A stretch of 64,000 nucleotides of DNA. Source: a virus. A program made the translations under genes and the position numbers. This document shows, in pieces, positions 1 through 64,000 of the stretch; position 1 is the stretch's first letter, and the number at the start of each line of letters is the position of its first letter. The stretch is taken from positions 1 to 64,000 of the IMG/VR virus record IMGVR_UViG_3300044613_003770. One strand, written 5' to 3'. Below the pieces are notes generated by a model. That model worked only from the letters and a program-made list of their open reading frames with translations. It was not told the DNA's origin and ran no database searches.

Positions 1-156
1 GGTATTACTGCAAATACCTCACCAATTACAGCAAACGCTGGTATTACTGCAAATACCTCACCAATTACAGCAAACGCTGGTATTACTGCAAATACCTCAC
101 CAATTACAGCAAACGCTGGTATTACTGCAAATACCTCACCAATTACAGCAAACGCT
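1..156 (+). repeat. Four perfect 39-bp tandem repeats in a fibre gene
   Basis: Four identical head-to-tail 39-bp units, each encoding 13 residues (GITANTSPITANA), followed by a diverging fifth unit. They are in frame with the fibre CDS, and the array may continue beyond the left edge. Perfect identity at silent positions implies recent expansion or continuous homogenisation. Unit gain or loss keeps the frame, so length variation is tolerated. Confidence 0.95.
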
Positions 157-789
157 GGTATTACTGTAACTGCAGGTGCATCATCTTTTAATGCAAGGCC
201 AAAAGTAAATGGAACAAATGTAGCATTAATTACGGACATTAGTGACGATTCTCAACCTCATATAGAAAGTATTTATATTAATGATTTAGGTTTGCAAGAC
301 GATAAATTCGATTTGTTTGTGGAAGGCGCTAAAATAGGTGATTTCGGTAGTGGTTCTGATTCTGGAGGAAGAGATTGGGAAATTAAATATTCAACAGCGA
401 AACGTGGATATTTAATGAGATTTAGAAACGCCGATACTAGCACATGGAGTTATGCTTTGTCTACAGCGCCAACAGAAAGAAAAAGGACGCTATACTTAAA
501 AACAAATAATGATGGCGGCGGCTCGGCAACTTTAAGATTTAAGACAACAACACAAATAACAATAAATATTGTATCTGGTGACACTGCATTTGCAGTTAGT
601 ATATACCCAGTTAATAATAATTTATTTGTTGATGGTGTATTAACAGATATAACAACATCAGCAAATTATTTTTCAAAATTTCTAACTTTTGATGTGGATG
701 TTGATTTAGAATCTGGCACAGCATTGCAAATAGCTCAACGAGTTATAAAATTTACAGATATAGCTTCAAACGCAGCTGATTGGGTGTAA
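1..789 (+). CDS. Tail fibre or other virion protein, C-terminal part (partial)
   Basis: Open from the left edge, so the start is missing; 262 residues are visible and the stop is TAA at 787-789. The N-terminal visible part is a low-complexity 13-residue repeat shaft, then a segment with 'NGTNVALITDI', wording common just before the distal domain of phage fibres. The remaining ~165 residues look like a compact beta-rich tip ending in DWV. It precedes the endolysin and its stop overlaps that gene's late-type promoter motif. Assignment as a fibre is inference from repeat architecture, composition and position. Confidence 0.7.
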   Translation, partial: GITANTSPITANAGITANTSPITANAGITANTSPITANAGITANTSPITANAGITVTAGASSFNARPKVNGTNVALITDISDDSQPHIESIYINDLGLQDDKFDLFVEGAKIGDFGSGSDSGGRDWEIKYSTAKRGYLMRFRNADTSTWSYALSTAPTERKRTLYLKTNNDGGGSATLRFKTTTQITINIVSGDTAFAVSIYPVNNNLFVDGVLTDITTSANYFSKFLTFDVDVDLESGTALQIAQRVIKFTDIASNAADWV

Positions 790-792
790 ATA
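784..792 (+). promoter_or_regulatory. Late-type motif GTGTAAATA before the endolysin
   Basis: GTGTAAATA ends 5 nt upstream of the ATG at 798 and includes the fibre stop codon. There is no -35 box. The same motif at nearly the same spacing precedes several other virion or lysis genes (50910, 51783, 57504, 63722), which argues for a late promoter -10 element and a very short leader. Confidence 0.55.
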
Positions 793-797
793 CTTAT

Positions 798-1427
798 ATG
801 AAGTTCCAAGGAAAAGAAGAATTAGTAAAAAAAGCTCAAAAATCTTTAGGTTTAAAGGTAGATGGACAGGATGGAGTTATGACATGGAATGCAATTTTAA
901 ATAAATTAGGTGTCGTTTCACAAAGTGAAACCGAAACAAAAAAAGGAACTCTTGCCGAAAAACTTGTTGCTTTAGCAAGAAAAGAAGTTGGCGTTGAAGA
1001 AATCAATGGAACTAATTGTGGTCCTAGAGTTAATGAATACAAATCTGCTACTTGGTTAGATTCAACAAAATCATGGCCATGGTGTGCCGCTTTTATTTGC
1101 TGGTTATTTAGAGAAGCTATGAAAGATGGTAAATATAGTTTCAAAAGACCCCAAACAGCAGGTGCATATGATTTTGAAAACTGGTGCAGAGAGCAAGATA
1201 CAAACGTTCTTTTAAAGAAACCTCATGGTGGAGACATTAAAGCGGGAGATATTGTTATCTTTACTTTTTCTCATATTGGTTTAGCAATTAGCGGACCAGA
1301 TGAGTCTGGTTATGTTACAACTATTGAAGGAAATACTGATGGTGCTGGATCTCGTGAAGGTGGCGCAGTTTTAATTAAGAAACGTAAACTTTCTTCGATT
1401 AGAAGTAGAATTCGTGTTTTAGTTTAG
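798..1427 (+). CDS. Endolysin: peptidoglycan-binding domain plus CHAP amidase/peptidase
   Basis: 209 residues from the ATG at 798; an in-frame TTG at 780 lies inside the upstream gene and is less likely. Residues ~5-38 resemble a PG_binding_1 repeat ('VDGQDGVMTWNAI'). Residues ~60-205 are a CHAP/NlpC-P60-type hydrolase: catalytic Cys near residue 95 in 'WPWCAAF' and His near 159 in 'FSHIGLAI', the latter preceded by 'KAGDIVIF'. Cleaves cell-wall peptidoglycan at lysis. There is no signal peptide, so export would need a holin; two small membrane ORFs follow closely. Confidence 0.88.
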   Translation: MKFQGKEELVKKAQKSLGLKVDGQDGVMTWNAILNKLGVVSQSETETKKGTLAEKLVALARKEVGVEEINGTNCGPRVNEYKSATWLDSTKSWPWCAAFICWLFREAMKDGKYSFKRPQTAGAYDFENWCREQDTNVLLKKPHGGDIKAGDIVIFTFSHIGLAISGPDESGYVTTIEGNTDGAGSREGGAVLIKKRKLSSIRSRIRVLV

Positions 1428-1435
1428 TGTAAACT
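1427..1435 (+). promoter_or_regulatory. Late-type motif GTGTAAACT
   Basis: Starts on the last base of the endolysin stop and ends 6 nt before the ATG at 1442. It fits the GTGTAAAnT-N5/6-ATG pattern seen before other late genes. Confidence 0.4.
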
Positions 1436-1441
1436 AAAATT

Positions 1442-1594
1442 ATGATTGAATTAATTCTAGCGCTAATAATAGGGTATTTTATTGGTTTTTTTCATCGTAG
1501 AGGTATAGAAGCTAGAAGGCGAGAGAAAATAAAAGATCTTTTAAACGAATTAAAAGCCAGGGCTAGAAAAAATAGATCTGAAAAAAACATTTGA
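1442..1594 (+). CDS. Small membrane protein in the lysis block
   Basis: 50 residues: MIELILALIIGYFIGFF forms one N-terminal membrane span, followed by a very basic tail (HRRGIEARRREK...). One span with a charged cytoplasmic tail directly after an endolysin fits a small holin or an inner-membrane spanin, but no family is recognisable. Its stop overlaps the -35 box of the next gene's promoter. Confidence 0.65.
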   Translation: MIELILALIIGYFIGFFHRRGIEARRREKIKDLLNELKARARKNRSEKNI

Positions 1595-1618
1595 CAGAGG
1601 TTGTATTTGTGTTATCAT
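1591..1618 (+). promoter_or_regulatory. Sigma70-like promoter, leaderless
   Basis: TTGACA (1591-1596), 16-nt spacer, TATCAT (1613-1618), then 6 nt to the ATG at 1625. The predicted transcription start falls on or next to the start codon. Confidence 0.7.
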
Positions 1619-1624
1619 CAATTG

Positions 1625-1993
1625 ATGAACGCAAAAACCTTGATTTTCACATTCATGTTGATTTGCGGCAATTTATTCGCAAGTAATACTGTCGCAAGGG
1701 TCACTTATTATTGGGGATGCACAAACACCTCAACTGGAAATAGACCAGTTTCTGGGAAAACAATTGCGGTTGATCCAAAAATTATTCCTTATGGATCAAA
1801 GGTTATTATCCCACAAATGGGAAAAACTTTTATAGCTCATGACACAGGAAGCGCAGTTAAATCTCGTTTAGCTTCAAGAAAGCATGGGCGAAATAATATT
1901 GTTGTTGACATCTTTTGTTATTCGGAAGCTCAAGCTCGACAGTATATTAAAAAATATCCAATGTTCATGCCAATTAAAATCATTAAAAAATGA
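1625..1993 (+). CDS. Secreted 3D-domain (double-psi beta-barrel) protein
   Basis: 122 residues from ATG 1625, chosen over an in-frame TTG at 1601 because the latter lies inside the promoter. Residues 1-19 are a signal peptide (MNAKTLIFTFMLICGNLFAS). The rest is a 3D domain, named for its three Asp: 'GKTIAVDPKIIPYGSKVIIP', 'IAHDTGSAV' and 'VVDIFC'. This fold occurs in MltA/RlpA/YabE-type cell-wall enzymes, so a periplasmic lytic transglycosylase-like role in lysis is likely. It sits between two small membrane ORFs and overlaps the next by 4 nt (ATGA). Confidence 0.8.
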   Translation: MNAKTLIFTFMLICGNLFASNTVARVTYYWGCTNTSTGNRPVSGKTIAVDPKIIPYGSKVIIPQMGKTFIAHDTGSAVKSRLASRKHGRNNIVVDIFCYSEAQARQYIKKYPMFMPIKIIKK

Positions 1994-2142
1994 ACTTTGA
2001 AGATATAGTAGTTTTTTTAGCTTTTATTCTTTACTTAATTGTGGGGATAAGCTACCTTATTAAAGGAGAATACGCTTGGTCACTTGTGTGGATGAGTTAT
2101 TCAGTAGCAAATTTAGGATTAATTTTAGCAGCAAATAAATAA
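1990..2142 (+). CDS. Small two-span membrane protein, holin candidate
   Basis: 50 residues, ATG overlapping the previous stop (ATGA). Spans at ~5-23 (IVVFLAFILYLIVGISYL) and ~31-47 (WSLVWMSYSVANLGLILAA). Size, two spans and position after two cell-wall hydrolases suit a holin or antiholin; no family match is claimed. Confidence 0.65.
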   Translation: MNFEDIVVFLAFILYLIVGISYLIKGEYAWSLVWMSYSVANLGLILAANK

Positions 2143-2143
2143 A

Positions 2144-2860
2144 ATGGGAATGTTCGATTATGTAAGAGTAGGAACAACTCTACCAGAGTTGCCAGATGCG
2201 GTTATCTCTCGTTGGGGAGATAAGGTGAGCGATATCGCCTTTCAAACGAAAGACACACCAAACCAAGCAATGTCAACCTATAGGATCGATGGTGCTGGTC
2301 AATTGTGGATTGAAAAAACAGAAGGTCATTGGGAAGAAGGGCAATCTACACCAGATGACGCAAGTATTGGCGCTAAATTAGCGGCAATGGGTAAGTTTGT
2401 CGTTGATCAAAGGTGGTATGAAACAGAAGATTTCAGTGGGGCTATTTGCTTTTATGAAAGCTACAGTCATCCAGAGTATTATGAAATTGATGGCGCTCAT
2501 ATTAATGATGATTGGATGCGTTTTGAGTATGGTTGGATTGAATATCGTGCGCTCTTTAAAAATGGAAAGTTAATTTGTGATATTGAACTTATTGAGCTTA
2601 AAGAACCCAAGAAGCTTTCTAATGAAGAACTGCAAGAACGTAAATCCGAAAATAAAAAAAGAAGAGAAGAAACAGAAATCTCATTAAAGGAAAATCGTAA
2701 AAAATATCCTACTGCAGAGCAAAAACTTATTGATAATGTTGATAGAGAGTGTAAGCTCGCTGAAACAATTATGGATGAGAATGATATCGATCATGCTTTA
2801 AGTAATATTAGAATTTTGATTAAAGAATATAGACAAAAACACGATAGATGGTATGAATAA
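2144..2860 (+). CDS. Conserved phage protein of the MGMFDY family
   Basis: 238 residues. The N-terminus MGMFDYVRVGTTLP, a 'FQTKD' motif and a Trp-rich middle define a hypothetical family found in many phages; function unknown. Residues ~165-235 are highly charged and helical (coiled coil likely). First of six overlapping or abutting genes leading to thyX and HNH (2144-5011), probably one transcript. Confidence 0.7.
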   Translation: MGMFDYVRVGTTLPELPDAVISRWGDKVSDIAFQTKDTPNQAMSTYRIDGAGQLWIEKTEGHWEEGQSTPDDASIGAKLAAMGKFVVDQRWYETEDFSGAICFYESYSHPEYYEIDGAHINDDWMRFEYGWIEYRALFKNGKLICDIELIELKEPKKLSNEELQERKSENKKRREETEISLKENRKKYPTAEQKLIDNVDRECKLAETIMDENDIDHALSNIRILIKEYRQKHDRWYE

Positions 2861-3056
2861 ATTAAATCAACAACAGCAAGAAAAGCTTGAAATCGCAAGA
2901 CAATCAATCATCAAACTTCAAAAAGAAGAAACTATAATTTACGATAATCTTACAGAAGAAATTGGTGAGGATAATGATTGGATTTTTGATTATGTCTTCA
3001 ATTGTGCTGAAGAAAGCGAATACACAAACACGGTTAGAAATCAAATTTTCGAATAA
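2853..3056 (+). CDS. Small acidic helical protein, unknown
   Basis: 67 residues, overlapping the previous gene by 8 nt and abutting the next. Gln/Glu-rich N-terminal helix, acidic C-terminus. No recognisable family. Confidence 0.6.
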   Translation: MNKLNQQQQEKLEIARQSIIKLQKEETIIYDNLTEEIGEDNDWIFDYVFNCAEESEYTNTVRNQIFE

Positions 3057-3581
3057 ATGTTTTACAGAAATAAATACGATCAAACTGGCGAATCTTCTCA
3101 AATGGGGGAATCTGCCGAACTACAATTCAAAAAAATAGCTGAAAAAATTGGTAATCAAGTGACAGACGCGACTTTTAGAGAACAGATTAGCCATATTGAT
3201 TTTCACATTATCGATAAAAAAGGTGAAAAATATACAGTCGATGTAAAGTCAAGAAAAAAAGTCAAAAGAAAAGATAATAATGTTGATGATGAAGTCATTT
3301 GGATTGAATTTAAAAATGTTCAAGGAAAAAAAGGATGGCTTTATGGAATGGCAAATTTTATTGCCTTTGAAAGAGAAGACTCTTTTTTAATGGTCAGTCG
3401 TCCTGCATTAGCAGAATTATGTGAAAAAATTGTTGATCTTGAAAAAATTAATGATAATATCAAATATCCTCTTTATACAGGATACCAAAGATACGGTAGA
3501 AAAGATCTTCTTTCCTTAATTAAGATAGAAGATATTACAAATAATTTAAGTCACACATTTTTTAAAAAGAATGAAGATTAA
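3057..3581 (+). CDS. PD-(D/E)XK nuclease-like protein
   Basis: 174 residues. Motifs in order: conserved Glu in 'GESAELQFKKIAEKIG' (~17-33), 'HIDFHIID' (~47-54) and 'YTVDVKSRKKVKR' (~59-71), giving the E...D...DxK constellation of PD-(D/E)XK nucleases; then 'WIEFKNVQGKKGWLYG'. This family occurs in large phages as a restriction-endonuclease-like protein. Role (host DNA degradation, recombination or modification) is unknown. Confidence 0.65.
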   Translation: MFYRNKYDQTGESSQMGESAELQFKKIAEKIGNQVTDATFREQISHIDFHIIDKKGEKYTVDVKSRKKVKRKDNNVDDEVIWIEFKNVQGKKGWLYGMANFIAFEREDSFLMVSRPALAELCEKIVDLEKINDNIKYPLYTGYQRYGRKDLLSLIKIEDITNNLSHTFFKKNED

Positions 3582-3795
3582 CGGTGAGTTAGAAATAAAA
3601 TTATCTGATAAATCTAAAAAAGAAGTTTTTTACACTTTAATGTGGGAGAAATTTGGGTTCCATAAAGATTATTTTATTGAAGGCGCTAGTGTTTATGAAA
3701 TGAGATCGAATGGGGTTGGACAAGAACCTTACTTTCTCAAAAAAGCTAGTCCGTTGCAAATGTGTATTTTTGAAATATTTAAACAATTAAAATGA
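3571..3795 (+). CDS. Small unknown protein upstream of thyX
   Basis: 74 residues, overlapping both neighbours (11 nt and 4 nt), which supports real translation in the thyX operon. No recognised domain. Confidence 0.6.
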   Translation: MKINGELEIKLSDKSKKEVFYTLMWEKFGFHKDYFIEGASVYEMRSNGVGQEPYFLKKASPLQMCIFEIFKQLK

Positions 3796-4442
3796 TTAAG
3801 GTAGAGTTTATTGATAAAATGGGATCGGATATTTCTGTGGTTAATGCCGCAAGAGTTTCTTTCAATAAGAATTCTGATTATAATGAAGACGGAAGTTTCA
3901 AAGAAGGTGATGAAAAACTTATTGCTTTTTTAGCAAGAGAAAATCATTGGACTCCATTTGGTCACGCTTCACTTTCTTTTCATATTAAAGCGCCAATCTT
4001 TGTTGCTAGACAACTAGTAAAACATACTGTTGGTTTAGTATGGAATGAAGTTAGTCGCCGCTATGTAGACTCTGAACCAGAAATCTATTATCCAGATAAT
4101 TGGCGCAAAAAGAATGAAGATAAAAAACAAGGATCTCATGAAGATCAATTTGTAGATGTGTCTTTTGGAGATGACTGTAGTATTTATGCTAGTTGTCAAA
4201 TTGCAGTAGCAACTTATAAAAGCCTTCTCGCTTCTGGCGTTTGCGCTGAACAAGCTAGAATGGTTTTACCACAATCTACTATGACAGAATGGTATTGGTC
4301 TGGTTCTCTTCACGCCTTCGCTCGCGTTTGTAATCTACGTTGTAAAAAGGATACTCAAAAAGAAACTAGAGATGTCGCAAATCAAATTGATGAAATCGCT
4401 AAAGAACATTTTCCTGTTAGTTGGAAATATTTGAGACAATGA
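3792..4442 (+). CDS. thyX: FAD-dependent thymidylate synthase ThyX
   Basis: 216 residues, normal length for ThyX. Makes dTMP from dUMP with methylene-tetrahydrofolate, FAD and NADPH. Seen: 'AARVSF' near residue 19; 'HWTPFGHASLSFHIKAPIFVARQL'-type core; the ThyX motif as 'KHTVGLVWNEVSRRY' (variant of RHRxxSxNxxSRRY, with K-T for R-R at the first positions); and 'SGVCAEQARMVLPQS', the distal dUMP/FAD-binding helix. Overlaps neighbours by 4 nt each side. Supplies dTTP for phage replication. Confidence 0.95.
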   Translation: MIKVEFIDKMGSDISVVNAARVSFNKNSDYNEDGSFKEGDEKLIAFLARENHWTPFGHASLSFHIKAPIFVARQLVKHTVGLVWNEVSRRYVDSEPEIYYPDNWRKKNEDKKQGSHEDQFVDVSFGDDCSIYASCQIAVATYKSLLASGVCAEQARMVLPQSTMTEWYWSGSLHAFARVCNLRCKKDTQKETRDVANQIDEIAKEHFPVSWKYLRQ

Positions 4443-5011
4443 ATATTGTAACATCGCAATGTAAAACAACACTTTTGCTTAATAATGCTTGGCAACCAAT
4501 CAATGCTATTACAGCAAGAGCCGCATTCTCACATTTGTTGAAGGGTCATATTACTGCGCTCGATAAAAATAATAATGTCTTTCATTCTTTAGATAGATGG
4601 AATAAAGATGCTGAGTTTTATGAAGATCAACCTGTATTGAGAAGTGCTAAAGGTGTTTGGCCTATTCCAACTGTTATCATCGTAACGAGTAAATTTTTTC
4701 GTCGCCCAAGGAAAAAGAAATTGACCACCTTGGAGATGGCAAAGATTTATAACTTTACTTGCCAGTATTGTTTAAATAAATTTAAAATCGCTGATTTAAC
4801 AATTGATCACATCAACCCCAAAAGTAAAGGGGGGACTGATGATCATGAAAATAGAACGTTGGCATGTAAACCTTGCAACACAAGAAAGGCTAGTAAGTTT
4901 CCATTTTTTAATGTTAAAAATGAACCAGTTGCTGCGCCAGAAATTCCCGCTTTAATGTTGAACACAAGTAAGGTAAGAGAAGAGTGGGAATATTTTTTGG
5001 GTTCTGTGTAA
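4439..5011 (+). CDS. HNH endonuclease (HNH_5 type)
   Basis: 190 residues from ATG 4439 (ATGA overlap with thyX). The N-terminal half has the 'LLLNNAWQPINAI' module typical of cyanobacterial and phage HNH_5 proteins. The HNH core at ~112-150 has 'CQYCLNKF', 'LTIDHINPKSKGGTDDHEN' and 'CKPCNTRKA' (two CxxC plus DH...N). Possible roles: packaging-associated nicking, homing or host DNA cleavage. Its stop overlaps a GTGTAAATC sequence. Confidence 0.88.
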   Translation: MNIVTSQCKTTLLLNNAWQPINAITARAAFSHLLKGHITALDKNNNVFHSLDRWNKDAEFYEDQPVLRSAKGVWPIPTVIIVTSKFFRRPRKKKLTTLEMAKIYNFTCQYCLNKFKIADLTIDHINPKSKGGTDDHENRTLACKPCNTRKASKFPFFNVKNEPVAAPEIPALMLNTSKVREEWEYFLGSV

Positions 5012-5018
5012 ATCTATG

Positions 5019-5046
5019 TTGACAAAAACACAAATTTGATTAAAAT
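5019..5046 (+). promoter_or_regulatory. Sigma70-like promoter for the RNA region
   Basis: TTGACA (5019-5024), 16-nt spacer, TAAAAT (5041-5046); start expected near 5053. No start codon or plausible ORF follows, so it should drive the structured RNA and tRNA genes downstream. Confidence 0.7.
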
Positions 5047-5052
5047 AAAAAT

Positions 5053-5262
5053 TGAGGGTAGTAAACACCAGAAGTTACTAAGGTCCGAAAGGGAGATTGG
5101 GTTGAGATAAACCTACTAATTAGAAAGTTTTATATACTTTGCCTTTAGAGGGGTTAAAGGGCTTCATGCCCTGTACTATAATGTAGATGACATGCAGGAC
5201 TGCGTATGCGGGTGCGTATGGGAATATATTATAGTCGCCTCTCTAACAGGCATCAATTTTCA
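5053..5262 (+). ncRNA. Structured non-coding RNA A (~210 nt)
   Basis: No ORF between the HNH gene and the first tRNA. Pairings visible: a long closing stem between GCCTTTAGAGGGG and CGCCTCTCTAACAGGC (about 12 bp) at 5141-5153 and 5236-5251; a GGGCttcatGCCC hairpin within it; CTATAAT/ATTATAG closing an inner domain; and 5' hairpins with loops CCGAAAGG and GGGTTgagatAAACC. It begins at a strong promoter and runs into tRNA-Met. It may be the 5' domain of a larger RNA continuing at 5516. Not a tmRNA (no tRNA-like end) and not a recognised family. Confidence 0.6.
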
Positions 5263-5265
5263 ATC

Positions 5266-5340
5266 GCGGGGCAGTCAGTAGTGGTGCTGAACTAGTCTCA
5301 TAAGCTAGGATTCGGTGTGAGTTCGACTCTCACCTCCGCA
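5266..5340 (+). tRNA. tRNA-Met or tRNA-Ile2 (anticodon CAT)
   Basis: Acceptor GCGGGGC with CCTCCGC (one mismatch at the inner pair), anticodon arm CTAGT-ctcataa-GCTAG, T arm GTGAG-TTCGACT-CTCAC. CCA not encoded. G1 pairing and no GGG/CCC anticodon stem argue against initiator tRNA. Could be elongator Met or lysidine-modified Ile. Confidence 0.85.
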
Positions 5341-5348
5341 ATTTTTAT

Positions 5349-5434
5349 GGGTAGATACCCAAGTGGCTAAAGGGGGCAGACTGTAAATCTGCTGATGTAT
5401 GTCTACGTTGGTTCGAATCCAACTCTGCCCACCA
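5349..5434 (+). tRNA. tRNA-Tyr (GTA)
   Basis: Acceptor GGGTAGA/TCTGCCC, anticodon arm GCAGA-ctGTAaa-TCTGC, long variable arm as expected for bacterial tRNA-Tyr, T arm GTTGG-TTCGAAT-CCAAC, encoded CCA. Confidence 0.95.
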
Positions 5435-5439
5435 TTTTC

Positions 5440-5514
5440 GCGGGATTCGTATATCGGCTAATATGTGAGTTTTCCAAACTTGAGAGATCAGTTCGACTCT
5501 GATATCCCGCACCA
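5440..5514 (+). tRNA. tRNA-Gly (TCC)
   Basis: Acceptor GCGGGAT/ATCCCGC, anticodon loop ttTCCaa, T loop TTCGACT, encoded CCA. Confidence 0.93.
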
Positions 5515-5515
5515 A

Positions 5516-6045
5516 TTTTTCCCTGCCATTGTAGGCGATGATCCTACAATGAGCATTGAGGCTAAGAGCGGGTTAGCAACCCGATGACGCTAAATGTAAT
5601 CCGACACAAATTAAAGTAGGCTTGGAGTCGCTACCAAGATGAAATAGTCACTGTGTTTCTTCAAATTGGTCAAAGCTCCGCTTGGCTAATTAATCGGTAG
5701 TGGGGAAAATACTTTGCGAGAGGGATCATACGGAGATCGCTAGGCCCATAGTCTAGAGTGGAGGTTAAATTCCTTCCCCTCGTGATTCGTATTCATACGC
5801 GATAAAGTATGACGTTGCTAGGAGCGGTTCCCTAGATAGTCACAGCCCTTGACGAGTCGTAGGCCGAAATGCTATGGGCAAATCATTTTCTATGTTTTTT
5901 CTATTGTGGTCTTTATCGCCCGAAGTATGTTGGGAAAGCAGATTGGAAATCTCCGACGAGCCTCTACTAGCAGAAAAGTGACAGAAGGATAAACAAGTGG
6001 TGTCTTTAAGACCAAAGCTTCTTCAGCAATAGAAAGTATTTTTAA
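5516..6045 (+). ncRNA. Large ornate non-coding RNA B (~530 nt) between tRNA genes
   Basis: 530 nt with no plausible ORF, flanked by tRNA-Gly and tRNA-Asn. Dense pairing: a perfect 9-bp hairpin CATTGTAGG/CCTACAATG (5527-5535/5543-5551); CGGGTT/AACCCG (5569-5574/5578-5583); CTTGG/CCAAG near 5623; CTAGGgagc/CCTAG near 5818; a long-range 8-bp GCCCATAG/CTATGGGC (5744-5751/5872-5879); and a 3' domain closed by GGTCTT/AAGACC (5908-5913/6008-6013) with inner TTATC/GATAA (5913-5917/5988-5992). Size, complexity and tRNA adjacency in a phage match the style of GOLLD and ROOL RNAs, but the family cannot be confirmed by eye. Confidence 0.7.
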
Positions 6046-6046
6046 C

Positions 6047-6122
6047 TCCAAAGTAGCTCAGTGGAACGAGCGGGAAGCTGTTAACTTCTAGGTCGTTGGT
6101 TCGATCCCAACCTTTGGAGCCA
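6047..6122 (+). tRNA. tRNA-Asn (GTT)
   Basis: Acceptor TCCAAAG/CTTTGGA, anticodon loop ctGTTaa, T loop TTCGATC, encoded CCA. Follows RNA B by one nucleotide. Confidence 0.95.
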
Positions 6123-6128
6123 TTTTTA

Positions 6129-6203
6129 GCCGATTTAGCACAGTGGTAGTGCAACTCATTTGTAATGAGTAGGTCGTTGGTTCGAATCCGACAATCGGCT
6201 CCA
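6129..6203 (+). tRNA. tRNA-Thr (TGT)
   Basis: Acceptor GCCGATT/AATCGGC, anticodon arm ACTCA-ttTGTaa-TGAGT, T loop TTCGAAT, encoded CCA. Confidence 0.95.
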
Positions 6204-6209
6204 TTTTTT

Positions 6210-6286
6210 CGGGATGTAACTCAGCTTGGTAGAGTGCTGCGTTTGGGACGCAGATGTCGCATGTTCGAATCGTGTCATCCCGACCA
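6210..6286 (+). tRNA. tRNA-Pro (TGG)
   Basis: Acceptor CGGGATG/CATCCCG, anticodon arm CTGCG-ttTGGga-CGCAG, encoded CCA. Confidence 0.95.
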
Positions 6287-6290
6287 TTAG

Positions 6291-6362
6291 GGGGGTATAG
6301 CTCAGTGGTAGAGCGTTAGCTTTGCAAGCTAAATGTCTGGGGTTCGAATCCCCATGTCTCCA
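6291..6362 (+). tRNA. tRNA-Ala (TGC)
   Basis: Acceptor GGGGGTA/TGTCTCC with G-U pairs, anticodon arm TTAGC-ttTGCaa-GCTAA, T arm GGGG-TTCGAAT-CCCC. CCA not fully encoded. Confidence 0.93.
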
Positions 6363-6389
6363 CAATTTTTATTAATTAAATATATTAAC

Positions 6390-6462
6390 GGGGAGTTAGC
6401 ACAGCGGTAGTTGCGTCTGCTTTACACGCAGAATGTCGGGGGTTCGAATCCCTCACTCCCTA
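6390..6462 (+). tRNA. tRNA-Val (TAC)
   Basis: Acceptor GGGGAGT/ACTCCCT, anticodon loop ttTACac, T loop TTCGAAT. CCA not encoded. Its last 3 nt overlap the stop codon of the convergent minus-strand gene at 6460. Confidence 0.92.
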
Positions 6463-6825
6463 TTTTATATCAATATTTATATTATATGAACCAGCATCTA
6501 TAATACTAATTTGACGTTTAATTACAGTACCGTTTAAATTTTCATCTATAGGAAGATCCGTGGTAATATTAACGTTATTAGCTAAAAATGATATAATATC
6601 AACTCCACATCGTTCATATGAATTTAAATTAAAAGTATAGTTATATGTACCAGATGAAGTCAAATCTATACAATCTATACCGTTATCATCTATTAAAAAT
6701 TCTTGCCCTTCTGGAAGAGAATATGGTTCTTTAAAAACATTAACTCTTGGTATAGATCTATCTCCGCTAGGCTGTTGGCCTATAAGAATATCATTTATTG
6801 TTAAATTTAAATATACGGTTTTCAT
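6460..6825 (-). CDS. Probable virion protein, unknown
   Basis: 121 residues, Asn/Ile-rich and beta-like, no recognised domain. It is convergent with the tRNA genes and lies downstream of the 443-residue virion-type gene in the same direction, so probably co-expressed late. The stop overlaps tRNA-Val by 3 nt. Confidence 0.65.
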   Translation of the reverse strand: MKTVYLNLTINDILIGQQPSGDRSIPRVNVFKEPYSLPEGQEFLIDDNGIDCIDLTSSGTYNYTFNLNSYERCGVDIISFLANNVNITTDLPIDENLNGTVIKRQISIIDAGSYNINIDIK

Positions 6826-6855
6826 TGTTATATATTATATTTTAATAAAGTAAAA

Positions 6856-8187
6856 TTATCTACTTATTTCTTCCCAGTCAATAGAGCCATGAACAAGCTC
6901 ACCATTAGTACTAGCTGTTACCACAAGTGTAAGTTCATACGGTGTGCTAGTAAATGAGTTTCTTTCAAGTTGAAATTTAAATAAAGCTTCTTTAAGAATA
7001 TCTATAGTAGTTGATGCCTGTGTATTAGACGTTAAGTAGCCTGATGTCAGTGTTCTTCCGCCTGTAATGCCTGTAGCATCTAATTTATATTCTACAGAAG
7101 AATTAGCGCCAGCACTAATCCAAGTACCGCTACCACCTGTTGTTGTACCACTAGCTATCACTGACCATTGATATATTCCTGTAGCTACACCCATAACAGA
7201 TATAGCTGTAAGTATAGCAATTGCATCGAGTCTGCCTGATTTGAGTCTTATAGTAGCTACAGGATATAAAACACCTGCTGTAGTAAGTCCTTTTGGTGCT
7301 GTAATTGTAGTACCGATAGCTTGTTGCAGCCCTCTCAATTCATATCCACCTTCTGAAATAACAGAAGAACAAATTTGTTTCAATGTACTGCTGCCAGAAG
7401 TTGCGGCAGTATTTGCTATTTCATATCTCAGCGGCAAAGAAGCTGTAGTAATATAAGTAGAAGTAATAATATTAGCGTGATGGAAAGTATGACAAAGAAT
7501 AAATTGTCCATTAATAACAAACCCCATTCTTACTGAACCTAATCCCAACCACTCAATATCCATCCATAAAATTTGGGCTTTTGATATATCTAAAGTAAAT
7601 CCAGACGCGCCAGTTCCGTCTAACTTGTCTCCATTCCAATTTGCTTGAGATGCTCTTGTTTCTGTGATAGGAGATCCATTAACTAAAGAACGCTCAACAA
7701 AACTTAAAGTAGAACCATCGAGTTCTAAATACATTCCATTATCAGCACCATAGTAACCTACTCTTTGTCTTAAACCAGTTTTTGCTGGTGACATTACAAA
7801 AGTATTTAAGGTTAATAATGATTTTCCTGGTTGATAAGCAAAAACTTTTGTTGTTTCTCTAGTAACGAATGAACCAGAAGCGTTTGTTACAGTCAAATCA
7901 ACCAATCCTTGATTTTGATTAAAAGAACCACTACCACTAACACCACTAGCAGTAGACCAAAGACCATTGTCAGCATACCTATGACTTGAATCAAATAAAG
8001 TCAATGGAGAAGAAGTTCTCATGCGACCAAACGCATCAAAAGCAGTAGAACTAGCAGAATTGGCAAAACTTAAATCGCTTTGCTCTAAGGGTCTGTATAC
8101 ATCGTTTGCGCGATCATATATACAAGGGATTTGTCCTGCTGTATGCGACAATTGACCAAGGTTTTGGAAAGTATAGAGATCTGCCAT
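6856..8187 (-). CDS. Virion structural protein (AFGRMRTSSP family)
   Basis: 443 residues. The segment around residues 50-80, 'AFGRMRTSSPLTLFDSSHRY' then 'ADNGLW', is shared by structural proteins of many large T4-like and cyanophage-type phages; the rest is Gly/Ser/Thr-rich and beta-like, ending in 'HGSIDWEEISR'. Exact virion location is unknown (tail or baseplate appendage likely). Start ATG 8187 is preceded by a late-type GTGTAAATA motif. Confidence 0.75.
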   Translation of the reverse strand: MADLYTFQNLGQLSHTAGQIPCIYDRANDVYRPLEQSDLSFANSASSTAFDAFGRMRTSSPLTLFDSSHRYADNGLWSTASGVSGSGSFNQNQGLVDLTVTNASGSFVTRETTKVFAYQPGKSLLTLNTFVMSPAKTGLRQRVGYYGADNGMYLELDGSTLSFVERSLVNGSPITETRASQANWNGDKLDGTGASGFTLDISKAQILWMDIEWLGLGSVRMGFVINGQFILCHTFHHANIITSTYITTASLPLRYEIANTAATSGSSTLKQICSSVISEGGYELRGLQQAIGTTITAPKGLTTAGVLYPVATIRLKSGRLDAIAILTAISVMGVATGIYQWSVIASGTTTGGSGTWISAGANSSVEYKLDATGITGGRTLTSGYLTSNTQASTTIDILKEALFKFQLERNSFTSTPYELTLVVTASTNGELVHGSIDWEEISR

Positions 8188-8192
8188 CCATT

Positions 8193-8201
8193 TATTTACA
8201 C
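8193..8201 (-). promoter_or_regulatory. Late-type motif GTGTAAATA (minus strand)
   Basis: On the minus strand GTGTAAATA ends 5 nt before the ATG at 8187, the same arrangement as before the endolysin. No -35 box. Confidence 0.55.
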
Positions 8202-8284
8202 TTTTAATTCGAAAACTTTCTGAAATTTATCTTGATCTCAAGTGAATGTGTGATATGCTAGTTTCACAGTCGAGAGATTGTAAT

Positions 8285-8371
8285 GGCCGTGTGGTGAAAT
8301 TGGTAAACACTGCGGACTTAAAATCCGTTGCCTTTATCGGCTTGTCGGTTCGAGTCCGACCACGGCTACCA
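8285..8371 (+). tRNA. tRNA-Leu (TAA)
   Basis: Acceptor GGCCGTG/CACGGCT, anticodon arm GCGGA-ctTAAaa-TCCGT, class II variable arm, T loop TTCGAGT, encoded CCA. Confidence 0.95.
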
Positions 8372-8403
8372 CTTTTTATAAAAACAAAGAACAAAATAAA
8401 ACA

Positions 8404-8571
8404 ATGAAAGTAAAAATGCAAGTAAAAGCCGTTATTGAAGTTGAAGCTCAAACTACTGATGAAGCTTTTGATCTAATCCATGAAATTACAGATGATTCTT
8501 GGGAAATTGAAGAGATTGTTTGTTTGACAGATGGAGTTCCTAATGCGGAAAATTCTCCTTTTAATGAATAA
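8404..8571 (+). CDS. Small acidic protein between tRNA genes
   Basis: 55 residues (MKVKMQVKAVIEVEAQTTDE...). A beta-strand then helix layout of the short phage 'VEVEAxTxDEAF' type. Function unknown. Lies between tRNA-Leu and tRNA-Met. Confidence 0.65.
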   Translation: MKVKMQVKAVIEVEAQTTDEAFDLIHEITDDSWEIEEIVCLTDGVPNAENSPFNE

Positions 8572-8582
8572 ATTTTTAAAAT

Positions 8583-8658
8583 AGGGATGTAGCTTAAAGG
8601 TCAAAGCAGCCGACTCATAATCGGTTGAGTGTGGGTTCGAATCCCACCGTCCCTACCA
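8583..8658 (+). tRNA. tRNA-Met or tRNA-Ile2 (anticodon CAT), second copy
   Basis: Acceptor AGGGATG/CGTCCCT, anticodon arm CCGAC-tCATaa-TCGG, T arm GTGGG-TTCGAAT-CCCAC, encoded CCA. Differs throughout from the CAT tRNA at 5266, so the two probably have different identities. Confidence 0.9.
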
Positions 8659-8660
8659 TA

Positions 8661-8736
8661 CCTCCATTAACTCAATCGGTAGAGTATCTTCTTTATAAGG
8701 GGAAAGTTACTGGTTCAAGTCCAGTATGGAGGACCA
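8661..8736 (+). tRNA. tRNA-Ile (TAT)
   Basis: Acceptor CCTCCAT/ATGGAGG, anticodon loop ttTATaa, T loop TTCAAGT, encoded CCA. The UAU anticodon would read AUA directly. Confidence 0.9.
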
Positions 8737-8748
8737 ATTTCCAATAAC

Positions 8749-8904
8749 ATGAAAATAACAATCGAAATCGAGGGTAATAAATTTGAAGCAGAAGGAGATT
8801 ATATTCCTGTTGTTTTGGATCAAGTCCTACATGAAGCAGGAGTACTTGAGTATGAAGAGAATGTTTTTTTTTCTAGACAAAGGTCAGCAAAAGAATTATT
8901 ATAG
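8749..8904 (+). CDS. Small unknown protein
   Basis: 51 residues (MKITIEIEGNKFEAEGDYIP...). Beta-rich start, charged end. Lies between tRNA-Ile and an HNH gene; no family recognised. Confidence 0.6.
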   Translation: MKITIEIEGNKFEAEGDYIPVVLDQVLHEAGVLEYEENVFFSRQRSAKELL

Positions 8905-8925
8905 GTATTGTTAAAAAATATTCAA

Positions 8926-9276
8926 ATGATAGTCAATAAAATAAAAGATACATTAGAAAAAAAAGCACCTCTTATTGCTTTTCGTTCTATTAAATGGCCA
9001 AATGTAAGAGCAGCATTTTTAAAAGAAAATCCTAAATGCGCATGTTGTGGTGGAGAGAGTAATTTAAACGTACACCATGTTAAACCATTTCATTTGTTTC
9101 CAGAGCTTGAATTAGAACCAACAAACCTAATAACTCTTTGTGAAAAAAATTCAAAAGGTATGAATTGTCATATTTTATTAGGTCATTTGGGTAACTATAA
9201 AAATATTAATCCATATATATATCAAGACATAAAAATTTGGAGCAAACGTTATAAGAGTAAAAGATGCCTCTTATAA
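8926..9276 (+). CDS. HNH endonuclease, small
   Basis: 116 residues from ATG 8926; an in-frame TTG at 8908 is less likely. HNH core: 'CACCGGESNLNVHHVKPF', then 'PTNLITLCE' and 'NCHILLGHLGNY'. Cys pair, HH and distal H give the metal finger. Such small HNH proteins are often free-standing homing or nicking enzymes; its position among tRNA genes fits. Confidence 0.85.
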   Translation: MIVNKIKDTLEKKAPLIAFRSIKWPNVRAAFLKENPKCACCGGESNLNVHHVKPFHLFPELELEPTNLITLCEKNSKGMNCHILLGHLGNYKNINPYIYQDIKIWSKRYKSKRCLL

Positions 9277-9283
9277 CATATAA

Positions 9284-9374
9284 GGGTAGATGGCTGAGTT
9301 GGTCTAAGGCGCTCGACTTGAAATCGAGAGAGGTTTAATCGCCTCCGTGGGTTCGAATCCTACTCTACCCGCCA
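9284..9374 (+). tRNA. tRNA-Ser (TGA)
   Basis: Acceptor GGGTAGA/TCTACCC, anticodon arm CTCGA-ctTGAaa-TCGAG, long variable arm, encoded CCA. Confidence 0.95.
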
Positions 9375-9403
9375 AGTTTAATATGATTAATGTTTAAAAA
9401 GTT

Positions 9404-9412
9404 GTGTAATAA
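9404..9412 (+). promoter_or_regulatory. Late-type motif GTGTAATAA
   Basis: Ends 5 nt before the ATG at 9418; variant of the GTGTAAATA element. Confidence 0.4.
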
Positions 9413-9417
9413 AAGGT

Positions 9418-9657
9418 ATGGAGCCAAGATATTTGCAATCTTTAATTCATGCTGATTATAGTAATGAATCTAACATTTGGTCTTCATATAGATTACAGAT
9501 TAAATCTATATATGAATCATCATCATCTAAAGCAGATTTTAATGATCATTTGATTAGAGAGTATAATAAAAAAATAGATAGATTAAATCAATCTACAAGT
9601 TTATATATTTTACCATTCGATGGGGGTTTTAGATTTATTGGGGATTCTATAGTTTAA
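9418..9657 (+). CDS. Unknown protein
   Basis: 79 residues, polar, Ser/Tyr-rich N-terminal half. No domain recognised. Preceded by a late-type motif. Confidence 0.6.
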   Translation: MEPRYLQSLIHADYSNESNIWSSYRLQIKSIYESSSSKADFNDHLIREYNKKIDRLNQSTSLYILPFDGGFRFIGDSIV

Positions 9658-9676
9658 AATATATTATAAAAATATT

Positions 9677-9889
9677 ATGCCTTTACCAAAACCAAAGAAC
9701 AAAGAAAAGAGAAGCGACTTTATTGGTCGCTGCGTATCTCAAGTAGCAAAAGACCCAAAGTTTAAAGATAACAAACAAAGAGTTGCTATTTGCTATACTC
9801 AATTCAAAGAAGCAAAAGCTTCTGCAGATGGTGTAGTCGCTCTTGCTAATAATGATGAAATGCTTATTTTCCAGAATGAGTTGAATTAA
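9677..9889 (+). CDS. Small head-associated-type protein (MPLPKPK family)
   Basis: 70 residues. The pattern MPLPKPKNKEKRSDFIGRC...QRVAICYTQF is shared by short phage proteins and by C-termini of some phage protease/scaffold proteins. The gene at 59472 has a related 'CMSNDK...AQKACAMYW' patch. Role unknown. Confidence 0.6.
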   Translation: MPLPKPKNKEKRSDFIGRCVSQVAKDPKFKDNKQRVAICYTQFKEAKASADGVVALANNDEMLIFQNELN

Positions 9890-9912
9890 TCATTTATTGG
9901 TGTATTTATATA

Positions 9913-9920
9913 TATAAATA
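9913..9920 (+). promoter_or_regulatory. T4-type late promoter octamer TATAAATA
   Basis: Exact TATAAATA, the T4 late consensus, ending 6 nt before the ATG at 9927. No -35 box. Confidence 0.6.
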
Positions 9921-9926
9921 TATTAT

Positions 9927-11225
9927 ATGTCAACTAGAACGATATCCTTGAAACCAGAAAATGGAGCGGCCACAATCACTGCTATTAATTGTGGAACTTC
10001 GTCACCTAAATTAGGCGGCACAATAGATGTCTCTGCTTTTCCTAATTTGCGGCAGTTTATATGTCAGGGTAATGATGTTACAGCTATTAGTGGCTATCAA
10101 AATAATGCAAATTTACGAGATATAAGACTTACAAGTAATAAAATTTCAGGATCACTGCCATCTTTTGCAGGAACTCCAAATTTGCGAGTTGCTAGTTATA
10201 CTAACAATTTATATACAGGTACTATTCCACCATGGAATAATGCTATAGCTAATTTTCAAGCTGCTCAAAATCAACTGACTGGCTCTATTCCAAATTTTAT
10301 TAATAACCGTTGGACTACATTGGTGATTCAGGATAATAATTTAACAGGAGGAATTCCGCCCGCTTTAAGCAATCAAAACGGTATGGTAACTTTTTCTTGT
10401 CATACAAACCCTAGTTTAGGAGGATCTATTCCCAATATTAATACACTGACACTATTAGACAGGTTTTTGGTTGCTTCATGTAATTTAACAGGCTCTATAC
10501 CAAATCTAACAAATAATGTAGATCTCACGGAGTGCTGGTTTCATAATAATAGTTTAACAGGCACTATACCAAATCTAACAAACAATATAAAACTAGAGTC
10601 TTTTTATTGTAATGACAATCAGTTAACTAGCTCTATTCCAAGTTTGACTGGGTTGACTAATTTGCAAGTTTTTCGTTGTTTTAACAACCAACTCACAGGA
10701 CCGATCCCAAGTTTAAGTGGGCTGACTAATTTGCAAAATTTTCGTTGCGACAACAATCAACTTACAGGGTCGATTCCAAGCTTGACTGGGTTGACTGGTT
10801 TGCGGGATTTTCAATGCCACACAAATCAACTCACAGGATCGATTCCAAGCTTGACTGGGTTGACTAATTTGCAAGTTTTTGATTGTGTTAATCAAACAGG
10901 ATCAACAAAACTCACAGGGTCGATTCCAAGCTTGACTGGGTTGACTGGTTTGCAAGCTTTTTATTGTAGTGCCAATCAACTTACTGATTTTGCTGGTGGA
11001 TCTGTTTCTAACACTTTGGGGCAATTTGAAGCACAGAATAATCAACTAACCTCAACCGCAGTAAATGCTATTCTAGCAGCGTTTGTAGCGGCTGGAAGAA
11101 CAATCGCAAGCGGGACATGTATATTGAATCTTGGCGGAACTAATGCTTCACCTACTGGAGGGGTAAATAATACAGACAAATTAACACTTGAAGGAAGAGG
11201 CTGGCTTGTAACTGTAACACCATAA
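9927..11225 (+). CDS. Leucine-rich-repeat protein, probable virion-associated adhesin
   Basis: 432 residues with about 12 LRRs of ~23 residues on the plant-type pattern 'NNQLTGSIPSLTGLTNLQ'. Residues 1-60 form a cap; the C-terminal ~70 residues ('GGTNASPTGGVNNTDKLTLE...GWLVTVTP') resemble the terminal segment of bacterial and phage tail/LRR proteins. No signal peptide. The T4-type octamer in front suggests late expression, so a receptor-binding or decoration role on the virion is likely; a host-directed binding protein is the alternative. Repeats at 10640-10960 are nearly identical at DNA level. Confidence 0.85.
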   Translation: MSTRTISLKPENGAATITAINCGTSSPKLGGTIDVSAFPNLRQFICQGNDVTAISGYQNNANLRDIRLTSNKISGSLPSFAGTPNLRVASYTNNLYTGTIPPWNNAIANFQAAQNQLTGSIPNFINNRWTTLVIQDNNLTGGIPPALSNQNGMVTFSCHTNPSLGGSIPNINTLTLLDRFLVASCNLTGSIPNLTNNVDLTECWFHNNSLTGTIPNLTNNIKLESFYCNDNQLTSSIPSLTGLTNLQVFRCFNNQLTGPIPSLSGLTNLQNFRCDNNQLTGSIPSLTGLTGLRDFQCHTNQLTGSIPSLTGLTNLQVFDCVNQTGSTKLTGSIPSLTGLTGLQAFYCSANQLTDFAGGSVSNTLGQFEAQNNQLTSTAVNAILAAFVAAGRTIASGTCILNLGGTNASPTGGVNNTDKLTLEGRGWLVTVTP

Positions 11226-11229
11226 TTTT

Positions 11230-11460
11230 ATGATGAATGTATATAAAGATCCTAAAAATGTAGAAACAAATCAAGACCAGTGGTGGTTTGTTTATGAAGA
11301 ACCTAGTAAAAATGTTATTGTAGAGCCTCAACAATGCTCTGGTTCTACTTCTGGACCACACACGATGGTTATTGCAGATACTAAAGAAGAGTGTGATCAG
11401 TATATTGCGGACAATGAATTATCACATCCAAATTACGAAGATTTAATTACAGAACAATAA
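11230..11460 (+). CDS. Unknown acidic protein after the LRR gene
   Basis: 76 residues, acidic, Trp/Tyr patch near residue 20. ATGATG start 4 nt after the LRR stop, so probably co-transcribed with it. Confidence 0.6.
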   Translation: MMNVYKDPKNVETNQDQWWFVYEEPSKNVIVEPQQCSGSTSGPHTMVIADTKEECDQYIADNELSHPNYEDLITEQ

Positions 11461-11472
11461 CATATACACTTT

Positions 11473-11546
11473 AGATCTATGGTGTAATGGTAGCACTACT
11501 GATTTTGATTTAGTCTGTTTGGGTTCAAGTCCTGATAGATCTACCA
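11473..11546 (+). tRNA. tRNA-Gln (TTG)
   Basis: Acceptor AGATCTA/TAGATCT, anticodon arm ACTGA-ttTTGat-TTAGT, T loop TTCAAGT, encoded CCA. Confidence 0.92.
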
Positions 11547-11548
11547 CT

Positions 11549-11638
11549 GGTGAGATGGCTGAGTGGTTTAAAGCACTCCCTTGCTAAGGGAACGTAGTAG
11601 AAATATTACCAAGGGTTCAAATCCCTTTCTCGCCGCCA
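11549..11638 (+). tRNA. tRNA-Ser (GCT)
   Basis: Acceptor GGTGAGA/TCTCGCC, anticodon arm TCCCT-tGCTaa-GGGA, long variable arm, encoded CCA. Confidence 0.95.
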
Positions 11639-11682
11639 TTTTTACTTGATTTATATTATAAATTATATTAAGATTTAAATCT

Positions 11683-12027
11683 ATGGAAGAAAAACAATAC
11701 GAACAACTCCAAAAATTGGTGATTAAATGGGCTGAGGATAGAAATATTTTTGAATATTCTAATCCAATCAAACAGTTGACGAAAACTCAAGAAGAGTTAG
11801 ATGAAACTATGGACGCTCTCGTTAAATTTATTGACGCTAAAAATGAAACAGAAAAAAATCAAGCGTTTCTTGAGGCGATTGATGGAATTGGTGATATGTT
11901 AGTTACAATTATTTTATTGGGCAAAATGATTAACATTGATACGGTAAAGGCTTTAGACACAGCTTATAATGTAATTAAAGACAGAAAAGGTAAAATGATT
12001 AACGGTTTATTTGTTAAAGAATCTTAA
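11683..12027 (+). CDS. MazG-like nucleotide pyrophosphohydrolase
   Basis: 114 residues, all helical. Metal-binding signature 'KTQEELDETMDAL' (E-E-x-x-E, ~35-47) and 'EAIDGIGDMLVTI' (~66-78, ExxD). Phage MazG-like enzymes hydrolyse NTPs or dNTPs and may modulate (p)ppGpp or clean non-canonical nucleotides. Stands alone between tRNA-Ser and a small basic protein gene. Confidence 0.82.
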   Translation: MEEKQYEQLQKLVIKWAEDRNIFEYSNPIKQLTKTQEELDETMDALVKFIDAKNETEKNQAFLEAIDGIGDMLVTIILLGKMINIDTVKALDTAYNVIKDRKGKMINGLFVKES

Positions 12028-12042
12028 ATAAATAATAAAAAA

Positions 12043-12174
12043 ATGGCAACTAAAACACTAAATAAAATCGATAAAAAAAGAGTAAAACGCAAGGGAATTC
12101 ATGCAAAAAGCAAGACTTCTCATTTGAAGCAGTCTAAAAATTATAAAAAACCCTATCGAAGGCAGGGTAAATAG
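12043..12174 (+). CDS. Very basic small protein (KGIHAKSK type)
   Basis: 43 residues, about 40% Lys/Arg, with 'KRKGIHAKSKTS' and 'SKNYKKPYRRQGK'. Similar tiny basic proteins occur in T4-like phages; nucleic-acid binding is inferred from charge only. Confidence 0.7.
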   Translation: MATKTLNKIDKKRVKRKGIHAKSKTSHLKQSKNYKKPYRRQGK

Positions 12175-12182
12175 TGTAATAT
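12174..12182 (+). promoter_or_regulatory. Late-type motif GTGTAATAT
   Basis: Ends 5 nt before the ATG at 12188; begins on the last base of the previous stop. Confidence 0.4.
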
Positions 12183-12187
12183 AAAAT

Positions 12188-12355
12188 ATGAAGAAAACAT
12201 TCATCATAATTATGTGCCTTTTCCAAGCCTCATGTGCTGGATTTATTGGGAGCGTAGATACTCCATACGGTTTCATTAAATTTAATGAAAAAAATGTAGA
12301 AATAGCACCAAAAGCTATTTCTTATGATGGAAAAGAAATAAAATCAACAAAATAA
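12188..12355 (+). CDS. Small predicted lipoprotein
   Basis: 55 residues. Signal sequence MKKTFIIIMCLFQASC with a lipobox-like QASC-A, Cys at residue 16. Followed 2 nt later by a membrane protein with holin-like features, so an outer-membrane spanin or an envelope immunity lipoprotein are both possible. Confidence 0.65.
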   Translation: MKKTFIIIMCLFQASCAGFIGSVDTPYGFIKFNEKNVEIAPKAISYDGKEIKSTK

Positions 12356-12357
12356 AT

Positions 12358-12564
12358 ATGAACTTAGAATTGACATTACAATTGATTACATCGGTGTTGC
12401 AAAATAGCCCATACTTGAGCATTTTTACTGCAGTCGTTACTTTGGCTTCAGCTATTGCCGCTTCAACCCCAACCCCTAAAAAAGGAAGCGTACTCGGCAA
12501 AGCATACAGAATTGTAGATATTCTCGCTTTAAATATTGGAAAAGCAAAAGACAAGGGACAATAA
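12358..12564 (+). CDS. Small membrane protein, holin-like
   Basis: 68 residues. One hydrophobic stretch at ~18-36 (YLSIFTAVVTLASAIAAS) followed by 'TPTPKKGSVLGKAYRIVDIL', a signature of a short phage protein family often placed near lysis genes. Partner of the upstream lipoprotein by position. Confidence 0.65.
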   Translation: MNLELTLQLITSVLQNSPYLSIFTAVVTLASAIAASTPTPKKGSVLGKAYRIVDILALNIGKAKDKGQ

Positions 12565-12576
12565 ACCAAAAAAACC

Positions 12577-12604
12577 TTGACTGCTGAAATTATTTGAATA
12601 TAAT
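12577..12604 (+). promoter_or_regulatory. Consensus promoter, leaderless
   Basis: TTGACT (12577-12582), 16 nt, perfect TATAAT (12599-12604), then 6 nt to the ATG at 12611. The clearest example of the leaderless arrangement. Confidence 0.8.
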
Positions 12605-12610
12605 GGACGC

Positions 12611-12733
12611 ATGACAGAAGAAATCGATAGACTTGAAGGAGCGTTTGACCGTTTGCAAGATCAATATGCCGCACTGCGGGAAGATGTTGAAAACATGATT
12701 GCAGTACTTCAAGGTCTAATTGGAGAGGAATAA
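12611..12733 (+). CDS. 40-residue coiled-coil protein
   Basis: One amphipathic helix (IDRLEGAFDRLQDQYAALRE...), likely a dimeric coiled coil. Has its own consensus promoter and its own terminator, so it is an independent, probably strongly expressed unit. Confidence 0.7.
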   Translation: MTEEIDRLEGAFDRLQDQYAALREDVENMIAVLQGLIGEE

Positions 12734-12741
12734 TAATAATT

Positions 12742-12768
12742 AAACCCCACCGAAAGGTGGGGTTTTTT
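12742..12768 (+). terminator. Rho-independent terminator
   Basis: AACCCCACC-GAAA-GGTGGGGTT followed by a T run; ends the 40-residue gene's transcript. Confidence 0.92.
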
Positions 12769-12781
12769 AATCAATAAAATT

Positions 12782-12991
12782 ATGACTACTTATTATCTAA
12801 GAGAAAAAAATACTGCTGGTAAAGAAATTACAATTGATTTTGGCGATTCTTTTGATTCGATTAATCAAAGATTTCAAAATTATTGCTCTAATTTCCCACA
12901 AAATAAATATAAAATTCTTAAAAAAGAAACTGTGACTTCAGTCGTTAAAGAATCTGAAGATTATAGACAGTCTTTATTTTCTTTTGTTTAA
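12782..12991 (+). CDS. Unknown small protein
   Basis: 69 residues, starts MTTYYLREKNTAGKEITIDF; mixed beta/alpha pattern, no family recognised. Confidence 0.6.
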   Translation: MTTYYLREKNTAGKEITIDFGDSFDSINQRFQNYCSNFPQNKYKILKKETVTSVVKESEDYRQSLFSFV

Positions 12992-13003
12992 AATCTGCAG
13001 TAT

Positions 13004-13024
13004 AGGTCAAGCTAGAGTTGACCT
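13004..13024 (+). promoter_or_regulatory. Operator-like inverted repeat 1
   Basis: AGGTCAA-N7-TTGACCT, a perfect 7-bp inverted repeat. A second site of the same design starts exactly 40 bp downstream and overlaps the rIIA-like promoter, so the pair looks like a repressor or activator operator. Confidence 0.6.
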
Positions 13025-13043
13025 GTTGCGAAAAATTCAAACA

Positions 13044-13064
13044 GGGTCAAAAAAATCTTGACCC
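13044..13064 (+). promoter_or_regulatory. Operator-like inverted repeat 2
   Basis: GGGTCAA-N7-TTGACCC; its right half is the -35 box of the rIIA-like promoter. Same half-site (GGTCAA) and spacing as the site at 13004. Confidence 0.6.
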
Positions 13065-13085
13065 CAACCATATTTGCTGTAAACT
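13058..13085 (+). promoter_or_regulatory. Promoter of the rIIA-like gene
   Basis: TTGACC (13058-13063), 16 nt, TAAACT (13080-13085), 9 nt to ATG 13095. Overlaps operator repeat 2. Confidence 0.75.
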
Positions 13086-13094
13086 GATTTCACT

Positions 13095-14987
13095 ATGAAA
13101 ACTGCCGCTATTGCCTCCCCAATTATTGCATCAGAAAACATGGAGAGTTCCGTAATGGGAATGGACTCCGTTGGAATGGATCTCGCAACATATTTCATGC
13201 GAGACAAGATCTATTCGAATAAGATTCGCGCAGTTGTGCGCGAGTATCTTTGTAATGCCGTTGATGAACATGTTAAATTTGATGTTAATCAACCTGTTCA
13301 AGTAGGTTTGCGCTCTGAAAACAACGAAGTTGTTTTTTATGTTCGTGATTATGCTAAAGGTCTTGATGAAGATGGTGTTCGCAACATTTTTGGAATGTAT
13401 TTCCGTAGTACAAAATCCAAATCGAACGATTCGATTGGTGGTTTTGGAGTTGGTTCAAAAGCGGGTCATTGCTACAATGATACATTTTTTGTCACCTCAT
13501 ATTTTAATGGTAAAAAAAGTGTGTACACTTGTATGCTTGGCGCTGGTGATTCTGGTGTTCCAGTTGGTCACATTTATAAAGTAGATGAGTGCGAAACCAA
13601 AGAAAGTGGTTTGGAAGTTTCTGTGCCAGTAAAGCATAGAGACTATACCTCTTTCGAAGAAGAGATTGATTTTTTTGTTTGTAATTCACCTCACGATATC
13701 GAATGTAAAATTTTTGAGCGTGAAACTTATAAACCAAATGAATTAGTTAATTCCATCGAATTCGATGGAATTAAAATCCGACTCTTAAAAACTAAAAACG
13801 AAAGTTATTCTTCTGGCAGTATTATTTTGCAAATGGGTGGAGTAACATATGGTCAGATTAGCATTTTTGAATTTGATTTTAAAATCAAAATGGGTCATGA
13901 GCTTTGTGTTGATATTCCAATTGGCTCAATGACTATTCCAATCAGTCGTGAATCTTTCGAGGAAACGCCTCAAAACAAAAATGTTATTAACCGCATTAAA
14001 GAAATCGTTCAAGAACTCGCTGATAAGGATCTTGCCCAATTTAAAGTCAAGGGTACTCTTGAACTTTTGAATGATCTTCTTGGTGGAATGCGGAATGGAG
14101 AATATGAGGGAAATGTTTTCTCATGCCGCACACAAAGTCTTTTTAAAGATGTTTGGAGCGTTGTTGGCAATTCTCACAAGCTATTTGATTCGGATGTGAC
14201 TAAAAAGAATGGCAAGCCAATTCTTGTTTCAATTCCAGATAATCATAACTCGGAGTACTGGCGTACAAAAGTTAGAAACTTTGCAAAAGATAACAATGAA
14301 AATTATTTTATTGTTTGTGAAAGCAGATTCTCTTCTAAAGATATTAATCCACAAAAAATTAATGATGCTTTAACTGTTATTTCTGCTAAGAAAATCAAAT
14401 ACCCCAAAGTAAAAAAGAATAATCAACTTTTTGCGGTATACGAACTTCATGGTAGAAAAATTGGTGAAATGACTTCTTTTGAGCTTCATAATCATGCTCG
14501 CGCACATAGAGGTCTTCCACTCGCAAGCGACGAAAATGAAGCAAGGGAACAGAATGAAGAGTATTTCTCTGACCTTGAAAAATGCGATATCGAATCTTTC
14601 ACTATCAGTTTAAAGAGTGGATCTCACCGATGCTATAGATGCAATTCAACATCTCTTATTAAAGAAATGAAAGAGTTGGGTTGGTTGGATTTCACCTCAG
14701 CAGAATGCAAAGAACTTCGGAGCAAACTTCAGAAACTTAAAGAAGAAAAATATCAGAAAAATTGCGTAATTAATGGTGCTAAAAAGTCATGGCTAATCTT
14801 TTCTGAAAAAACAGAAAAAAGAATTAAAGAATATAAAAACGCCAAACGTTTACAGGATCTGTGGGATAAAATTGATAAAGAAGATTCGACTCGCTCAAAG
14901 ATTATTAAATCTTTTAATAGTGGATCTTATTATTCCTCACCCAAATATTCTCGCGCCGAATTTAGAACCATCATGAAGTTGAAATAA
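13095..14987 (+). CDS. rIIA: rIIA-like membrane-integrity protector, GHKL ATPase fold
   Basis: 630 residues. The N-terminal GHKL ATPase has N box 'REYLCNAVDEH' (~48-58), G1 'VRDYAKGLDEDGVRNIFGMY' (~84-103) and G2 'GGFGVGSKAGH' (~119-129), as in T4 rIIA. The rest is a long charged helical region with a CxxC near residue 515. In T4, rIIA/rIIB affect lysis timing and resistance to RexAB exclusion; here an rIIB-like gene follows with its own promoter. Tightly regulated by its surroundings: two operator-like repeats upstream. Confidence 0.85.
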   Translation: MKTAAIASPIIASENMESSVMGMDSVGMDLATYFMRDKIYSNKIRAVVREYLCNAVDEHVKFDVNQPVQVGLRSENNEVVFYVRDYAKGLDEDGVRNIFGMYFRSTKSKSNDSIGGFGVGSKAGHCYNDTFFVTSYFNGKKSVYTCMLGAGDSGVPVGHIYKVDECETKESGLEVSVPVKHRDYTSFEEEIDFFVCNSPHDIECKIFERETYKPNELVNSIEFDGIKIRLLKTKNESYSSGSIILQMGGVTYGQISIFEFDFKIKMGHELCVDIPIGSMTIPISRESFEETPQNKNVINRIKEIVQELADKDLAQFKVKGTLELLNDLLGGMRNGEYEGNVFSCRTQSLFKDVWSVVGNSHKLFDSDVTKKNGKPILVSIPDNHNSEYWRTKVRNFAKDNNENYFIVCESRFSSKDINPQKINDALTVISAKKIKYPKVKKNNQLFAVYELHGRKIGEMTSFELHNHARAHRGLPLASDENEAREQNEEYFSDLEKCDIESFTISLKSGSHRCYRCNSTSLIKEMKELGWLDFTSAECKELRSKLQKLKEEKYQKNCVINGAKKSWLIFSEKTEKRIKEYKNAKRLQDLWDKIDKEDSTRSKIIKSFNSGSYYSSPKYSRAEFRTIMKLK

Positions 14988-14990
14988 TCA

Positions 14991-15019
14991 TTGACAAAAA
15001 TATCAATCTAACTTATTAT
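14991..15019 (+). promoter_or_regulatory. Promoter of the rIIB-like gene
   Basis: TTGACA (14991-14996), 17 nt, TATTAT (15014-15019), 9 nt to ATG 15029. A TATAAATA octamer overlaps (15017-15024), so late re-expression is possible. Confidence 0.7.
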
Positions 15020-15028
15020 AAATAGTAT

Positions 15029-16018
15029 ATGAAGTACATCATTAATGCCGCTGGAATCGTGTTCTTTCATCAGAACAAACCAATTAAAATTGACAAATCA
15101 TCGCCCCAATATTTGCGTGTTGTGAAGGCTTTTGACTTGCCAGAAAGTGAACAAGAGCAAGCAATTGTTGAAATCTTGGATCAAACCGCAGGTAACTTTG
15201 AACGAGATGGATTTAAAATCACTCCAGATGAAGTCATCTATAACAATGAAGTAATGCCGCGAGCATTGGCAGATAAGATTCGTGCAATCGCACAAGAAGG
15301 TTTGCCAGTTTCTATTTTTGCAAAATTCTGGGATAATCTTCAACTTAACCCTTCTGCAAATTCTGTTCGTGAGCTTTATGATTTCCTTGCCTATAAGGAG
15401 CTTCCAATTACTGAAGATGGATGCTTTCTCGCTTATAAAGGATTGACTAAAGATGGTTGGTCAATCTCTGGAAACAAAGAAACAAAAGTTCTTAAAGGTA
15501 AGGTTGATAATGCTGGTAGAATCTTTAATGGTCTAAACGAAGAAATTGAAGTTCGTCGTTGGGACGTTGATGATAATCGTCAAAATGGTTGCTCTTATGG
15601 ACTCCATGTTGGATCTCTTGATTATGCACAAGGTTTTGCCCAAGGACAGGTTGTTGTTGTAAAAGTCAATCCAAAAGATGTTGTTAGCGTTCCAGAGGAT
15701 TGTGGTTGCCAAAAGTGCAGGGTCTGTGCTTATAAAGTAGTTGATGTTTTCTCAAAAGAAATTGAATGCCCTGTTTGTGATGAATGCGGTGATGAAATTC
15801 TTAATGATGATCAAATTGAATATACTGAATTTGAAACGCGAATCGACAACTATATTCGTAAGAAGTATGAACAGGAATATGATCTCGTATCTGTTCGTGC
15901 AATCCAAAACTCTTTTTCTCCAGAGTATCCATCAAAGGTTCGTGTGCTTGATGCACTAAATACCCTTGGTTATACTTGGATTAAAGATGAAGATGGGAAT
16001 GAGCAAGTTCTCGTCTAA
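15029..16018 (+). CDS. rIIB: rIIB-like protein
   Basis: 329 residues. The region 'LPITEDGCFLAYKGLTKDGW' (~130-150), followed by 'CSYGLHVGSLDYAQGF' and 'VVVVKVNPKDVVSVPEDCGCQKCRVC', is the conserved rIIB core of T4-like phages. Two CxxC pairs (~235 and ~251) suggest a small zinc knuckle. Partner of the rIIA-like protein upstream. Ends in a strong terminator. Confidence 0.85.
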   Translation: MKYIINAAGIVFFHQNKPIKIDKSSPQYLRVVKAFDLPESEQEQAIVEILDQTAGNFERDGFKITPDEVIYNNEVMPRALADKIRAIAQEGLPVSIFAKFWDNLQLNPSANSVRELYDFLAYKELPITEDGCFLAYKGLTKDGWSISGNKETKVLKGKVDNAGRIFNGLNEEIEVRRWDVDDNRQNGCSYGLHVGSLDYAQGFAQGQVVVVKVNPKDVVSVPEDCGCQKCRVCAYKVVDVFSKEIECPVCDECGDEILNDDQIEYTEFETRIDNYIRKKYEQEYDLVSVRAIQNSFSPEYPSKVRVLDALNTLGYTWIKDEDGNEQVLV

Positions 16019-16036
16019 CAATGGCAGTGGCAATAA

Positions 16037-16074
16037 GCAGGAGGGGTTGGGGAACCCCTCCTGCACATCTTTTT
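16037..16074 (+). terminator. Rho-independent terminator after rIIB
   Basis: 12-bp stem GCAGGAGGGGTT/AACCCCTCCTGC with a 4-nt loop; T5 run follows 6 nt later. Confidence 0.85.
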
Positions 16075-16078
16075 AAAA

Positions 16079-16411
16079 ATGGCAAAGAACGATATCACAG
16101 GAGACGAAATTAAATCAAAAGCCCTTTCTAAACAAGGAAGGGAAAACTACGACTCTATTTTTAGAAAAAAACAAATGAAACCAAATTATAAATTAGCAAG
16201 CGCAAGTTGGTGTGGACCATGTTCAGCATTGAAATCTCGTATCGCAAAAGAAGGTCTTTCTGTTGAGATTGAAGATATGGATGACAATCCAGACTTTTTT
16301 AAGCATTTTAATATCAAATCTGTGCCACAACTCGTTGTTTTTTATGAATATTCTTTCGAGCTTATTTCTGGATCTGAAGAGATTGTTAAATTTATCAAAG
16401 AAAACCAATGA
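16079..16411 (+). CDS. Thioredoxin-like protein with a phage N-terminal module
   Basis: 110 residues. Residues 1-32 ('NDITGDEIKSKALSKQGRENYDSIFRK') match a short module found alone in many phages; residues ~37-110 are a thioredoxin fold with active site WCGPC (~45-49) and cis-Pro in 'SVPQLVVF'. Likely a disulfide donor for ribonucleotide reductase or a redox helper. Overlaps the next gene by 4 nt. Confidence 0.85.
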   Translation: MAKNDITGDEIKSKALSKQGRENYDSIFRKKQMKPNYKLASASWCGPCSALKSRIAKEGLSVEIEDMDDNPDFFKHFNIKSVPQLVVFYEYSFELISGSEEIVKFIKENQ

Positions 16412-16644
16412 GCGAATACGAAGGTCTACTTAAAATGGATGGTTATGATGACTGTCTTGTTGGTGTGGTTGAAAGATTTGGTGAAGATTCATATTTTATT
16501 TACGATAGAGAATTGGTTCTTGAAAAACTTCAAAAAGGTGGTATGTCTTATGAAGAGGCGCTTGAGTACTATGAATTTAATCAATTAGGTGCTTACGTTG
16601 GAGAAAGAACACCTGCATTTTTAATTAGAGATTATGAGCTATAA
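16408..16644 (+). CDS. Conserved small phage protein
   Basis: 78 residues with 'MDGYDDCLVGVVERFGE', 'YDRELVLEKLQKGGMSYEEALEYYEFNQLGAYVG', a pattern typical of a widespread uncharacterised phage family. ATGA overlap with the thioredoxin gene. Confidence 0.75.
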   Translation: MSEYEGLLKMDGYDDCLVGVVERFGEDSYFIYDRELVLEKLQKGGMSYEEALEYYEFNQLGAYVGERTPAFLIRDYEL

Positions 16645-16795
16645 CTTATTTTTAGATGATTTAAGAAAACCAGAACACGCTTATATTTATCCCAAACGTA
16701 ATGGCGCTGGTTTGATCATTGAAACGCAAAGTTTAAAATATGTTTCTAATGTTGATAATGATAATTGGATTGTGGTAAGAAATTATGATGACTAA
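16634..16795 (+). CDS. Truncated receiver-like protein (cREC type)
   Basis: 53 residues: 'NLFLDDLRKPEHAYIY' then 'WIVVRNYDD'. This is the N-terminal part of the cyclic-phosphate-processing receiver family, which normally continues ~40-60 residues; here it stops after NYDD. Either a truncated remnant or a minimal version. Overlaps both neighbours. Confidence 0.6.
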   Translation: MSYNLFLDDLRKPEHAYIYPKRNGAGLIIETQSLKYVSNVDNDNWIVVRNYDD

Positions 16796-16892
16796 AAAAC
16801 AACAACTAAAAAATCTTCCAGAAGTTTTTATTCACAGCGCCAATAAATGGGGCGTTGAAGAAATTAAAAAAGTATTAAAACAATTATATTAA
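16785..16892 (+). CDS. 35-residue protein, possible C-terminal remnant
   Basis: MMTKKQQLKNLPEVFIHSANKW... Overlaps the preceding gene by 11 nt. May be an independent small gene or the displaced distal part of the receiver-like gene. Confidence 0.45.
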   Translation: MMTKKQQLKNLPEVFIHSANKWGVEEIKKVLKQLY

Positions 16893-16894
16893 AT

Positions 16895-17896
16895 ATGAAA
16901 GTATACATGTCTCATTGGACAGTTCCTACAATGAGAGAATTGATTCAAAAATATACAAATGGCAATAATGATTTTCCGCATGAAGTTGAAATGGTTAAAA
17001 AATCCGTAGAATTTTTAAATAAAGCATACGGCGAAGTTCATTTTATAACTGACAATGAAGGTGCAAAAAAATTCTCATCAATTGAATGGGCATCTGTTGA
17101 TACATCTTTAAACAGTCTACCTAAAGAATATTATCATACATGGAGTCTCGGTAAAATAAAAGCATATAATATTATAGCTCAAAAAGGAGAACCATTTTTA
17201 CACTTTGATGGAGATTTTTTTATAAATCAAAGACTTCCAAAAGATATTGAAGAAAAACCTATTATATTTCAAAATACTGAAGCTGCGAATTATAATGATA
17301 ATTATGTTATTTATGCGTTTAGATGGTTTTGCCCATTTAAACATTTAACATCAACTAATGATATTTTTACTTTAAATAATAAAAAGAATTGCAGTAAGCA
17401 ATATAATGGTTTATTACCATTTAATGCTTATAATTGTGGAATTGTTGGAGGTTCTGATTTAGATTACTTTTTTAATTATTCAGAAAGTTCTTTAAGAACA
17501 GTTTTTGATCCATTTAATAAACCATTTTGGACTACAGATTTTAGAGTATCCAAAAGATATCATGAAGGTATGCGTTCATGGACATTAGCTATTCTAGCGG
17601 AGCAATATTATGCATCTTTAGTTGCAGATCATATGGGAAAGAGTCCGTATTTTCTTAGTTGCCCAAATACAGAAGATCCTTTAGTAGAAAAAAGAATAAA
17701 AGATTGGTTAGGTTCAGATCAGTTAGAATTTGAATTTAATGAAGAAGAAACAAATAAGTTTAAATGGATTCATCTTTATGGGCATTTTAAATTACATTAT
17801 GAACAAATATTTCATAAAAAAATATATAAACGCGAAGATCCATTTTGGGGGACATCATTATATAATAAAAAATATATACTAAATAAAGAACAATAA
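16895..17896 (+). CDS. Glycosyltransferase-like protein (DUF6734 type)
   Basis: 333 residues. A GT-A-like fold is suggested by 'FITDNEG' early, 'TWSLGKIKAYNIIAQKGEPF' and the DxD motif in 'FLHFDGDFFI' (~108), followed by 'NAYNCGIVGGSD', typical of acceptor loops. Cytoplasmic; sugar donor unknown. First of several glycan-modifying genes in this window. Confidence 0.7.
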   Translation: MKVYMSHWTVPTMRELIQKYTNGNNDFPHEVEMVKKSVEFLNKAYGEVHFITDNEGAKKFSSIEWASVDTSLNSLPKEYYHTWSLGKIKAYNIIAQKGEPFLHFDGDFFINQRLPKDIEEKPIIFQNTEAANYNDNYVIYAFRWFCPFKHLTSTNDIFTLNNKKNCSKQYNGLLPFNAYNCGIVGGSDLDYFFNYSESSLRTVFDPFNKPFWTTDFRVSKRYHEGMRSWTLAILAEQYYASLVADHMGKSPYFLSCPNTEDPLVEKRIKDWLGSDQLEFEFNEEETNKFKWIHLYGHFKLHYEQIFHKKIYKREDPFWGTSLYNKKYILNKEQ

Positions 17897-17900
17897 AATT

Positions 17901-18419
17901 ATGATTAAAAGAATATTTCAGGACTTAGACGAATGCATTCTACATACATATGCAAACAGCATGCCGCCTAGCGAGTATGTTGAGTTTATACTCAGTGAAG
18001 ACATGCATACCTATCGTACGATGATTCGTCCGTGCGCAAAGCGCCTCTTTGAATACTACAACAGTGTCGTAGGCAAAGAAAATGTTTATATTCTTACAAG
18101 CGCAACTCGTGACTATGCTGAAAGCTTGAATCGTCTTGGTGAGTTTGGTTTGGATAACGATCACATCTACACACGCGAAGACATTCAGCAGTATAGCATT
18201 TCACATGGCTATGGTGGCGAAGGCACTCTTCCAATGCCTATCGCTGATAAAGACAATGTTCTCATTGACAATCTTCCACCTCGCTATAATTACAACAAGA
18301 TGGACATGATGGGTATCGTCACTAAAAACTACTATCAAACAAGAGAGTATTATGGCTTGAATGATGATGACGAATATTTCTTTGAAGATGTTGTAGAGTT
18401 TATCAAAGCGAGACTATGA
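17901..18419 (+). CDS. HAD-superfamily phosphatase-like protein
   Basis: 172 residues. Motif I 'IFQDLDECILHT' (DxDx), motif II 'YILTSATRD' and a terminal acidic motif 'DKDNVLIDNLP' match small HAD hydrolases. Close to 5'-nucleotidase or NIF-type phage proteins. Markedly higher GC and different codon choice from the preceding glycosyltransferase gene. 4-nt overlap with the next gene. Confidence 0.75.
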   Translation: MIKRIFQDLDECILHTYANSMPPSEYVEFILSEDMHTYRTMIRPCAKRLFEYYNSVVGKENVYILTSATRDYAESLNRLGEFGLDNDHIYTREDIQQYSISHGYGGEGTLPMPIADKDNVLIDNLPPRYNYNKMDMMGIVTKNYYQTREYYGLNDDDEYFFEDVVEFIKARL

Positions 18420-18763
18420 TCAGAGAGTTGAAATTTAGAGTTTATATTCCAGAACATGAAGGATTTTCTTATTTTGAATTAGGAAATTTTGATTATTCAG
18501 ACAGATATTTGTATCAACATAACTATCCTGTTCAACAATACACTGGTCTCAAAGATAAAAACGGTGATGAGATTTATGAGGGAGATATTGTAAAAGCGAC
18601 ATCTGACCAATACGAAAATGAAAACTTTGTAGGCAAAGTGATTTTTGATGAAGGGTGTTTTTTAACTTGGATTAATAAAAATGATATTCGTGGAATTTGG
18701 GGTGAGGATGATATTGAAGTAATCGGAAACATCTTTGAAAATAGTGAATTATTAAAACAATGA
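18416..18763 (+). CDS. YopX-domain protein
   Basis: 115 residues, full YopX pattern: 'RELKFRVYIPE', 'VQQYTGLKDKNGDEIYEGDIVKA', 'GKVIFDEGCF', 'DIEVIGNIFENSELL'. Widespread in phages; molecular function unknown. Overlaps both neighbours by 4 nt. Confidence 0.92.
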   Translation: MIRELKFRVYIPEHEGFSYFELGNFDYSDRYLYQHNYPVQQYTGLKDKNGDEIYEGDIVKATSDQYENENFVGKVIFDEGCFLTWINKNDIRGIWGEDDIEVIGNIFENSELLKQ

Positions 18764-18999
18764 GCAGTGAAGAAGTAACATTTACCATAGAATGTAAAAT
18801 GAGAGAACGATGGGTTTCACATTTTATGAGTATGCTAAAATATATGGAGGATCTTGGAGGTTTAGGTAGCTCCAGAACAGTAGGCATCTATTCAGACGGT
18901 GACGGAGACTTTAGACCAAAATTTAATTTTTCTATCGACGCTGCAGTTGTCAAACCAAAAACAGATGACAAAGGAAACAGACTATATGACGCAGGATAA
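18760..18999 (+). CDS. Conserved small phage protein
   Basis: 79 residues; 'RWVSHFMSMLKYMEDLGGLGSS' and 'YSDGDGDFRPKFNF' are recognisable parts of a common uncharacterised phage family. Confidence 0.75.
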   Translation: MSSEEVTFTIECKMRERWVSHFMSMLKYMEDLGGLGSSRTVGIYSDGDGDFRPKFNFSIDAAVVKPKTDDKGNRLYDAG

Positions 19000-19282
19000 A
19001 CAAACGAAATATAAAATTACAATTAGCGAAGGATGCACGGCATTCTATACAGAAATCAACGGTAAATTTGTTGGTGGAGAAGATCCACGATACGACTTTA
19101 CGGAAAAAGAAATTGATGAGCTTATTGATTATCTTTGCGAGCGATTCAAAGAAGAACGCAAACAATGCACGGTACAACTCGACGATTTAATCAAATGCTT
19201 TCAACCTGACAGTTGGCACTATGACGACGAGTCCTGCGATCAATGCGGTGATACTGTAAGTACGCAAACTTGGGAGTTATGA
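18986..19282 (+). CDS. Unknown protein with a C-terminal CxxC
   Basis: 98 residues from ATG 18986; the longer frame upstream lies wholly inside the previous gene. 'ISEGCTAFYTEINGK' start and 'CDQCGDTVSTQTWEL' end. Overlaps neighbours by 14 and 4 nt. Confidence 0.65.
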   Translation: MTQDKQTKYKITISEGCTAFYTEINGKFVGGEDPRYDFTEKEIDELIDYLCERFKEERKQCTVQLDDLIKCFQPDSWHYDDESCDQCGDTVSTQTWEL

Positions 19283-19938
19283 TTGAAATTTTAGTAGTTA
19301 GCGATATTCATCTTGGAACTTCAGTAAGTCAAAAAGAAAAGGTATTAGAAGTTCTTTCGCTTGATTTTAATACATTATTAATCAACGGTGACTTGTTCGA
19401 TAACTATTCATTCAAACGCTATGACAAGCGCGATTGGAAAATCCTTGGAAAGATTCGTAAACTTTCAAAAACACATAATGTTATTTTAGTTAAGGGCAAT
19501 CATGACAGCAACGCAGAATTTTTAAGCGCAATTACTGGAATGGAACTGCTAGAAAATTATGCAACCACAATCAATAACAAAAGATTCTTTTTTGAACATG
19601 GTGACAAGTATGATCATTGGATAAAACACCGACCATTTTTAACATGGTTTTTTACTGGTCTCTATTATTGGATTCAAAAATGTGATAGATCTCACAAAAC
19701 TTCAAGGTTTTTAAAACGATTGAGTAAATCTTGGATTGACGCTAAAGATATTGTATCTCGAAAATTTGCAGAGAAACATGGAAAGAAATATCATGTCTTG
19801 CTTGCTGGTCATACACACCATGCTGAAATAAAACAATTTGACACATGTGTCTATATTAATTCTGGTTCATTTTGTGATCATCAATGCTCGTTTATTGAAA
19901 TTTATTCAGATGGAAAATTTGAATTAAAATACATTTAG
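19279..19938 (+). CDS. Calcineurin-like metallophosphoesterase (LpxH-like)
   Basis: 219 residues from ATG 19279 (ATGA overlap). All phosphoesterase motifs: 'VVSDIHLG' (DxH), 'LLINGDLFDN' (GDxxD), 'VLVKGNHDSN' (GNHD), 'FFEHGDKYD', 'LLAGHTHHAEI' (GHTH). Overall closest in layout to UDP-2,3-diacylglucosamine hydrolases; real substrate unknown. Confidence 0.88.
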   Translation: MIEILVVSDIHLGTSVSQKEKVLEVLSLDFNTLLINGDLFDNYSFKRYDKRDWKILGKIRKLSKTHNVILVKGNHDSNAEFLSAITGMELLENYATTINNKRFFFEHGDKYDHWIKHRPFLTWFFTGLYYWIQKCDRSHKTSRFLKRLSKSWIDAKDIVSRKFAEKHGKKYHVLLAGHTHHAEIKQFDTCVYINSGSFCDHQCSFIEIYSDGKFELKYI

Positions 19939-19941
19939 TTG

Positions 19942-19970
19942 TTTACAAACGGAAGGAACTGTGATATAAT
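19942..19970 (+). promoter_or_regulatory. Consensus promoter, leaderless
   Basis: TTTACA (19942-19947), 17 nt, perfect TATAAT (19965-19970), 6 nt to ATG 19977. Confidence 0.78.
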
Positions 19971-19976
19971 GAGCTT

Positions 19977-20174
19977 ATGAACAACCTAAGTCCACTTGAA
20001 ATTTACTCTCTCGTCGAGTATGAGAAATTGCGGAGTTTTGTCGAGCTTGTGTCAAATGGCAAACGACCAGATGGTACATACAACTATTGTCGTGAAGCAT
20101 TAGAAAAGAAAGCACAGCAACTGCTAGAAGAATTAAAACAAATTAAACAAGACGGATTGAGAAATCTTTGCTAA
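19977..20174 (+). CDS. Small helical protein
   Basis: 65 residues; 'SLVEYEKLRSFVELVSNGKRPDGTYNYCREALEKKAQQLLEEL' resembles short phage proteins of unknown role. Starts the transcript from the promoter at 19942. Confidence 0.65.
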   Translation: MNNLSPLEIYSLVEYEKLRSFVELVSNGKRPDGTYNYCREALEKKAQQLLEELKQIKQDGLRNLC

Positions 20175-20183
20175 TATGAAGTT

Positions 20184-20372
20184 ATGAATGAAGCGGATAC
20201 AATTATTGAATACAGAGATTGCAATCATAAATTGCATGAAATGGCATTTGACGAGTCATTGGAGTATATCAAGAAGTCAATTGCCTCAGTATACGAACAA
20301 GGCGCTTCAGAGTTTGTGGTAATTCGCAATGATCGAGATTATGACTTCTTTTGGTTAAATGATTATCAATAA
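20184..20372 (+). CDS. Small acidic unknown protein
   Basis: 62 residues. A TAATAT hexamer ends 6 nt before the ATG, so it may have its own weak leaderless promoter. Confidence 0.55.
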   Translation: MNEADTIIEYRDCNHKLHEMAFDESLEYIKKSIASVYEQGASEFVVIRNDRDYDFFWLNDYQ

Positions 20373-20389
20373 TGGAACTCAGATAAAAT

Positions 20390-20620
20390 ATGATTATGAA
20401 TATAAAATATAAACATTACGCAGGTATTACTCCTATTGATTATCTAGATGGGAAACTTTATGATATTGAGTTGCATAACGGAACCTGTATAGAAGGAGTA
20501 GAGTACTGGGATTTTGGTGATGGATTTATATCTCACCCACGCAAAGAAAGAAGAGAGATGGTTGATTATCATATTGGTGATATTATTTCATTTCAATTAA
20601 GTAAAAAGGAACAAAACTAA
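20390..20620 (+). CDS. Small unknown protein
   Basis: 76 residues; start either ATG 20390 or ATG 20396 (ATGATTATG). 'YDIELHNGTCIEGVEYWDFGDGF' is a beta-rich core like other short phage proteins. Confidence 0.65.
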   Translation: MIMNIKYKHYAGITPIDYLDGKLYDIELHNGTCIEGVEYWDFGDGFISHPRKERREMVDYHIGDIISFQLSKKEQN

Positions 20621-20623
20621 AAT

Positions 20624-20794
20624 ATGAATAAAAAACCTAAAGTCACTTATGAATGCTCGTGTTTAAAATATGGAGTTTTGAGAAGTGCTTGTAGAGGACC
20701 ACAAGGTTGCCAAGCTGACAGAGATCGTGAAGCGTATTTGGAATCAAAGAAACCAAAGCGTTGGGTTTGGAAAGGGAACTCTAATAAAATATGA
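20624..20794 (+). CDS. Cys-rich small protein
   Basis: 56 residues with four Cys (CSC...AC...GC) in the first 35 residues, possibly a zinc knuckle. The stop overlaps the next start. Confidence 0.55.
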   Translation: MNKKPKVTYECSCLKYGVLRSACRGPQGCQADRDREAYLESKKPKRWVWKGNSNKI

Positions 20795-21102
20795 TTATGA
20801 CTAACGAACAAATAAACATCGCCATCGCTGAAGCGTGTGGATGGACGGACACTAAAATCGTCAATGAGGGTGGAAAACTAATGTATGGGCAGACAGAAGT
20901 CCCCGACTACTGCAACGACCTAAACGCAATGCACGAAGCAGAGAAAGTGCTTGGCGAAATCTACTCTATTAAGTCTTGTGAATATGATGATTGGTTACAA
21001 TCCGTAATCGGACATGATCAAAAATGGAGGGCAACATCTGCCCAACGCGCTGAAGCATTTCTTAAAAATATTAACAAGTGGGAAGAATGGAGCGATGAGT
21101 AA
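20791..21102 (+). CDS. Phage ABA-sandwich-type protein, copy 1
   Basis: 103 residues: 'NEQINIAIAEACGW', 'VPDYCNDLNAMHEAEKVL', 'ATSAQRAEAFLK'. Matches the phage ABA-sandwich pattern (function unknown). Tandem paralogue of the next gene and overlaps it by 8 nt. Confidence 0.75.
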   Translation: MIMTNEQINIAIAEACGWTDTKIVNEGGKLMYGQTEVPDYCNDLNAMHEAEKVLGEIYSIKSCEYDDWLQSVIGHDQKWRATSAQRAEAFLKNINKWEEWSDE

Positions 21103-21415
21103 CGAACAAATCAACATAGCAATTGCAGAAGCGTGTGGGTGGACCTCTATTTGCTACAATTCTATCCACGGTAAATGGATGGGAACACAGCCACAAGAAG
21201 ACCGTGATGCTTATCACCTCCCCGACTACTGCAACTGCCTAAACGCAATGCACGAAGCGGAGAAGGTATTTGATACCGCACTGTATTGTCGATATATTAA
21301 CGAGCTTTGCGATCTAACAATTAAAGGGAACAACTCTATGTATATGGCAACAGCCGCCCAACGCGCTGAAGCATTTCTAAAAACAATTAAGAAATGGAAC
21401 TCTAATAAAATATGA
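21095..21415 (+). CDS. Phage ABA-sandwich-type protein, copy 2
   Basis: 106 residues from ATG 21095; sequence before it belongs to copy 1. Shares the same N-terminus, 'LPDYCNCLNAMHEAEKVF' and 'ATAAQRAEAFLKT' with copy 1 but has a divergent middle, so it is an old tandem duplication. Confidence 0.75.
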   Translation: MSNEQINIAIAEACGWTSICYNSIHGKWMGTQPQEDRDAYHLPDYCNCLNAMHEAEKVFDTALYCRYINELCDLTIKGNNSMYMATAAQRAEAFLKTIKKWNSNKI

Positions 21416-21606
21416 TTATGACAACTGTACCCGATAAAAAAGATTTAAAAAGAATCGACAAATATGATTCTTTGACTCAACTTATGATTCTCAAAGATAT
21501 TTGTAATCGCATGTATATTGCACGAAACATTACAATGTCACAAGATTCTATAGTTGACAATTTAGAAAAACTTGATAGACTGTTCAGAGATGAAAATTAC
21601 AATTGA
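21412..21606 (+). CDS. Small helical unknown protein
   Basis: 64 residues, start ATG 21412 or 21418. Overlaps both neighbours. No family recognised. Confidence 0.55.
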   Translation: MIMTTVPDKKDLKRIDKYDSLTQLMILKDICNRMYIARNITMSQDSIVDNLEKLDRLFRDENYN

Positions 21607-21895
21607 ATTTGTGTCTGATCTTTCTGAAGCAGAAGTGCGTCAACTACTGTTTGATATCTATGAGCGAGTGCCAATCGCTGGTGAAGATCTTTCTTATTCA
21701 GCATTGCCAGATAAAATTACTCGCTATGTTAATGAAGCGCATCGTCTCTTTAAACTAGAAGAAGCGGTAACAGCATATATTGTTAACGAATGTAATAATG
21801 GAGACATTGGTGTTCAAGACCCGATTAACTTTTTGCTTGCATCTCATCGTATGCTGAGATATAATCTACACGATACTTGGAAAGAAGAATACTAA
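21590..21895 (+). CDS. Unknown protein
   Basis: 101 residues from ATG 21590 (17-nt overlap with the previous gene). 'MKITIEFVSDLSEAEVRQLL' opening, helical remainder. Confidence 0.6.
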   Translation: MKITIEFVSDLSEAEVRQLLFDIYERVPIAGEDLSYSALPDKITRYVNEAHRLFKLEEAVTAYIVNECNNGDIGVQDPINFLLASHRMLRYNLHDTWKEEY

Positions 21896-21896
21896 T

Positions 21897-22487
21897 ATGA
21901 TAATAGATACATATACAACTAATGTTTGGAGAGTCTTCAAACACCCGTCATTGCTGTTTAACAGCTTTTTTTGGTGGGATGTGAGATATAGAATATCTGC
22001 ATTTTTTAATCCACGTCAAAAGTGGTTGACAAAAACTATTCCAAATACATGGTGTGATAAGGTGTCACTCATTCCTCATTTGCTTTTTACGTGCCTCATT
22101 CATTATGTAGAAAAAGAAGAAGGGCTTAGTGATAATTATGATTATGCTGAAGATCTTGAAAAAGGATATATCTCGCAAGAGTATGTTGATAGTGTTAAAA
22201 ACACTGATAATGAACTTCGTGAAGTTTATAATTATATTAAAACTGAACGTCCCGAACTTGAAAAACAACATGAGAATTCTTATCCAACACCAAGTTCAAA
22301 AGCAATCAATGATCTTTTCATTAAAGAGGAAGATGGCAATTGTACAATGAGAAGCTGTGAAGAGCTTTACGGTATGTCATATAAAGAAGCGTATGCTGAA
22401 ACTCATCGTCTTGAAGCGCTAATTGAAGAAAAAGATATGTGGGCTATGAACACTATCGTCAAACACTATCAAAAAATGTGGACATGA
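21897..22487 (+). CDS. Conserved phage protein, unknown
   Basis: 196 residues. Aromatic-rich N-terminus ('FFWWDVRYRISAFFNPRQKWL', 'IPNTWCDKVSLIP') is characteristic of a phage family of unknown role; C-terminal half is charged and helical. Overlaps the next gene by 4 nt. Confidence 0.65.
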   Translation: MIIDTYTTNVWRVFKHPSLLFNSFFWWDVRYRISAFFNPRQKWLTKTIPNTWCDKVSLIPHLLFTCLIHYVEKEEGLSDNYDYAEDLEKGYISQEYVDSVKNTDNELREVYNYIKTERPELEKQHENSYPTPSSKAINDLFIKEEDGNCTMRSCEELYGMSYKEAYAETHRLEALIEEKDMWAMNTIVKHYQKMWT

Positions 22488-23092
22488 AAAACTACTTTGC
22501 AGACAACAACTATGGCATTCGTTTTAAATCCAAAACAGAAGCGATTGAACAACTATGCTTAAAGGTTTTTGGAGCGACTCCTGTTTATGAATCGTCTCTT
22601 GAAGAATTAAAAACAGAAGAAATTGAACAGTTGTGTTTGAAAGTTTTTGAAGAAACTGTGTATGGATCATCTCTTGAAAACTTAAATAGAGAAACAGTGG
22701 AAAGCATGTATGCAAATGTAGTTTCTATAGCTTTAGAATGTGATCCAATTCCAGCAAAAGATCGTGCGGATGGTAAAATAGAACCACCGTGGGAAGTTTT
22801 TGCGCGAGTTAAACGTGAACGCGACATTTGGATAGCTGAAGCTGAACGCTGGAGAAAAAACACTGATCTTTATCACACTGTTTTAGGGCAACGCGACAGG
22901 CTGGCGGAGGCAATACGAAAACACAGAGATGAGCTTGAACTGACTTCTGGTGATTCTGTTGACAGGATTTTATGGAACGCCCTCACCGCTGTAAAAGAAA
23001 ACCAAAAGACAGACAGTCAAAGTTGTCCAGAGTGTGATGTTTTGGCAAGTCATGGAGCTAATGATGGACCATGTGAAACACATAAGTTATGA
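22484..23092 (+). CDS. Mosaic coiled-coil protein with a duplicated C-terminal module
   Basis: 202 residues from ATG 22484. Residues ~15-65 hold an internal repeat ('IEQLCLKVFGATPVYESSLE' / 'IEQLCLKVFEETVYGSSLE'). Residues ~135-168 ('QRDRLAEAIRKHRDELELT' ...) are almost identical, also at DNA level, to the end of the gene at 28277. C-terminus has 'CPECD'. Overlaps both neighbours. Confidence 0.65.
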   Translation: MKNYFADNNYGIRFKSKTEAIEQLCLKVFGATPVYESSLEELKTEEIEQLCLKVFEETVYGSSLENLNRETVESMYANVVSIALECDPIPAKDRADGKIEPPWEVFARVKRERDIWIAEAERWRKNTDLYHTVLGQRDRLAEAIRKHRDELELTSGDSVDRILWNALTAVKENQKTDSQSCPECDVLASHGANDGPCETHKL

Positions 23093-23817
23093 AATATAAA
23101 TCAGTAGAAGAACTAAAAGAACATATTCTAAGTGAAATAGAGGATGGTGATATATTTGAAGAGTATCTCTTTAAAAAATATCCTCGTTTGTTTCCAACTA
23201 ATGAGAATGGGGAGTTATTGCCACAAAGTCAACGTTGTTGGAATGATTGTCCAATTGGATGGATGAGCATTATCGATTCATTGTTTGGGTGTATTGATGA
23301 CTATGTGTCTAATCATAAGCATACTGAAATTAATCCTAAGCAAAGACTTCGTCTAAAGTTTCGTCAACTATTTTGGAAGTATGTGAGAGATCCAATTTAT
23401 AGAAAGTTCAATCCATATAGAGATTTTGAAAAGCGACTGCCCAAAGGCGCAAAGTTTGCTTCTCCAAGCAATGAAGAGAGAGAGAAAATTAACAAAACTT
23501 TTGCTGCATGTATTCGTAATATTGTAAGTACGATTGATAAAATTCTTTTTAATCGTCTAGATCTTTATATTGGAGTCTCTCCACCTGCTGTAACGATAGC
23601 TCAATATAAAGAAAAGTTTGGCACTCTACGTGTCTATTATGATGGTGGCAATGATGTTGTAAAAGGTATGGTTCGTTATGCCGAACATCTTTCTTCACTT
23701 ACTTGTCAAGATACAGGAAAGCGTGGACAACTATGCAAGCGTGGATCGTGGTATGCTACATTGTGTGATCAAGAAGCACAGAAAGAAGGTTATAAGCCTG
23801 TTGATGAGGAACTTTAA
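23089..23817 (+). CDS. Conserved phage protein with C-terminal Cys motif
   Basis: 242 residues. The C-terminal part, 'IAQYKEKFGTLRVYYDGGND', 'MVRYAEHLSSLTCQDTGKRG', 'RGSWYATLCDQEA', is a well-conserved phage family. Function unknown; Cys/His pattern suggests metal binding. Confidence 0.75.
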   Translation: MKYKSVEELKEHILSEIEDGDIFEEYLFKKYPRLFPTNENGELLPQSQRCWNDCPIGWMSIIDSLFGCIDDYVSNHKHTEINPKQRLRLKFRQLFWKYVRDPIYRKFNPYRDFEKRLPKGAKFASPSNEEREKINKTFAACIRNIVSTIDKILFNRLDLYIGVSPPAVTIAQYKEKFGTLRVYYDGGNDVVKGMVRYAEHLSSLTCQDTGKRGQLCKRGSWYATLCDQEAQKEGYKPVDEEL

Positions 23818-23829
23818 TATAATCATAGT

Positions 23830-23889
23830 ATGAACACTACTAAGATCGATATCGCAAAACTATCAAATGACACCAATAGTAACAATTAG
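23830..23889 (+). CDS. Possible 19-residue leader peptide
   Basis: ATG 23830 lies 6 nt after a perfect TATAAT (23818-23823), the leaderless spacing seen elsewhere, and opens a 19-codon frame overlapping the next start by 23 nt. Could be a leader peptide or simply the 5' end of the 23867 transcript. Confidence 0.35.
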   Translation: MNTTKIDIAKLSNDTNSNN

Positions 23890-24088
23890 AACTAATCTCG
23901 ATAGTTGTTGCTATGAGATGATCTTAGACACATCGAACCCAACAACGCAGATTGGTGATGGGCAACGATTCACGCAACGCACTCACTTTACAACGTTCGA
24001 TGGCAATCAGAAGAAGCAATTAGTTTTTTTGTTTAGAGAAATGGCTAATTTGATCGAAAAAGAATGGGAAGAAAGAACTTTAATATAA
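23867..24088 (+). CDS. Small unknown protein
   Basis: 73 residues, 'MTPIVTIRTNLDSCCYEMIL' with beta-strands then a helix. No family recognised. Confidence 0.6.
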   Translation: MTPIVTIRTNLDSCCYEMILDTSNPTTQIGDGQRFTQRTHFTTFDGNQKKQLVFLFREMANLIEKEWEERTLI

Positions 24089-24094
24089 TAAAGT

Positions 24095-24766
24095 ATGAGC
24101 AAACCAATTTACATAGTAGGAGATATCCATGGTAAATGGGATCAATTATTTTTGAAAATAAAAGCATCAGAGATTCGTAACTTCACACTGATTGGTGTGG
24201 GCGATTTGGGTATTGGATTTAAACTTGACAAACAACAATCTCGTCAGTTTGACTATATCAATAGTTTTTTTGGTGGCAAGGGCATTGACTTTATTGGCAT
24301 TCGTGGCAATCATGATGATCCATCTTATTTTGATGGAAGAGTAAGCATGAGTAATTTTAAACTATTGCCCGATTATACTTATCTAACGCTAAACGACAAA
24401 AAGTTTGGTTTTGTTGGTGGTGCAGTTAGCATTGATCGTCGTATGCGAACACAAGGTATCTCATACTGGAAAGATGAAAAGTTTGTTTTAGATCATTCAA
24501 AAATTGAGCGTTGTGATGTACTTATCACCCATAGCGCCCCATCGTGGAATGGTCCGTGTGATAAATCGGGTATTGGTTCTTGGTGTGATCGTGATGCTAC
24601 TCTTTGGGATGAGTGTGTACAAGAACGCAAAGAACATGATATACTTTTAAAACTATGCGGGGCGAGCCGCCACTTCGCAGGGCATTTTCATTGTTGTTTT
24701 TCAGTTGACTTTGATGGATGTGCGAGTACAATATTAGACGAACTAGAAATCAAAGAAATAAGATGA
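24095..24766 (+). CDS. Calcineurin-like metallophosphoesterase
   Basis: 223 residues. 'IVGDIHGKWDQL' (GDxHG), 'IGVGDLGIGF' (GDxG, not the usual GDxxD), 'GIRGNHDDPSYF' (GNHD), 'VLITHSAPSWNG' (H) and 'FAGHFHCCF' (GHxH). The HSAP motif is typical of phage and bacterial protein-phosphatase-like esterases. TATAAT lies 5 nt before the ATG. Confidence 0.85.
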   Translation: MSKPIYIVGDIHGKWDQLFLKIKASEIRNFTLIGVGDLGIGFKLDKQQSRQFDYINSFFGGKGIDFIGIRGNHDDPSYFDGRVSMSNFKLLPDYTYLTLNDKKFGFVGGAVSIDRRMRTQGISYWKDEKFVLDHSKIERCDVLITHSAPSWNGPCDKSGIGSWCDRDATLWDECVQERKEHDILLKLCGASRHFAGHFHCCFSVDFDGCASTILDELEIKEIR

Positions 24767-25065
24767 ACAAACAACTTACTATTGAAGAACTAAACAAAAT
24801 TTTAGATTCATATATTGCTTTGAAAAAAGTAATGGACAAAGCGCATGATGCGGGGTTTATGGATATTAATAGTTCATTTTACAATACTGTTTGGAAAGCA
24901 TTTGAAGATACAGTAGATATTATTGATCCAGAAAGTTGGATTATGTGGTATATCTATGACAATGATATGGGAGAAAGAGGTATGCAGGTAAAAATTGCCG
25001 ATAAAGAATTTTCTGTTAAAAACAGAAGAGATTTGCTGGAAGTTATGAACTCTTATTATGATTAA
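24763..25065 (+). CDS. Unknown acidic protein
   Basis: 100 residues from ATG 24763 (ATGA overlap with the phosphoesterase gene). Mostly helical; 'DPESWIMWYIYDNDMGERG' in the middle. No family recognised. Confidence 0.65.
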   Translation: MNKQLTIEELNKILDSYIALKKVMDKAHDAGFMDINSSFYNTVWKAFEDTVDIIDPESWIMWYIYDNDMGERGMQVKIADKEFSVKNRRDLLEVMNSYYD

Positions 25066-25255
25066 AAATACTATTATTATTATTCTATTGATTATTCATA
25101 CTTTCTTATGTATGATGGCAGGTTTTTATGCTGGCGTTGATAATACAGAAAGAAAAGCGTATGAAAATGGTCATATGACTATTGAAAGAGTAGGTGATAA
25201 AAGAAATTACCGTTGGATAGAAACTCATAAATTAGGATACGATTATGATGAGTGA
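25058..25255 (+). CDS. Small membrane-anchored protein
   Basis: 65 residues; N-terminal span MIKNTIIIILLIIHTFLCMM, then a polar tail. Overlaps the previous and next genes. Confidence 0.6.
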   Translation: MIKNTIIIILLIIHTFLCMMAGFYAGVDNTERKAYENGHMTIERVGDKRNYRWIETHKLGYDYDE

Positions 25256-25340
25256 AATAAATATTATTTTATACACTGCTTCAATGGTAATTTTTGGAAT
25301 TGTTGCACTTATTCTTTTTGATAAATATGATGATGAATAA
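25245..25340 (+). CDS. 31-residue membrane peptide
   Basis: One span (NIILYTASMVIFGIVALILF) and an acidic tail DKYDDE. Overlaps the preceding gene by 11 nt. Confidence 0.5.
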   Translation: MMSEINIILYTASMVIFGIVALILFDKYDDE

Positions 25341-25360
25341 AAATTAAATTATAAAAATAT

Positions 25361-25615
25361 ATGAATGGTAAATTTTTTAAATGTGACTGCGGACATGGTG
25401 GACTTTATGTAAGTCATGATCCAGATTTTGGAACTGAATTCGCTCATTTTCAGTATGATATTTCCATTGGTTTTATCTTTAGAATTAAACAAGCGTGGTT
25501 GACTCTGCGGGGCAAACCTTATACTGATATGACCATTCTCAGCGATCAAGAACTGGCAAATCTCGTTGATCACTTGGCAGAAATTCAAAACCTTAAATAT
25601 AAAAAAGATTATTAA
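25361..25615 (+). CDS. Conserved small phage protein
   Basis: 84 residues; 'FKCDCGHGGLYVSHDPDFG' and 'LSDQELANLVDHLAEI' are conserved features of an unnamed phage family. The single CxC-H cluster may bind metal. Confidence 0.7.
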   Translation: MNGKFFKCDCGHGGLYVSHDPDFGTEFAHFQYDISIGFIFRIKQAWLTLRGKPYTDMTILSDQELANLVDHLAEIQNLKYKKDY

Positions 25616-25616
25616 T

Positions 25617-25826
25617 ATGATATACTCCCAAAAAGAACCAATTAAAATAACAATTGAAGGTGGTTTTCGTCCAGATAAAACTATTCAGTTGACACTTTGT
25701 CCAGATGCTGATATAAATGATTGGATTGAAACATTTAAAACAATTTTAATTCACCAATCTTTCAGCGAAACAACTATCAAGGAGCTTTTTGAAGAACCAG
25801 ATTACAATGAATCATATGAGCTTTAA
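25617..25826 (+). CDS. Unknown small protein
   Basis: 69 residues from ATG 25617; 'FRPDKTIQLTLCPDADINDWIETFKTIL' core. Overlaps the next gene by 20 nt. Confidence 0.6.
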   Translation: MIYSQKEPIKITIEGGFRPDKTIQLTLCPDADINDWIETFKTILIHQSFSETTIKELFEEPDYNESYEL

Positions 25827-25986
25827 GAATAAAAAAGAAGCAATTACTTTTCTTGAATCATTTGAGGTTTTTGTTTCAGATGAAAACGACATTCTCCTGC
25901 CGAAGAAAAAACTTTTTGATGATGAGGTGCATAATGCAATTGATTATTTGATTGATGAGTGTGATTTTGGAATTAAATATATATGA
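25807..25986 (+). CDS. Unknown small protein
   Basis: 59 residues from ATG 25807 (ATG 25816 also possible). 4-nt overlap with the next gene. Acidic, helical. Confidence 0.55.
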   Translation: MNHMSFKNKKEAITFLESFEVFVSDENDILLPKKKLFDDEVHNAIDYLIDECDFGIKYI

Positions 25987-26192
25987 AAGTAAAAGAGTTA
26001 ATCGAAAAACTTCAGAGATATGACTCTGAACAAATGGTTGTTATTCGTGGATATGAGGGAGGAGTAGATGCGTGTTCTTGTTGTAAGGAAGAGCATATAA
26101 AGTTAGGCGTAAATAGCGAATGGTACTATGGTAATCATGAAATTGCCAATGATGGAGAAGATTTTGATTGCAAAGCGGTTTTGATTGGATAG
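25983..26192 (+). CDS. Conserved small phage protein
   Basis: 69 residues; 'MKVKELIEKLQRYDSEQMVVIRGYEGG' is a common short phage motif (regulating or binding role unknown), followed by 'CSCC'. Confidence 0.7.
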   Translation: MKVKELIEKLQRYDSEQMVVIRGYEGGVDACSCCKEEHIKLGVNSEWYYGNHEIANDGEDFDCKAVLIG

Positions 26193-26195
26193 AAT
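26168..26195 (+). promoter_or_regulatory. Leaderless promoter within the preceding gene
   Basis: TTGCAA (26168-26173), 16 nt, TAGAAT (26190-26195), 6 nt to ATG 26202. Confidence 0.6.
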
Positions 26196-26201
26196 TTTGC
26201 C

Positions 26202-26741
26202 ATGAACATATTCTGCGTAGACAAAAGTCCTGTAATCGCTGCACAACAAATGTGCGATAAACATATTGTCAAGATGATCTTGGAATCATCTCAGATGTTG
26301 GCTAACTGTTTTAGTTTGTCTCGTCTTGCTCAATCAGATTGTCCTCGTACTGCCAAGGGTACACCTCGTCTTCATGCTTACTCCAAGCATCCTTGCACAC
26401 TATGGGCAATGAAAACATCAGAGAATATGCAATGGCTCATTGATCATGCTCTTGCGATGCTAGAAGAAAAAATTTATCGTTACGGTTCTGGACATTTCTG
26501 CAAAGATTTTTTGGAGTGGTGTGACGCTCACATGGCAGAATCAAATGTTTCTTCTGGTTCTCTTACGGAATTTGCTATTGCAATCTCACCAGAACAAAAA
26601 TGCCGCAAACATCCAAACTTTGATTCTCTTTCTCCAGTAGAAAAATATCGTTTATATTATATCTACGATAAGGCAGATTTCTGCACATGGAAAAAAAGAT
26701 CTGCACCAGAATGGTTTCGCCTTGACTTGATTCAGAATTAG
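26202..26741 (+). CDS. Conserved phage protein (CDKHxVKMxLE family)
   Basis: 179 residues. 'MNIFCVDKSPVIAAQQMCDK' then 'HIVKMILESSQMLANCF', 'HPCTLWAMKTSENMQWLIDH' and 'FDSLSPVEKYRLYYIYDKADF' define a family widespread in T4-like and cyanophages. Conserved Asp, His, Lys and Arg look catalytic, but no reaction is established to my knowledge. Confidence 0.8.
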   Translation: MNIFCVDKSPVIAAQQMCDKHIVKMILESSQMLANCFSLSRLAQSDCPRTAKGTPRLHAYSKHPCTLWAMKTSENMQWLIDHALAMLEEKIYRYGSGHFCKDFLEWCDAHMAESNVSSGSLTEFAIAISPEQKCRKHPNFDSLSPVEKYRLYYIYDKADFCTWKKRSAPEWFRLDLIQN

Positions 26742-26756
26742 TGACATGCTTTGATC

Positions 26757-27335
26757 ATGACAACGCTAATTGACCCCAAAAACATCACCAACTTCAATCG
26801 CAGTGACGCAGAACTCCAAGCATTTTGGCTTTTCGGAATGTTTGTTGCAGGAAAGAATAGTGATCATGCCAGCAAGTGCCTTGCTCGTCTATTAAATAAA
26901 GATGTCCTTCCATTTGAATACCTACAAAACCTTGGTGAAATCGGCATTCATAATGCTCTCGTTGCTTCTCGCATTGGTCAGTATAACAGACTCTCCAAAG
27001 CTATTTTGGATTCTCTCAATCTTGATTTGCGTAATTGCTCTTTGGAAGATCTTTTGCAAGTTCGTGGTGTTGGACCGAAAACTGCTCGTTTCTTTTTGTT
27101 GCATACTAGACAGGATTGTGAGTGTGCCGTACTTGATACTCATATTCTTGCTTGGATGCGTGATAACGGTGTCGAAGACGCTCCAGAAAGCACACCTCAA
27201 AATCAAAAAGTTTATCAACAACTAGAAAAACAATTTTTGTTTTTGGCTAAACATAATTTCCCACAAATGAGCGTGGCACAAATTGATCTTATGATTTGGA
27301 TGAAGCAAAGTGGTAGACTCCAAGACGAAATTTAA
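26757..27335 (+). CDS. HhH-GPD DNA glycosylase-like protein
   Basis: 192 residues from ATG 26757. Helix-hairpin-helix 'LLQVRGVGPKTARFFLLH' (~102-119) followed by 'CAVLDTHILAWM' with the catalytic-type Asp, as in endonuclease III/MutY relatives. No FeS Cys cluster at the end. Probably a base-excision repair enzyme. A TTGACT-N17-CATGCT-N6-ATG arrangement precedes it. Confidence 0.78.
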   Translation: MTTLIDPKNITNFNRSDAELQAFWLFGMFVAGKNSDHASKCLARLLNKDVLPFEYLQNLGEIGIHNALVASRIGQYNRLSKAILDSLNLDLRNCSLEDLLQVRGVGPKTARFFLLHTRQDCECAVLDTHILAWMRDNGVEDAPESTPQNQKVYQQLEKQFLFLAKHNFPQMSVAQIDLMIWMKQSGRLQDEI

Positions 27336-27345
27336 TTCATAAAAA

Positions 27346-27732
27346 ATGAAAATCAGAATTGACAACATTGGCGCACAACCTCCGACTTATATTGGTAAGT
27401 CTCCAGAAGATGTAGACAAAAGAGTTGTTATTGTTAAGTTCTTCCCTAATCCTAAATATGGTAAATTGCAGGAATATATTGATGATGGTTGGAATGATAT
27501 TGGAGATCGCATCATAAAAGATATGTGTAGCATTCACAAGAACTGCTTTGAAGGCAAAGAGAATAATATAGTGATTGCTGATCTTACCTATAGCACTAAA
27601 GAGGAAGACACATTCTTAGAGACTGTAGGTGAGCGAGTGCTACAGCTATCACTAGAAGATCGTGAAACTTTCTTTGAGGTCTATGCTCTTGCGGCAAAGA
27701 AACTAGCTAAACAACATAAAACAGATGAGTAA
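27346..27732 (+). CDS. Unknown protein
   Basis: 128 residues, mixed alpha/beta, 'IRIDNIGAQPPTYIGKSPED' start. 8-nt overlap with the next gene. Confidence 0.6.
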   Translation: MKIRIDNIGAQPPTYIGKSPEDVDKRVVIVKFFPNPKYGKLQEYIDDGWNDIGDRIIKDMCSIHKNCFEGKENNIVIADLTYSTKEEDTFLETVGERVLQLSLEDRETFFEVYALAAKKLAKQHKTDE

Positions 27733-27925
27733 ACAATATAGAATTGTAGAACGCATAGCTATTCCAACTGCTAGAATATACTATGCAATTCAAGTAAAGT
27801 TTCTTTGGTTTTGGGTCACAGAGTATCATTATGGAATTTGGGCGACAGCGGAAGCCGCAGAAGATATGGTTATGAAACTGATGAAAAATCCAAACAGAGT
27901 AGTAAAAACATTTTCTTATGAGTGA
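27725..27925 (+). CDS. Small aromatic-rich protein
   Basis: 66 residues, 'YRIVERIAIPTARIYYAIQVKFLWFW'; the pattern K/R-F-xx-W-FW-V is that of small phage proteins such as the gene at 29052 (YIQKKWLFGW). Confidence 0.6.
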   Translation: MSKQYRIVERIAIPTARIYYAIQVKFLWFWVTEYHYGIWATAEAAEDMVMKLMKNPNRVVKTFSYE

Positions 27926-28019
27926 TATGTGGATAGCAATAATAGTTTTAGCATCTCTGGCAACATTTGCAGTATGTTATATTATTTATAAAGCTAGTGA
28001 TGAAGATTTTTGGTATTAA
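27918..28019 (+). CDS. 33-residue membrane peptide
   Basis: One span (MWIAIIVLASLATFAVCYIIY) with a short polar tail; overlaps the preceding gene by 8 nt. Confidence 0.5.
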   Translation: MSDMWIAIIVLASLATFAVCYIIYKASDEDFWY

Positions 28020-28041
28020 CGAACACCAATATAATAAGAGT

Positions 28042-28248
28042 ATGAAACAAGACAAAGTTACCAAATTTACTGTCACTTGGAAATCTCCTATGCAAAGTGA
28101 ACGAAAGACAGTTATGTTCCGCAAGCAGAGTGATGCAGAAGAGTTCTACAAAGAGAAGCACTACGAAAACAAATCACCTGCTTTGTACATCACAGAGTTA
28201 ATAACCAGTACTCGATTGCTGAAACTCAATACAACTGTTCAATCCTAA
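28042..28248 (+). CDS. Unknown small basic protein
   Basis: 68 residues from ATG 28042; perfect TATAAT ends 6 nt upstream. 'KFTVTWKSPMQSERKTVMFR' beta-hairpin-like core. Confidence 0.6.
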   Translation: MKQDKVTKFTVTWKSPMQSERKTVMFRKQSDAEEFYKEKHYENKSPALYITELITSTRLLKLNTTVQS

Positions 28249-28276
28249 TATAAAAAAACTAAAATAGAATAAAATT

Positions 28277-28840
28277 ATGAGTGAAACACCAGAAACAGAT
28301 GCAGCTCAAATCTTTTTAGGGTTTAACCCCGATGAAGGTGACTATTTTGTGCCAGCAGAAATTGCTAGTGAGTTAGAACGCCAGCGCAACGAGACAAGTC
28401 ACAATCTCGCTTCAATTGTCGCCGCAATTCTCAAGCGGGATGGTCGAGACGTTTTCGACATGTCGGCAACCGACCGCCTTGCAGAGCTTCATGCCGCAGA
28501 GCGTCAGCGCAACGAAGCAGTTGACAACTATGAAACTGCCGTGCTACGTGAACATCGTATGCAGGAGCAACGCGATGAAGCATTAAGCGATTTGAAAATT
28601 ACTCAAGAAGCATGGATACAAGCCAAGGTAGAAAGAGTAGAAGCATTACGTGAACGCGATGAAGCAAGAGAGACTGCTGAAAGGTATCGTTTAGAGGCGA
28701 ATGCTATGATGATGCAACGCGACAGGCTGGCTGAGGCAATACGAAAACACAGAGATGAGCTTGAACTAACGTCTGGTGATTCTGTTGACAGGATTTTATG
28801 GAACGCACTCGCTGCCGTGAAAGGAGAAAAAAATGAGTGA
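28277..28840 (+). CDS. Coiled-coil phage protein with a shared C-terminal module
   Basis: 187 residues. 'MSETPETDAA' start and 'VPAEIASELERQRNE' are hallmarks of a common phage family; the middle is an Arg/Glu-rich coiled coil with QRNEA/QRDEA/ERDEA repeats; the last ~35 residues are nearly identical to the gene at 22484. Higher GC than neighbours. TAGAAT ends 6 nt before the ATG. Confidence 0.75.
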   Translation: MSETPETDAAQIFLGFNPDEGDYFVPAEIASELERQRNETSHNLASIVAAILKRDGRDVFDMSATDRLAELHAAERQRNEAVDNYETAVLREHRMQEQRDEALSDLKITQEAWIQAKVERVEALRERDEARETAERYRLEANAMMMQRDRLAEAIRKHRDELELTSGDSVDRILWNALAAVKGEKNE

Positions 28841-29030
28841 TACTAAAAAAACTGAAAAGAGAATCAAATACCTCGAAAAGAAACTTGCTTCATATAAAGA
28901 ACTCTTTGAAGAAAGTAAAGTAATAATTAATAAACAAAGAATGGATGTTATTCGTGAACGAGCTTGGCGAATAAGTTTTCGGAAACTGATGCAGGAGGCA
29001 GTTGAAGATGATGATTTTCAACATCTTTAA
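28833..29030 (+). CDS. Small coiled-coil protein
   Basis: 65 residues, Lys/Glu-rich helix. One of the few genes here with a clear Shine-Dalgarno (AAAGGAG, 7 nt before ATG); it overlaps the previous gene by 8 nt. Confidence 0.6.
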   Translation: MSDTKKTEKRIKYLEKKLASYKELFEESKVIINKQRMDVIRERAWRISFRKLMQEAVEDDDFQHL

Positions 29031-29051
29031 AAATATTAATATAACAAAATT

Positions 29052-29312
29052 ATGCCAAACTTTAGAATTGTAAAAGAATATCGCAATAGAAACTCTAAAT
29101 TAAGTAAATATAAATTTTACATTCAAAAAAAATGGCTTTTTGGGTGGAATGATGTTGTTCCTTATGATATTGATTCTGAGTTTTATGGCAGGGGATTGAG
29201 TTGGGATACTTTTGAAGAGGCACTTGAAATTTATCGTGAAATTGAAGAAGTTCTCAAAATCCAAAGAAAAAAAACAGAAGTTGTTTGGCCTTCACCTCGC
29301 CGCGAATTTTAA
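29052..29312 (+). CDS. Unknown small basic protein
   Basis: 86 residues; 'YKFYIQKKWLFGWNDVV' aromatic motif and a helical end. TATAAC lies 6 nt before the ATG. Confidence 0.6.
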   Translation: MPNFRIVKEYRNRNSKLSKYKFYIQKKWLFGWNDVVPYDIDSEFYGRGLSWDTFEEALEIYREIEEVLKIQRKKTEVVWPSPRREF

Positions 29313-29329
29313 ATTAATTTAATACTAGA

Positions 29330-29506
29330 ATGACTAAAGAAGAATTCCTTTTTCAGCTTTATGAAATTGCCGATTATCCAGAAAATTGGCTTGACAAACC
29401 CAATGTTGTATTCAATAATCAGTACCCGCGAGACATGATGGAAACACCAGATGGTCTTGCTAAACTTAAAGAAATGATTGAATTCCTAAAAAAAGAAACA
29501 TTTTAA
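29330..29506 (+). CDS. Small unknown protein
   Basis: 58 residues, acidic and helical; last gene before the glycosyltransferase block. Confidence 0.55.
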   Translation: MTKEEFLFQLYEIADYPENWLDKPNVVFNNQYPRDMMETPDGLAKLKEMIEFLKKETF

Positions 29507-29545
29507 TTATAAATAGACAAATTTTATTCTTGGGGTAAAGATAAT

Positions 29546-29554
29546 GTGTAAATA
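29546..29554 (+). promoter_or_regulatory. Late-type motif GTGTAAATA
   Basis: Exact GTGTAAATA ending 6 nt before ATG 29561, with no -35. Suggests the giant glycosyltransferase is a late gene. Confidence 0.55.
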
Positions 29555-29560
29555 TTTTTG

Positions 29561-32500
29561 ATGGAATATAAGATACAAACCTTTATTTTTAATGAAAAAA
29601 ATCAAACAGAAAAAACTTTAAAACTTGAAAAACAAATCAATGAAATTTTTCTTGTTTCTAATGAAGAACAAAAATTATTAAAACAGTTTGATTCTTTCAA
29701 AGATAATATAAAAAAATATGAATTATTCGTAATTAATAGTGATTCAGAAAATAGATTTGATCATTGGATCAATATTGGCGAAGATACGCATTTTAATGAC
29801 CGCTTTTTTAAAGCGGTTGATTTGTTTGATGGGGATGTGTTTTTTTATATTGATTGTGATTCAATTTGTAATGATTGGACAAATTTAATAAAAAATTTAG
29901 AAAAATTTCATAAACAAAATAATTGTGGTATCTATTCTCCGAATATAATACCAACACAATATCATTCTTCAAAAAATGATATAAAAGAATTTTTAATAAA
30001 TTCAAATACTCAAATCGTATCAACAATAGATAAAAATTGTTGGTCTGCGGATAAAACAATAATAGATGAATTCGACAAATATTGCAGACCCTTTTTAAGG
30101 GAAAACAAACATGGAATATGTATAAATTTACTATTGTCATCAATATCTCATTTTAAAAATAAACCAGTTATAAGAGATTATAATTTTACAGTAAATTCTA
30201 ATGTTGATTTAAATTCTAACACATCTATTTTGGGTACTCTTTATATTAATGAGTTAGATACAAGAATACAAAATATATTTTTAGCAACAACTAAAATAAA
30301 GGAAGTGTCATTTGATTTTAAACAAAATTTTCTAGATGAAATAGGTATGTATCAGTTTGATAAAACTCAAATAAATACACCAGTTTATTGCATTAATCTT
30401 AAAAGGGCAAAAGAACGTAAAAAATATATTACCGAAGAATGGATTATTAAAAGAAATGTTCCAGTGACTTTTTTTGAAGGCATAGATTGTGAAGATATTG
30501 ATGAATCAAACTATGATCAAATACCAGAACCTTTTAGACAGAATTTAATTAATGCTAATGCAAATAAATATCAACGTTCAAATTTAGGTTTTGACCACGA
30601 TGAATTAAAAATGGGTGAAATTTGTTGTTCGATATCTCACTGTTTGCTTCTAAAAGAATTAATAAATCTTGGTGTTGATGAAGCAATAATAATAGAAGAT
30701 GATGCAGAACCTTTATTCGAAAATATAACTGATTTATATAGAAGAATAAATAAATTCAAAATCGATATGAATGGTATTAATGTAATGCTGCTTCATGAAC
30801 CAAGAAAATCTGATTTTTCAATAAATGAAGATAGACAAGATTTCTGTATTCCAAATGATCTTATATATTGTACACAATGCATTTATTACACAAGACAGGG
30901 TATGATAGATTGCTATGAACACGCATCTAAATTAATTTTACCAATGGATTGGACTTGGGTTTTTGGATTTATTGAAAACAAACAGATAGGTTTAATAAAA
31001 AATCCAATCACTGAACACAACATAATGACAACATATGTTAATTCAGATAATCAGTATAGATTATATATTCATAAAAATAAATGTATAATAGATGAAAGAT
31101 TTAAAAAATTTAGAAAAAAGTATGATAAAAAAAAGCATCCTTTTTATAATGAAGGATTATTTTTAGAAGAATATTTCTATAATTTCTATCAAAAAAATAA
31201 AAATAAATTTGACGAGATTGGCTATACTTATTTACCTATTTTTTGGACTGACACTTATTTATTAAATTCAGATAACAATCAAAAGATATATAAATTAGAT
31301 GAATCTTTAAGAAATTTTAGAAAAATAAATCCATCAGAGAAATATTTTGTTGTTTGTCAACACGATGATGCCCCAAGAGAATCATTACCAAGTAATACTG
31401 TTTTATTTTGTGCAGGAGGTAATATAAAAAATTCGATACCAATACCATTAATATCTGAAGCAAAAATAGAAAATGAAATCACATATGAAAAAGACATTTT
31501 TTGTAGTTTTGTTGGGTCGATTACACACCCATGTAGAGATAAAATATATGAAATATTTTCAGAAAGAGGTGATTATAGAATAATTACTAAAAAATGGTCC
31601 AAAGAAATAAGCGATAAAGAAAAAAATTTATTTATAAATATTACTAAAAGAAGTAAATATACATTATGTCCACGTGGTTATGGACCTACTAGTTGGAGAT
31701 TGTATGAAGCAATGCAGCTTGGATCAGTTCCTGTATACATATACGATGAACCGCATTTACCTTATAAAGATCAAATAGATTGGGAAAAGATATGCGTTAT
31801 GATTCACATAAATGATATACAAAATATAGATAAAATTTTAAAATCTATACCAGATCATGTATATAATGAAATGATAACAAATATACAAAAGATATATCCA
31901 CTCTATTTTAATTTAGAATACATGTGTCAGTATATTTTAAATAATTTAACATCAAACAATACCTTAAACAACATTCAGATTAATGATTTTATAGATCCTC
32001 AAACAGATCCTCAAATAGATGCTTTTATTTTTAATTGGAAAGGTCAATTACAAAAAACATTAAAAACAGAATCAGAACTATGTAAGATATTTGATAAAGT
32101 TACTGTAATAAATAGTGATGATGGTAATAAATTTGATCATTGGATCAATATTGGTGAGGATGCATATTTCAGTGCGCAATTTTTAAAAGCATTAGAATTA
32201 TTCGATGGAGATATACTTTTTCATGTACAAGGGGATGTTACATATGATAACTGGTCGTCAATCATAGAAGATGCTAAATTATATTATAAAAAATATAAAT
32301 ATGGTATTTATTCGCCCAATGTTGATTACACTCATTGGGATTCTACAAGAGTTGATATTGATTCATTTGGAGAAATGGATAATGAAAAATTGAAATTAGT
32401 TTCAATGACAGATTGTAGTTGTTGGTTTATTAATAAAGAAATCATAAATGAATACAAAATAAAATATTCGGATAGTTTCAAAAAAAATAAATATGGTTTT

Positions 32501-33637
32501 GGAGCTGATTTAATTAATTGTGCAATTTCTTTTAAAAAGAATATGCCAGTTCTTAGAGATTATAAATATACAGTAGATCATCCAGAATCAACCAATTATT
32601 CTTCTAAAGATGCAAGAATAATGCTAGAAGAATACATCGAAACTATTAAAGATGAAGAATTAAAATTTTTAATTAAAAAAATTAGAAATTGTGAAATTTA
32701 TGAACTCAAGGGTTATTTAAATTCGAATATAAAGTATAGTGAAATCATTAATAGCCATGTCGGAGATCATTACAATGGGTGGGCCTATATTATTAATAAA
32801 TTAAAATCTAACATAAATCTAGACGACGATGGAATAATTTTAGATGGATTTGCCGACAATTGTTTATGGGAAAAAGAAAAAAAAACAATACAAAAACCTT
32901 GGATCGGAATAGTCCACGCTTGCGAAATAAGTCCCACTGATAAAAATCAAACATGCATAGATGCATTTATTAATAATAATTGGTTCATACAAAGCTCACC
33001 ATTTTGTATCGCTTTGATTACATTATCGAGTCATCACGCAAAAATTTTACAAAAAAAAGTAAATGTGCCAGTATTTAATACTACTCATCCAAAAGAAACT
33101 AGTCAAACATTTGATATTGATTCATATTTTGAAAACCCATCGATAATGCATAGTGGATTTTTTAATAGAAATTATTCAAATCTTGCTAGATTTAAAACAT
33201 CGATTCAAAAAAATATAAATATTAATAAAATTTGGTATATTGAATCAATGAATGATTGTTTTAAATTAAATGATGTTGATGGTAATGATATAAATTCATT
33301 ATGTATTAATAATGTTTTTTTAAATGATGAAGATTATATTAAAAATTTATGTAAAAACATTGGATTTTGTTATTTTTATGATGCTGCAGCAAATAATTCA
33401 GTTTTAGAGCACATCATGAGTAATACTCCAATTATTGCTAATAAAATACCTTCTACAATAGAATATCTTGGCGAAGAGTATCCTATGTTTTATGAAAATA
33501 TAAAAGATAATCCAGATAAATATTTACTTGATAGAAAATATATTCAAAAAGTATCTGATTATTTAAAAAATAGGTCAAATAATGATATATTTAAAATAAA
33601 TCATTTTATAAATTTCATGAGAACATTAAAAATTTAA
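29561..33637 (+). CDS. Giant multi-domain glycosyltransferase (1358 aa)
   Basis: Segments in order: ~1-250 GT-A-like with 'FDHWINIGED' and an acidic DCDS; ~270-470 GT25-like ('VYCINLKRAKERKKYI', 'CSISHCLLLKEL', 'AIIIEDDAEP'); ~590-780 exostosin/GT47-like ('FVVCQHDDAP', 'YTLCPRGYGPTSWRLYEAM', 'GSVPVYIYDEP'); ~820-1040 a second copy of the first module ('FDHWINIGEDAYF'); ~1065-1358 GT-B-like ('HACEISPTDKNQTCIDAF'). No membrane spans. Presumably builds a multi-sugar structure on a phage or host acceptor. Very AT-rich. Late-type motif in front. Confidence 0.85.
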   Translation: MEYKIQTFIFNEKNQTEKTLKLEKQINEIFLVSNEEQKLLKQFDSFKDNIKKYELFVINSDSENRFDHWINIGEDTHFNDRFFKAVDLFDGDVFFYIDCDSICNDWTNLIKNLEKFHKQNNCGIYSPNIIPTQYHSSKNDIKEFLINSNTQIVSTIDKNCWSADKTIIDEFDKYCRPFLRENKHGICINLLLSSISHFKNKPVIRDYNFTVNSNVDLNSNTSILGTLYINELDTRIQNIFLATTKIKEVSFDFKQNFLDEIGMYQFDKTQINTPVYCINLKRAKERKKYITEEWIIKRNVPVTFFEGIDCEDIDESNYDQIPEPFRQNLINANANKYQRSNLGFDHDELKMGEICCSISHCLLLKELINLGVDEAIIIEDDAEPLFENITDLYRRINKFKIDMNGINVMLLHEPRKSDFSINEDRQDFCIPNDLIYCTQCIYYTRQGMIDCYEHASKLILPMDWTWVFGFIENKQIGLIKNPITEHNIMTTYVNSDNQYRLYIHKNKCIIDERFKKFRKKYDKKKHPFYNEGLFLEEYFYNFYQKNKNKFDEIGYTYLPIFWTDTYLLNSDNNQKIYKLDESLRNFRKINPSEKYFVVCQHDDAPRESLPSNTVLFCAGGNIKNSIPIPLISEAKIENEITYEKDIFCSFVGSITHPCRDKIYEIFSERGDYRIITKKWSKEISDKEKNLFINITKRSKYTLCPRGYGPTSWRLYEAMQLGSVPVYIYDEPHLPYKDQIDWEKICVMIHINDIQNIDKILKSIPDHVYNEMITNIQKIYPLYFNLEYMCQYILNNLTSNNTLNNIQINDFIDPQTDPQIDAFIFNWKGQLQKTLKTESELCKIFDKVTVINSDDGNKFDHWINIGEDAYFSAQFLKALELFDGDILFHVQGDVTYDNWSSIIEDAKLYYKKYKYGIYSPNVDYTHWDSTRVDIDSFGEMDNEKLKLVSMTDCSCWFINKEIINEYKIKYSDSFKKNKYGFGADLINCAISFKKNMPVLRDYKYTVDHPESTNYSSKDARIMLEEYIETIKDEELKFLIKKIRNCEIYELKGYLNSNIKYSEIINSHVGDHYNGWAYIINKLKSNINLDDDGIILDGFADNCLWEKEKKTIQKPWIGIVHACEISPTDKNQTCIDAFINNNWFIQSSPFCIALITLSSHHAKILQKKVNVPVFNTTHPKETSQTFDIDSYFENPSIMHSGFFNRNYSNLARFKTSIQKNININKIWYIESMNDCFKLNDVDGNDINSLCINNVFLNDEDYIKNLCKNIGFCYFYDAAANNSVLEHIMSNTPIIANKIPSTIEYLGEEYPMFYENIKDNPDKYLLDRKYIQKVSDYLKNRSNNDIFKINHFINFMRTLKI

Positions 33638-33642
33638 TAATT

Positions 33643-34308
33643 ATGACTATTTATGTTGCTTATTCAAAATCGCATGAAGTATTTAAACCATGGTTTGAAT
33701 CAATATATAAAATTTATCCAGAGATAAATATCAAATATTTTATTTTAGATCAAAAATGTCAAACTGGTGAATTTAGAGAGCGAGGATGGGGCGAAGCGAC
33801 TCGCCAAAAATTAAAAAAAATGTTAGAAGCATTTAATGACCCACTGAATAAAGATGAATATTTTATATTTAGTGATATAGATATACAATTTTTTAATAAA
33901 TTCGATGAAATAATTGAAAATTTATTGCAGGATAATGATTTTTTATTTCAAAACGATCATGCTGCAGGTTTATGCACAGGATTTTTTGTGGCTAAAAAAA
34001 ATAGAAAAGTAAAAAAAATCCTTAAAAATGCGATTAAATATTTTGAATTAGGAGATCAACCTTCAATACAAGAAGCTTTGCGTAGAAATCCAAAAGTTAA
34101 ATATAAATTATTACCAGATGAATTTTTTACTATAGGGTTATATTGCGGGAAAACACCTTGGAAATCAGAACAAGAAAGAAAAATTTTTAATTTTAAAATA
34201 CCAGATAACATTATCATGCATCATGCAAATTGGACTAATGGAATTAAAAATAAATTAAGATTATTAAGTTTAATTAAATATTCATACGAAAAAATAAATC
34301 ATGAATAA
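33643..34308 (+). CDS. Glycosyltransferase, nucleotide-diphospho-sugar transferase type
   Basis: 221 residues. 'YFIFSDIDIQFF' supplies the DxD, 'FQNDHAAGLCTGFFVAKKN' the acceptor region and 'IIMHHANWTNG' the C-terminal His motif, the layout of GT77-like/PF03407 proteins. 5 nt after the giant gene, so an operon. Confidence 0.8.
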   Translation: MTIYVAYSKSHEVFKPWFESIYKIYPEINIKYFILDQKCQTGEFRERGWGEATRQKLKKMLEAFNDPLNKDEYFIFSDIDIQFFNKFDEIIENLLQDNDFLFQNDHAAGLCTGFFVAKKNRKVKKILKNAIKYFELGDQPSIQEALRRNPKVKYKLLPDEFFTIGLYCGKTPWKSEQERKIFNFKIPDNIIMHHANWTNGIKNKLRLLSLIKYSYEKINHE

Positions 34309-34348
34309 ATATGAAAATTTTATTTATGGTTTATAATGAAAAAATATC

Positions 34349-34376
34349 TTGACATTGGGTAAATTTATGGTAATTT
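34349..34376 (+). promoter_or_regulatory. Leaderless promoter
   Basis: TTGACA (34349-34354), 16 nt, TAATTT (34371-34376), 6 nt to ATG 34383. Confidence 0.65.
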
Positions 34377-34382
34377 CGTCTC

Positions 34383-34550
34383 ATGAAAGAGAAAGACGAA
34401 CTTTTAAAACTTATACAAATTTGGACTGGTCGAGAAGAAGCTTCGGCAAAAGTTTTTCTTGGATTTATTAGTTTTATTTGTGTTTTATTGGTTGTTTCTG
34501 GTTTTTTTATAATTTGCGAGGTTGCTGAATTTATTTTTAATCTTTTTTAA
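34383..34550 (+). CDS. Small membrane protein
   Basis: 55 residues; polar N-terminus (WTGREEASAK) then one long span (VFLGFISFICVLLVVSGFFI). Own promoter. Unknown role. Confidence 0.65.
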   Translation: MKEKDELLKLIQIWTGREEASAKVFLGFISFICVLLVVSGFFIICEVAEFIFNLF

Positions 34551-34551
34551 T

Positions 34552-34818
34552 ATGAAAGAGTTCCCCAATGGATTTGCTTCGTGGCAAGAGACTCATTATG
34601 AAGTCGTTGCCGCTATTACTAACGAAATTGCTGACGATCTTAATAGCGAATTTCGTGAAGATTTAGTTCATAAAACCTTGAGAGAGAATGGCCATGGTGG
34701 TCTTTACGAACTTGCTGAAGAACTCACCGATGAATTTGAATTACTCAATAAAGATCGTGAGTGGGATGGTGAATTTTTTGACGAGATAGAAAGATTTTTG
34801 GATGAAAAGTTCAAATGA
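34552..34818 (+). CDS. Conserved acidic phage protein
   Basis: 88 residues from ATG 34552. 'FASWQETHYEVVAAI', 'GHGGLYELAEELTDEFE' is a recognisable family of short phage proteins, function unknown. Confidence 0.7.
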   Translation: MKEFPNGFASWQETHYEVVAAITNEIADDLNSEFREDLVHKTLRENGHGGLYELAEELTDEFELLNKDREWDGEFFDEIERFLDEKFK

Positions 34819-34951
34819 AGATTTAATTAATGCTTTAAAAGAAGCTGCAGATAGAATTAAAGAACTTGAAAAAGAAAAACAAGAACTATACTGCAAGGTT
34901 CGTGAGCTTGAAATGTCTTTAGATGATTTAAGAGCGGCAATTATTAGATGA
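34802..34951 (+). CDS. 49-residue coiled-coil protein
   Basis: Heptad-like helix 'AADRIKELEKEKQELYCKVRELE'. Overlaps the previous gene by 17 nt. Confidence 0.6.
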   Translation: MKSSNEDLINALKEAADRIKELEKEKQELYCKVRELEMSLDDLRAAIIR

Positions 34952-34952
34952 T

Positions 34953-35162
34953 ATGAAAATGAAACCTAATAAATTTGTTTGTATTATTAGTTCACCATTT
35001 GAACATACTATAAAGACCGCTGATAGTTTTGCAAGTTTTCCTAAATGGGTCAAAGACTACATTAAAAAACAACATAATAAAGGAGAATGGATTCTATTTA
35101 AGGCGGGTGATGATGGTAAAATTCATCGTTGCTATTCAAATGGAAGAAAAATATTGACTTAG
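34953..35162 (+). CDS. Small basic unknown protein
   Basis: 69 residues, start MKMKPNKF. The last codons hold the -35 box of the next promoter. Confidence 0.6.
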   Translation: MKMKPNKFVCIISSPFEHTIKTADSFASFPKWVKDYIKKQHNKGEWILFKAGDDGKIHRCYSNGRKILT

Positions 35163-35181
35163 AACCTAATATAGCTAAGAT
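35154..35181 (+). promoter_or_regulatory. Leaderless promoter
   Basis: TTGACT (35154-35159), 16 nt, TAAGAT (35176-35181), 6 nt to ATG 35188. The -35 overlaps the preceding stop codon. Confidence 0.68.
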
Positions 35182-35187
35182 TAACTC

Positions 35188-35466
35188 ATGAAGTTGCTCA
35201 CCGAATATAGTAAACACAAATATGACTTCACAATCAAACACAGAGAAGGAGACATTGCAATCGCATATGGAAAACATCGAATCCATGAGCATGACAATTG
35301 GGAAGTTATCCGCATCCGCAGTCACAATGGACTCCAGATGGGAGACAACTTCGTTCCTCCCGCCGAATTTGGACCTTCAGATCGGGAATGGGGTGTGCAT
35401 GGATTCACAGCACTAAATGAAGCACACGCTTTCGACATTTTTAATAAATTAAAATCCAACCAATAA
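35188..35466 (+). CDS. Conserved small phage protein
   Basis: 92 residues; 'FVPPAEFGPSDREWGVHGFTAL' is a conserved block of an unnamed phage family. Confidence 0.65.
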   Translation: MKLLTEYSKHKYDFTIKHREGDIAIAYGKHRIHEHDNWEVIRIRSHNGLQMGDNFVPPAEFGPSDREWGVHGFTALNEAHAFDIFNKLKSNQ

Positions 35467-35470
35467 TATT

Positions 35471-35947
35471 ATGGGCCTCGACATGTACTTGTTCAAAACA
35501 AAGAAAACTAATCATTCGGTTAAAGAGTTGAATGCTCTTGATAGATATGACCTCAGTCCAGATGACGAGGATATTAAAGAGTTTTTGCCGCTTTATGAGT
35601 CTAAATATGAGGATGGTCGTTATTCTATTTTTAAAGAAATCTCATATTGGCGCAAATTTAATGCTCTTCATAGTTGGTTTGTGACTAATGTTCAAATCGG
35701 GGTAGATGATTGTGGCTCATATGAAGTGTCGCAAGATCATATTGATGATTTACTTTTAACCCTTGAAAATACTTTGGCGTATAGAGACCCAACTGATATG
35801 ATGCCTGTTAGCGGATTCTTTTTTGGTAGTACAATAGTTGATGAGTATTATTGGCAAAATATGGAAGATACCTACGATAAGATTTATAATATCTCAACAA
35901 CCTTTGATTGGGAGAAAGAGAGATTGTTTTATATGTCTAGTTGGTAG
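35471..35947 (+). CDS. Conserved phage/bacterial protein (MGLDMYL family)
   Basis: 158 residues. 'MGLDMYLFK', 'EISYWRKFNALHSWFV', 'GVDDCGSYEVS', 'PVSGFFFGST', 'DEYYWQNMEDTYDKI'. A common family in phages and prophages with unknown function; complete here. Confidence 0.82.
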   Translation: MGLDMYLFKTKKTNHSVKELNALDRYDLSPDDEDIKEFLPLYESKYEDGRYSIFKEISYWRKFNALHSWFVTNVQIGVDDCGSYEVSQDHIDDLLLTLENTLAYRDPTDMMPVSGFFFGSTIVDEYYWQNMEDTYDKIYNISTTFDWEKERLFYMSSW

Positions 35948-36022
35948 TTTTTATAAAAAATACATACTTATTTAATATAATATTGTAAGCTTTTGGGTCA
36001 TCAATTAGCTATGTAAATAAAA

Positions 36023-36682
36023 ATGGAACAGTTTTTACCATATTTGTTGGGTGGTGGGGGATGGGTAAATCATTTAATTTTTTATCGTATACCTAAAAAT
36101 GCAAGCACTTCAATTTTTAATCATTTAGAGGCTTGGAATTTGCTTAAAAAATATGAAAAACTATTTCAACAGAATGCTGATAAAAGATTATATAGAAATT
36201 GGTTTGATGCCACACATGCTAAACCAGACGAGGCTTATAGAGTATTTAAAAGAGATTTAGAAAACTATTTTTCTTTCTGCGTAGTAAGGAATCCTTGGGA
36301 TAGAGCAGTTTCTATATACCATTTTGCCGAAAAAGAAAAACTATATAAACTATATGGATTTAGTAAGGGTATTGAATTCACGGAATACTGCAAAATACTC
36401 CTAGAATACAAGGATGATCCATATTTTATAGCCACAAATAAACAGGTGGACTGGTTAAAAGGGTATTGCCCCCCAAAAGAAATACTCAGATTCGAAAATT
36501 TGAATGAAGATTTCTCAAATATGCTCAAAAACTACAATATTACCCACATTAGCGACAAATTACCTCACCTCAATAGTACAAAGCATTCAAATTATAGGGA
36601 TTATTATGACTCAGAAACTAAAAAGATAATTGCTAATGTTTTTGAGGAGGATATAGATACATTAAAATATACTTTTGATTAA
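36023..36682 (+). CDS. Sulfotransferase (Sulfotransfer_2/HNK-1 type)
   Basis: 219 residues. 5'-phosphosulfate loop 'FYRIPKNASTSIFNHLE' (~21-37) and 3'-phosphate site 'SFCVVRNPWDRAVSIYHF' (~85-102), both typical of PAPS-dependent carbohydrate sulfotransferases, then 'ILRFENLNEDF'. Likely transfers sulfate onto a glycan, possibly one made by the upstream glycosyltransferases. A GTAAATA element lies just upstream. Uncommon in phages. Confidence 0.82.
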   Translation: MEQFLPYLLGGGGWVNHLIFYRIPKNASTSIFNHLEAWNLLKKYEKLFQQNADKRLYRNWFDATHAKPDEAYRVFKRDLENYFSFCVVRNPWDRAVSIYHFAEKEKLYKLYGFSKGIEFTEYCKILLEYKDDPYFIATNKQVDWLKGYCPPKEILRFENLNEDFSNMLKNYNITHISDKLPHLNSTKHSNYRDYYDSETKKIIANVFEEDIDTLKYTFD

Positions 36683-36984
36683 GATTTTGGAGCAAGTAGA
36701 TGTTTATTCTGCAACACCCAAGGGATTACTAAACTTTCCACACATCTAACATAAGCTTCTTCATCATTGTTTTCCATATAAGCAATACCAGTTAATCTGA
36801 ATATCATATGGGTGATCTCATGAACTAATGTTTGAAAAAAGAATTCGGGGCTTTTAGTCGTTGCTTCTGTTCTAATTTTAATGGTTAAAAAATCAGAATC
36901 GCATTCTCCCCACGCTTCAAGATCATCCTCATAAATTATTTGTACTTTTCTTCCAATAATATCTAAGGATTTTGGTAGGTTCAT
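36679..36984 (-). CDS. Small zinc-metalloprotease-like protein
   Basis: 101 residues with HEITH (HExxH, ~54-58) in 'FQTLVHEITHMIFRLTG' and a distal Glu in 'NNDEEAYVRCVES'. Similar short HExxH proteins occur in phages (ImmA-like or SprT-like relatives). Convergent with the sulfotransferase, overlapping its stop by 4 nt. Confidence 0.72.
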   Translation of the reverse strand: MNLPKSLDIIGRKVQIIYEDDLEAWGECDSDFLTIKIRTEATTKSPEFFFQTLVHEITHMIFRLTGIAYMENNDEEAYVRCVESLVIPWVLQNKHLLAPKS

Positions 36985-36989
36985 ACAAT

Positions 36990-36998
36990 ATATTACAC
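36990..36998 (-). promoter_or_regulatory. Late-type motif GTGTAATAT (minus strand)
   Basis: Ends 5 nt before the minus-strand ATG at 36984. Confidence 0.4.
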
Positions 36999-37426
36999 CC
37001 TAAAATATAATTACAAATGGATTTAAGGAAAAATAATTTGTTTTGATATATAAATTGTCAATTAGGATATATAAAATAAGGAGAATGCCATGCCAATACA
37101 ATAATATTGTAAACTATAATTAAAATGGTAGAAAAACACCCCAAAATACACCCAAATACATTGGTTTTTTAGTGGATATTTTTACCCATTTTACTGATGG
37201 TTTCAACGCCCCTCCGAGACCAACCAAAATACCCTACAACCTAGATAAACACTAGGAAAATAGACCAACACATACCACCCACATATATAAGATAATACAT
37301 AGAGTATAATAAGAGAAATAACAGAAACAAAACAATAGAAAAAACAAAATGATAAATAATGGGATGTGGATTCCCGTATTTAAAAATCTTTTTAATTCAA
37401 AAATGTCAAATTTTTCAAAAAAACCC
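36999..37426. other. Intergenic gap, G-poor, no gene seen
   Basis: About 430 nt with no convincing ORF on either strand. From ~37125 to 37350 the plus strand is A/C-rich and almost lacks G; it includes a short palindrome ACAATAATATTGT (37097-37109). An origin, regulatory zone or decayed gene is possible; nothing specific can be supported. Confidence 0.5.
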
Positions 37427-37454
37427 TTGTTTTATAGAGTATTTCTGTTATAGT
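37427..37454 (+). promoter_or_regulatory. Leaderless promoter
   Basis: TTGTTT (37427-37432), 16 nt, TATAGT (37449-37454), 6 nt to ATG 37461. Confidence 0.62.
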
Positions 37455-37460
37455 ACTATC

Positions 37461-37697
37461 ATGAAGTTTGCGTTATTTAGCTTGTCTGTGTGGGTATTTG
37501 CGCTGATCGCATCCCCAATCGTTGCCCTGTTCATGGCTTTAGTTACATTTTTTTCTTCTTTTTTTGGGTTCTTTAGGGGCATATCTGTAGGTCTAGATAG
37601 AATAAAATCAAAAGAAACTGAGCCAAATAAAGCAGATGTAGTTGACATATGGGATAAGCATATCAATAGAATGAAAAACAAACAAAATAACAACTAA
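37461..37697 (+). CDS. Small membrane protein
   Basis: 78 residues from ATG 37461, fixed by the promoter; the longer upstream frame is not supported. One or two spans in residues 1-40 ('FSLSVWVFALIASPIVALFM', 'LVTFFSSFFGFFRG'), then a Lys/Asn-rich cytoplasmic tail. Role unknown. Confidence 0.65.
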   Translation: MKFALFSLSVWVFALIASPIVALFMALVTFFSSFFGFFRGISVGLDRIKSKETEPNKADVVDIWDKHINRMKNKQNNN

Positions 37698-38061
37698 TTT
37701 AAAAACGAAAAATAGCCCAATATAAAAGAGGGCTTGCGAAATAATGCTTTTTATTATGTCTTGCTTTTAGTTTAGTTTTTAGTTTGGTGCTCTTAGCGCG
37801 ATCTCTATGATCCGTTTACTCAGGGTTTCCACCTGTTCTTTGAGCCTAACTGTGAACTGCTAATTGCTTAATAACAAATAAACATTAGTATGTAGTTTGG
37901 TTTTTATTATTCTGAAAACCTAATCAGTAACAATATATATTACACAAACTGCGAACGATTTTCCACTAAATAAATAAAAAAAATATGTAGCCAAACGGCA
38001 ACAATTATTAATTGTGGTCGAACTGCGACATTTTTAACTGCAAATAAATAAATCCTAAATA
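37698..38061. other. Intergenic gap, no gene seen
   Basis: 364 nt with frequent stops. An AGCCC...GGGCT hairpin at 37712-37732 could end the upstream transcript. The end carries an A/T-rich GCAAATAAATAAAT run like the repeats at 40828 and 49763. Confidence 0.45.
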
Positions 38062-38247
38062 ATGAAAGATCTTTATTCAAATAAACAACGTATGATTTTG
38101 GTGCTTTTATATCTAGTATCATTCTTTTTATTCTGCGTTTCCGTGGATTGCATATCAGCACCAGAGGACATTCCACTGTCCCAAAAACTTATTTGTTTTT
38201 ATTCGGTATGGTTGATTGGGCGTTTGAGTAATTTTAAATTATTTTAA
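38062..38247 (+). CDS. Small two-span membrane protein
   Basis: 61 residues; spans at ~10-29 (MILVLLYLVSFFLFCVSVDC) and ~42-54. Unknown. Confidence 0.5.
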   Translation: MKDLYSNKQRMILVLLYLVSFFLFCVSVDCISAPEDIPLSQKLICFYSVWLIGRLSNFKLF

Positions 38248-38324
38248 ATACTTTTCGGATACTCTCATTTAATCTCACGGTTTTATTTGTTTTTTCAGCA
38301 CCGATTTTTTTTGATAAAAAAGTG

Positions 38325-38352
38325 TTGACTCGTGTTCTGATTGTTGTATACT
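38325..38352 (+). promoter_or_regulatory. Leaderless promoter
   Basis: TTGACT (38325-38330), 16 nt, TATACT (38347-38352), 6 nt to ATG 38359. Confidence 0.72.
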
Positions 38353-38358
38353 ACCCCC

Positions 38359-38601
38359 ATGCAAACGCAAACAAAACAAAGAGGTCGTCCCAAAGGTAGC
38401 AACTCATTCGTTAAGCTGAAGCTTAGTGATTTGATTTCTATCGTTGGGGCCGATGGTGTCGTGCCTGTATCTAAAGTATTCTTGCGCGAAAAAAATATTG
38501 ACATCGTGGAGAATGTCTCTAAAATCAGACTCGCCGCCGCAGAAGAACCTGTAGCACCAGAAGAGAAGATTGAATTCGCAATCACCTCGTTTGAAGACTA
38601 A
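38359..38601 (+). CDS. Small DNA-binding-like protein with an AT-hook motif
   Basis: 80 residues from ATG 38359. N-terminal 'KQRGRPKGSNSFVKL' contains the AT-hook core RGRPKGS; the rest is a small globular domain. Co-transcribed with the RuvB-like gene 20 nt downstream, so a replication or recombination accessory role is plausible. Confidence 0.65.
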   Translation: MQTQTKQRGRPKGSNSFVKLKLSDLISIVGADGVVPVSKVFLREKNIDIVENVSKIRLAAAEEPVAPEEKIEFAITSFED

Positions 38602-38621
38602 CCCCAACTAAACTAAACAAA

Positions 38622-39521
38622 ATGTTTGACTCCCTCATTGGTCAAGACCACATTAAAAAACAACTTCAGTTCTATGCCGAGTCCCACAAGGCAACTGGAG
38701 TCAGTCCATTCCTTATGTTCAATGGAGCAAAGGGTTTGGGTAAGACAGAATTCGCAAAGCAGTATGCCAAGCAACTGAAGAAACCATTGCTTGAGATTAA
38801 CTGCTCTACGATTAAGAACAATGCCCAATTCTTTGAGCAGATCTTCATGCCTGTTATCATGGATAACGAATTGACGATTTTGTTTGATGAGGCTCACGCA
38901 TTGCCCAAGGATCTTGTTATGGCATTCCTTACGGTATTCAATGTGGAGAGCGCAAAATCCAAACGCTTTGAATGGCGCGAGAATACATTTGAATTCAACT
39001 TCGAAAAGCAAACTTATATCTTTGCGACTACTGAGTTGGACAAACTATTCCCTCCGTTTAAGGATCGCCTTACTATCATTGACTTCAAACCATATGAAGC
39101 AAATGAGTTGGGTAGTATCCTCAAGGGTCGTTTGGATTGGGTGAACTTCCAAGACAACATCGTAGATGACATTTCCAGGACTCTTCGTGGCAATGCTCGT
39201 AGTGCAGTTAAACGCGCAAAAGAAATTGAGATGTACTGCGAGAGCAGGAACACCAAGAACTTCGGCACAAAACAGTGGAAAGAATTGTGCGATCTAGTTG
39301 GTATCAAGGCTTATGGTCTTACCAATACCGAGATTGAGATTCTTCATACTCTCAAGAGTCGCGGCGACTGCACATTGGGAATGTTGAGTGCGGCAACTGG
39401 TTTGTCAAGGACTGCTATTCAACGAGACGCAGAAACTTATTTGCTTCGTAAAGCCTTGATCAAAATCGAGGGTACAAGAAAGATCACGCCAGAGGGGACA
39501 AAAATACTGGCGAGTGTATGA
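38622..39521 (+). CDS. RuvB-like AAA+ Holliday-junction helicase
   Basis: 299 residues. Walker A 'NGAKGLGKTEFA' (~34-45), Walker B 'ILFDEAHAL' (~86-94), sensor 1 'IFATTE', Arg finger region 'FKDRLTIIDF', sensor 2 'GNARSAVKRA', then a winged-helix end (~215-299, 'LTNTEIEILHTLKSRGDCTL', 'LSRTAIQRDAETYLLRKAL'). Layout matches RuvB, slightly shorter. No RuvA is visible in the window, so it may work with a host or divergent partner, or act as a loader. Confidence 0.85.
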   Translation: MFDSLIGQDHIKKQLQFYAESHKATGVSPFLMFNGAKGLGKTEFAKQYAKQLKKPLLEINCSTIKNNAQFFEQIFMPVIMDNELTILFDEAHALPKDLVMAFLTVFNVESAKSKRFEWRENTFEFNFEKQTYIFATTELDKLFPPFKDRLTIIDFKPYEANELGSILKGRLDWVNFQDNIVDDISRTLRGNARSAVKRAKEIEMYCESRNTKNFGTKQWKELCDLVGIKAYGLTNTEIEILHTLKSRGDCTLGMLSAATGLSRTAIQRDAETYLLRKALIKIEGTRKITPEGTKILASV

Positions 39522-39528
39522 GGGGGAA

Positions 39529-39554
39529 GGGGAGGGGAATTTTTTCCCCTCCCC
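39529..39554 (+). terminator. Terminator hairpin after the RuvB-like gene
   Basis: 11-bp GGGGAGGGGAA/TTCCCCTCCCC stem with a 4-nt T loop; weak T tract afterwards. Ends just before the next promoter. Confidence 0.65.
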
Positions 39555-39565
39555 AACTTTTCCTG

Positions 39566-39593
39566 TTGACAATCTCCACAAAACTGCTAACTT
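39566..39593 (+). promoter_or_regulatory. Promoter, near-leaderless
   Basis: TTGACA (39566-39571), 16 nt, TAACTT (39588-39593), 8 nt to ATG 39602. The -10 is the same as in the minus-strand island promoters. Confidence 0.7.
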
Positions 39594-39601
39594 TCTCGCA
39601 C

Positions 39602-40012
39602 ATGAATCCCCTACAATACATCGTATCAACCAACGGTCTTGGCATCGCAATCGGCATCTGCGGCGACAAGCAACTCGCACTTCAAGATGCCACACTCGCT
39701 GAAAATATCTATGGATCAAATCATAATGACTCTTTGTTTAACCATTTGCTTTACATGCCTAGCCTTGAGGCATTCAAGAAGTTTCTAATCGTTAAAGAAT
39801 ATTTCTGTGTTTGGGATGAACACTTTTCCCGAAACAAGGGTACAGGTACTCGCACCAAGGGTAATGTAATGCAATTCACCCGCCGCGCAATCAAACGCGC
39901 AAGACTTATTATGGATTCTCAAGTTACCTATGAGAACTTCATGCAAAAAATCAGTAACCGCAACCAAGAGTACATGCTTGGCGCACATCAAGATGAACAA
40001 GAAGAAGAGTAA
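39602..40012 (+). CDS. Unknown protein
   Basis: 136 residues from ATG 39602, fixed by the promoter. 'QYIVSTNGLGIAIGICGDKQLALQDATLAENIYGSN' N-terminus, basic centre ('FTRRAIKRARLIM'), acidic tail. No family recognised. Confidence 0.65.
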   Translation: MNPLQYIVSTNGLGIAIGICGDKQLALQDATLAENIYGSNHNDSLFNHLLYMPSLEAFKKFLIVKEYFCVWDEHFSRNKGTGTRTKGNVMQFTRRAIKRARLIMDSQVTYENFMQKISNRNQEYMLGAHQDEQEEE

Positions 40013-40025
40013 TATAAAAGAATAT

Positions 40026-40232
40026 ATGAAAATACTTGCACCAAACTTTGAAGACATGGAATCTGTTCTTGATTCCTGTGGTCATGAACTAATTAATGAA
40101 GTTAATATTGCTTATGAAAAACTTGGCAAAGATAATCTTTGGGAGTTGACAGATAAGTTCCTAGAGTTTCAACGTCTCCTTCGTCAACAAATTAAAGAGC
40201 TTCACCCAGACCACAACTTTCAAAACTTCTAA
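40026..40232 (+). CDS. Small acidic helical protein
   Basis: 68 residues from ATG 40026; preceded by the TATATG context common here. Unknown. Confidence 0.6.
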   Translation: MKILAPNFEDMESVLDSCGHELINEVNIAYEKLGKDNLWELTDKFLEFQRLLRQQIKELHPDHNFQNF

Positions 40233-40239
40233 TAATTTT

Positions 40240-40314
40240 GGGCTGTTAGTTAAGTGGATATAACAAGAAACTTCTAATTTTTAGTCGATGGTTCGATTCC
40301 ATCACGGCCTACCA
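40240..40314 (+). tRNA. tRNA-Arg (TCT)
   Basis: Acceptor GGGCTGT/ACGGCCT with G-U pairs, anticodon arm AGAAA-ctTCTaa-TTTTT, T arm GATGG-TTCGATT-CCATC, encoded CCA. Lies far from the main tRNA cluster. Confidence 0.9.
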
Positions 40315-40335
40315 ATCTAATAATAAATAAATAAT

Positions 40336-40587
40336 ATGTTTACATTCCTTCAACCAAAAAGACAAGTAGTCATTGAGCATAATATCACCTCAAATATTGA
40401 TGGCGAGAGATTCGCGCCAGTAGTTATTGATGGAAGTTATTGGGGCGCAGATTTTGACACCTTCAATGGCGACACTCTTATCCATGATGATGGTGAGTAC
40501 GGCAAGATCCCTGTCACTTTCCACCAGACATTCTTAACTACCCGCATGACAGACGAACAACTTCTCCGTAAATACAGAAACATATGA
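40336..40587 (+). CDS. Unknown small protein
   Basis: 83 residues, beta-rich ('ERFAPVVIDGSYWGADFDTFNGDTL'). 4-nt overlap with the next gene. Confidence 0.6.
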   Translation: MFTFLQPKRQVVIEHNITSNIDGERFAPVVIDGSYWGADFDTFNGDTLIHDDGEYGKIPVTFHQTFLTTRMTDEQLLRKYRNI

Positions 40588-40811
40588 AACTAATCGTAAC
40601 AGAAGAAGATCTCATCCTTGATACCGAACAAGGAACTTACACAATAAAACGCGCCCATGAAGAAGATGAGTGGCATTCAATTACTGAATTTGTTGATTTA
40701 AATTTTTTCTACGATTCATATGATGATAAATACCATGCCGCAATCTATCTTGTTTTAGAAGGACAAACCCAAACAGATACAGGGTGTGAGATCGAAGTAG
40801 AATTCACATAA
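40584..40811 (+). CDS. Unknown small acidic protein
   Basis: 75 residues, last plus-strand gene before the minus-strand island. Confidence 0.6.
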   Translation: MKLIVTEEDLILDTEQGTYTIKRAHEEDEWHSITEFVDLNFFYDSYDDKYHAAIYLVLEGQTQTDTGCEIEVEFT

Positions 40812-40827
40812 TGTGAAATAATAAACT

Positions 40828-40890
40828 GCCAAATAATAAAAGGCTAAATAACAAAATAGCAAATAATAAAATAGCAAATAATAAAACGCT
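40828..40890. repeat. AT-rich GCAAATAATAAAA tandem repeats
   Basis: Four to five imperfect 16-17-nt units of the type AAATAGCAAATAATAAA. Related GCAAATA runs occur at 46732 and 49763, all at edges of the minus-strand island. Confidence 0.7.
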
Positions 40891-40929
40891 TAATAAACCC
40901 GTGGAATTCGACGGGTTAAAGGGGGTCGG

Positions 40930-40974
40930 AACTTACGTTGCGGCGACCCCTACGGGGTCCAATCGCTGTAAGTT
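40930..40974 (-). repeat. 45-bp double-hairpin repeat, copy R1 (inverted orientation)
   Basis: Exactly 45 bp bounded by AACTTAC and GTAAGTT, with inner GACCCC-tac-GGGGTC. Written in the opposite orientation to R2-R8. It lies between the convergent plus-strand genes and the island's last minus gene. Confidence 0.9.
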
Positions 40975-40982
40975 TTGGATTC

Positions 40983-41003
40983 AAGGTCGCAATTTGCGAC
41001 CTT
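40983..41003 (-). terminator. Hairpin at the end of the island's last gene
   Basis: Perfect 10-bp AAGGTCGCAA/TTGCGACCTT with a 1-nt loop; overlaps the minus-strand stop codon at 41002. Confidence 0.6.
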
Positions 41004-41196
41004 ATTTGATTTCGTAGCGATCAACAATCTCAAGCGTTTCCGTATCAAGATGGACAACAAAACCCTCTCTCCCTTTTTCAAGTGCGCGTTCTTCCGTCTC
41101 CCTGTCAAGATTTGTTTCTTTCCAGCTTGGAGGCAAACCCTTTGAGTGGACAATGATGCGGGATTGATTAAGGAAGTCTAGTTGGTATGCTCTCAT
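41002..41196 (-). CDS. Small unknown protein
   Basis: 64 residues, 'MRAYQLDFLNQSRIIVHSKGL'. Its ATG overlaps the stop of the 48-residue gene upstream (ATGA). Third gene of the unit starting at 41710. Confidence 0.6.
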   Translation of the reverse strand: MRAYQLDFLNQSRIIVHSKGLPPSWKETNLDRETEERALEKGREGFVVHLDTETLEIVDRYEIK

Positions 41197-41339
41197 ATTT
41201 CTTTTTTTATTTCTTTTTTTATTTCTTTTTTACCATCGCTGCGCACTCGTTTATTCTGAACGCGCTTCCAGTATTTGCGTAAGTGCTTCCACCATTGAAC
41301 GGTTGGAACACTTCCTTTGCTTTTTGCTGAACTACTCAT
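41193..41339 (-). CDS. 48-residue very basic protein
   Basis: 'QWWKHLRKYWKRVQNKRVRS' followed by three KKEI repeats from a DNA-level 12-bp repeat. TAATG and ATGA overlaps with both neighbours support translation. Unknown role. Confidence 0.6.
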   Translation of the reverse strand: MSSSAKSKGSVPTVQWWKHLRKYWKRVQNKRVRSDGKKEIKKEIKKEI

Positions 41340-41710
41340 TATTTTTGTGCGAGGATTTGTCTGCCTACGATGACAGCATATTTTGCTTTGTCAATGCTTT
41401 TGTTTGAAACGACTTCGTAGAACTTCCCGATGTCTCGATACGGGTTGTAAGAAACCCACATCCTTGGTTGCAGCTTTGTGCTTTCACCAAGTAAGACAAG
41501 ATCACCCTCAACAAACGCATGGACATTTTTCTTTCTTTCGCGCAGGACTCTTTGACGACCTGCTTCTGATACTTTAAAGGTGACATTCTCAAGAGTGACT
41601 TTGCTGGCGTGAAGCCAAACACGCCAGCCCTTTGGAGTTTTTTCTTGGACGGAGAGTTGTTTTCTGTGGAGGTTAAAGTAAAGCCTAACTTTTTTGTTGG
41701 TAGTTTTCAT
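41339..41710 (-). CDS. Conserved plasmid/phage protein (VRLYFNLHRK family)
   Basis: 123 residues; 'KVRLYFNLHRKQLSVQEKTP', 'AGRQRVLRERKKNVHAFVEG' are hallmarks of an unnamed family common on plasmids and phages. First gene of a three-gene unit, with a promoter (TTGACA-16-TAGACT) about 70 nt upstream, i.e. an untypically long leader for this genome. Confidence 0.75.
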   Translation of the reverse strand: MKTTNKKVRLYFNLHRKQLSVQEKTPKGWRVWLHASKVTLENVTFKVSEAGRQRVLRERKKNVHAFVEGDLVLLGESTKLQPRMWVSYNPYRDIGKFYEVVSNKSIDKAKYAVIVGRQILAQK

Positions 41711-41778
41711 GGGGATGGAGTTGCCGCTCTTATCGGGCGAGCGGCGAGCCGTCTGTCGATATTCTTTGTACTTTTACT

Positions 41779-41806
41779 TGAGAGAAGTCTAGCAGGGAGA
41801 GTAGAT
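41779..41806 (-). promoter_or_regulatory. Promoter with a long leader (minus strand)
   Basis: TTGACA, 16 nt, TAGACT on the minus strand; the first in-frame ATG is ~70 nt downstream at 41710. The leader can fold (CGGCTCGCCGCTC.. with GAGCGG), possibly regulatory. Confidence 0.6.
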
Positions 41807-41842
41807 ATGTCAACTATTTTTTATTCTTTTTTTTGAATTAAA

Positions 41843-41887
41843 AACTTACACTCATCGGACCCCGTAGGGGTCGCCGCGATGTAAGTT
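41843..41887. repeat. 45-bp double-hairpin repeat, copy R2
   Basis: AACTTAC...GTAAGTT outer arms, ATCG/CGAT middle arm, inner GACCCC-gta-GGGGTC. Lies between two minus-strand transcription units. Confidence 0.92.
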
Positions 41888-41909
41888 TCCTCACATGCGG
41901 CAACCTATG

Positions 41910-42113
41910 TCACCAGAGATCGTGTTCGTCAATTAGCTGTTCCGTTCTGTCTACAAACTCTTGAATCAAACCCATAGGAATTTCAAACTTGGTAAGGACA
42001 TAACCATCAAAAACAAGATGCAATGCCACATCGACAATTTTCTTTTCTTCGATTGTTGCATGGACTAGGTAAAGCCCGTATTCAGTTTCGAGAGTAGTTC
42101 GAAAAATTTTCAT
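41910..42113 (-). CDS. Unknown small protein
   Basis: 67 residues from ATG 42113, chosen because a promoter (TTGACA-16-TAGCTT) ends 10 nt upstream; longer frames run into the Gp88-like gene. 'MKIFRTTLETEYGLYLVHAT' start. No family recognised. Confidence 0.6.
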   Translation of the reverse strand: MKIFRTTLETEYGLYLVHATIEEKKIVDVALHLVFDGYVLTKFEIPMGLIQEFVDRTEQLIDEHDLW

Positions 42114-42123
42114 CGCTTGCGAC

Positions 42124-42151
42124 AAGCTATCACAAAGAAGACGGCTGTCAA
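42124..42151 (-). promoter_or_regulatory. Promoter, short leader (minus strand)
   Basis: TTGACA, 16 nt, TAGCTT, 10 nt to ATG 42113. Confidence 0.62.
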
Positions 42152-42171
42152 GATTAAAAGAAGTTCGATGT

Positions 42172-42870
42172 TCATGCTGGCTCCAAAACAAAACCCGTTT
42201 CATCTTTTTTGGCAAGACCTTTTTCTTTAAGCCCGACGATTTTTCCCTTGCCATCGAGAAAGCGGAGATCGGTATCGTCTCCGTCTACCACATCAAAGCC
42301 CTTGAAACTTTGCGGCAAAGACTTGCGGAAAACCATTGCGACATTGCCACCGCTTGCAAGAAAAGCCTCGGCAATGTTTCCATTCGATTCAGAGCGAGAA
42401 AAGGTCAGGTGATAGTTTTTCGGCATCTCACCAGCGAGAAAAGCAGTCATGCGGTCGGGACTTTTCGTGTAGTCGTAAAACTGCACACTTGGGAAAGTAG
42501 CGAAAACATTTAGGCCGTTGCGTTTGATTTTCTCCCATGGCAAGTCACTTGTGAGGTTTAAGCGGAAGCAAGGTGTCATGCCTTTTTTTTCGGCAGACTT
42601 CATTGACTTTGCAATTTCTTTCCAAAGGTTGGCGAGGAAAGACTGCTTGTCGGTAAAAAACAAACGAGTCTTTGCGATTCGTGCGCGTTGGACGGAAGAC
42701 ATTGCCCCACGCCCTGCGGTGTTGAGACAAGCGGCGGCGCAACCTTTGCTTGCGTCTTTGCATACATTAAACCCCGAAAGGTTAGCGGGTGCAAGGTGCA
42801 AACCGTAGGTGATAAAACCCTTCTTCTCTCCCTTGCGCGTCTTGGCGTTTCCTGTGTTGAGTAGTGACAT
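42172..42870 (-). CDS. Gp88-family protein
   Basis: 232 residues from ATG 42870, set by the leaderless promoter; the frame is open further upstream but crosses that promoter. 'KGCAAACLNTAGRGAMSSVQ' then 'RARIAKTRLFF', 'FRLNLTSDLPWEKI', 'VQFYDYTKSPDRM', 'NYHLTFSRSESN' are the Gp88 signatures of mycobacteriophage and plasmid homologues. Conserved Cys pair and acidic residues; function unknown. Confidence 0.85.
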   Translation of the reverse strand: MSLLNTGNAKTRKGEKKGFITYGLHLAPANLSGFNVCKDASKGCAAACLNTAGRGAMSSVQRARIAKTRLFFTDKQSFLANLWKEIAKSMKSAEKKGMTPCFRLNLTSDLPWEKIKRNGLNVFATFPSVQFYDYTKSPDRMTAFLAGEMPKNYHLTFSRSESNGNIAEAFLASGGNVAMVFRKSLPQSFKGFDVVDGDDTDLRFLDGKGKIVGLKEKGLAKKDETGFVLEPA

Positions 42871-42876
42871 GGCCAA

Positions 42877-42904
42877 AGCATAGCATTTGAGGCGAGCATG
42901 GCAA
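42877..42904 (-). promoter_or_regulatory. Leaderless promoter of the Gp88-like gene
   Basis: TTGCCA, 16 nt, TATGCT, exactly 6 nt to ATG 42870. Confidence 0.7.
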
Positions 42905-42978
42905 GAGATTTTCTTACAATTTTTTTTCCGATAAATAGTGTTTTTTTCTTGACAAGCCATAAGCCATTCATGCTTAGA

Positions 42979-43023
42979 AACTTACGCCAATCGGACCCCT
43001 TCGGGGTCGCCGCGATGTAAGTT
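42979..43023. repeat. 45-bp double-hairpin repeat, copy R3
   Basis: Outer AACTTAC/GTAAGTT, middle ATCG/CGAT, inner GACCCC-ttc-GGGGTC. Between the Gp88-like and DUF932-like units. Confidence 0.92.
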
Positions 43024-43033
43024 TTTCCTGTAG

Positions 43034-43066
43034 ACAAAAAAACCCCCGCCCTTTCGGGCGAGGGTT
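43034..43066 (-). terminator. Terminator of the DUF932-like gene
   Basis: On the minus strand AACCCTCGCCC-GAAA-GGGCGGGGGTT followed by T7. Confidence 0.92.
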
Positions 43067-43080
43067 CGTTTGCTTTACGC

Positions 43081-43875
43081 TTACGCTCCAACGACGACGA
43101 GCGTTTCCATTTCCTCCCCCGCATCAGCGGGATCGATTTCGGCCTCGATGGTCGGGCGATGCCCAGCGATGCGGTCAAAGACCGATTGAGCAGTCATCGT
43201 GCGAAACGGCAACTTGGACAGATCACCGCCCTTGAGGTTTTCGGTGATGGAGTTGTAAAGCGTCCAGAGTGTGCCACCCTTGAACTCGTCATGGCGAGGG
43301 TTGCGAAACTCTTGCACGGCGGCGTAAATGTCACGGGCGGGAAACGCTTTGACATCCACAAGGTCGATCAGCAAGTCAGCGGCACGATCACGGGAAATTT
43401 CGGTTTCCTTGTAAAGCTCGATGCGCTTGCCCATGTCGGCCCAATGCGAGACAACGCGAGCGACTGCATCGGAGAGAACGCGAGGAAGGTCAGCGATGAT
43501 GTTCGTGGTGTGGCGGCGAGCCAACTTGATGTCGGAAGAGAAGCAAAGATTCTCGCAAACCATCATGCGATTCCCCACGCAAATGCTTGCGGCAAAGGAC
43601 TTGTCGTGTGCGTTGCGTAGACCAAGCACGATTTGACGATCAGAACCAGTGATGTCCGCGCCCTTGAGAGCAAACCCGCCAAAGTAGCGTTGACCGCCAC
43701 GGGCGAGCGAATGTTCTTCCAGCGACACTTCAAGCCCTGCGCGTCCGATTGCCTCACGAGTCATTTCGACAAGCGAGAAATGCGGGATGGGTTGGAAGCG
43801 GTCAGCGGCTTCGGGAGTCTCAACGCCCATGAGTTGCTCGGCGTTCACTTTGTTTTTTGCGATGATCAGTGACAT
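43081..43875 (-). CDS. DUF932 phage/plasmid-type protein
   Basis: 264 residues. 'RYFGGFALKGADITGSDRQI', 'LGLRNAHDKSFAASICVGNR', 'MMVCENLCFSSDIKLARRHT' are the conserved core. This family is common on plasmids and large phages; role unknown. GC about 55%, well above the phage average. A TGGACA-16-TACCTT promoter lies ~60 nt upstream. Confidence 0.85.
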   Translation of the reverse strand: MSLIIAKNKVNAEQLMGVETPEAADRFQPIPHFSLVEMTREAIGRAGLEVSLEEHSLARGGQRYFGGFALKGADITGSDRQIVLGLRNAHDKSFAASICVGNRMMVCENLCFSSDIKLARRHTTNIIADLPRVLSDAVARVVSHWADMGKRIELYKETEISRDRAADLLIDLVDVKAFPARDIYAAVQEFRNPRHDEFKGGTLWTLYNSITENLKGGDLSKLPFRTMTAQSVFDRIAGHRPTIEAEIDPADAGEEMETLVVVGA

Positions 43876-44041
43876 ATTGTTTTTTTCTATTGGTTGGAGT
43901 TGGATGCGCCATCAGCGGCGACAAGGACAAGGTAGCAAAACCAGCGAGTTTGTCCACACATTTTTCATTGTTTTTGTGTTTTTGTTTTTTGAGCCAGGTG
44001 TGCTTTTTTGCTTGACATGGCATAAGTGATTGAGGATCAAA

Positions 44042-44086
44042 AACTTACACCCCCAAGACCCCTTCGGGGTCCGAACCATGTAAGTT
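44042..44086. repeat. 45-bp double-hairpin repeat, copy R4 (most diverged)
   Basis: Keeps both outer arms and inner GACCCC-ttc-GGGGTC, but the middle ATCG/GCCGCGAT part reads CCAA/CGAACCAT. Length still 45 bp. Confidence 0.9.
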
Positions 44087-44102
44087 TTTTAGGCATAAGT
44101 TA

Positions 44103-44131
44103 GGAAGGGATCGCACTTTGCGACCCCTTCC
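44103..44131 (-). terminator. Hairpin after the 44139 gene
   Basis: 12-position stem GGAAGGGATCGC/GCGACCCCTTCC with one mismatch, 8 nt past the minus-strand stop; no clear T run. Confidence 0.55.
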
Positions 44132-44138
44132 CGTTATG

Positions 44139-44453
44139 TCAACCCACCCTTGCGAAACTTCTGATTGGATGATCGCCAACTACCTGTGGCACAAAGTCAA
44201 TCGTCGGAGAGTCACCGAATTTGTTTTTGTAAGCTCGGAGAAAGGCTGTCAAGTCGCAATCTTCTTCAAGGTAGAAGTTTGATTTGTCTTGGTAGCTGTA
44301 GTGGCTTAACTTTACGCCAAGAGCTTCGACTTCCCGCTTTGGCACTTCAAGCCATCCATGACCTGCGTCAGTATGGAGCTTGAGGATGAGTGTCTTTTGT
44401 GGTTCGCTTTCGAGGTAGCCAACGCCGCCTCCTTCAAGATGCAATGATTTCAT
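44139..44453 (-). CDS. Unknown protein
   Basis: 104 residues from ATG 44453; a further upstream ATG would add 12 residues. 'MKSLHLEGGGVGYLES' start, 'YLEEDCDLTAFLRAYKNKFG' end. A 'EEDCDL' patch recurs in other island proteins (45516, 48965). Confidence 0.65.
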   Translation of the reverse strand: MKSLHLEGGGVGYLESEPQKTLILKLHTDAGHGWLEVPKREVEALGVKLSHYSYQDKSNFYLEEDCDLTAFLRAYKNKFGDSPTIDFVPQVVGDHPIRSFARVG

Positions 44454-44592
44454 GTGTGTTAGGTTGAATGAGTTTGATGAGGTAGTCAATTACTTTTTGC
44501 GGCTGCTCATTAAAAAGAGGATGAGAGCCATTCCGATTATCCATGCGATATGCAATGTGTCCATTATGAATGATAAAAACAAGATGTTTCAT
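44434..44592 (-). CDS. Possible 52-residue protein
   Basis: ATG overlaps the upstream stop as ATGA; 'MKHLVFIIHNGHIAYRMD'. It conflicts with the 24-residue membrane peptide in another frame (44490-44564); only one is likely real. Confidence 0.4.
   Translation of the reverse strand: MKHLVFIIHNGHIAYRMDNRNGSHPLFNEQPQKVIDYLIKLIQPNTHEIIAS
44490..44564 (-). CDS. Possible 24-residue membrane peptide
   Basis: MDTLHIAWIIGMALILFLMS plus SRKK: a clean single span with a basic tail, like the other tiny membrane peptides of the island (48468, 48858). Overlaps the 52-residue frame. Confidence 0.4.
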   Translation of the reverse strand: MDTLHIAWIIGMALILFLMSSRKK

Positions 44593-44900
44593 TGTTTGGA
44601 ATGTTTGGTGTGAAAACCCACAAAGTCTTCTGCGAGGTTATTGATTAGTTCTTCTACAAAAGCAAAAGGGCTGGCATCGTCCATCGGGTTCAATTCAAAC
44701 TTGGAGATTGCTTCCCAAACTTCGATTTGTTTTTGGTCTTCTTGTTGATTGTCTACGCTGTATTCATCAGCGAGCAAAGCAAGAGCGAGCCTTTCGGCAC
44801 TCCAATCTTGCGGCCATTTAGAAAGGAAATGACCTGCGGCGATTAGGTATGCTTCGGCGTGAATGGGATTGTTGGTGTCTATGTGAATGTAGTCTTGCAT
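44589..44900 (-). CDS. Unknown acidic protein
   Basis: 103 residues. 'NNPIHAEAYLIAAGHFLSKW' helix-rich start. Transcribed from a leaderless promoter; the downstream ORF overlaps its stop. Confidence 0.68.
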   Translation of the reverse strand: MQDYIHIDTNNPIHAEAYLIAAGHFLSKWPQDWSAERLALALLADEYSVDNQQEDQKQIEVWEAISKFELNPMDDASPFAFVEELINNLAEDFVGFHTKHSKQ

Positions 44901-44906
44901 GGCTGT

Positions 44907-44935
44907 AGGTTAGTCGTTGGCGTGATGATTGTCAA
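44907..44935 (-). promoter_or_regulatory. Leaderless promoter (minus strand)
   Basis: TTGACA, 17 nt, TAACCT, 6 nt to ATG 44900. Confidence 0.7.
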
Positions 44936-45116
44936 GAATAAGTTGAAGTTCATCGCGGAGTTCTTCCTCGACTTCACTTTCGCCGCCAGAATATGCTTCC
45001 GCAAGCTCTAATGCTTGTTGGGCAATGTCTTTGAGCTGTTCAATTGTGTTTAGTAGTTCTTCGATTGTGGTCATGTCGATATGTGGGCAACAATTGTGGT
45101 TTGGTTTGTCTGTCAT
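44910..45116 (-). CDS. Small acidic coiled-coil protein
   Basis: 68 residues from ATG 45116. 'CCPHID' near the start, then a helix 'EELLNTIEQLKDIAQQALEL' and an acidic tail. Follows the SprT-like gene by 13 nt, so co-transcribed. Its end contains the next gene's promoter. Confidence 0.6.
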   Translation of the reverse strand: MTDKPNHNCCPHIDMTTIEELLNTIEQLKDIAQQALELAEAYSGGESEVEEELRDELQLILDNHHAND

Positions 45117-45129
45117 GTTGTTTTGTTGG

Positions 45130-45471
45130 TTAGTTTGTTGGGATGAATCTACGGGCGTGAATGTTAAGATTGGAACACCATTTTTTCCAGTTTTTGCCAT
45201 GAAAGTCATTGCGGCCATTTTTCTTGTGTGTGCCAAAGAATTTTGTTCTTTCGGTTATGTCAAGAGCGTGTGCGAGTTCATGCAAGAAAACTTCAGAAAA
45301 CAAATGGAAGTTTTGTAGGATTTGATTTGAAAGCTCAATTCTTTTTTCCTCTATACGATAGCAACCCAATCTTCTTTTTGTGTTTGTCCAAAGGACTGGA
45401 ATGTGGGTCATGTTATGCTGACGCAAGGTCAAGCGGATGTATTGTTCGGCTTCTTGGTGAGTGATTTTCAT
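45130..45471 (-). CDS. SprT-like zinc metalloprotease domain protein
   Basis: 113 residues. 'FLHELAHALDITERTKFFGT' gives HExxH (~64-68) and the third ligand is the downstream 'HGKNW'. Size and order match the SprT/Spartan-like peptidase domain without its C-terminal zinc ribbon. Possibly DNA-protein crosslink proteolysis. A GGGGGC-GAAA-GCCCCC hairpin lies between its -35 TTGACA and the ATG. Confidence 0.82.
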   Translation of the reverse strand: MKITHQEAEQYIRLTLRQHNMTHIPVLWTNTKRRLGCYRIEEKRIELSNQILQNFHLFSEVFLHELAHALDITERTKFFGTHKKNGRNDFHGKNWKKWCSNLNIHARRFIPTN

Positions 45472-45515
45472 GCGGGGAAAGTTTGGGGGCTTTCGCCCCC
45501 TATGTCAACTATTTT

Positions 45516-45998
45516 TTAGACATCAGCAGGAATTTCTTCGTCCTCGTCGTATTCGACAAAGCTAAAGTTTTCTTTTGCAAACTCTATGACATCAGCATCA
45601 TCGACTTGGTTGTCGTCAATTTGACCTTCGGAGATGATAGCAGTCCCAGCAAACCAGCAACCGCCCTCAAAGTAGTCGAGCGTAAATTGATCGTTTGGAA
45701 ACATTTCAGACAGAGCGGCAATCGCTTGAAGTGGTGGACTCCAAGCAGTCATGAATGGAGCTTGAAAGTCGCAATCTTCAGAGATGAGTTGATCAGCAAC
45801 TTCGCGTTGCTCTTGTTCACTCAAGTCCCATTTAGTTCCCCAGTTTTCAAGTCTCCAATTATACCATCCATTGCCCTCAAGCAATTCTGGTGGTGTGGGT
45901 TTGATTTTCTCAAAAGAAAGACCATTTTCTTTTAGATAGCTTTCCAATTCTGGAGAGCAATCCATGACCGACAATTTATTTTCGTTCCAGTTAGGCAT
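45516..45998 (-). CDS. Api92/YubB-like ferredoxin-fold protein (DUF1281)
   Basis: 160 residues: 'MPNWNENKLSV', 'GNGWYNWRLENWGTKWDL', 'FMTAWSPPLQAIAALSEMFP', 'GGCWFAGTAI', acidic tail. The family occurs on plasmids and phages; function unknown. Confidence 0.85.
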   Translation of the reverse strand: MPNWNENKLSVMDCSPELESYLKENGLSFEKIKPTPPELLEGNGWYNWRLENWGTKWDLSEQEQREVADQLISEDCDFQAPFMTAWSPPLQAIAALSEMFPNDQFTLDYFEGGCWFAGTAIISEGQIDDNQVDDADVIEFAKENFSFVEYDEDEEIPADV

Positions 45999-46004
45999 GG
46001 CGGC

Positions 46005-46033
46005 AATGTAGGTTAGTGGTTGGGGTTAGTCAA
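46005..46033 (-). promoter_or_regulatory. Leaderless promoter whose -35 contains a stop codon
   Basis: TTGACT, 17 nt, TACATT, 6 nt to ATG 45998. The TTGACTAA sequence also supplies the TAA stop of the gene at 46026. Confidence 0.72.
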
Positions 46034-46199
46034 GATTTTTTATTAGTGTGTGGGAGTATCTCAAGACATCTCCACAATCATCACAAGGTTCTCCGTTGTC
46101 TTGATAAAAGTCAGGAGAGACATGGACTTCTTCATTTGTTTCATCATTGATCCAAACATGAAGAACATTTTCATCGTTTATTTTGATCCAATCAGACAT
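46026..46199 (-). CDS. 57-residue acidic protein with CxxC
   Basis: 'MSDWIKINDENVLHVWINDE' start, 'CDDCGD' zinc-knuckle-like pair near residue 39. Own leaderless promoter. Its stop overlaps the next gene's -35. No family recognised. Confidence 0.7.
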   Translation of the reverse strand: MSDWIKINDENVLHVWINDETNEEVHVSPDFYQDNGEPCDDCGDVLRYSHTLIKNLD

Positions 46200-46205
46200 G
46201 GCTTT

Positions 46206-46234
46206 AGTATGTGTTATTTTTTGGGGTTAGTCAA
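46206..46234 (-). promoter_or_regulatory. Leaderless promoter (minus strand)
   Basis: TTGACT, 17 nt, CATACT, 6 nt to ATG 46199. Nearly identical in sequence to the promoter at 46489, implying promoter duplication. Confidence 0.7.
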
Positions 46235-46482
46235 TAGGTTTTTGCAAGTAAAACAAGAGGCTTCAATGTGATTGGCTTTTCAGCAACATAAAAGAAAAAA
46301 CCATATTCCAAAACCTCAATGTCGCCATCGACTTCGGCAAGTGAAACATAGTCATCGCCATGATTGTCGGCAACGAATGGGCCTTCATCATCATGCCCGA
46401 TAAAGTAAAGCGTATCGTTTAGATCGACAGCATAAGCGTCACTGAGTGCTTCGTGTAGTTGTTCAAGTGTGGTTGTTTGCAT
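46231..46482 (-). CDS. Unknown acidic protein
   Basis: 83 residues, 'LHEALSDAYAVDLNDTLYFIGHDDEGPF' core. Own leaderless promoter; the stop overlaps the next -35. Confidence 0.68.
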   Translation of the reverse strand: MQTTTLEQLHEALSDAYAVDLNDTLYFIGHDDEGPFVADNHGDDYVSLAEVDGDIEVLEYGFFFYVAEKPITLKPLVLLAKTY

Positions 46483-46488
46483 GGCAGT

Positions 46489-46516
46489 AGTATGTGTTAT
46501 TTTCGGGGTTAGTCAA
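46489..46516 (-). promoter_or_regulatory. Leaderless promoter (minus strand)
   Basis: TTGACT, 16 nt, CATACT, 6 nt to ATG 46482. The -35 again contains the upstream gene's TAA stop. Confidence 0.7.
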
Positions 46517-46649
46517 CAAGAAATCTGCGCTTCCATTGTGATTCTTGCACCTGCTTATCAAGCCAAGATTGTTGTTCAAAGATGCGCGATCCGTAAATTG
46601 ATTTGCGGTCGCGTGTGAATAGTGACAGGATGTGGTTGATGATTTGCAT
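46509..46649 (-). CDS. 46-residue basic protein
   Basis: 'MQIINHILSLFTRDRKSIYG' then a basic helix ending KRRFLVD. Supported by an excellent promoter. Unknown. Confidence 0.65.
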   Translation of the reverse strand: MQIINHILSLFTRDRKSIYGSRIFEQQSWLDKQVQESQWKRRFLVD

Positions 46650-46655
46650 GGGGGA

Positions 46656-46683
46656 AACTTAACACAAAGACGCGAGGTGTCAA
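46656..46683 (-). promoter_or_regulatory. Leaderless promoter (minus strand)
   Basis: TTGACA, 16 nt, TAAGTT, 6 nt to ATG 46649. Confidence 0.75.
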
Positions 46684-46731
46684 ATTTTATTTTCAGAATA
46701 AACTGCAATTTTCTTCTTGACAAATCAACAC

Positions 46732-46779
46732 TAGCAAATAGCAAAATAGTAAATAGCAAATCAGTTAATAGCTAATAGA
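46732..46779. repeat. GCAAATA-type short repeats
   Basis: Run of AGCAAATAGCAAAATAGTAAATAGC units, related to those at 40828 and 49763; sits beside repeat R5. Confidence 0.6.
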
Positions 46780-46813
46780 CTACAGGCGCGGCTGTAAGTC
46801 ATTGAGGATTAAA

Positions 46814-46858
46814 AACTTACACCAATCGGACCCCGTAGGGGTCGCCGCGATGTAAGTT
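46814..46858. repeat. 45-bp double-hairpin repeat, copy R5
   Basis: Outer AACTTAC/GTAAGTT, middle ATCG/CGAT, inner GACCCC-gta-GGGGTC. Left flank TAAGTCATTGAGGATTAAA is shared with R4 and R7. Confidence 0.92.
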
Positions 46859-46879
46859 CTTGGCGACCAATGGGTTATG

Positions 46880-47158
46880 TTATTCCTCGTCGCAATCCTC
46901 AATCGTATCCGATTGCGACACTTCGGGATTGAACGGGCAAGCTTCCAAGACTCCCCAGCATTCTTTCCCTTGGAAGGTGAAGGATACACCCCACACAACC
47001 CAATTGTATTGCAACTCATCGACAATCTCGCGAAATTGCAGATCGTCAACCTTGCTTGTTGCTATCCTTTGGGGAATGGCAGTGAGGGCGGCGGCTTCCG
47101 CGAGAGCGGCGGCGTATTCTTCGGGCGAAACTTCGGAGGCGAGGTAGGTGATGGACAT
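46880..47158 (-). CDS. Unknown acidic protein
   Basis: 92 residues; Ala/Glu-rich N-terminal helix 'SPEEYAAALAEAAALTA', aromatic middle 'YNWVVWGVSFTFQGKECWGV', acidic end. A single-gene unit between R5 and R6. Confidence 0.68.
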   Translation of the reverse strand: MSITYLASEVSPEEYAAALAEAAALTAIPQRIATSKVDDLQFREIVDELQYNWVVWGVSFTFQGKECWGVLEACPFNPEVSQSDTIEDCDEE

Positions 47159-47164
47159 GGGAAT

Positions 47165-47192
47165 AAGTTAATCGATTTTAAGAGAAACGCAA
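47165..47192 (-). promoter_or_regulatory. Leaderless promoter with upstream A/T tract
   Basis: TTGCGT, 16 nt, TAACTT, 6 nt to ATG 47158. About 30 nt of A/T immediately upstream resembles an UP element; the same layout recurs at 48265, 48697 and 49656. Confidence 0.75.
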
Positions 47193-47256
47193 CAAAAAAG
47201 TCATTTTTTATTTTTTTTATTTTTACTTGACAAATTGTAACTTATTCATTTTCAAA

Positions 47257-47301
47257 AACTTACACCTATCGGACCCCGTAGGGGTCGCGGCGGTGTAAGT
47301 T
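47257..47301. repeat. 45-bp double-hairpin repeat, copy R6
   Basis: Outer arms extended to ACACC/GGTGT; inner GACCCC-gta-GGGGTC; GCGGCGG in place of GCCGCGA. Flanked by an 18/19-nt direct repeat (47237-47255 and 47295-47313). Confidence 0.92.
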
Positions 47302-47321
47302 ATTCATTTTCAAGCGGTTAT

Positions 47322-47350
47322 GATCGCGCCCCCACCACAGAGGCGCGATC
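47322..47350. terminator. GC-rich hairpin terminator
   Basis: Perfect 9-bp GATCGCGCC/GGCGCGATC; T run on the plus-strand side. Follows the end of the minus-strand unit at 47369. Confidence 0.65.
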
Positions 47351-47368
47351 TTTTATCCACCCACAAAA

Positions 47369-47533
47369 TTATTCTTGCAATGCGTTTTTGAAGCACCCTG
47401 CCCAAGTCAACGCGAGGCAAAGCCAAAAAACAATAAAGTTTAGATCGTGTGGCACAATGTCATACACTCTCACAATCGAAAAAATTGCAATGTGTAAAGA
47501 AGAAAAGAAAAGACAAAGAGCGGCAGATTTCAT
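47369..47533 (-). CDS. 54-residue membrane protein
   Basis: Two spans (ALCLFFSSLHIAIFSIV and LNFIVFWLCLALTWAGCF). Last gene of the R6-R7 unit. Unknown. Confidence 0.6.
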   Translation of the reverse strand: MKSAALCLFFSSLHIAIFSIVRVYDIVPHDLNFIVFWLCLALTWAGCFKNALQE

Positions 47534-47594
47534 TTTTTTTTATTTTTAAGGTTGAAAGGTTGGGCCTTTTAGTGTGATGCCCAGCACCGATTTT

Positions 47595-47876
47595 TTATTG
47601 AGCGGCAAAGGTCTTTTCGATTTTCCCGCATTTGAAATGGCGGACGGCTTCGGGTTTGAAGCTGAACCAGCCTTGATTGTTTCGATTGATTGCAGAGAAG
47701 TATCCAGCCGCCTTCAATCCATCAGTTCCAGCAGAGCCAGTTCCTTTGATCAAACCAATGTATTTGTCCTTGGCGTTGATTTGACGAATCGTGCCATCCT
47801 TCTTTTCAAAGGTGATCGAAAAGAATTTTCCTTTCGTGGCGGCGATCAGTTGTGCGATTTCGTTTTGTGTGGTCAT
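47595..47876 (-). CDS. SH3-barrel-like small phage protein
   Basis: 93 residues; 'KFFSITFEKKDGTIRQINAK' matches the short phage SH3-like beta-barrel pattern ('FTKKDGTIR'). Function unknown. Confidence 0.65.
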   Translation of the reverse strand: MTTQNEIAQLIAATKGKFFSITFEKKDGTIRQINAKDKYIGLIKGTGSAGTDGLKAAGYFSAINRNNQGWFSFKPEAVRHFKCGKIEKTFAAQ

Positions 47877-47887
47877 GTTTTTGTTGG

Positions 47888-48022
47888 TTATTGTTTTGAG
47901 ATCATTTCCCGTTCCATCTCGTCGATTTCTTCGGGGGTCATGGTATCCTCGATTTCATGCGCGGCATGGAACATGGCGAGCAATTCAAGGGAATCAGCGT
48001 GGGCGAGTTGGTCAATGGACAT
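47888..48022 (-). CDS. 44-residue acidic helical protein
   Basis: 'MSIDQLAHADSLELLAMFHA' and 'TPEEIDEMEREMISKQ'. Own leaderless promoter. Confidence 0.62.
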   Translation of the reverse strand: MSIDQLAHADSLELLAMFHAAHEIEDTMTPEEIDEMEREMISKQ

Positions 48023-48028
48023 GAGAGA

Positions 48029-48056
48029 AAGTTAGTTGATTTTGAAAGAATAGCAA
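48029..48056 (-). promoter_or_regulatory. Leaderless promoter (minus strand)
   Basis: TTGCTA, 16 nt, TAACTT, 6 nt (TCTCTC) to ATG 48022. Confidence 0.72.
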
Positions 48057-48063
48057 GAAAAAA

Positions 48064-48258
48064 TTAACCGATTTTCAAATTTTCAACTCGGCTAGATGCA
48101 ACGGTATTGACATCGCCGCAGTATGGGTCGCGGTAAATGATGATGAACGCGCCGTCGAGAGTGTCGCGGTCGGTGACGCTTCCCGTCAAATTCATTCCGC
48201 AGTAGGTGAATTCAACAAGGGTATTTAAGCGGGGGCGGGTGGTGGTCGTGTTGGACAT
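48064..48258 (-). CDS. MSNTTTT-family small protein, copy 1
   Basis: 64 residues, paralogue of the gene at 49455: both read MSNTTTT-RPR-N, 'GSVTDR-TLDG-F-IIYRD'. Probably a small beta barrel. The N-terminal Thr run is encoded by an ACC-rich triplet tract. Confidence 0.72.
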   Translation of the reverse strand: MSNTTTTRPRLNTLVEFTYCGMNLTGSVTDRDTLDGAFIIIYRDPYCGDVNTVASSRVENLKIG

Positions 48259-48264
48259 GTAAGA

Positions 48265-48292
48265 AAGTTATCACAACTAACTCGAAACGCAA
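48265..48292 (-). promoter_or_regulatory. Leaderless promoter with upstream A/T tract
   Basis: TTGCGT, 16 nt, TAACTT, 6 nt to ATG 48258. Confidence 0.75.
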
Positions 48293-48403
48293 CAAAAAAA
48301 ACAAAAATCTTTTTCGCCCAGTTGCAATTTTTTTCTTGACAAATAGAATGGGGGGGCTATTGGGGGGGCTGAAGGGAAGATTCATAACTCATTGAAAATC
48401 AAA

Positions 48404-48448
48404 AACTTACACCCATCGGACCCCTTCGGGGTCGCCGCGATGTAAGTT
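48404..48448. repeat. 45-bp double-hairpin repeat, copy R7
   Basis: Outer AACTTAC/GTAAGTT, middle ATCG/CGAT, inner GACCCC-ttc-GGGGTC. Confidence 0.92.
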
Positions 48449-48467
48449 TCACGGCAACCCCTCACCA

Positions 48468-48548
48468 CTACATTTGCGCCGATATTATGGCAACCACAAG
48501 CCAAATCGCGGCATTTATTCCAATCAAAATTCCAAGTATTTCTTTCAT
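48468..48548 (-). CDS. 26-residue membrane peptide
   Basis: MKEILGILIGINAAIWLVVA plus IISAQM: a single span with almost no soluble part. Starts 4 nt after the stop of the 45-residue gene, in the same unit (R7-R8). Confidence 0.5.
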   Translation of the reverse strand: MKEILGILIGINAAIWLVVAIISAQM

Positions 48549-48552
48549 GTTT

Positions 48553-48690
48553 TTATCCTTCCTTTTCGATGTGTTCAAGATACTCCGCGAACGCGAGTTC
48601 GGCGGCTTCCGCGAGGACGGCATCACGCTCCTCGATGGAAATTTCACTGGCAAAGTAGGTGGCGGCGGCGGTAGTGAGGTCGTTGGACAT
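48553..48690 (-). CDS. 45-residue Ala/Glu-rich helical protein
   Basis: 'MSNDLTTAAATYFASEISIE' then 'RDAVLAEAAELAFAEYLEHI'. Composition resembles the N-terminus of the 46880 protein. Excellent leaderless promoter. Confidence 0.68.
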   Translation of the reverse strand: MSNDLTTAAATYFASEISIEERDAVLAEAAELAFAEYLEHIEKEG

Positions 48691-48696
48691 GCAAGA

Positions 48697-48724
48697 AAGT
48701 TAGCATGGGATTCAGATAACGCAA
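48697..48724 (-). promoter_or_regulatory. Leaderless promoter with upstream A/T tract
   Basis: TTGCGT, 16 nt, TAACTT, 6 nt to ATG 48690. Confidence 0.75.
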
Positions 48725-48796
48725 CAAAAAAGTGTTTTTTATTTATTTTTTTTTGTGTGTTTTTTCTTTACTTTTTGCAATTCGTTGAGCGTAAGA

Positions 48797-48841
48797 AACT
48801 TACAGCTATCGGACCCCGTAGGGGTCGCGGCGGTGTAAGTT
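48797..48841. repeat. 45-bp double-hairpin repeat, copy R8
   Basis: Inner GACCCC-gta-GGGGTC and the GCGGCGGTG right half as in R6; left half ACAGCTATCG. Confidence 0.92.
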
Positions 48842-48857
48842 TTTGATTTCCAATGAC

Positions 48858-48968
48858 TTACAACGGCAGCGGCAATGTAGTTATGCTATGCACTATGTGC
48901 CATACTACTACAAGCGTAGTAGTAAAGCACACAGCGTTTGCAATGATGTCTTGTAGTTCTTCACTCAT
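48858..48968 (-). CDS. 36-residue membrane peptide
   Basis: 'MSEELQDIIANAVCFTTTLV' followed by VVWHIVHSI: one span. ATGA overlap with the upstream 75-residue gene. Confidence 0.5.
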   Translation of the reverse strand: MSEELQDIIANAVCFTTTLVVVWHIVHSITTLPLPL

Positions 48969-49192
48969 ACAGACAAGTCGCAGTCTTCTTCTAGAAATTC
49001 CATTGCGGCTTCTTGTGCGTAGTCAAGTAGCTCACTCATGGGAGTCATGCTGTCTGCTTCTTCTATCATCTCTTCCAATGTGTCCACGTGATCACATAGA
49101 AGAGCGGTATCAGGTAGATCATCGAGTGACAAGCCTGTGATGGCGTAGACTTGTGCGTTGATCATCTTTCGTGCTTTGTTTCGTGCGCTCAT
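48965..49192 (-). CDS. 75-residue acidic protein
   Basis: 'MSARNKARKMINAQVYAITG' basic start, then 'LSDLPDTALL'-like acidic helices ending 'FLEEDCDLSV'. No clear promoter seen directly upstream. Confidence 0.6.
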   Translation of the reverse strand: MSARNKARKMINAQVYAITGLSLDDLPDTALLCDHVDTLEEMIEEADSMTPMSELLDYAQEAAMEFLEEDCDLSV

Positions 49193-49254
49193 GGTGTGTG
49201 TGTTGTTATTGGTTGATTGGTGTAGTGTCTTTCATATTATTATGCTTGTGTGTG

Positions 49255-49434
49255 TTAGTTATGCTTAACATAGGATTGAAGATGTGCAAGCGCATACATA
49301 GTCGCGCCAAAGGTTAAAAAACATATAGCGTCGAACACTTCGCTTCGTCCTCCGTAGATACAGAAGGCGCAAAGGCTAAAGACAGGCGACATGGTGATGA
49401 TGGCAGAGCCAAGGATTGTGATGATGTGTTTCAT
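49255..49434 (-). CDS. 59-residue two-span membrane protein
   Basis: Spans 'IITILGSAIITMSPVFSLCA' and 'AICFLTFGATMYALAHL'. In the unit headed by the 49455 gene. Confidence 0.6.
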   Translation of the reverse strand: MKHIITILGSAIITMSPVFSLCAFCIYGGRSEVFDAICFLTFGATMYALAHLQSYVKHN

Positions 49435-49454
49435 TTTTTTTCTATGTGTTATGT

Positions 49455-49649
49455 TTACCAGACTTTGATGATTTCAATTTGATTCGAACCGATAAAAGCG
49501 ATGTCGTTGCAAAGATCGCGATAGATGATGACAAAGCCGCCGTCGAGCGTGTTCCTATCGGTGACGCTACCGCAGAAGCGACGACCTTCATAGCGAAAGT
49601 CTACAGTAGAGTTAATGCGTGGGCGGGTGGTGGTAGTTGTGTTGGACAT
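49455..49649 (-). CDS. MSNTTTT-family small protein, copy 2
   Basis: 64 residues, same length and pattern as the gene at 48064; the two differ at many positions, so the duplication is not recent. N-terminal Thr run has five residues instead of four. Confidence 0.72.
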   Translation of the reverse strand: MSNTTTTTRPRINSTVDFRYEGRRFCGSVTDRNTLDGGFVIIYRDLCNDIAFIGSNQIEIIKVW

Positions 49650-49655
49650 GGGAGA

Positions 49656-49683
49656 AAGTTAGCAGATGAGAGAGGGAACACAA
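49656..49683 (-). promoter_or_regulatory. Leaderless promoter with upstream A/T tract
   Basis: TTGTGT, 16 nt, TAACTT, 6 nt (TCTCCC) to ATG 49649. Confidence 0.74.
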
Positions 49684-49762
49684 GAAAAAAATCATTTATT
49701 TTTTTTTACGAAACTGCAATTTTTTTCTTGACAAATAGATATGCGGGGGGGTTTGGGGGGGC

Positions 49763-49830
49763 GCAAATAGCAAATGAATAAATAGCAAATTATCAAATAG
49801 CAAATAGCAAATGAATAAATAGTAAATAGA
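49763..49830. repeat. GCAAATA iteron-like run
   Basis: At least five CAAATAG/CAAATGAATAAATAG units in ~70 nt. Intergenic. Confidence 0.7.
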
Positions 49831-49842
49831 TTAGCGATTGGG

Positions 49843-49947
49843 TAATGATTAGCGTGGCGGTAATCATTAGCGTGGCAGTCATGTATTCGCGTGGAATCCT
49901 TAGTGTGGAGGTAATCATTAGCGTGGAACAAATCATTAGCGTGGAAC
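49843..49947. repeat. Six tandem ~18-bp repeats (AATCATTAGCGTGG)
   Basis: Units start at 49843, 49861, 49879, 49897 (15 bp), 49912 and 49930, consensus TAATCATTAGCGTGGMAS. No supported gene covers them; one minus-strand frame would give 6-residue HANDYF-like repeats but has no promoter. Confidence 0.75.
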
Positions 49948-50003
49948 ATAGGTTTCGGGGGTGGCGGTCGCGTAAGTTTTCGGGGTGGGTCTGGGCATAA
50001 GTT

Positions 50004-50028
50004 GGGCGGGGTGGTTTCCCACCCCGCC
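50004..50028 (-). terminator. Terminator-like hairpin
   Basis: GGCGGGGTGG-tttc-CCACCCCGCC, just past the end of the 50039 gene on the minus strand. Confidence 0.6.
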
Positions 50029-50038
50029 TTGCCTTGGG

Positions 50039-50236
50039 TCATGCCTTGCGCCACGAGCGCAAGACTTGCGCCGCATAGTCGCGGGGGACATTAAAACTCT
50101 TCCCGTCTTTGTAAATGCCCGCGCCATTGGGAGTCATGACATAGTTTCGGATCGTGAAGAGGTGGAAATTTCCACAAGGGGAAAAATGGGAGTTCGTGCG
50201 AAAATTGCCTTTTCTGAGATAGCTTTTGATTTTCAT
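50039..50236 (-). CDS. Small basic protein
   Basis: 65 residues; 'FTIRNYVMTPNGAGIYKDGK' and 'VPRDYAAQVLRSWRKA'. The C-terminal part looks conserved-domain-like; ATG 50137 is an alternative start. Confidence 0.6.
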   Translation of the reverse strand: MKIKSYLRKGNFRTNSHFSPCGNFHLFTIRNYVMTPNGAGIYKDGKSFNVPRDYAAQVLRSWRKA

Positions 50237-50257
50237 GAGTCTGATTTTTTAAGGTTG

Positions 50258-50281
50258 GCAGGGCCGCCCTTGCGGCCCTGC
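50258..50281 (-). terminator. Strong GC hairpin terminator
   Basis: Perfect 10-bp GCAGGGCCGC/GCGGCCCTGC with a 4-nt loop, followed on the minus strand by an A/T stretch, after the 50292 gene. Confidence 0.7.
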
Positions 50282-50291
50282 TTGTCGTGGT

Positions 50292-50636
50292 TTAGCCCTT
50301 GGCGATACCTTGCCAAGTGGCGCGGGTTGCGGTTTGTCCTTCAACCCTCCCAAGAGCGGCGGCCTTGCAAAGGGTCTGGAATTTTTCGACCGCTTTTTTT
50401 TCAGCGGCGGACATAAAGGAAAGGGCGGATTCCTTGTCAGCATTGGAAACACTCGCGCTTGCCTTCGTGGTGATTTCCTCGCCGACGATTTCCAGCGCAA
50501 GCGTGAAGCTGTAGGCGTGACCATCGGGACTTGCTCCCATAGCGAGAGCGATTTCGCCAATGGTGGATGTTCCTTTGATGGGAAGCGCGATCTTGCTCGC
50601 GCTGGGCTTCGTGGTGGTGGTGGTGGTGGTGGTCAT
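50292..50636 (-). CDS. Unknown protein with a poly-Thr start
   Basis: 114 residues. M followed by eight Thr encoded by a pure (ACC/ACG-type) triplet tract, then a globular domain: 'STIGEIALAMGASPDGHAYS', 'KASASVSNADKESALSFMSA'. GC-rich codons. Role unknown. First gene of the island on the minus strand. Confidence 0.68.
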   Translation of the reverse strand: MTTTTTTTTKPSASKIALPIKGTSTIGEIALAMGASPDGHAYSFTLALEIVGEEITTKASASVSNADKESALSFMSAAEKKAVEKFQTLCKAAALGRVEGQTATRATWQGIAKG

Positions 50637-50909
50637 GTGATGGAGTCGCTCGCGGCGACAAAGGAAAGATGCCACAAGCGGGAAAAATTGAAAGATTTTT
50701 CTTCGATTTTCTGAAAAAAGTTTTTTCAACGAAATGCGAAATTTTCTTGACAGCCTCCCCCCATTTCTCGGAAAAATTGCAAACGAACATCGCAGCCATC
50801 GGGGGGGGGACACTTTTTTCAATCTCCCCTAAAAATTACAATATTAGTATTTTCGTTGGCCTCAAAAAAAATCCGCCACTTAATTTCAAAAAACCTAATA
50901 AAATATTTA
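50637..50909. other. Island/late-region boundary, no gene seen
   Basis: About 270 nt. Left half is GC-rich with long A/T tracts like the other UP-type promoter regions; base composition switches sharply to AT-rich after ~50820. No ORF supported. Confidence 0.5.
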
Positions 50910-50918
50910 GTGTAATCA
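50910..50918 (+). promoter_or_regulatory. Late-type motif GTGTAATCA
   Basis: Ends 6 nt before ATG 50925; first late-region promoter after the island. Confidence 0.5.
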
Positions 50919-50924
50919 TTAAGT

Positions 50925-51788
50925 ATGATATATAGAGATTTACCTATTTTTGTTGGCACAGCAAATCAAAATCCAAATACAATAAATAATAACTATTATT
51001 TGATGGCATCTCAGGTATCTATAGATATGTCCGCTGGCGGTCAAGCCAAAAGAAAAATAAATCAATCAATAAATCAATCCGACCAATTTACTCATCCAAA
51101 CCCTTTAGTTTGCAGAGTTAGCTTTCAATCTTATATACCAGGAAGTGATATAGAAGGATTTGTAATACCAGATTTATCATGGGCCGCGAAAATAATATTC
51201 ACTCAGGCTACTGGAGATAATTATCATGCAATAAAAATTGGAGAAAGTATTTTTGATAAATGCTACTTAAGTAATTATACAGTAAGCATAGATCCTTTTA
51301 GACCTGTCCAGCTTACAGCTGAGTTTATATGTAATGATCCACCGACTGGGTATGGCATATCAGAAAAAATCAATGGTGTAGATTCTTTCGTCGGTTCTAT
51401 AAGTTTTGCTGATAATATTATTCATGGTCATACATGCAATGTAATTGGGGCTAATAATATAGTTAGTGAAATTCAATCCTCAATCAAATATCAAGTAACA
51501 TGCAATAGAACGCCAGTATATGGCATTGGTTCAATTATGCCATCATCAATGATTTTAGATGAAATAGAAAGACAAATGGATATAAGTTCTACTGATATAT
51601 CATCAATAATTAATCAAGAAGGCGCGAAATTAACTTCTCCAGTTACTGTGGCGTTAAAACATAGCAACAGTTCAATTACTGCTTATTTAAATATGAATGC
51701 AGGATCAAAAATATTGTCCCAAAAAATACAAATGCAAGAAGGAGATTCTTTGATGACTGAAGTATCAATTAAAGAGTTTTTAGTGTAA
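50925..51788 (+). CDS. Probable virion protein, unknown
   Basis: 287 residues, beta-rich and low in charge. 'DLPIFVGTANQNPNTI', 'GGQAKRKINQSINQSDQFTH', 'LQLTAEFICNDPPTGYG'-type segments; a tail-tube or neck role would fit but is not shown. Heads the late head-gene block with a late-type promoter. Confidence 0.65.
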   Translation: MIYRDLPIFVGTANQNPNTINNNYYLMASQVSIDMSAGGQAKRKINQSINQSDQFTHPNPLVCRVSFQSYIPGSDIEGFVIPDLSWAAKIIFTQATGDNYHAIKIGESIFDKCYLSNYTVSIDPFRPVQLTAEFICNDPPTGYGISEKINGVDSFVGSISFADNIIHGHTCNVIGANNIVSEIQSSIKYQVTCNRTPVYGIGSIMPSSMILDEIERQMDISSTDISSIINQEGAKLTSPVTVALKHSNSSITAYLNMNAGSKILSQKIQMQEGDSLMTEVSIKEFLV

Positions 51789-51791
51789 ATA
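51783..51791 (+). promoter_or_regulatory. Late-type motif GTGTAAATA before phoH
   Basis: Exact GTGTAAATA including the previous stop codon; 8 nt to ATG 51800. Confidence 0.5.
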
Positions 51792-51799
51792 AATACAAC

Positions 51800-52516
51800 A
51801 TGGCTCGCAAGAAAAATGAGAGGGAGACGGGTTCATTGGAGATTCAACCAGCCTTTGAACGAACAATAAAATTCAAATCAAGAAAATTCAAATTCACACC
51901 AAAACAAAAAATCTTTTTAGATATTTTACTTGATGAAGAAACAAAAATAATATTTTGCTCTGGGCCAGCAGGTTCTAGTAAAACTTATATGTCGCTTTAT
52001 GGGTGTTTGCAGTTAATGCAAGCAGACCCCGAAAAAGATTTATTATATATCAGAAGTATTGCTGAAAGTGCAGATAAAGGATTAGGAGCGCTTCCTGGCG
52101 ATATAGCTGAAAAATTTGATCCATTTTTAATGCCCTTATATGATAAACTTGAAGAAATTATACATGAGGGTGATGCGGCGTTTTTAAAAGCAAATGGAAG
52201 AATTGGCGCGGCTCCAATTAATTTTTTAAGAGGTGCAAGTTGGCAAAATAAATTGATTGTTGCTGATGAAGCTCAAAACTTCACTTTAAAAGAATTAACC
52301 ACATTGATTACTAGAATTGGAGAAAATACAAAAATAATTATCTGCGGCGACTTCATGCAAAGCGATATTATAAAAAGCGGCTTCGGCCATATGTTTAATT
52401 TATTTGATGACGACGAATCATCAAGTAATGGTATACGTTCATTTAAATTTAATGAATCAGATATCGTAAGAAGTGAAATTTTAAAATTTATTATCGCCCG
52501 ACTTAGTAAACAATAA
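51800..52516 (+). CDS. phoH: PhoH-like ATPase
   Basis: 238 residues. Walker A 'CSGPAGSSKTYMSL' (~52-65, GxxGSSKT), 'LLYIRSIAESADKGLGALPG', Walker B 'KLIVADEAQNFTLKELTTLI' (~151-170) and 'IIICGDFMQSD'. Matches PhoH of T4-like phages; role in phage biology unknown (RNA or phosphate metabolism proposed for homologues). Confidence 0.9.
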   Translation: MARKKNERETGSLEIQPAFERTIKFKSRKFKFTPKQKIFLDILLDEETKIIFCSGPAGSSKTYMSLYGCLQLMQADPEKDLLYIRSIAESADKGLGALPGDIAEKFDPFLMPLYDKLEEIIHEGDAAFLKANGRIGAAPINFLRGASWQNKLIVADEAQNFTLKELTTLITRIGENTKIIICGDFMQSDIIKSGFGHMFNLFDDDESSSNGIRSFKFNESDIVRSEILKFIIARLSKQ

Positions 52517-52628
52517 AAGTGTAATTATATAAAACAGATAATCTTACGCTCAACTGCGAAAAGTTAATAAAAAATCAACAAGATGCACTGTTTTTGTCTT
52601 TAAAATTAGAAAAAAATAAAAAAATACT

Positions 52629-52644
52629 TATAAATAATAAGTAT
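52629..52644 (+). promoter_or_regulatory. T4-type late octamer inside a palindrome
   Basis: TATAAATA at 52629-52636, 6 nt before ATG 52643. It lies in a perfect inverted repeat ATACTTAT-aaata-ATAAGTAT (52624-52644), so an operator may overlap the promoter. Confidence 0.6.
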
Positions 52645-52978
52645 GAATCACATATTTTGCTCTAACTGCGGGAACAAGATACAATATAATTTAGCAAAAC
52701 CAAACTTTTGTACAAAGTGTGGTAATTCACTATCGTCTCTAACCGCTTCGAGCCAAGTGGTTGAAAAAAAAGTTGTGCCAAAATTGGATATTGATCTTGA
52801 AGAAGATGAAACCGATATCGATGATATACCGAACTTAAGAAAAATCGCAGTTGAAATTGAAAATTTTTCTGAAAATTCATCGTTCACATTAGGAAATTTA
52901 TTTGGCACTCCAACCCAAGCATTCAAAGGGCGTAAAAACCGTTCTGTAGATGAATTTATTGATGAAAAGAAAGCCTAA
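52643..52978 (+). CDS. Zinc-ribbon protein
   Basis: 111 residues. N-terminal zinc ribbon 'FCSNCGNKIQYNLAKPNFCT' with CxxC twice (~6-27); acidic linker; 'NLFGTPTQAFKGRKNRSVDEF' end. Located directly before the sigma-like gene and overlapping it by 17 nt; a transcription co-factor is possible. Confidence 0.7.
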   Translation: MNHIFCSNCGNKIQYNLAKPNFCTKCGNSLSSLTASSQVVEKKVVPKLDIDLEEDETDIDDIPNLRKIAVEIENFSENSSFTLGNLFGTPTQAFKGRKNRSVDEFIDEKKA

Positions 52979-53663
52979 ATATAAATTTGAGGATTTTTCT
53001 GAAATCATAGATTCTTCAATCAAAAGACAAAGAGCAAAATGGCAGTTAAATGCCATTAACTGGTTTGATTTTGATGATGTAGAACAGATAATTAAGGTCC
53101 ATATTCATAAAAAATGGCATATGTGGGATCAAGAACGCCCATTAGAGCCATGGATAGGTAGGATCATCTCTAATCAGATTAGAAATTTAATTAGAAATCA
53201 TTATGGTAATTATATAAAGCCATGTAATGGTTGTCAATTTAGTCTTGATGATGATAAATGCTCCATAACTGCAAGTAATTTGCAAGACTCACAATGCAAA
53301 TTATACGAAAAATGGGAAAGTCAAAAAAAAGCTGGATTAGAGCTTAAAACTACACTTTCTATAGAAAATCATATGAGCGAAGTTTGTTCTAAGCCAGATG
53401 ATGATTTTTGTTATGAATCTTCTGTAGAGAAATTAAATCAATATATGAAAAAAGAGCTAAATCCAATTCATTATAAAGCTTATAAGATGTTATTTTTCGA
53501 AGATTGCAATGAAGAAGATGTGGCAAAATTTATGGGATACAAAACTAATGAAAAAAAACGAAAAGCTGGTTATCGCCAAGTCAAAAATCTTAAAAAAACA
53601 TTTCAAGCCAAGGCCGAGGAAATAATTAAAAAATTTGATATCATTATTCATGAACCTAACTAA
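52962..53663 (+). CDS. Sigma-factor-like protein, candidate late sigma
   Basis: 233 residues from ATG 52962. Residues ~25-80 resemble sigma70 region 2: 'FDFDDVEQIIKVHIHKKWHM', 'PLEPWIGRIISNQIRNLIRN', the D-D-V-Q / W-x-x-x-I-x-x-N pattern. A Cys pair (CNGC) and a helical C-terminal part 'NEEDVAKFMGYKTNEKKRKA' resembling region 4/HTH follow. Functional equivalent of T4 gp55 is inferred from this plus the TATAAATA/GTGTAAATA motifs in the window. Confidence 0.7.
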   Translation: MKRKPKYKFEDFSEIIDSSIKRQRAKWQLNAINWFDFDDVEQIIKVHIHKKWHMWDQERPLEPWIGRIISNQIRNLIRNHYGNYIKPCNGCQFSLDDDKCSITASNLQDSQCKLYEKWESQKKAGLELKTTLSIENHMSEVCSKPDDDFCYESSVEKLNQYMKKELNPIHYKAYKMLFFEDCNEEDVAKFMGYKTNEKKRKAGYRQVKNLKKTFQAKAEEIIKKFDIIIHEPN

Positions 53664-54699
53664 AGAACAACAAGAATTTATCGCAAAAGAAGCAAAGAAT
53701 AATACAAATTTAAATGAATTAACTCAAAAATGCTTTAATAACGATGATTTAGATGGTCGCTCCAAAGAAGGGCGGTTAGTTCGTCAATTTTTAATTGAAA
53801 ATGAAATTAAATTTATTACAAGTCGTCGTCCAAAAAAAGATGAAATTAATTTTTCACAACAACAAAAAGATTTTATTATACAACAAGCGGAAGCTGGCTT
53901 ATCTTCTTTAAAAATAGCTGAAATAATTTTTCCAGATAGAGATGTAAAGCCTTTAAGCAACGAACAAAGGAGTGTTTTAGAAGCAATTAAAGAAATAAAT
54001 CCTGATTTTCTACCATCACAAGATTCTGGGGCATTAAATGATTATATAGCCCCAAAATCACCCCCAAGGATAGTTAAAAAGATTAATGATGCTACTGGGA
54101 TGAATTTAGATGAAGCAAAATTAAATAGACCAATGAAAATTTGTGTCGAAAGATTGGGTATTAATTTAAATAATTCTAGATTCGTTAAAATCGTCAATAA
54201 CTATCTATCAAAAAGCGATCGGGAGTTATTTGAACAAGAATTTATTCGTTTAACATGGGATAAGCCAGATTTAACTGCAGATGAAATTAATTTATATTTA
54301 AATGTCTGCAAGGAAATCATTAATTTGGAAGTAATTAGCTGTCATTTGAATAAATTAAATGAAATGTTTGATATAGCTGATGATCAAAACGAAATGAGCG
54401 TTCGTTTATCAGAGATAATTAAAGCAAAAAGCAGCGAATACCATCAATGCGAAAATCGCATAGAAAATTTAACAAAAAAACTTCAAGGTGATAGAGCTGA
54501 AAGAATGAAAAGCAGACAAAAAGAAAATGCTTCGATTTTATCAATAGTTCAATTATTTCAAGAACAAGATGAAAGACAAAACATGGTTCGTATAGCAGAA
54601 ATGCAAAAAGAATTAGTCAAAGAAGAGGCTAATCGTTTAGAAGGAATGTCTGAATGGAAAGCCAGGGTCTTAGGAATATATCAAGATGATGTCATTTAA
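53650..54699 (+). CDS. Unknown DNA-packaging-region protein
   Basis: 349 residues from ATG 53650. N-terminal ~120 residues have helix-turn-helix-like segments ('AGLSSLKIAEIIFPDRDVKP'); the C-terminal 150 are charged coiled coil. Lies two genes before the terminase; a small-terminase or regulator role is possible but unproven. Overlaps both neighbours by 14 nt. Confidence 0.6.
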   Translation: MNLTKEQQEFIAKEAKNNTNLNELTQKCFNNDDLDGRSKEGRLVRQFLIENEIKFITSRRPKKDEINFSQQQKDFIIQQAEAGLSSLKIAEIIFPDRDVKPLSNEQRSVLEAIKEINPDFLPSQDSGALNDYIAPKSPPRIVKKINDATGMNLDEAKLNRPMKICVERLGINLNNSRFVKIVNNYLSKSDRELFEQEFIRLTWDKPDLTADEINLYLNVCKEIINLEVISCHLNKLNEMFDIADDQNEMSVRLSEIIKAKSSEYHQCENRIENLTKKLQGDRAERMKSRQKENASILSIVQLFQEQDERQNMVRIAEMQKELVKEEANRLEGMSEWKARVLGIYQDDVI

Positions 54700-55651
54700 A
54701 TGCAAAGAGTGTAATCAGGAATTTCCTGGTTTAAAAAACCTCCATACGCATATCAAAAAACATGATATGTTTCTTGGGGACTATTATGTAAAACATTTTC
54801 AAAGAAAAAATAAATTAACGGGCGAATTATTACCATTTAAAAATTATGATGATTATTTTGAAAAAGATTTCTCTCAACCAAAACAACTTCAAGAATGGTG
54901 TGAAAAAGCATCTTTTATGGATGTTAAAGAATATATTATCGAATTAATGGATAGGAGAATCAAGGCAAAGAATCTTAATTCAGGTTTAAGTTCTCTTGAG
55001 CTTTGGACTGCTGGTTTGCCTGATATTGACATGTATAAAAAATACTTTGGGAGTTATACTGATGCATGTAAAAAATGTTTAATCGAACCAATGTTTAATG
55101 GAAAATTACCCAAAGAGTTTTGGAATGATTATTCAAACATAAAAATTCTAATTGATACTAGAGAACAAAAACCATTATGGTTTAATAAATCAGAGATTTT
55201 AAAATTAGATATAGGAGATTATGCTGTTTCTGGAGATAAATATGATTATACTTATGTAGACCGCAAATCTTTCAATGACTTCTGTGGTACAGTTACATCA
55301 TCTTACAATAGATTTGTTAAAGAGTTGGAGAGGTGCAGGAGTTTAGGCTGTTATTTATTTATTGTTATAGAAGCACCCCTTCATAAGATGGATGAATACA
55401 ACAAAAATAGTTATAAAAAATTCAACCTTAATTATGTTTTTCATAACATGAGGCAGCTACAAAGAGATTACAGCAATTGTTGTCAATTTGTCTTTAGTGG
55501 CTCTAGAGGTTTGAGTGCAGAATTAATACCAAAATTATTGATACTCGGAAAATCCTTATGGAAGACTGATATGCAGTATTTTTGGTCAAAAAGAATAGAA
55601 AAATATGGCTTGGATAACAGGAGTACAAAAGAGGAGAAAAAGATTTCCTAA
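54686..55651 (+). CDS. C2H2 zinc-finger plus ERCC4-type nuclease
   Basis: 321 residues. Residues ~4-26 are a C2H2 finger 'FKCKECNQEFPGLKNLHTHI' KKH, rare in phages. Residues ~150-290 hold the ERCC4 nuclease core: 'ILIDTREQKPLWF', 'LKLDIGDYAVSG', 'YTYVDRKSFNDFCGTVT', 'RFVKELERC' (D...GDY...DRK). Likely a structure-specific or packaging-linked endonuclease. Overlaps the terminase gene by 47 nt. ATG 54689 is an alternative start. Confidence 0.8.
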   Translation: MMSFKCKECNQEFPGLKNLHTHIKKHDMFLGDYYVKHFQRKNKLTGELLPFKNYDDYFEKDFSQPKQLQEWCEKASFMDVKEYIIELMDRRIKAKNLNSGLSSLELWTAGLPDIDMYKKYFGSYTDACKKCLIEPMFNGKLPKEFWNDYSNIKILIDTREQKPLWFNKSEILKLDIGDYAVSGDKYDYTYVDRKSFNDFCGTVTSSYNRFVKELERCRSLGCYLFIVIEAPLHKMDEYNKNSYKKFNLNYVFHNMRQLQRDYSNCCQFVFSGSRGLSAELIPKLLILGKSLWKTDMQYFWSKRIEKYGLDNRSTKEEKKIS

Positions 55652-57467
55652 AATTAATGAAGAATTGATGAATAAAGAAGGCTTCTTGGAAGATACAGAA
55701 GCTAAAATATTATTTTATAAATTTTTAAGAGAAAACCCATCATTTGCTTCAGAATTAATTACTGGAGTTAAATTATTTCCATTCCAACATATGTCAATTA
55801 AAGCTATGATGGAAACTGATTACTTTTTAGGCATATGGAGTCGTGGTATGAGTAAATCTTTCTCAACTGCAATTTTTGCAGTATTAGATGCCATTTTACA
55901 CCAAGGCATTCATATAGGTATCATTAGTAAATCTTTTAGACAAGCTAAAATGATTTTTAGAAAAATAGAAGAAATTTCTCGCAGCCCAAAAGCTGTATTT
56001 CTATCCCAAGCAATCACGAGGGTTTCCAAAAATAATGATGAATGGGTTATGGAAATTGGTCAAAGCAGAATAACGGCGCTGCCTTTGGGTGATGGCGAAA
56101 AACTGCGCGGCTTCCGTTTCCAAAGAATGATTATTGATGAGCTTTTATTAATGCCAGAAAAAGTATTAAATGAGGTTATTATGCCGTTCTTGTCTGTTGT
56201 TGAGAATCCAACCGAAAGACAAGAAATACATGATCTTGAAACAAAAATGATTGCTCAAGGCAAAATGACAGAAGAAGATAGAAAACAATGGCCAAACAAT
56301 AAAATAATTGGATTATCTTCCGCATCTTATAAATTCGAATATTTATACAAGCTATATTCTCAATACGAATCATTGATTCTTAATCCTAACGATCAAGATG
56401 GCGCTCATAGAGTTATAATGCATTTTAGTTATGATTGCGCTCCAGAGCAATTATATGATCAAAATTTAATTAATCAATCTAAAGCTACAATGAGTCAATC
56501 TCAATTTGATAGAGAATTTGGAGCTATGTTTACTGATGATAGTTCTGGTTACTTTAAAGTAAGCAAAATGGCGGCTTGTACTATAGCTGATGGAGAAGGT
56601 CAGTGCGTTGAGGTTATAGGCGATTCTAAGTCAGAATATATACTCGCAATAGACCCGTCTTGGTCTGAAAGTGAAAGCTCTGATGATTTTGCTATGATTT
56701 TAATTAAATTAGATAAAGATAAACCCAAAGGTACTGTAGTTCATAGTTATGCAATGTCTGGAACAAATTTAAAAAGTCATATTATTTATTTACATTATTT
56801 ATTAACTTATTTTAATATTGTGAGTATAGTTGCCGACTATAATGGCGGTGTTCAATTTATTAATTCATGCAATGAAAGCGATATATTTAAACAATATAAT
56901 TTAAAGTTAGATGCTTTTGATGCAGATTTTGATAATATTCAAGAATACGATAAAAATCTTAGAGATGCAAGAAATCAATACAATTTGCAAAGCAAAAAAA
57001 TAGTTTATTTAAGAAAACCAAGTTCTCAGTGGATTAGATACGCAAATGAATCTCTACAATCAGCATTCGATCATAAACGAATTTTATTTGCTGGAGCTGC
57101 TATGGATGACAATTATAATATACAGCGCAAATCAAACATACCAATTAAAGAATTAAAATTTTTAAGAAACAATGAAGAAGAACAAGGTGTTTCAGCAAAA
57201 ATGATTGATTTTGTTGAACATCAAAAAGATATGATGGATCTTATTAAAGTTGAATGTGCTTTAATTCAAGTAACAACTACGGCGCAAGGTACACAAAGTT
57301 TTGATCTGCCTCATAATTTAAAAAAACAAAGAGGAGCCGATAAAGCTAGAAAAGACTCTTATTCTGCTTTAGTATTAGGAAATTGGATGATACCAATTCA
57401 TTTCGACATGATGAATCAGAAAGCTGAAAATATACAAACCACATTTACTCCAATGTTTATAAATTAA
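55605..57467 (+). CDS. terL: Terminase large subunit
   Basis: 620 residues. ATPase: Walker A-like 'IWSRGMSKSFST' (~77-88), Walker B 'RMIIDELLLM' (~174-183), motif III region 'IIGLSSASYKF'. RNase H-type nuclease: 'YILAIDPSWSES' (~344-355), 'IVADYNGGV' (~407), 'RKDSYSALVLG' (~581). Cuts and packages DNA into the prohead. Confidence 0.93.
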   Translation: MAWITGVQKRRKRFPKINEELMNKEGFLEDTEAKILFYKFLRENPSFASELITGVKLFPFQHMSIKAMMETDYFLGIWSRGMSKSFSTAIFAVLDAILHQGIHIGIISKSFRQAKMIFRKIEEISRSPKAVFLSQAITRVSKNNDEWVMEIGQSRITALPLGDGEKLRGFRFQRMIIDELLLMPEKVLNEVIMPFLSVVENPTERQEIHDLETKMIAQGKMTEEDRKQWPNNKIIGLSSASYKFEYLYKLYSQYESLILNPNDQDGAHRVIMHFSYDCAPEQLYDQNLINQSKATMSQSQFDREFGAMFTDDSSGYFKVSKMAACTIADGEGQCVEVIGDSKSEYILAIDPSWSESESSDDFAMILIKLDKDKPKGTVVHSYAMSGTNLKSHIIYLHYLLTYFNIVSIVADYNGGVQFINSCNESDIFKQYNLKLDAFDADFDNIQEYDKNLRDARNQYNLQSKKIVYLRKPSSQWIRYANESLQSAFDHKRILFAGAAMDDNYNIQRKSNIPIKELKFLRNNEEEQGVSAKMIDFVEHQKDMMDLIKVECALIQVTTTAQGTQSFDLPHNLKKQRGADKARKDSYSALVLGNWMIPIHFDMMNQKAENIQTTFTPMFIN

Positions 57468-57503
57468 CTTTTTTAAAGTTAAAGTTAACTTTTTAACTTT
57501 ATT

Positions 57504-57512
57504 GTGTAATAT
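57504..57512 (+). promoter_or_regulatory. Late-type motif GTGTAATAT before the portal
   Basis: Ends 8 nt before ATG 57521. A TTAACTTTTTTAAAGTTAAAGTTAACTT palindromic stretch precedes it. Confidence 0.45.
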
Positions 57513-57520
57513 ATATAGTT

Positions 57521-59482
57521 ATGTCTAAAAGGTCTTATAACAAGAAATCTCAATATTGGGAAAAGTTTAATAAAATTAATAATACATTTATACAAGAATC
57601 TCAGGCAAGTTTTAATCCAAGTTTATCGGGAGATCCTTTTTATGTATCAGATGCTTCTTATTCTCGCGTTTCAAATACAAGCAACACAAATACTTCAAGA
57701 ATTAATAGGTCAGCAGTATCTCCAACTATAGACAGGTACAGCAGCATAAGAGGAGGTCTTTTGCCATACAACTATGCGATGGATGGAGTTAATGTTAGAG
57801 AAGCTATTGAATTATGTCAAAAAGCATATGCTAATGTGGCTATTTTTAGAAACGCAATAGATATTATGTCTGAATTCGCAAATAGCGAAATATTTTTAGA
57901 AGGTGGCAATAAAAAAAGTAGAGATTTCTTTTATGAATGGTTTAAAAAAATTAATTTATGGAATTTAAAAGATCAATATTTTAGAGAATACTATAGAAGT
58001 GGTAATATTTTTATTTATAGAATAGACGGAAGATTTCAAACAGAAGATTTTATTAAATTAATTAATTCTATATCTCCTATAAGTAGTGCAACTAATAAAA
58101 TACCATTAAGGTATATAATTTTAAATCCATTTGATATAATAGCAAAAAGAAGTTCAACATTCGCTATAGGAGCTTACGAAAAGATACTCTCTGAATACGA
58201 AATGTCTCGTTTGCAAAATCCTTCTACAGAGGAAGATCAAGCTATTTTTGATAGTTTGCCAAAAGATGTAAAAGAAAATATCAAAAAAGGCGCTTATTAT
58301 ACCGATGGATTAAAAATCGAACTAGATCCAAAAAAATTAGCTTATTCTTTTTATAAAAAACAAGACTATGAACCTTTTGCAATTCCATTTGGATATCCTG
58401 TTCTTGAAGACATAAATGCAAAACTTGAACTCAAAAAAATGGATCAAGCAATTACAAGGACAGTCGAAAATGTTATACTTTTAATCACAATGGGTGCAGA
58501 TCCTGATAAAGGAGGTATTAATGCACAAAATTTGAATGCAATGCAGAGTTTATTTAAAAACGAAAGCGTGGGGAGAGTTCTTGTTTCGGATTATACAACA
58601 AAAGCTGATTTTATTATACCAGATTTAAATAAGGTTTTAGGACCAGAAAAATATAAGGTATTAAATGAAGATATTAAACAAGGACTTCAAAATATAGTCA
58701 TTGGTGAGGAAAAATATAGTGCGACAGAAGTCAAAGCTCAAATTTTTGTAGATAGATTAAAAGAAGCAAGACAAGCGTTTTTAAGCGATTTCTTGCAAAA
58801 AGAAATTAAAAGAATATCAAATGATTTAGGTTTTAGATCTTATCCAACTGCAGTATTTAAAGATATTGACATGAGAGATGAAACCCAATTGATGAGAGCT
58901 TCTACGAGATTAATGGAATTAGGTATTTTAACACCACAACAAGGCATGGAAATGTTTCATAATGGTAAATTCCCTAAGCCCGAAGAAATTGCTCCAGCTC
59001 AATCAGTATTCATCAAAGAAAGAGAAGATGGTTATTACAATCCAATTGTTGGTGGTATTCCAATGATATCACCACCAGAAAGTAATACAAAAGATAAAAA
59101 TACTACTAATAAAGTTTCTGGAAGACCAGAAGGGACAACAGGCATACCATTAGCTAAAGCTCAATTTTCAAGAAAAAACATACAAGAAATTGTTGGAGAA
59201 ATAGAGTTGATTAGGAGTTTTGCAAAACAAGAAATTAAAAAAAGTCTCAATATAAAGAAATTTAACAAGGAGCAAGAAAATATTTTAGATAAGTTGTGTG
59301 AAGCTGTAATTTGCTCTACATCAATAGAAAACTGGAAAGAAGAATTATCATCATGTATAAAAAACTTTGATAAAATAGAATCATTAGGTGTAAATAGCAA
59401 TATATTAGAAATTGCTAGTATACATCAATTAGATATATATCCAGCAGCAATTTTATTCCATAGCACTCAAAATGAAAATTAA
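57521..59482 (+). CDS. Portal protein
   Basis: 653 residues. 'VREAIELCQKAYANVAIFRN' 'AIDIMSEFANSEI', 'YREYYRSGNIFIYRIDGRF'-type core, a long stem helix 'ATEVKAQIFVDRLKEARQAF' and a Pro-rich linker ~510-545, then a helical ~100-residue tail. Position after terminase and before the protease supports the call. Overlaps the next gene by 11 nt. Confidence 0.85.
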   Translation: MSKRSYNKKSQYWEKFNKINNTFIQESQASFNPSLSGDPFYVSDASYSRVSNTSNTNTSRINRSAVSPTIDRYSSIRGGLLPYNYAMDGVNVREAIELCQKAYANVAIFRNAIDIMSEFANSEIFLEGGNKKSRDFFYEWFKKINLWNLKDQYFREYYRSGNIFIYRIDGRFQTEDFIKLINSISPISSATNKIPLRYIILNPFDIIAKRSSTFAIGAYEKILSEYEMSRLQNPSTEEDQAIFDSLPKDVKENIKKGAYYTDGLKIELDPKKLAYSFYKKQDYEPFAIPFGYPVLEDINAKLELKKMDQAITRTVENVILLITMGADPDKGGINAQNLNAMQSLFKNESVGRVLVSDYTTKADFIIPDLNKVLGPEKYKVLNEDIKQGLQNIVIGEEKYSATEVKAQIFVDRLKEARQAFLSDFLQKEIKRISNDLGFRSYPTAVFKDIDMRDETQLMRASTRLMELGILTPQQGMEMFHNGKFPKPEEIAPAQSVFIKEREDGYYNPIVGGIPMISPPESNTKDKNTTNKVSGRPEGTTGIPLAKAQFSRKNIQEIVGEIELIRSFAKQEIKKSLNIKKFNKEQENILDKLCEAVICSTSIENWKEELSSCIKNFDKIESLGVNSNILEIASIHQLDIYPAAILFHSTQNEN

Positions 59483-59858
59483 TCCACAAGATATACAAGT
59501 TCCTCTTGAAAAAATAGTTAGTTATACTAATGGTCAAGTAGAAGTTTCTCTCGCAAAAATGAGTGAGGAAAAATCAGAAAAATATAAGAAATTCATGGCT
59601 ACTTGCATGAGCAATGATAAATCTTATGTTGATACCGAAGGCATGGATAAAGACAACGCTCAAAAAGCGTGTGCTATGTATTGGGACAAATCAAAAGGCA
59701 AAATTGAAATCGAGATTGAAGAAGATGAGCCTGAAGATGTGGAAGAGAAAGAAGATATGGAAGAAGGAGACGCTTCTGGCCAATCAACAAAAATGCTTTC
59801 TAAAAAAAATGCATCCAAAGAAGTTTTCGATGGTGAGACTTTAAAAATTAATAAATAA
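59472..59858 (+). CDS. Small head-assembly protein, unknown
   Basis: 128 residues. 'KYKKFMATCMSNDKSYVDTE' 'GMDKDNAQKACAMYW' (~35-70) recalls short segments in phage head proteases; then a run of Glu/Asp ('EIEIEEDEPEDVEEKEDMEE'). Acidic internal or scaffold-like role possible. Confidence 0.6.
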   Translation: MKINPQDIQVPLEKIVSYTNGQVEVSLAKMSEEKSEKYKKFMATCMSNDKSYVDTEGMDKDNAQKACAMYWDKSKGKIEIEIEEDEPEDVEEKEDMEEGDASGQSTKMLSKKNASKEVFDGETLKINK

Positions 59859-59866
59859 ATTTATTA

Positions 59867-61399
59867 ATGAATTATAAATATACTACAATATTTGAAGCTC
59901 CTGTTCAAGCTTGCAAAATAAGTGATAACTCATTTATCTCAAAAGCTTCTTTAGATAATCTGCATTCTTTTGTTCCCAAAGATATAGATTTTGAACAAAA
60001 TATTGATTTAATTGGTGTAGCATTTAATGCTGCAGTTGTTAATAAGTTCAATAAAAATGGCGATGGCATGGATACAGATACAGCCATAACATTTACCAAA
60101 AACTTTTTACATAAACCGACAAACATAGAACATAATAAAGAAAAAATTGTTGGACATATAGCCAGTGCTGGATTTAGCAAATATGGATCAAGTGAAATTT
60201 TAACCCCAGAGGAAGTAGAGGGTAAAAACGATATGTTTAACATAGCTCTTGGTGCTGTTGTTTATCGTTCTGCAAATAAAGCTTTTGCTGATCTATTAGA
60301 AAGATCTACAGATCCTAATGATCCATATTATCAAAAAATATCGACAAGCTGGGAAGTCGGATTCACTGATTATGTTTTAGCTTTAGGAAGTTCAGATTTA
60401 AAAGATGCTGAAATCATTTCGGATGAAAAAGCAATTGATAGTTTGAAAAAACATTTAAGAATTTATGGAGGAAGCGGTAAAACAGAAGATGGTAAAAATA
60501 TTTATCGTTTAATAACTGGTAAAATTTATCCTCTAGGAATTGGTTTTACAACTAACCCAGCTGCAGATGTAAAAGGAGTATTTAAACCTCAAGAAAATCA
60601 ACCATTAATAAAAATTAATGATAAAAGAGATAAAAATACTAATAAAATTTCACAAAGTGAAAATATTAATGTAAAAAATAAAAACAAATTCATTATGGAT
60701 ATCGAAACAATGATCTCAGAATTAAAAGATCTTCTTATAGAGAAAAAGTTTTCTGAAGAGGCTGTCGCTTCTATGACTACTACTTTTGCTGACGCAATCA
60801 GACAAAAGGACGAGCAATATCGTCAAGATATTGAAGCCGTTAAGTTAGAAAAAGAGACAATCGCAAAAGAACACTCTGAACTTAAAGAGTCTGTAGAAAC
60901 GCTTCATAACAAACTTACAGAAGCGCAAGAAAAAATAAATTCTTTTGAAGCTACGCAAAAAGCTGAACAAGCTATTGCTAGATTTAATGAAAGAATGGAT
61001 CTCATTGATCAAGAGTACTCTCTTGAAGATGAAGATCGTGAATTTCTTGCTCAAGAGCTTAAAACTCTTGATGTAAATGAAGAAGCTTTTGCTTCTTTTA
61101 AAGAAAAACTTTCTATTCTTTGGAAGGATAAAAATAAAGAAGCTAAGGCGGCTTTTGAGGCTCAAATTCAAGCTCGTATTGATGCCGAGGTCGAAAAACG
61201 CCTTTCAAAAGTTTCAACTGCATCATTGAGTGATCCAGAAGAATCCGATAAAGAGGTATCTACAGAAGAAATTCTTGATAATGTAGAGACATCTGAAGCG
61301 GGAATCGCTAATTCAAACGAAACAGCATCGAGAGACTCGATCTCTCTTCGTGATAAATTTGCTGCAGCTTTTAATCGTGAAAATATAACAATATCTTAA
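59867..61399 (+). CDS. Head maturation protease fused to scaffold-like domain
   Basis: 510 residues. Residues 1-~245: protease-like domain with 'LIGVAFNAAVVNKFNKNGDG', 'HKPTNIEHNKEKIVGHI' (His candidates) and 'STSWEVGFTDYVLA' (Ser/Trp). Residues ~245-275 are a low-complexity Asn/Lys linker. From M277 (ATG 60695) a coiled-coil scaffold-like part runs to the end. Position before capsid genes fits. A nested scaffold start is possible. Confidence 0.75.
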   Translation: MNYKYTTIFEAPVQACKISDNSFISKASLDNLHSFVPKDIDFEQNIDLIGVAFNAAVVNKFNKNGDGMDTDTAITFTKNFLHKPTNIEHNKEKIVGHIASAGFSKYGSSEILTPEEVEGKNDMFNIALGAVVYRSANKAFADLLERSTDPNDPYYQKISTSWEVGFTDYVLALGSSDLKDAEIISDEKAIDSLKKHLRIYGGSGKTEDGKNIYRLITGKIYPLGIGFTTNPAADVKGVFKPQENQPLIKINDKRDKNTNKISQSENINVKNKNKFIMDIETMISELKDLLIEKKFSEEAVASMTTTFADAIRQKDEQYRQDIEAVKLEKETIAKEHSELKESVETLHNKLTEAQEKINSFEATQKAEQAIARFNERMDLIDQEYSLEDEDREFLAQELKTLDVNEEAFASFKEKLSILWKDKNKEAKAAFEAQIQARIDAEVEKRLSKVSTASLSDPEESDKEVSTEEILDNVETSEAGIANSNETASRDSISLRDKFAAAFNRENITIS

Positions 61400-61422
61400 T
61401 AACAACAAACTAAACTAAAATT

Positions 61423-62043
61423 ATGGCACTTCGTATTTTACCATTCAGACAATATGACGAAAATGATGTAATTAACATGTTCGCTCTTGGCGATGCATAT
61501 GTTAATGAATCAACAACGGGAAGTTCATTTGGTGACGCTGGCGTTTTTGTCGCTGTTGATGCAGCAGACTTTAATGCAGATCCAGTCACCTATGGAACGG
61601 ATTCTTATCTTGGCAAAACAGATTATCCATTTGTTGGAGCTAATCAATACCCAAGTGTTTCATTGAAAGTTAAGCCAGCAGTTAGCGGAACCGCTCTCCT
61701 TGGTCTTACCCTCCGTCAAACAGCTAAGTTCGACGAAAATGGAGAAAAGCTTCTCTATTATCCACAGAAGAAGGAAGAGCTTCAGTGCGTTCTTCCAGGA
61801 CAAGCTGTTCCAGTTGCAACACGTGGGGTATTTACTATCACAGCAGGAGCTTACACAGGCGCTCTTACAGTTGGTGGCGGTATCAAGCTTACTACTGGTG
61901 TAGCAGCAAGTGGAAAAGTTGGCGCTTGTCCTGTAAATGATCCAGCTCGCGTTGGACTTGTTATCGGAACTGGCTCAAGATCAAGCGGAACCATTACCGA
62001 TGCACTTGCAGGAAACTATGCAGTTATCGCACTTGGCTTATAA
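61423..62043 (+). CDS. Head decoration-type structural protein
   Basis: 206 residues, beta-rich, Gly/Ala/Thr-rich. 'RILPFRQYDENDVINMFALG' start and 'YVNESTTGSSFGDAGVFV'. Placed directly before the major capsid gene, like decoration/stabiliser proteins of T4-like phages with similar 'HxVINMFA' starts. Confidence 0.72.
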   Translation: MALRILPFRQYDENDVINMFALGDAYVNESTTGSSFGDAGVFVAVDAADFNADPVTYGTDSYLGKTDYPFVGANQYPSVSLKVKPAVSGTALLGLTLRQTAKFDENGEKLLYYPQKKEELQCVLPGQAVPVATRGVFTITAGAYTGALTVGGGIKLTTGVAASGKVGACPVNDPARVGLVIGTGSRSSGTITDALAGNYAVIALGL

Positions 62044-62072
62044 TTTAAAAAAAGAAAGAAAAAATATTTAAC

Positions 62073-63194
62073 ATGAAAATTACTTTAAAAAGAACTCCAG
62101 AACAAGTTGAGTTAATTAAGGCTATGGCTTCAAAGAACCGTTCGGTTGCTTATGAAGCTCAAGTTGCATTAGCTGAATTTATCGGTCCAGTATTGGCTGA
62201 AGTTATTAATAACGCTCCAACACTTAGCAATTTATTCACAACACTTCAATTTAATGCTGATGACAATCCAAGTATCCCACTTGATCTTTATTACGACATT
62301 ACTGATGAAGATTATATCCAAGTTTATAGCCAAGCAGTTGCTGGCGGTCTCCCACAGAATCAAGTTCTCCCAACTGCTTCTGAAATGAAGATTGCTACAT
62401 ATACTCTTGATTCAGCTCTTAGCTTTGATAGACGTTATGCAGCAAAAAGCCGCATGGATGTAGTTAGCAAAACATTTACTCGCATGGCTCAAGAAATTCT
62501 TCTTAAGCAAGAGAAAACATCTGCTAATCTTATTTTAACGGCCCTCGCAAACGCAACAACAAATGGCAAAGATCACATCATTAATGCAGGAACAAGCGGA
62601 AGATTCCTTCTTAATGACCTTAATAGACTTTTTACCCTCGCTAAAAGAATTAATACTTCATTCAGCAAAGGTACTCCAGTTAGCCGCTCAAGCCGTGGTT
62701 TAACAGATCTTATTGTATCGCCAGAAGTTGTTCAAGAGCTTCGTGCAATGGCTTACAATCCAATCAATACCAAGGGTTCACCTGCTGGTGGAACACCTAC
62801 AGATGGTATTGCTGCTCCAGAAGACATGAGAACAGCTATTTATAATAGCGCTGGTATTCCTGAGTTTTATGGTGTTTCGATCATGGAAGCTAATGAGCTT
62901 GGAGTTGGTCAGAAATTTAATACAATCTTTGGTGCTGTTGCAGGTGCAGGTTCAACGACAGCTCAAACCTTTGATGTTTCAAAAGAAATCATCATTGGTC
63001 TTGATCGTAGCCGTGAATCTCTTGTTCGTGCAGTTGCTGTTGATTCGGATAGCGGTTCGGAGTTCTCCCTTACTGCAGACGATCAGTACAGCATCCGCCA
63101 AAATAAGATCGGTTATTTTGGTAGCCTTGAAGAAGGGCGCATGGTTCTCGATAACCGCGCTCTTGTTGGTGTCATCGCCACTGGTCTTGCTTAA
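62073..63194 (+). CDS. Major capsid protein (HK97 fold)
   Basis: 373 residues. N-terminal helix 'VELIKAMASKNRSVAYEAQV', 'IGPVLAEVINNAPTLSNLFT', central 'RGLTDLIVSPEVVQELRAMA', and 'GIPEFYGVSIMEANELGVGQ'. Length, order and position between decoration gene and terminator fit the shell protein. Codon bias is more GC-leaning and uniform than neighbours, as expected for a very highly expressed gene. Confidence 0.85.
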   Translation: MKITLKRTPEQVELIKAMASKNRSVAYEAQVALAEFIGPVLAEVINNAPTLSNLFTTLQFNADDNPSIPLDLYYDITDEDYIQVYSQAVAGGLPQNQVLPTASEMKIATYTLDSALSFDRRYAAKSRMDVVSKTFTRMAQEILLKQEKTSANLILTALANATTNGKDHIINAGTSGRFLLNDLNRLFTLAKRINTSFSKGTPVSRSSRGLTDLIVSPEVVQELRAMAYNPINTKGSPAGGTPTDGIAAPEDMRTAIYNSAGIPEFYGVSIMEANELGVGQKFNTIFGAVAGAGSTTAQTFDVSKEIIIGLDRSRESLVRAVAVDSDSGSEFSLTADDQYSIRQNKIGYFGSLEEGRMVLDNRALVGVIATGLA

Positions 63195-63210
63195 TCAAGA
63201 CAATTAAATT

Positions 63211-63243
63211 AAGGGTCGCCCTTGAGGGGGCGACCCTTTTTTT
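63211..63243 (+). terminator. Strong terminator after the capsid gene
   Basis: Perfect 10-bp AAGGGTCGCC/GGCGACCCTT with T run. Confidence 0.92.
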
Positions 63244-63277
63244 GTTTAATTATTGTTAATATAATATATAATATATT

Positions 63278-63715
63278 ATGAGCAAAAAAGTTGCAAAAAA
63301 AATGAAGGTATCCTACGGCATAGATAGCAATTCAAACAATCAAGGATTACTTGCTGAATTAGATTACATGAAATCTATTGGAGCCACAAATACAAAAGAA
63401 TTTAAAGAAAAAACCAAAGAATTAGAGATTTTATTAGGGGTTAATACAATTAATCCTTTTGGCACTAATGAATTAGATATTTTTGAAGACGATTTAAAAT
63501 CAATGTCACTTTCTGATATGAGGAAATTAGCAGAAAAAATTGGGATCAACTCAATGCAAGATAGACCGACATTAAAAACAATATTAATTAATGAGTTTAA
63601 AGCTTCTAATAGAAATAATCGTCGTAATATAATGCCAAATTCAATCAATAGTGTGATATTAGATCCTAAAAATCCACTTCATGCTGAAGCCCTTAAAATT
63701 TTAGGAGATATTTAA
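63278..63715 (+). CDS. Unknown head/neck-region protein
   Basis: 145 residues, helical; 'SLSDMRKLAEKIGINSMQDR' followed by PTLKTILINEF is SAP-domain-like. Ends 'PLHAEALKILGDI'. Preceded by an AT-only spacer with several TATAATATATAATATAT repeats. Confidence 0.6.
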   Translation: MSKKVAKKMKVSYGIDSNSNNQGLLAELDYMKSIGATNTKEFKEKTKELEILLGVNTINPFGTNELDIFEDDLKSMSLSDMRKLAEKIGINSMQDRPTLKTILINEFKASNRNNRRNIMPNSINSVILDPKNPLHAEALKILGDI

Positions 63716-63721
63716 TTTTAA

Positions 63722-63730
63722 GTGTAAAAT
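63722..63730 (+). promoter_or_regulatory. Late-type motif GTGTAAAAT
   Basis: Ends 5 nt before ATG 63736. Confidence 0.5.
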
Positions 63731-63735
63731 AAGGC

Positions 63736-64000
63736 ATGAACGTAATTGAAAGTTTATCATTAAGCATCTTCCAAACTGAGTTTGATGGAGATACAGGCAT
63801 TATGCCGCGCTCTTATATTTCAGGATGGCTCAGTGAAAATATAGGTTCTTTAAATACATTATTAAATACATCTTATAGTGGAATTGATTCAAATATAGAT
63901 TTAGAGGCTCAAGCTATATACAAAGAATTATACTTGGCTCACTATTATAGAAAACAATCTAGAAACGCATTAAGGGGAATTATAGATAGCTCTAATGGAC
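63736..64000 (+). CDS. Head-tail connector-type protein, N-terminal part (partial)
   Basis: Runs off the right edge; 88 residues visible. 'SLSLSIFQTEFDGDTGIMPR', 'SYISGWLSENIGSLNTLLNT' and 'AIYKELYLAHYYRKQSRNAL' resemble the start of neck/adaptor proteins in T4-like phages. Position right after capsid genes fits. Confidence 0.6.
   Translation, partial: MNVIESLSLSIFQTEFDGDTGIMPRSYISGWLSENIGSLNTLLNTSYSGIDSNIDLEAQAIYKELYLAHYYRKQSRNALRGIIDSSNG

Follow-up and report, generated by a model that had tools for sequence, protein, structure and literature searches.

A previously undescribed modular RNA in the tRNA island of an uncultured phage, with a predicted internal cloverleaf

The tRNA islands of phages harbour structured RNAs of open function, such as RNAC and RNAD of T4, GOLLD and ROOL. 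What, then, is the stretch of about 530 nt that interrupts the tRNA cluster of the virus studied here? The window, that is, the whole stretch analysed, runs from base 1 to base 64,000 of an IMG/VR virus record that is 85,303 bases long. Its source is an uncultured virus of bacteria, and it represents an uncultured lineage, since sequenced phages contain no more than remote relatives of its terminase (22-29% identity for the best listed matches). Fifteen tRNA genes were detected in the window, and positions 5516-6045 lie, as had been proposed, inside the cluster, between tRNA-Gly(TCC) (5440..5514), which has an encoded CCA and directly precedes the region, and tRNA-Asn(GTT) (6047..6122), which directly follows it; these genes, the modules and helices of the RNA and the promoter-like site described below are on the plus strand. 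The predicted absence of an ORF also holds: the longest ones encode 47 aa on the plus strand and 53 aa on the minus strand, none being credible, and length differences among homologues are not multiples of three. Judged from sequence comparison, 5516-6045 is a genuine structured RNA locus, non-coding and previously undescribed. The original prediction regarded it as one large ornate RNA, either a divergent member of the GOLLD or ROOL families or a new class.

Comparison of the window with all 4227 Rfam 15 models (cmscan) yields tRNAs only. For the region itself, at E values up to 10, there is one extra match within the RNA, a tRNA-like one at 5716-5784 (25.6 bits, the cut-off being 29), and neither OLE nor HEARO matches 5516-6045 in this search. 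Four divergent relatives (L043, L005, L009 and L049), compared with the same 4227 models at E up to 10, give chance-level or tRNA matches only. The GOLLD model (RF02032) has no match in the record of the window, nor in the cmscan of the window; over 13 records related to the module RNA it produces a single match of 4.9 bits, in record G005 and away from the RNA. Similarly, the ROOL model (RF03087) is without a match in the 13 related records and in the cmscan of the window, a negative that is the weaker for the control genomes giving no match either. The guess of a divergent GOLLD or ROOL is not supported by these searches. The models for the catalytic core of group I introns (RF00028) and for tmRNA (RF00023) have no match at the RNA of the window. 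They do detect group I introns (L038 4032-4221 and 8893-9087, L028 1584-1778) and true tmRNAs elsewhere in relatives, indicating that the method works on such DNA.

Several other RNAs were observed in the related contigs. The tRNA islands of L011, L015, L018, L019, L038 and L043 also encode tmRNAs, and abiF RNA (RF03085) matches above the cut-off in L016 (4001-4037) and L040 (10551-10587). Beside the module RNA, a tRNA-Asn gene is apparently split by a group I intron in L038 (the Rfam match at 4032-4221) and, by sequence likeness, in L043 (from about 6745 onward).

Homologues of the RNA are found in about 42 other viral contigs (IMG/VR; uncultured), which may sample related phages redundantly. 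Counted from the tables, the 5' domain, module A, is present in about 35 contigs including the window, and module B without module A in 8 more. Recruitment was based on a scan of IMG/VR with a 16-nt pattern and on blastn, additional patterns leading to distant members and a covariance model to the most distant ones; a relaxed module A pattern gave two more matches, in viral contigs L058 and L059. Every homologue examined in context is set in a tRNA island, and in several lineages module A begins 0-1 nt past the end of a tRNA, which may be Gly, Lys, Trp or Asp. Blastn of the copies from the window, L009 and L051 against 50,697 GenBank phage records revealed no homologue. In cellular genomes, for which the negatives rest on exact patterns or strict filters, the pattern of the B1 domain had no match (GTDB), and the module A model had none in 595 bacterial genomes, a negative of little weight given the strict filters and the absence of a positive control. 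Four module A pattern matches in GTDB are located in coding DNA and look like chance.

Module A (5516..5712) is the structured domain that defines the family. There is strong comparative evidence that its RNA structure, a junction of helices spanning 160-197 nt, is conserved: in the covariance model R1, with 20 sequences, 36 of the 54 pairs have changed on both sides. The 10-bp helix P1 (5517..5526 with 5700..5709) closes the domain, with four pairs changed on both sides and 96.5% of the cells paired. In the P2 hairpin (5527..5551; 5527-5534/5544-5551) all cells are paired (100%) and both-side changes affect 7 of 8 pairs. P3 (5553-5562/5589-5597, within 5553..5597) displays them in 7 of 9 pairs and is capped by the P4 hairpin (5569-5572/5580-5583), in which all four pairs have changed on both sides. 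The first helix of the P5 arm (5601..5697), 5601-5603/5695-5697, is invariant, while the remaining ones (5605-5608/5652-5655 and 5610-5613/5645-5648) covary. The same applies to two elements within this arm, the P6 hairpin (5621-5625/5634-5638) and the optional P7 (5664-5670/5685-5691), the latter being absent in 6 of the 20 sequences.

In an alignment of 18 sequences, both-side changes occur in 26 pairs and in 62 cells, against 13.5 in shuffles. A covariance model built from these sequences found L009/L010 at 65 bits and L011/L013 at 53 bits, over the full length; these copies, which were reached by the model alone without being part of it, share just about 52% identity with the window and again directly follow a tRNA-Gly(TCC). 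Once L009 and L011 are added, 36 pairs are affected and the number of both-side cells rises to 106 (shuffles: 19.5 ± 4.3), but because this 20-sequence alignment was fitted to the covariance model, the 18-sequence count is the less biased one. Shuffle controls ignore relatedness, which is partly addressed by two further counts: with slid partners 9-26 both-side cells are left, against 106 in the true pairing, and in a parsimony count on a tree the double-change branch events number 58, as compared with 2-9 for slid partners. The many stems of the original prediction do not translate into an unusual stability of the whole region (MFE z = -1.1, 14 of 100 shuffles being as good); they are borne out in the homologues and in module A, which by itself folds with z = -3.7 relative to shuffles. 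A structure kept with extensive compensatory changes, combined with the lack of any match in Rfam 15, speaks in favour of the guess of a new class. It could be imagined that the locus is instead the decayed remnant of something known (a group I intron, a tmRNA, or a copy of GOLLD or ROOL), as relatives have genuine introns and tmRNAs of these types nearby. However, the models find the real copies in these same phages and not the module RNA, and the compensatory changes maintain its structure; decay is already contradicted by covariation and its probability is practically nil.

Module B has two parts, of which B1 is the cloverleaf and B2 the 3' module. RNAalifold and single-sequence MFE predict B1 (5714..5785) to be an internal tRNA-like cloverleaf with an acceptor (5714-5723/5777-5785), a D-like arm (5724-5727/5735-5738), an anticodon-like arm (5740-5744/5752-5756) with the loop CCCATAG, and a T-like arm (5760-5764/5772-5776); the domain folds into this shape by itself when a single sequence is used. 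B1, and only this domain, has the cloverleaf layout of tRNA (RF00005), its D-like loop containing GG and its T-like loop TTAAA. In contrast to a tRNA, it is internal, lacks CCA, contains C for U33 and A for C56, and remains with its 25.6 bits below the cut-off of 29; the copy of L043 has no tRNA match up to E = 10. The B1 core is 98.6% identical among 19 sequences and, in the same genomes, mean identity amounts to 98.7% for this core versus 84.6% for A and 81.9% for B2. The loop is kept in 19 of 19 sequences; the first homologue search demanded an exact match to 16 nt of B1, and a B1 pattern with an unconstrained loop recovered only members of the set already found. The near-invariance could partly be a reflection of recent spread. 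As the acceptor, D-like and anticodon-like helices hardly vary, covariation says little on the inner helices, and the predicted fold is mostly derived from one set of acceptor changes and from folding.

On the 3' side of the cloverleaf, a hairpin (5793..5812; 5793-5797/5808-5812) has one pair changed from A-U to G-C in six sequences. B2 (5818..5883) consists of a hairpin (5818-5822/5831-5835) and a helix (5845-5848/5876-5879), with compensated pairs in both. In L005, B2 is joined to module A without B1. Altogether, B1 is missing from six of the lineages that carry module A (L005, L007/L048, L049, L051, L009/L010 and L011/L013), so that it must be module A that provides the core function.

Modules are exchanged in other contexts as well. 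A different 5' module of about 240 nt replaces module A before module B in L043, L030, L031, L032/L023 and L033/L039; its copies are 93% identical, which is too little variation for a structure test. B2 recurs as the 3' portion of a different structured RNA, unrelated to the present one (L039 1088-1157, L030 8098-8179, L043 5258-5339). Short CCA-ending tRNA-like RNAs are present in L043 (4931-4985) and L039 (1160-1240), the former seeming, by eye, to be without an anticodon arm.

A long-range pairing of 8 bp, between 5744-5751 and 5872-5879, had been stressed in the original prediction. In the window the two strands are indeed complementary, but the pairing is not borne out by the homologues, with no compensatory change and a mismatch in 8 of the 19 distinct ones. 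Its 5' strand is the anticodon-like loop of B1, which is invariant while the partner changes, and the GGGC of the partner pairs locally instead (5845-5848 with 5876-5879, with C-G becoming U-A in three sequences). This local helix is retained in L005, which has no cloverleaf. No variation is seen at the inner pairs of this long-range complement, leaving room for a contact that may be transient. Compensatory changes in homologues therefore sustain module A and not this pairing.

The 3' part, module C (5897..6040), had been described as a closed domain. This receives modest support from an outer stem (5900-5907/6026-6033) and an inner stem (5909-5913/6008-6012), each with one compensated pair in a comparison of seven sequences that form two effective groups. 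Module C seems to be a separate unit. In L018, a 395-codon ORF (11981-13156), flanked by TTTTTCTATTGTG repeats and without Pfam or PHROG match, is inserted between modules B and C, and in L015 a C-like start continues into a B2-like end. Furthermore, in the window an AU-rich linker of the tRNA type separates B from C, whereas there is none between A and B; 52% of tRNAs are followed by TTTT within 12 nt, the background being 10%, and such AU-rich linkers flank both A plus B and C. On the basis of the insertion, the C/B2 join and the linker pattern, the locus can be read as RNA-1 (modules A and B, 5516..5886), with homologues in viral contigs, and RNA-2 (module C). In the lineage of the window A, B1 and B2 are joined to about 371 nt, with C as a separable neighbour. 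Hence, what was seen as one RNA of about 530 nt is indeed structured RNA, but probably in two units, and the element is modular instead of one ornate domain.

How would these RNAs be produced? The only strong promoter-like match, TTGACA-16-TAAAAT at 5019..5046, precedes the whole cluster; it matches the consensus at 11 of 12 positions and is a consensus match only, such matches being no more frequent region-wide than in shuffles. The terminator scan found no terminator-like site inside 5516-6045. Both observations are in line with a single upstream promoter from which the RNAs and the tRNAs would be transcribed together. Excision by tRNA-processing nucleases is suggested by the linkers, the tight spacing past CCA ends and the tRNA that comes next: the enzymes that separate the tRNAs would cut at the AU-rich linkers, both those past CCA ends and the one that divides B2 from C, and RNase P would cut at the next tRNA. 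These features have also led us to consider that the modules merely aid the folding and correct cutting of a long tRNA transcript, as a processing or spacing element acting in cis. Tight packing among the tRNAs, the linkers in common and the absence of a strong promoter and a terminator of their own would fit. On the other hand, the highly conserved internal loops and B1 exceed the needs of a spacer and the upstream neighbours vary by lineage, making such a role rather improbable.

Two further elements were noted ahead of the RNA. Just 3' of the cluster promoter, 5054-5128 is a conserved leader-like stretch (AGGTCCGAAAGGGAGATT) common to L028, L038, L048 and L049. Upstream of tRNA-Met, 5136-5262 is another conserved structured non-coding RNA (folding z = -5.1), with compensatory changes at 12 pairs among 8 sequences and without Rfam match.

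The closest parallel in setting is offered by RNAC and RNAD of T4, small stable RNAs from the tRNA region with unknown role (PMC3014915, PMC9697503). Like the module RNA, these are structured, non-coding and placed immediately behind a tRNA within a phage tRNA cluster, rnaD being 1 nt from tRNA-Arg and rnaC next on the map, and RNAC has a T-arm-like hairpin. However, they measure 119 and 139 nt and their folds contain no internal cloverleaf; the module A model, with filters off, has no match in the T4 tRNA cluster (best 6.2 bits, E 0.17). GOLLD, a large and structured RNA of phages, is found close to tRNA islands, has two domains and sometimes includes tRNAs, and ROOL adjoins tRNA islands and is of a similar length class (659 nt for ROOL env-120) (PMC12286853). 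Many GOLLD members exceed 800 nt and share a universally conserved 3' region, whereas here it is the 5' module A that recurs most widely; ROOL differs in that its model has no match here, nor in the control genomes. All of these are best regarded as analogues of the module RNA and not as relatives. By analogy, copies of the RNA might assemble into a multimeric cage or particle made of RNA only, as GOLLD and ROOL do. The same genomic setting and a two-domain plan, with the GOLLD linker sometimes holding tRNAs (PMC12286853), would agree with this. Yet, the module RNA is smaller and unrelated to both by sequence or model, and its modules shuffle and occur singly, which is disfavoured for a cage with fixed contacts; we consider such an assembly no more probable than the spacing element.

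The explanation that we favour, and hold to be somewhat more probable than not, is that of a new family of structured non-coding phage RNA in tRNA islands, which would be excised with the tRNAs and act in trans, its cloverleaf mimicking a tRNA. Less certain than the excision is the role in infection, in which RNA-1 might work in its folded form with module A as the functional scaffold. Contact with a host tRNA-handling factor is suggested by the cloverleaf and the degree to which it is conserved, and B1 might engage such a factor without serving as a translating tRNA; candidate partners are the ribosome, a tRNA-binding enzyme or a tRNA-cleaving defence nuclease. Mimicry cannot be the whole function, given the six lineages that carry module A without B1. 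A related possibility is an anti-defence decoy, in which the cloverleaf baits or inhibits host nucleases that cut tRNA anticodon loops in infection. This would account for the location of B1, the near-invariance and a loop without U33 that is constant in all 19 sequences, and phage tRNAs have been proposed to evade anticodon nucleases by changes in the anticodon loop (PMC10264068). Nevertheless, no link to a nuclease or to defence was found and the core of the family, module A, exists without B1 in the lineages mentioned; a decoy seems unlikely, slightly less so than the cage or the spacer.

The module RNA joins the known RNAs of phage tRNA islands as a further family, unrelated by model to GOLLD, ROOL and, for module A, T4 RNAC/RNAD, and of unusual modular build. 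With its unusually clear comparative support and the predicted embedded cloverleaf, functional tests can start from an alignment, a covariance model and a set of helices open to mutation. One may speculate, at odds comparable to those of the decoy, that the islands make interchangeable RNA modules, some tRNA-shaped but non-translating, for a joint RNA counter-defence or a takeover of the tRNA machinery. More generally, the finding points to considerable under-annotation of the non-coding RNAs that uncultured phages carry in their tRNA islands.
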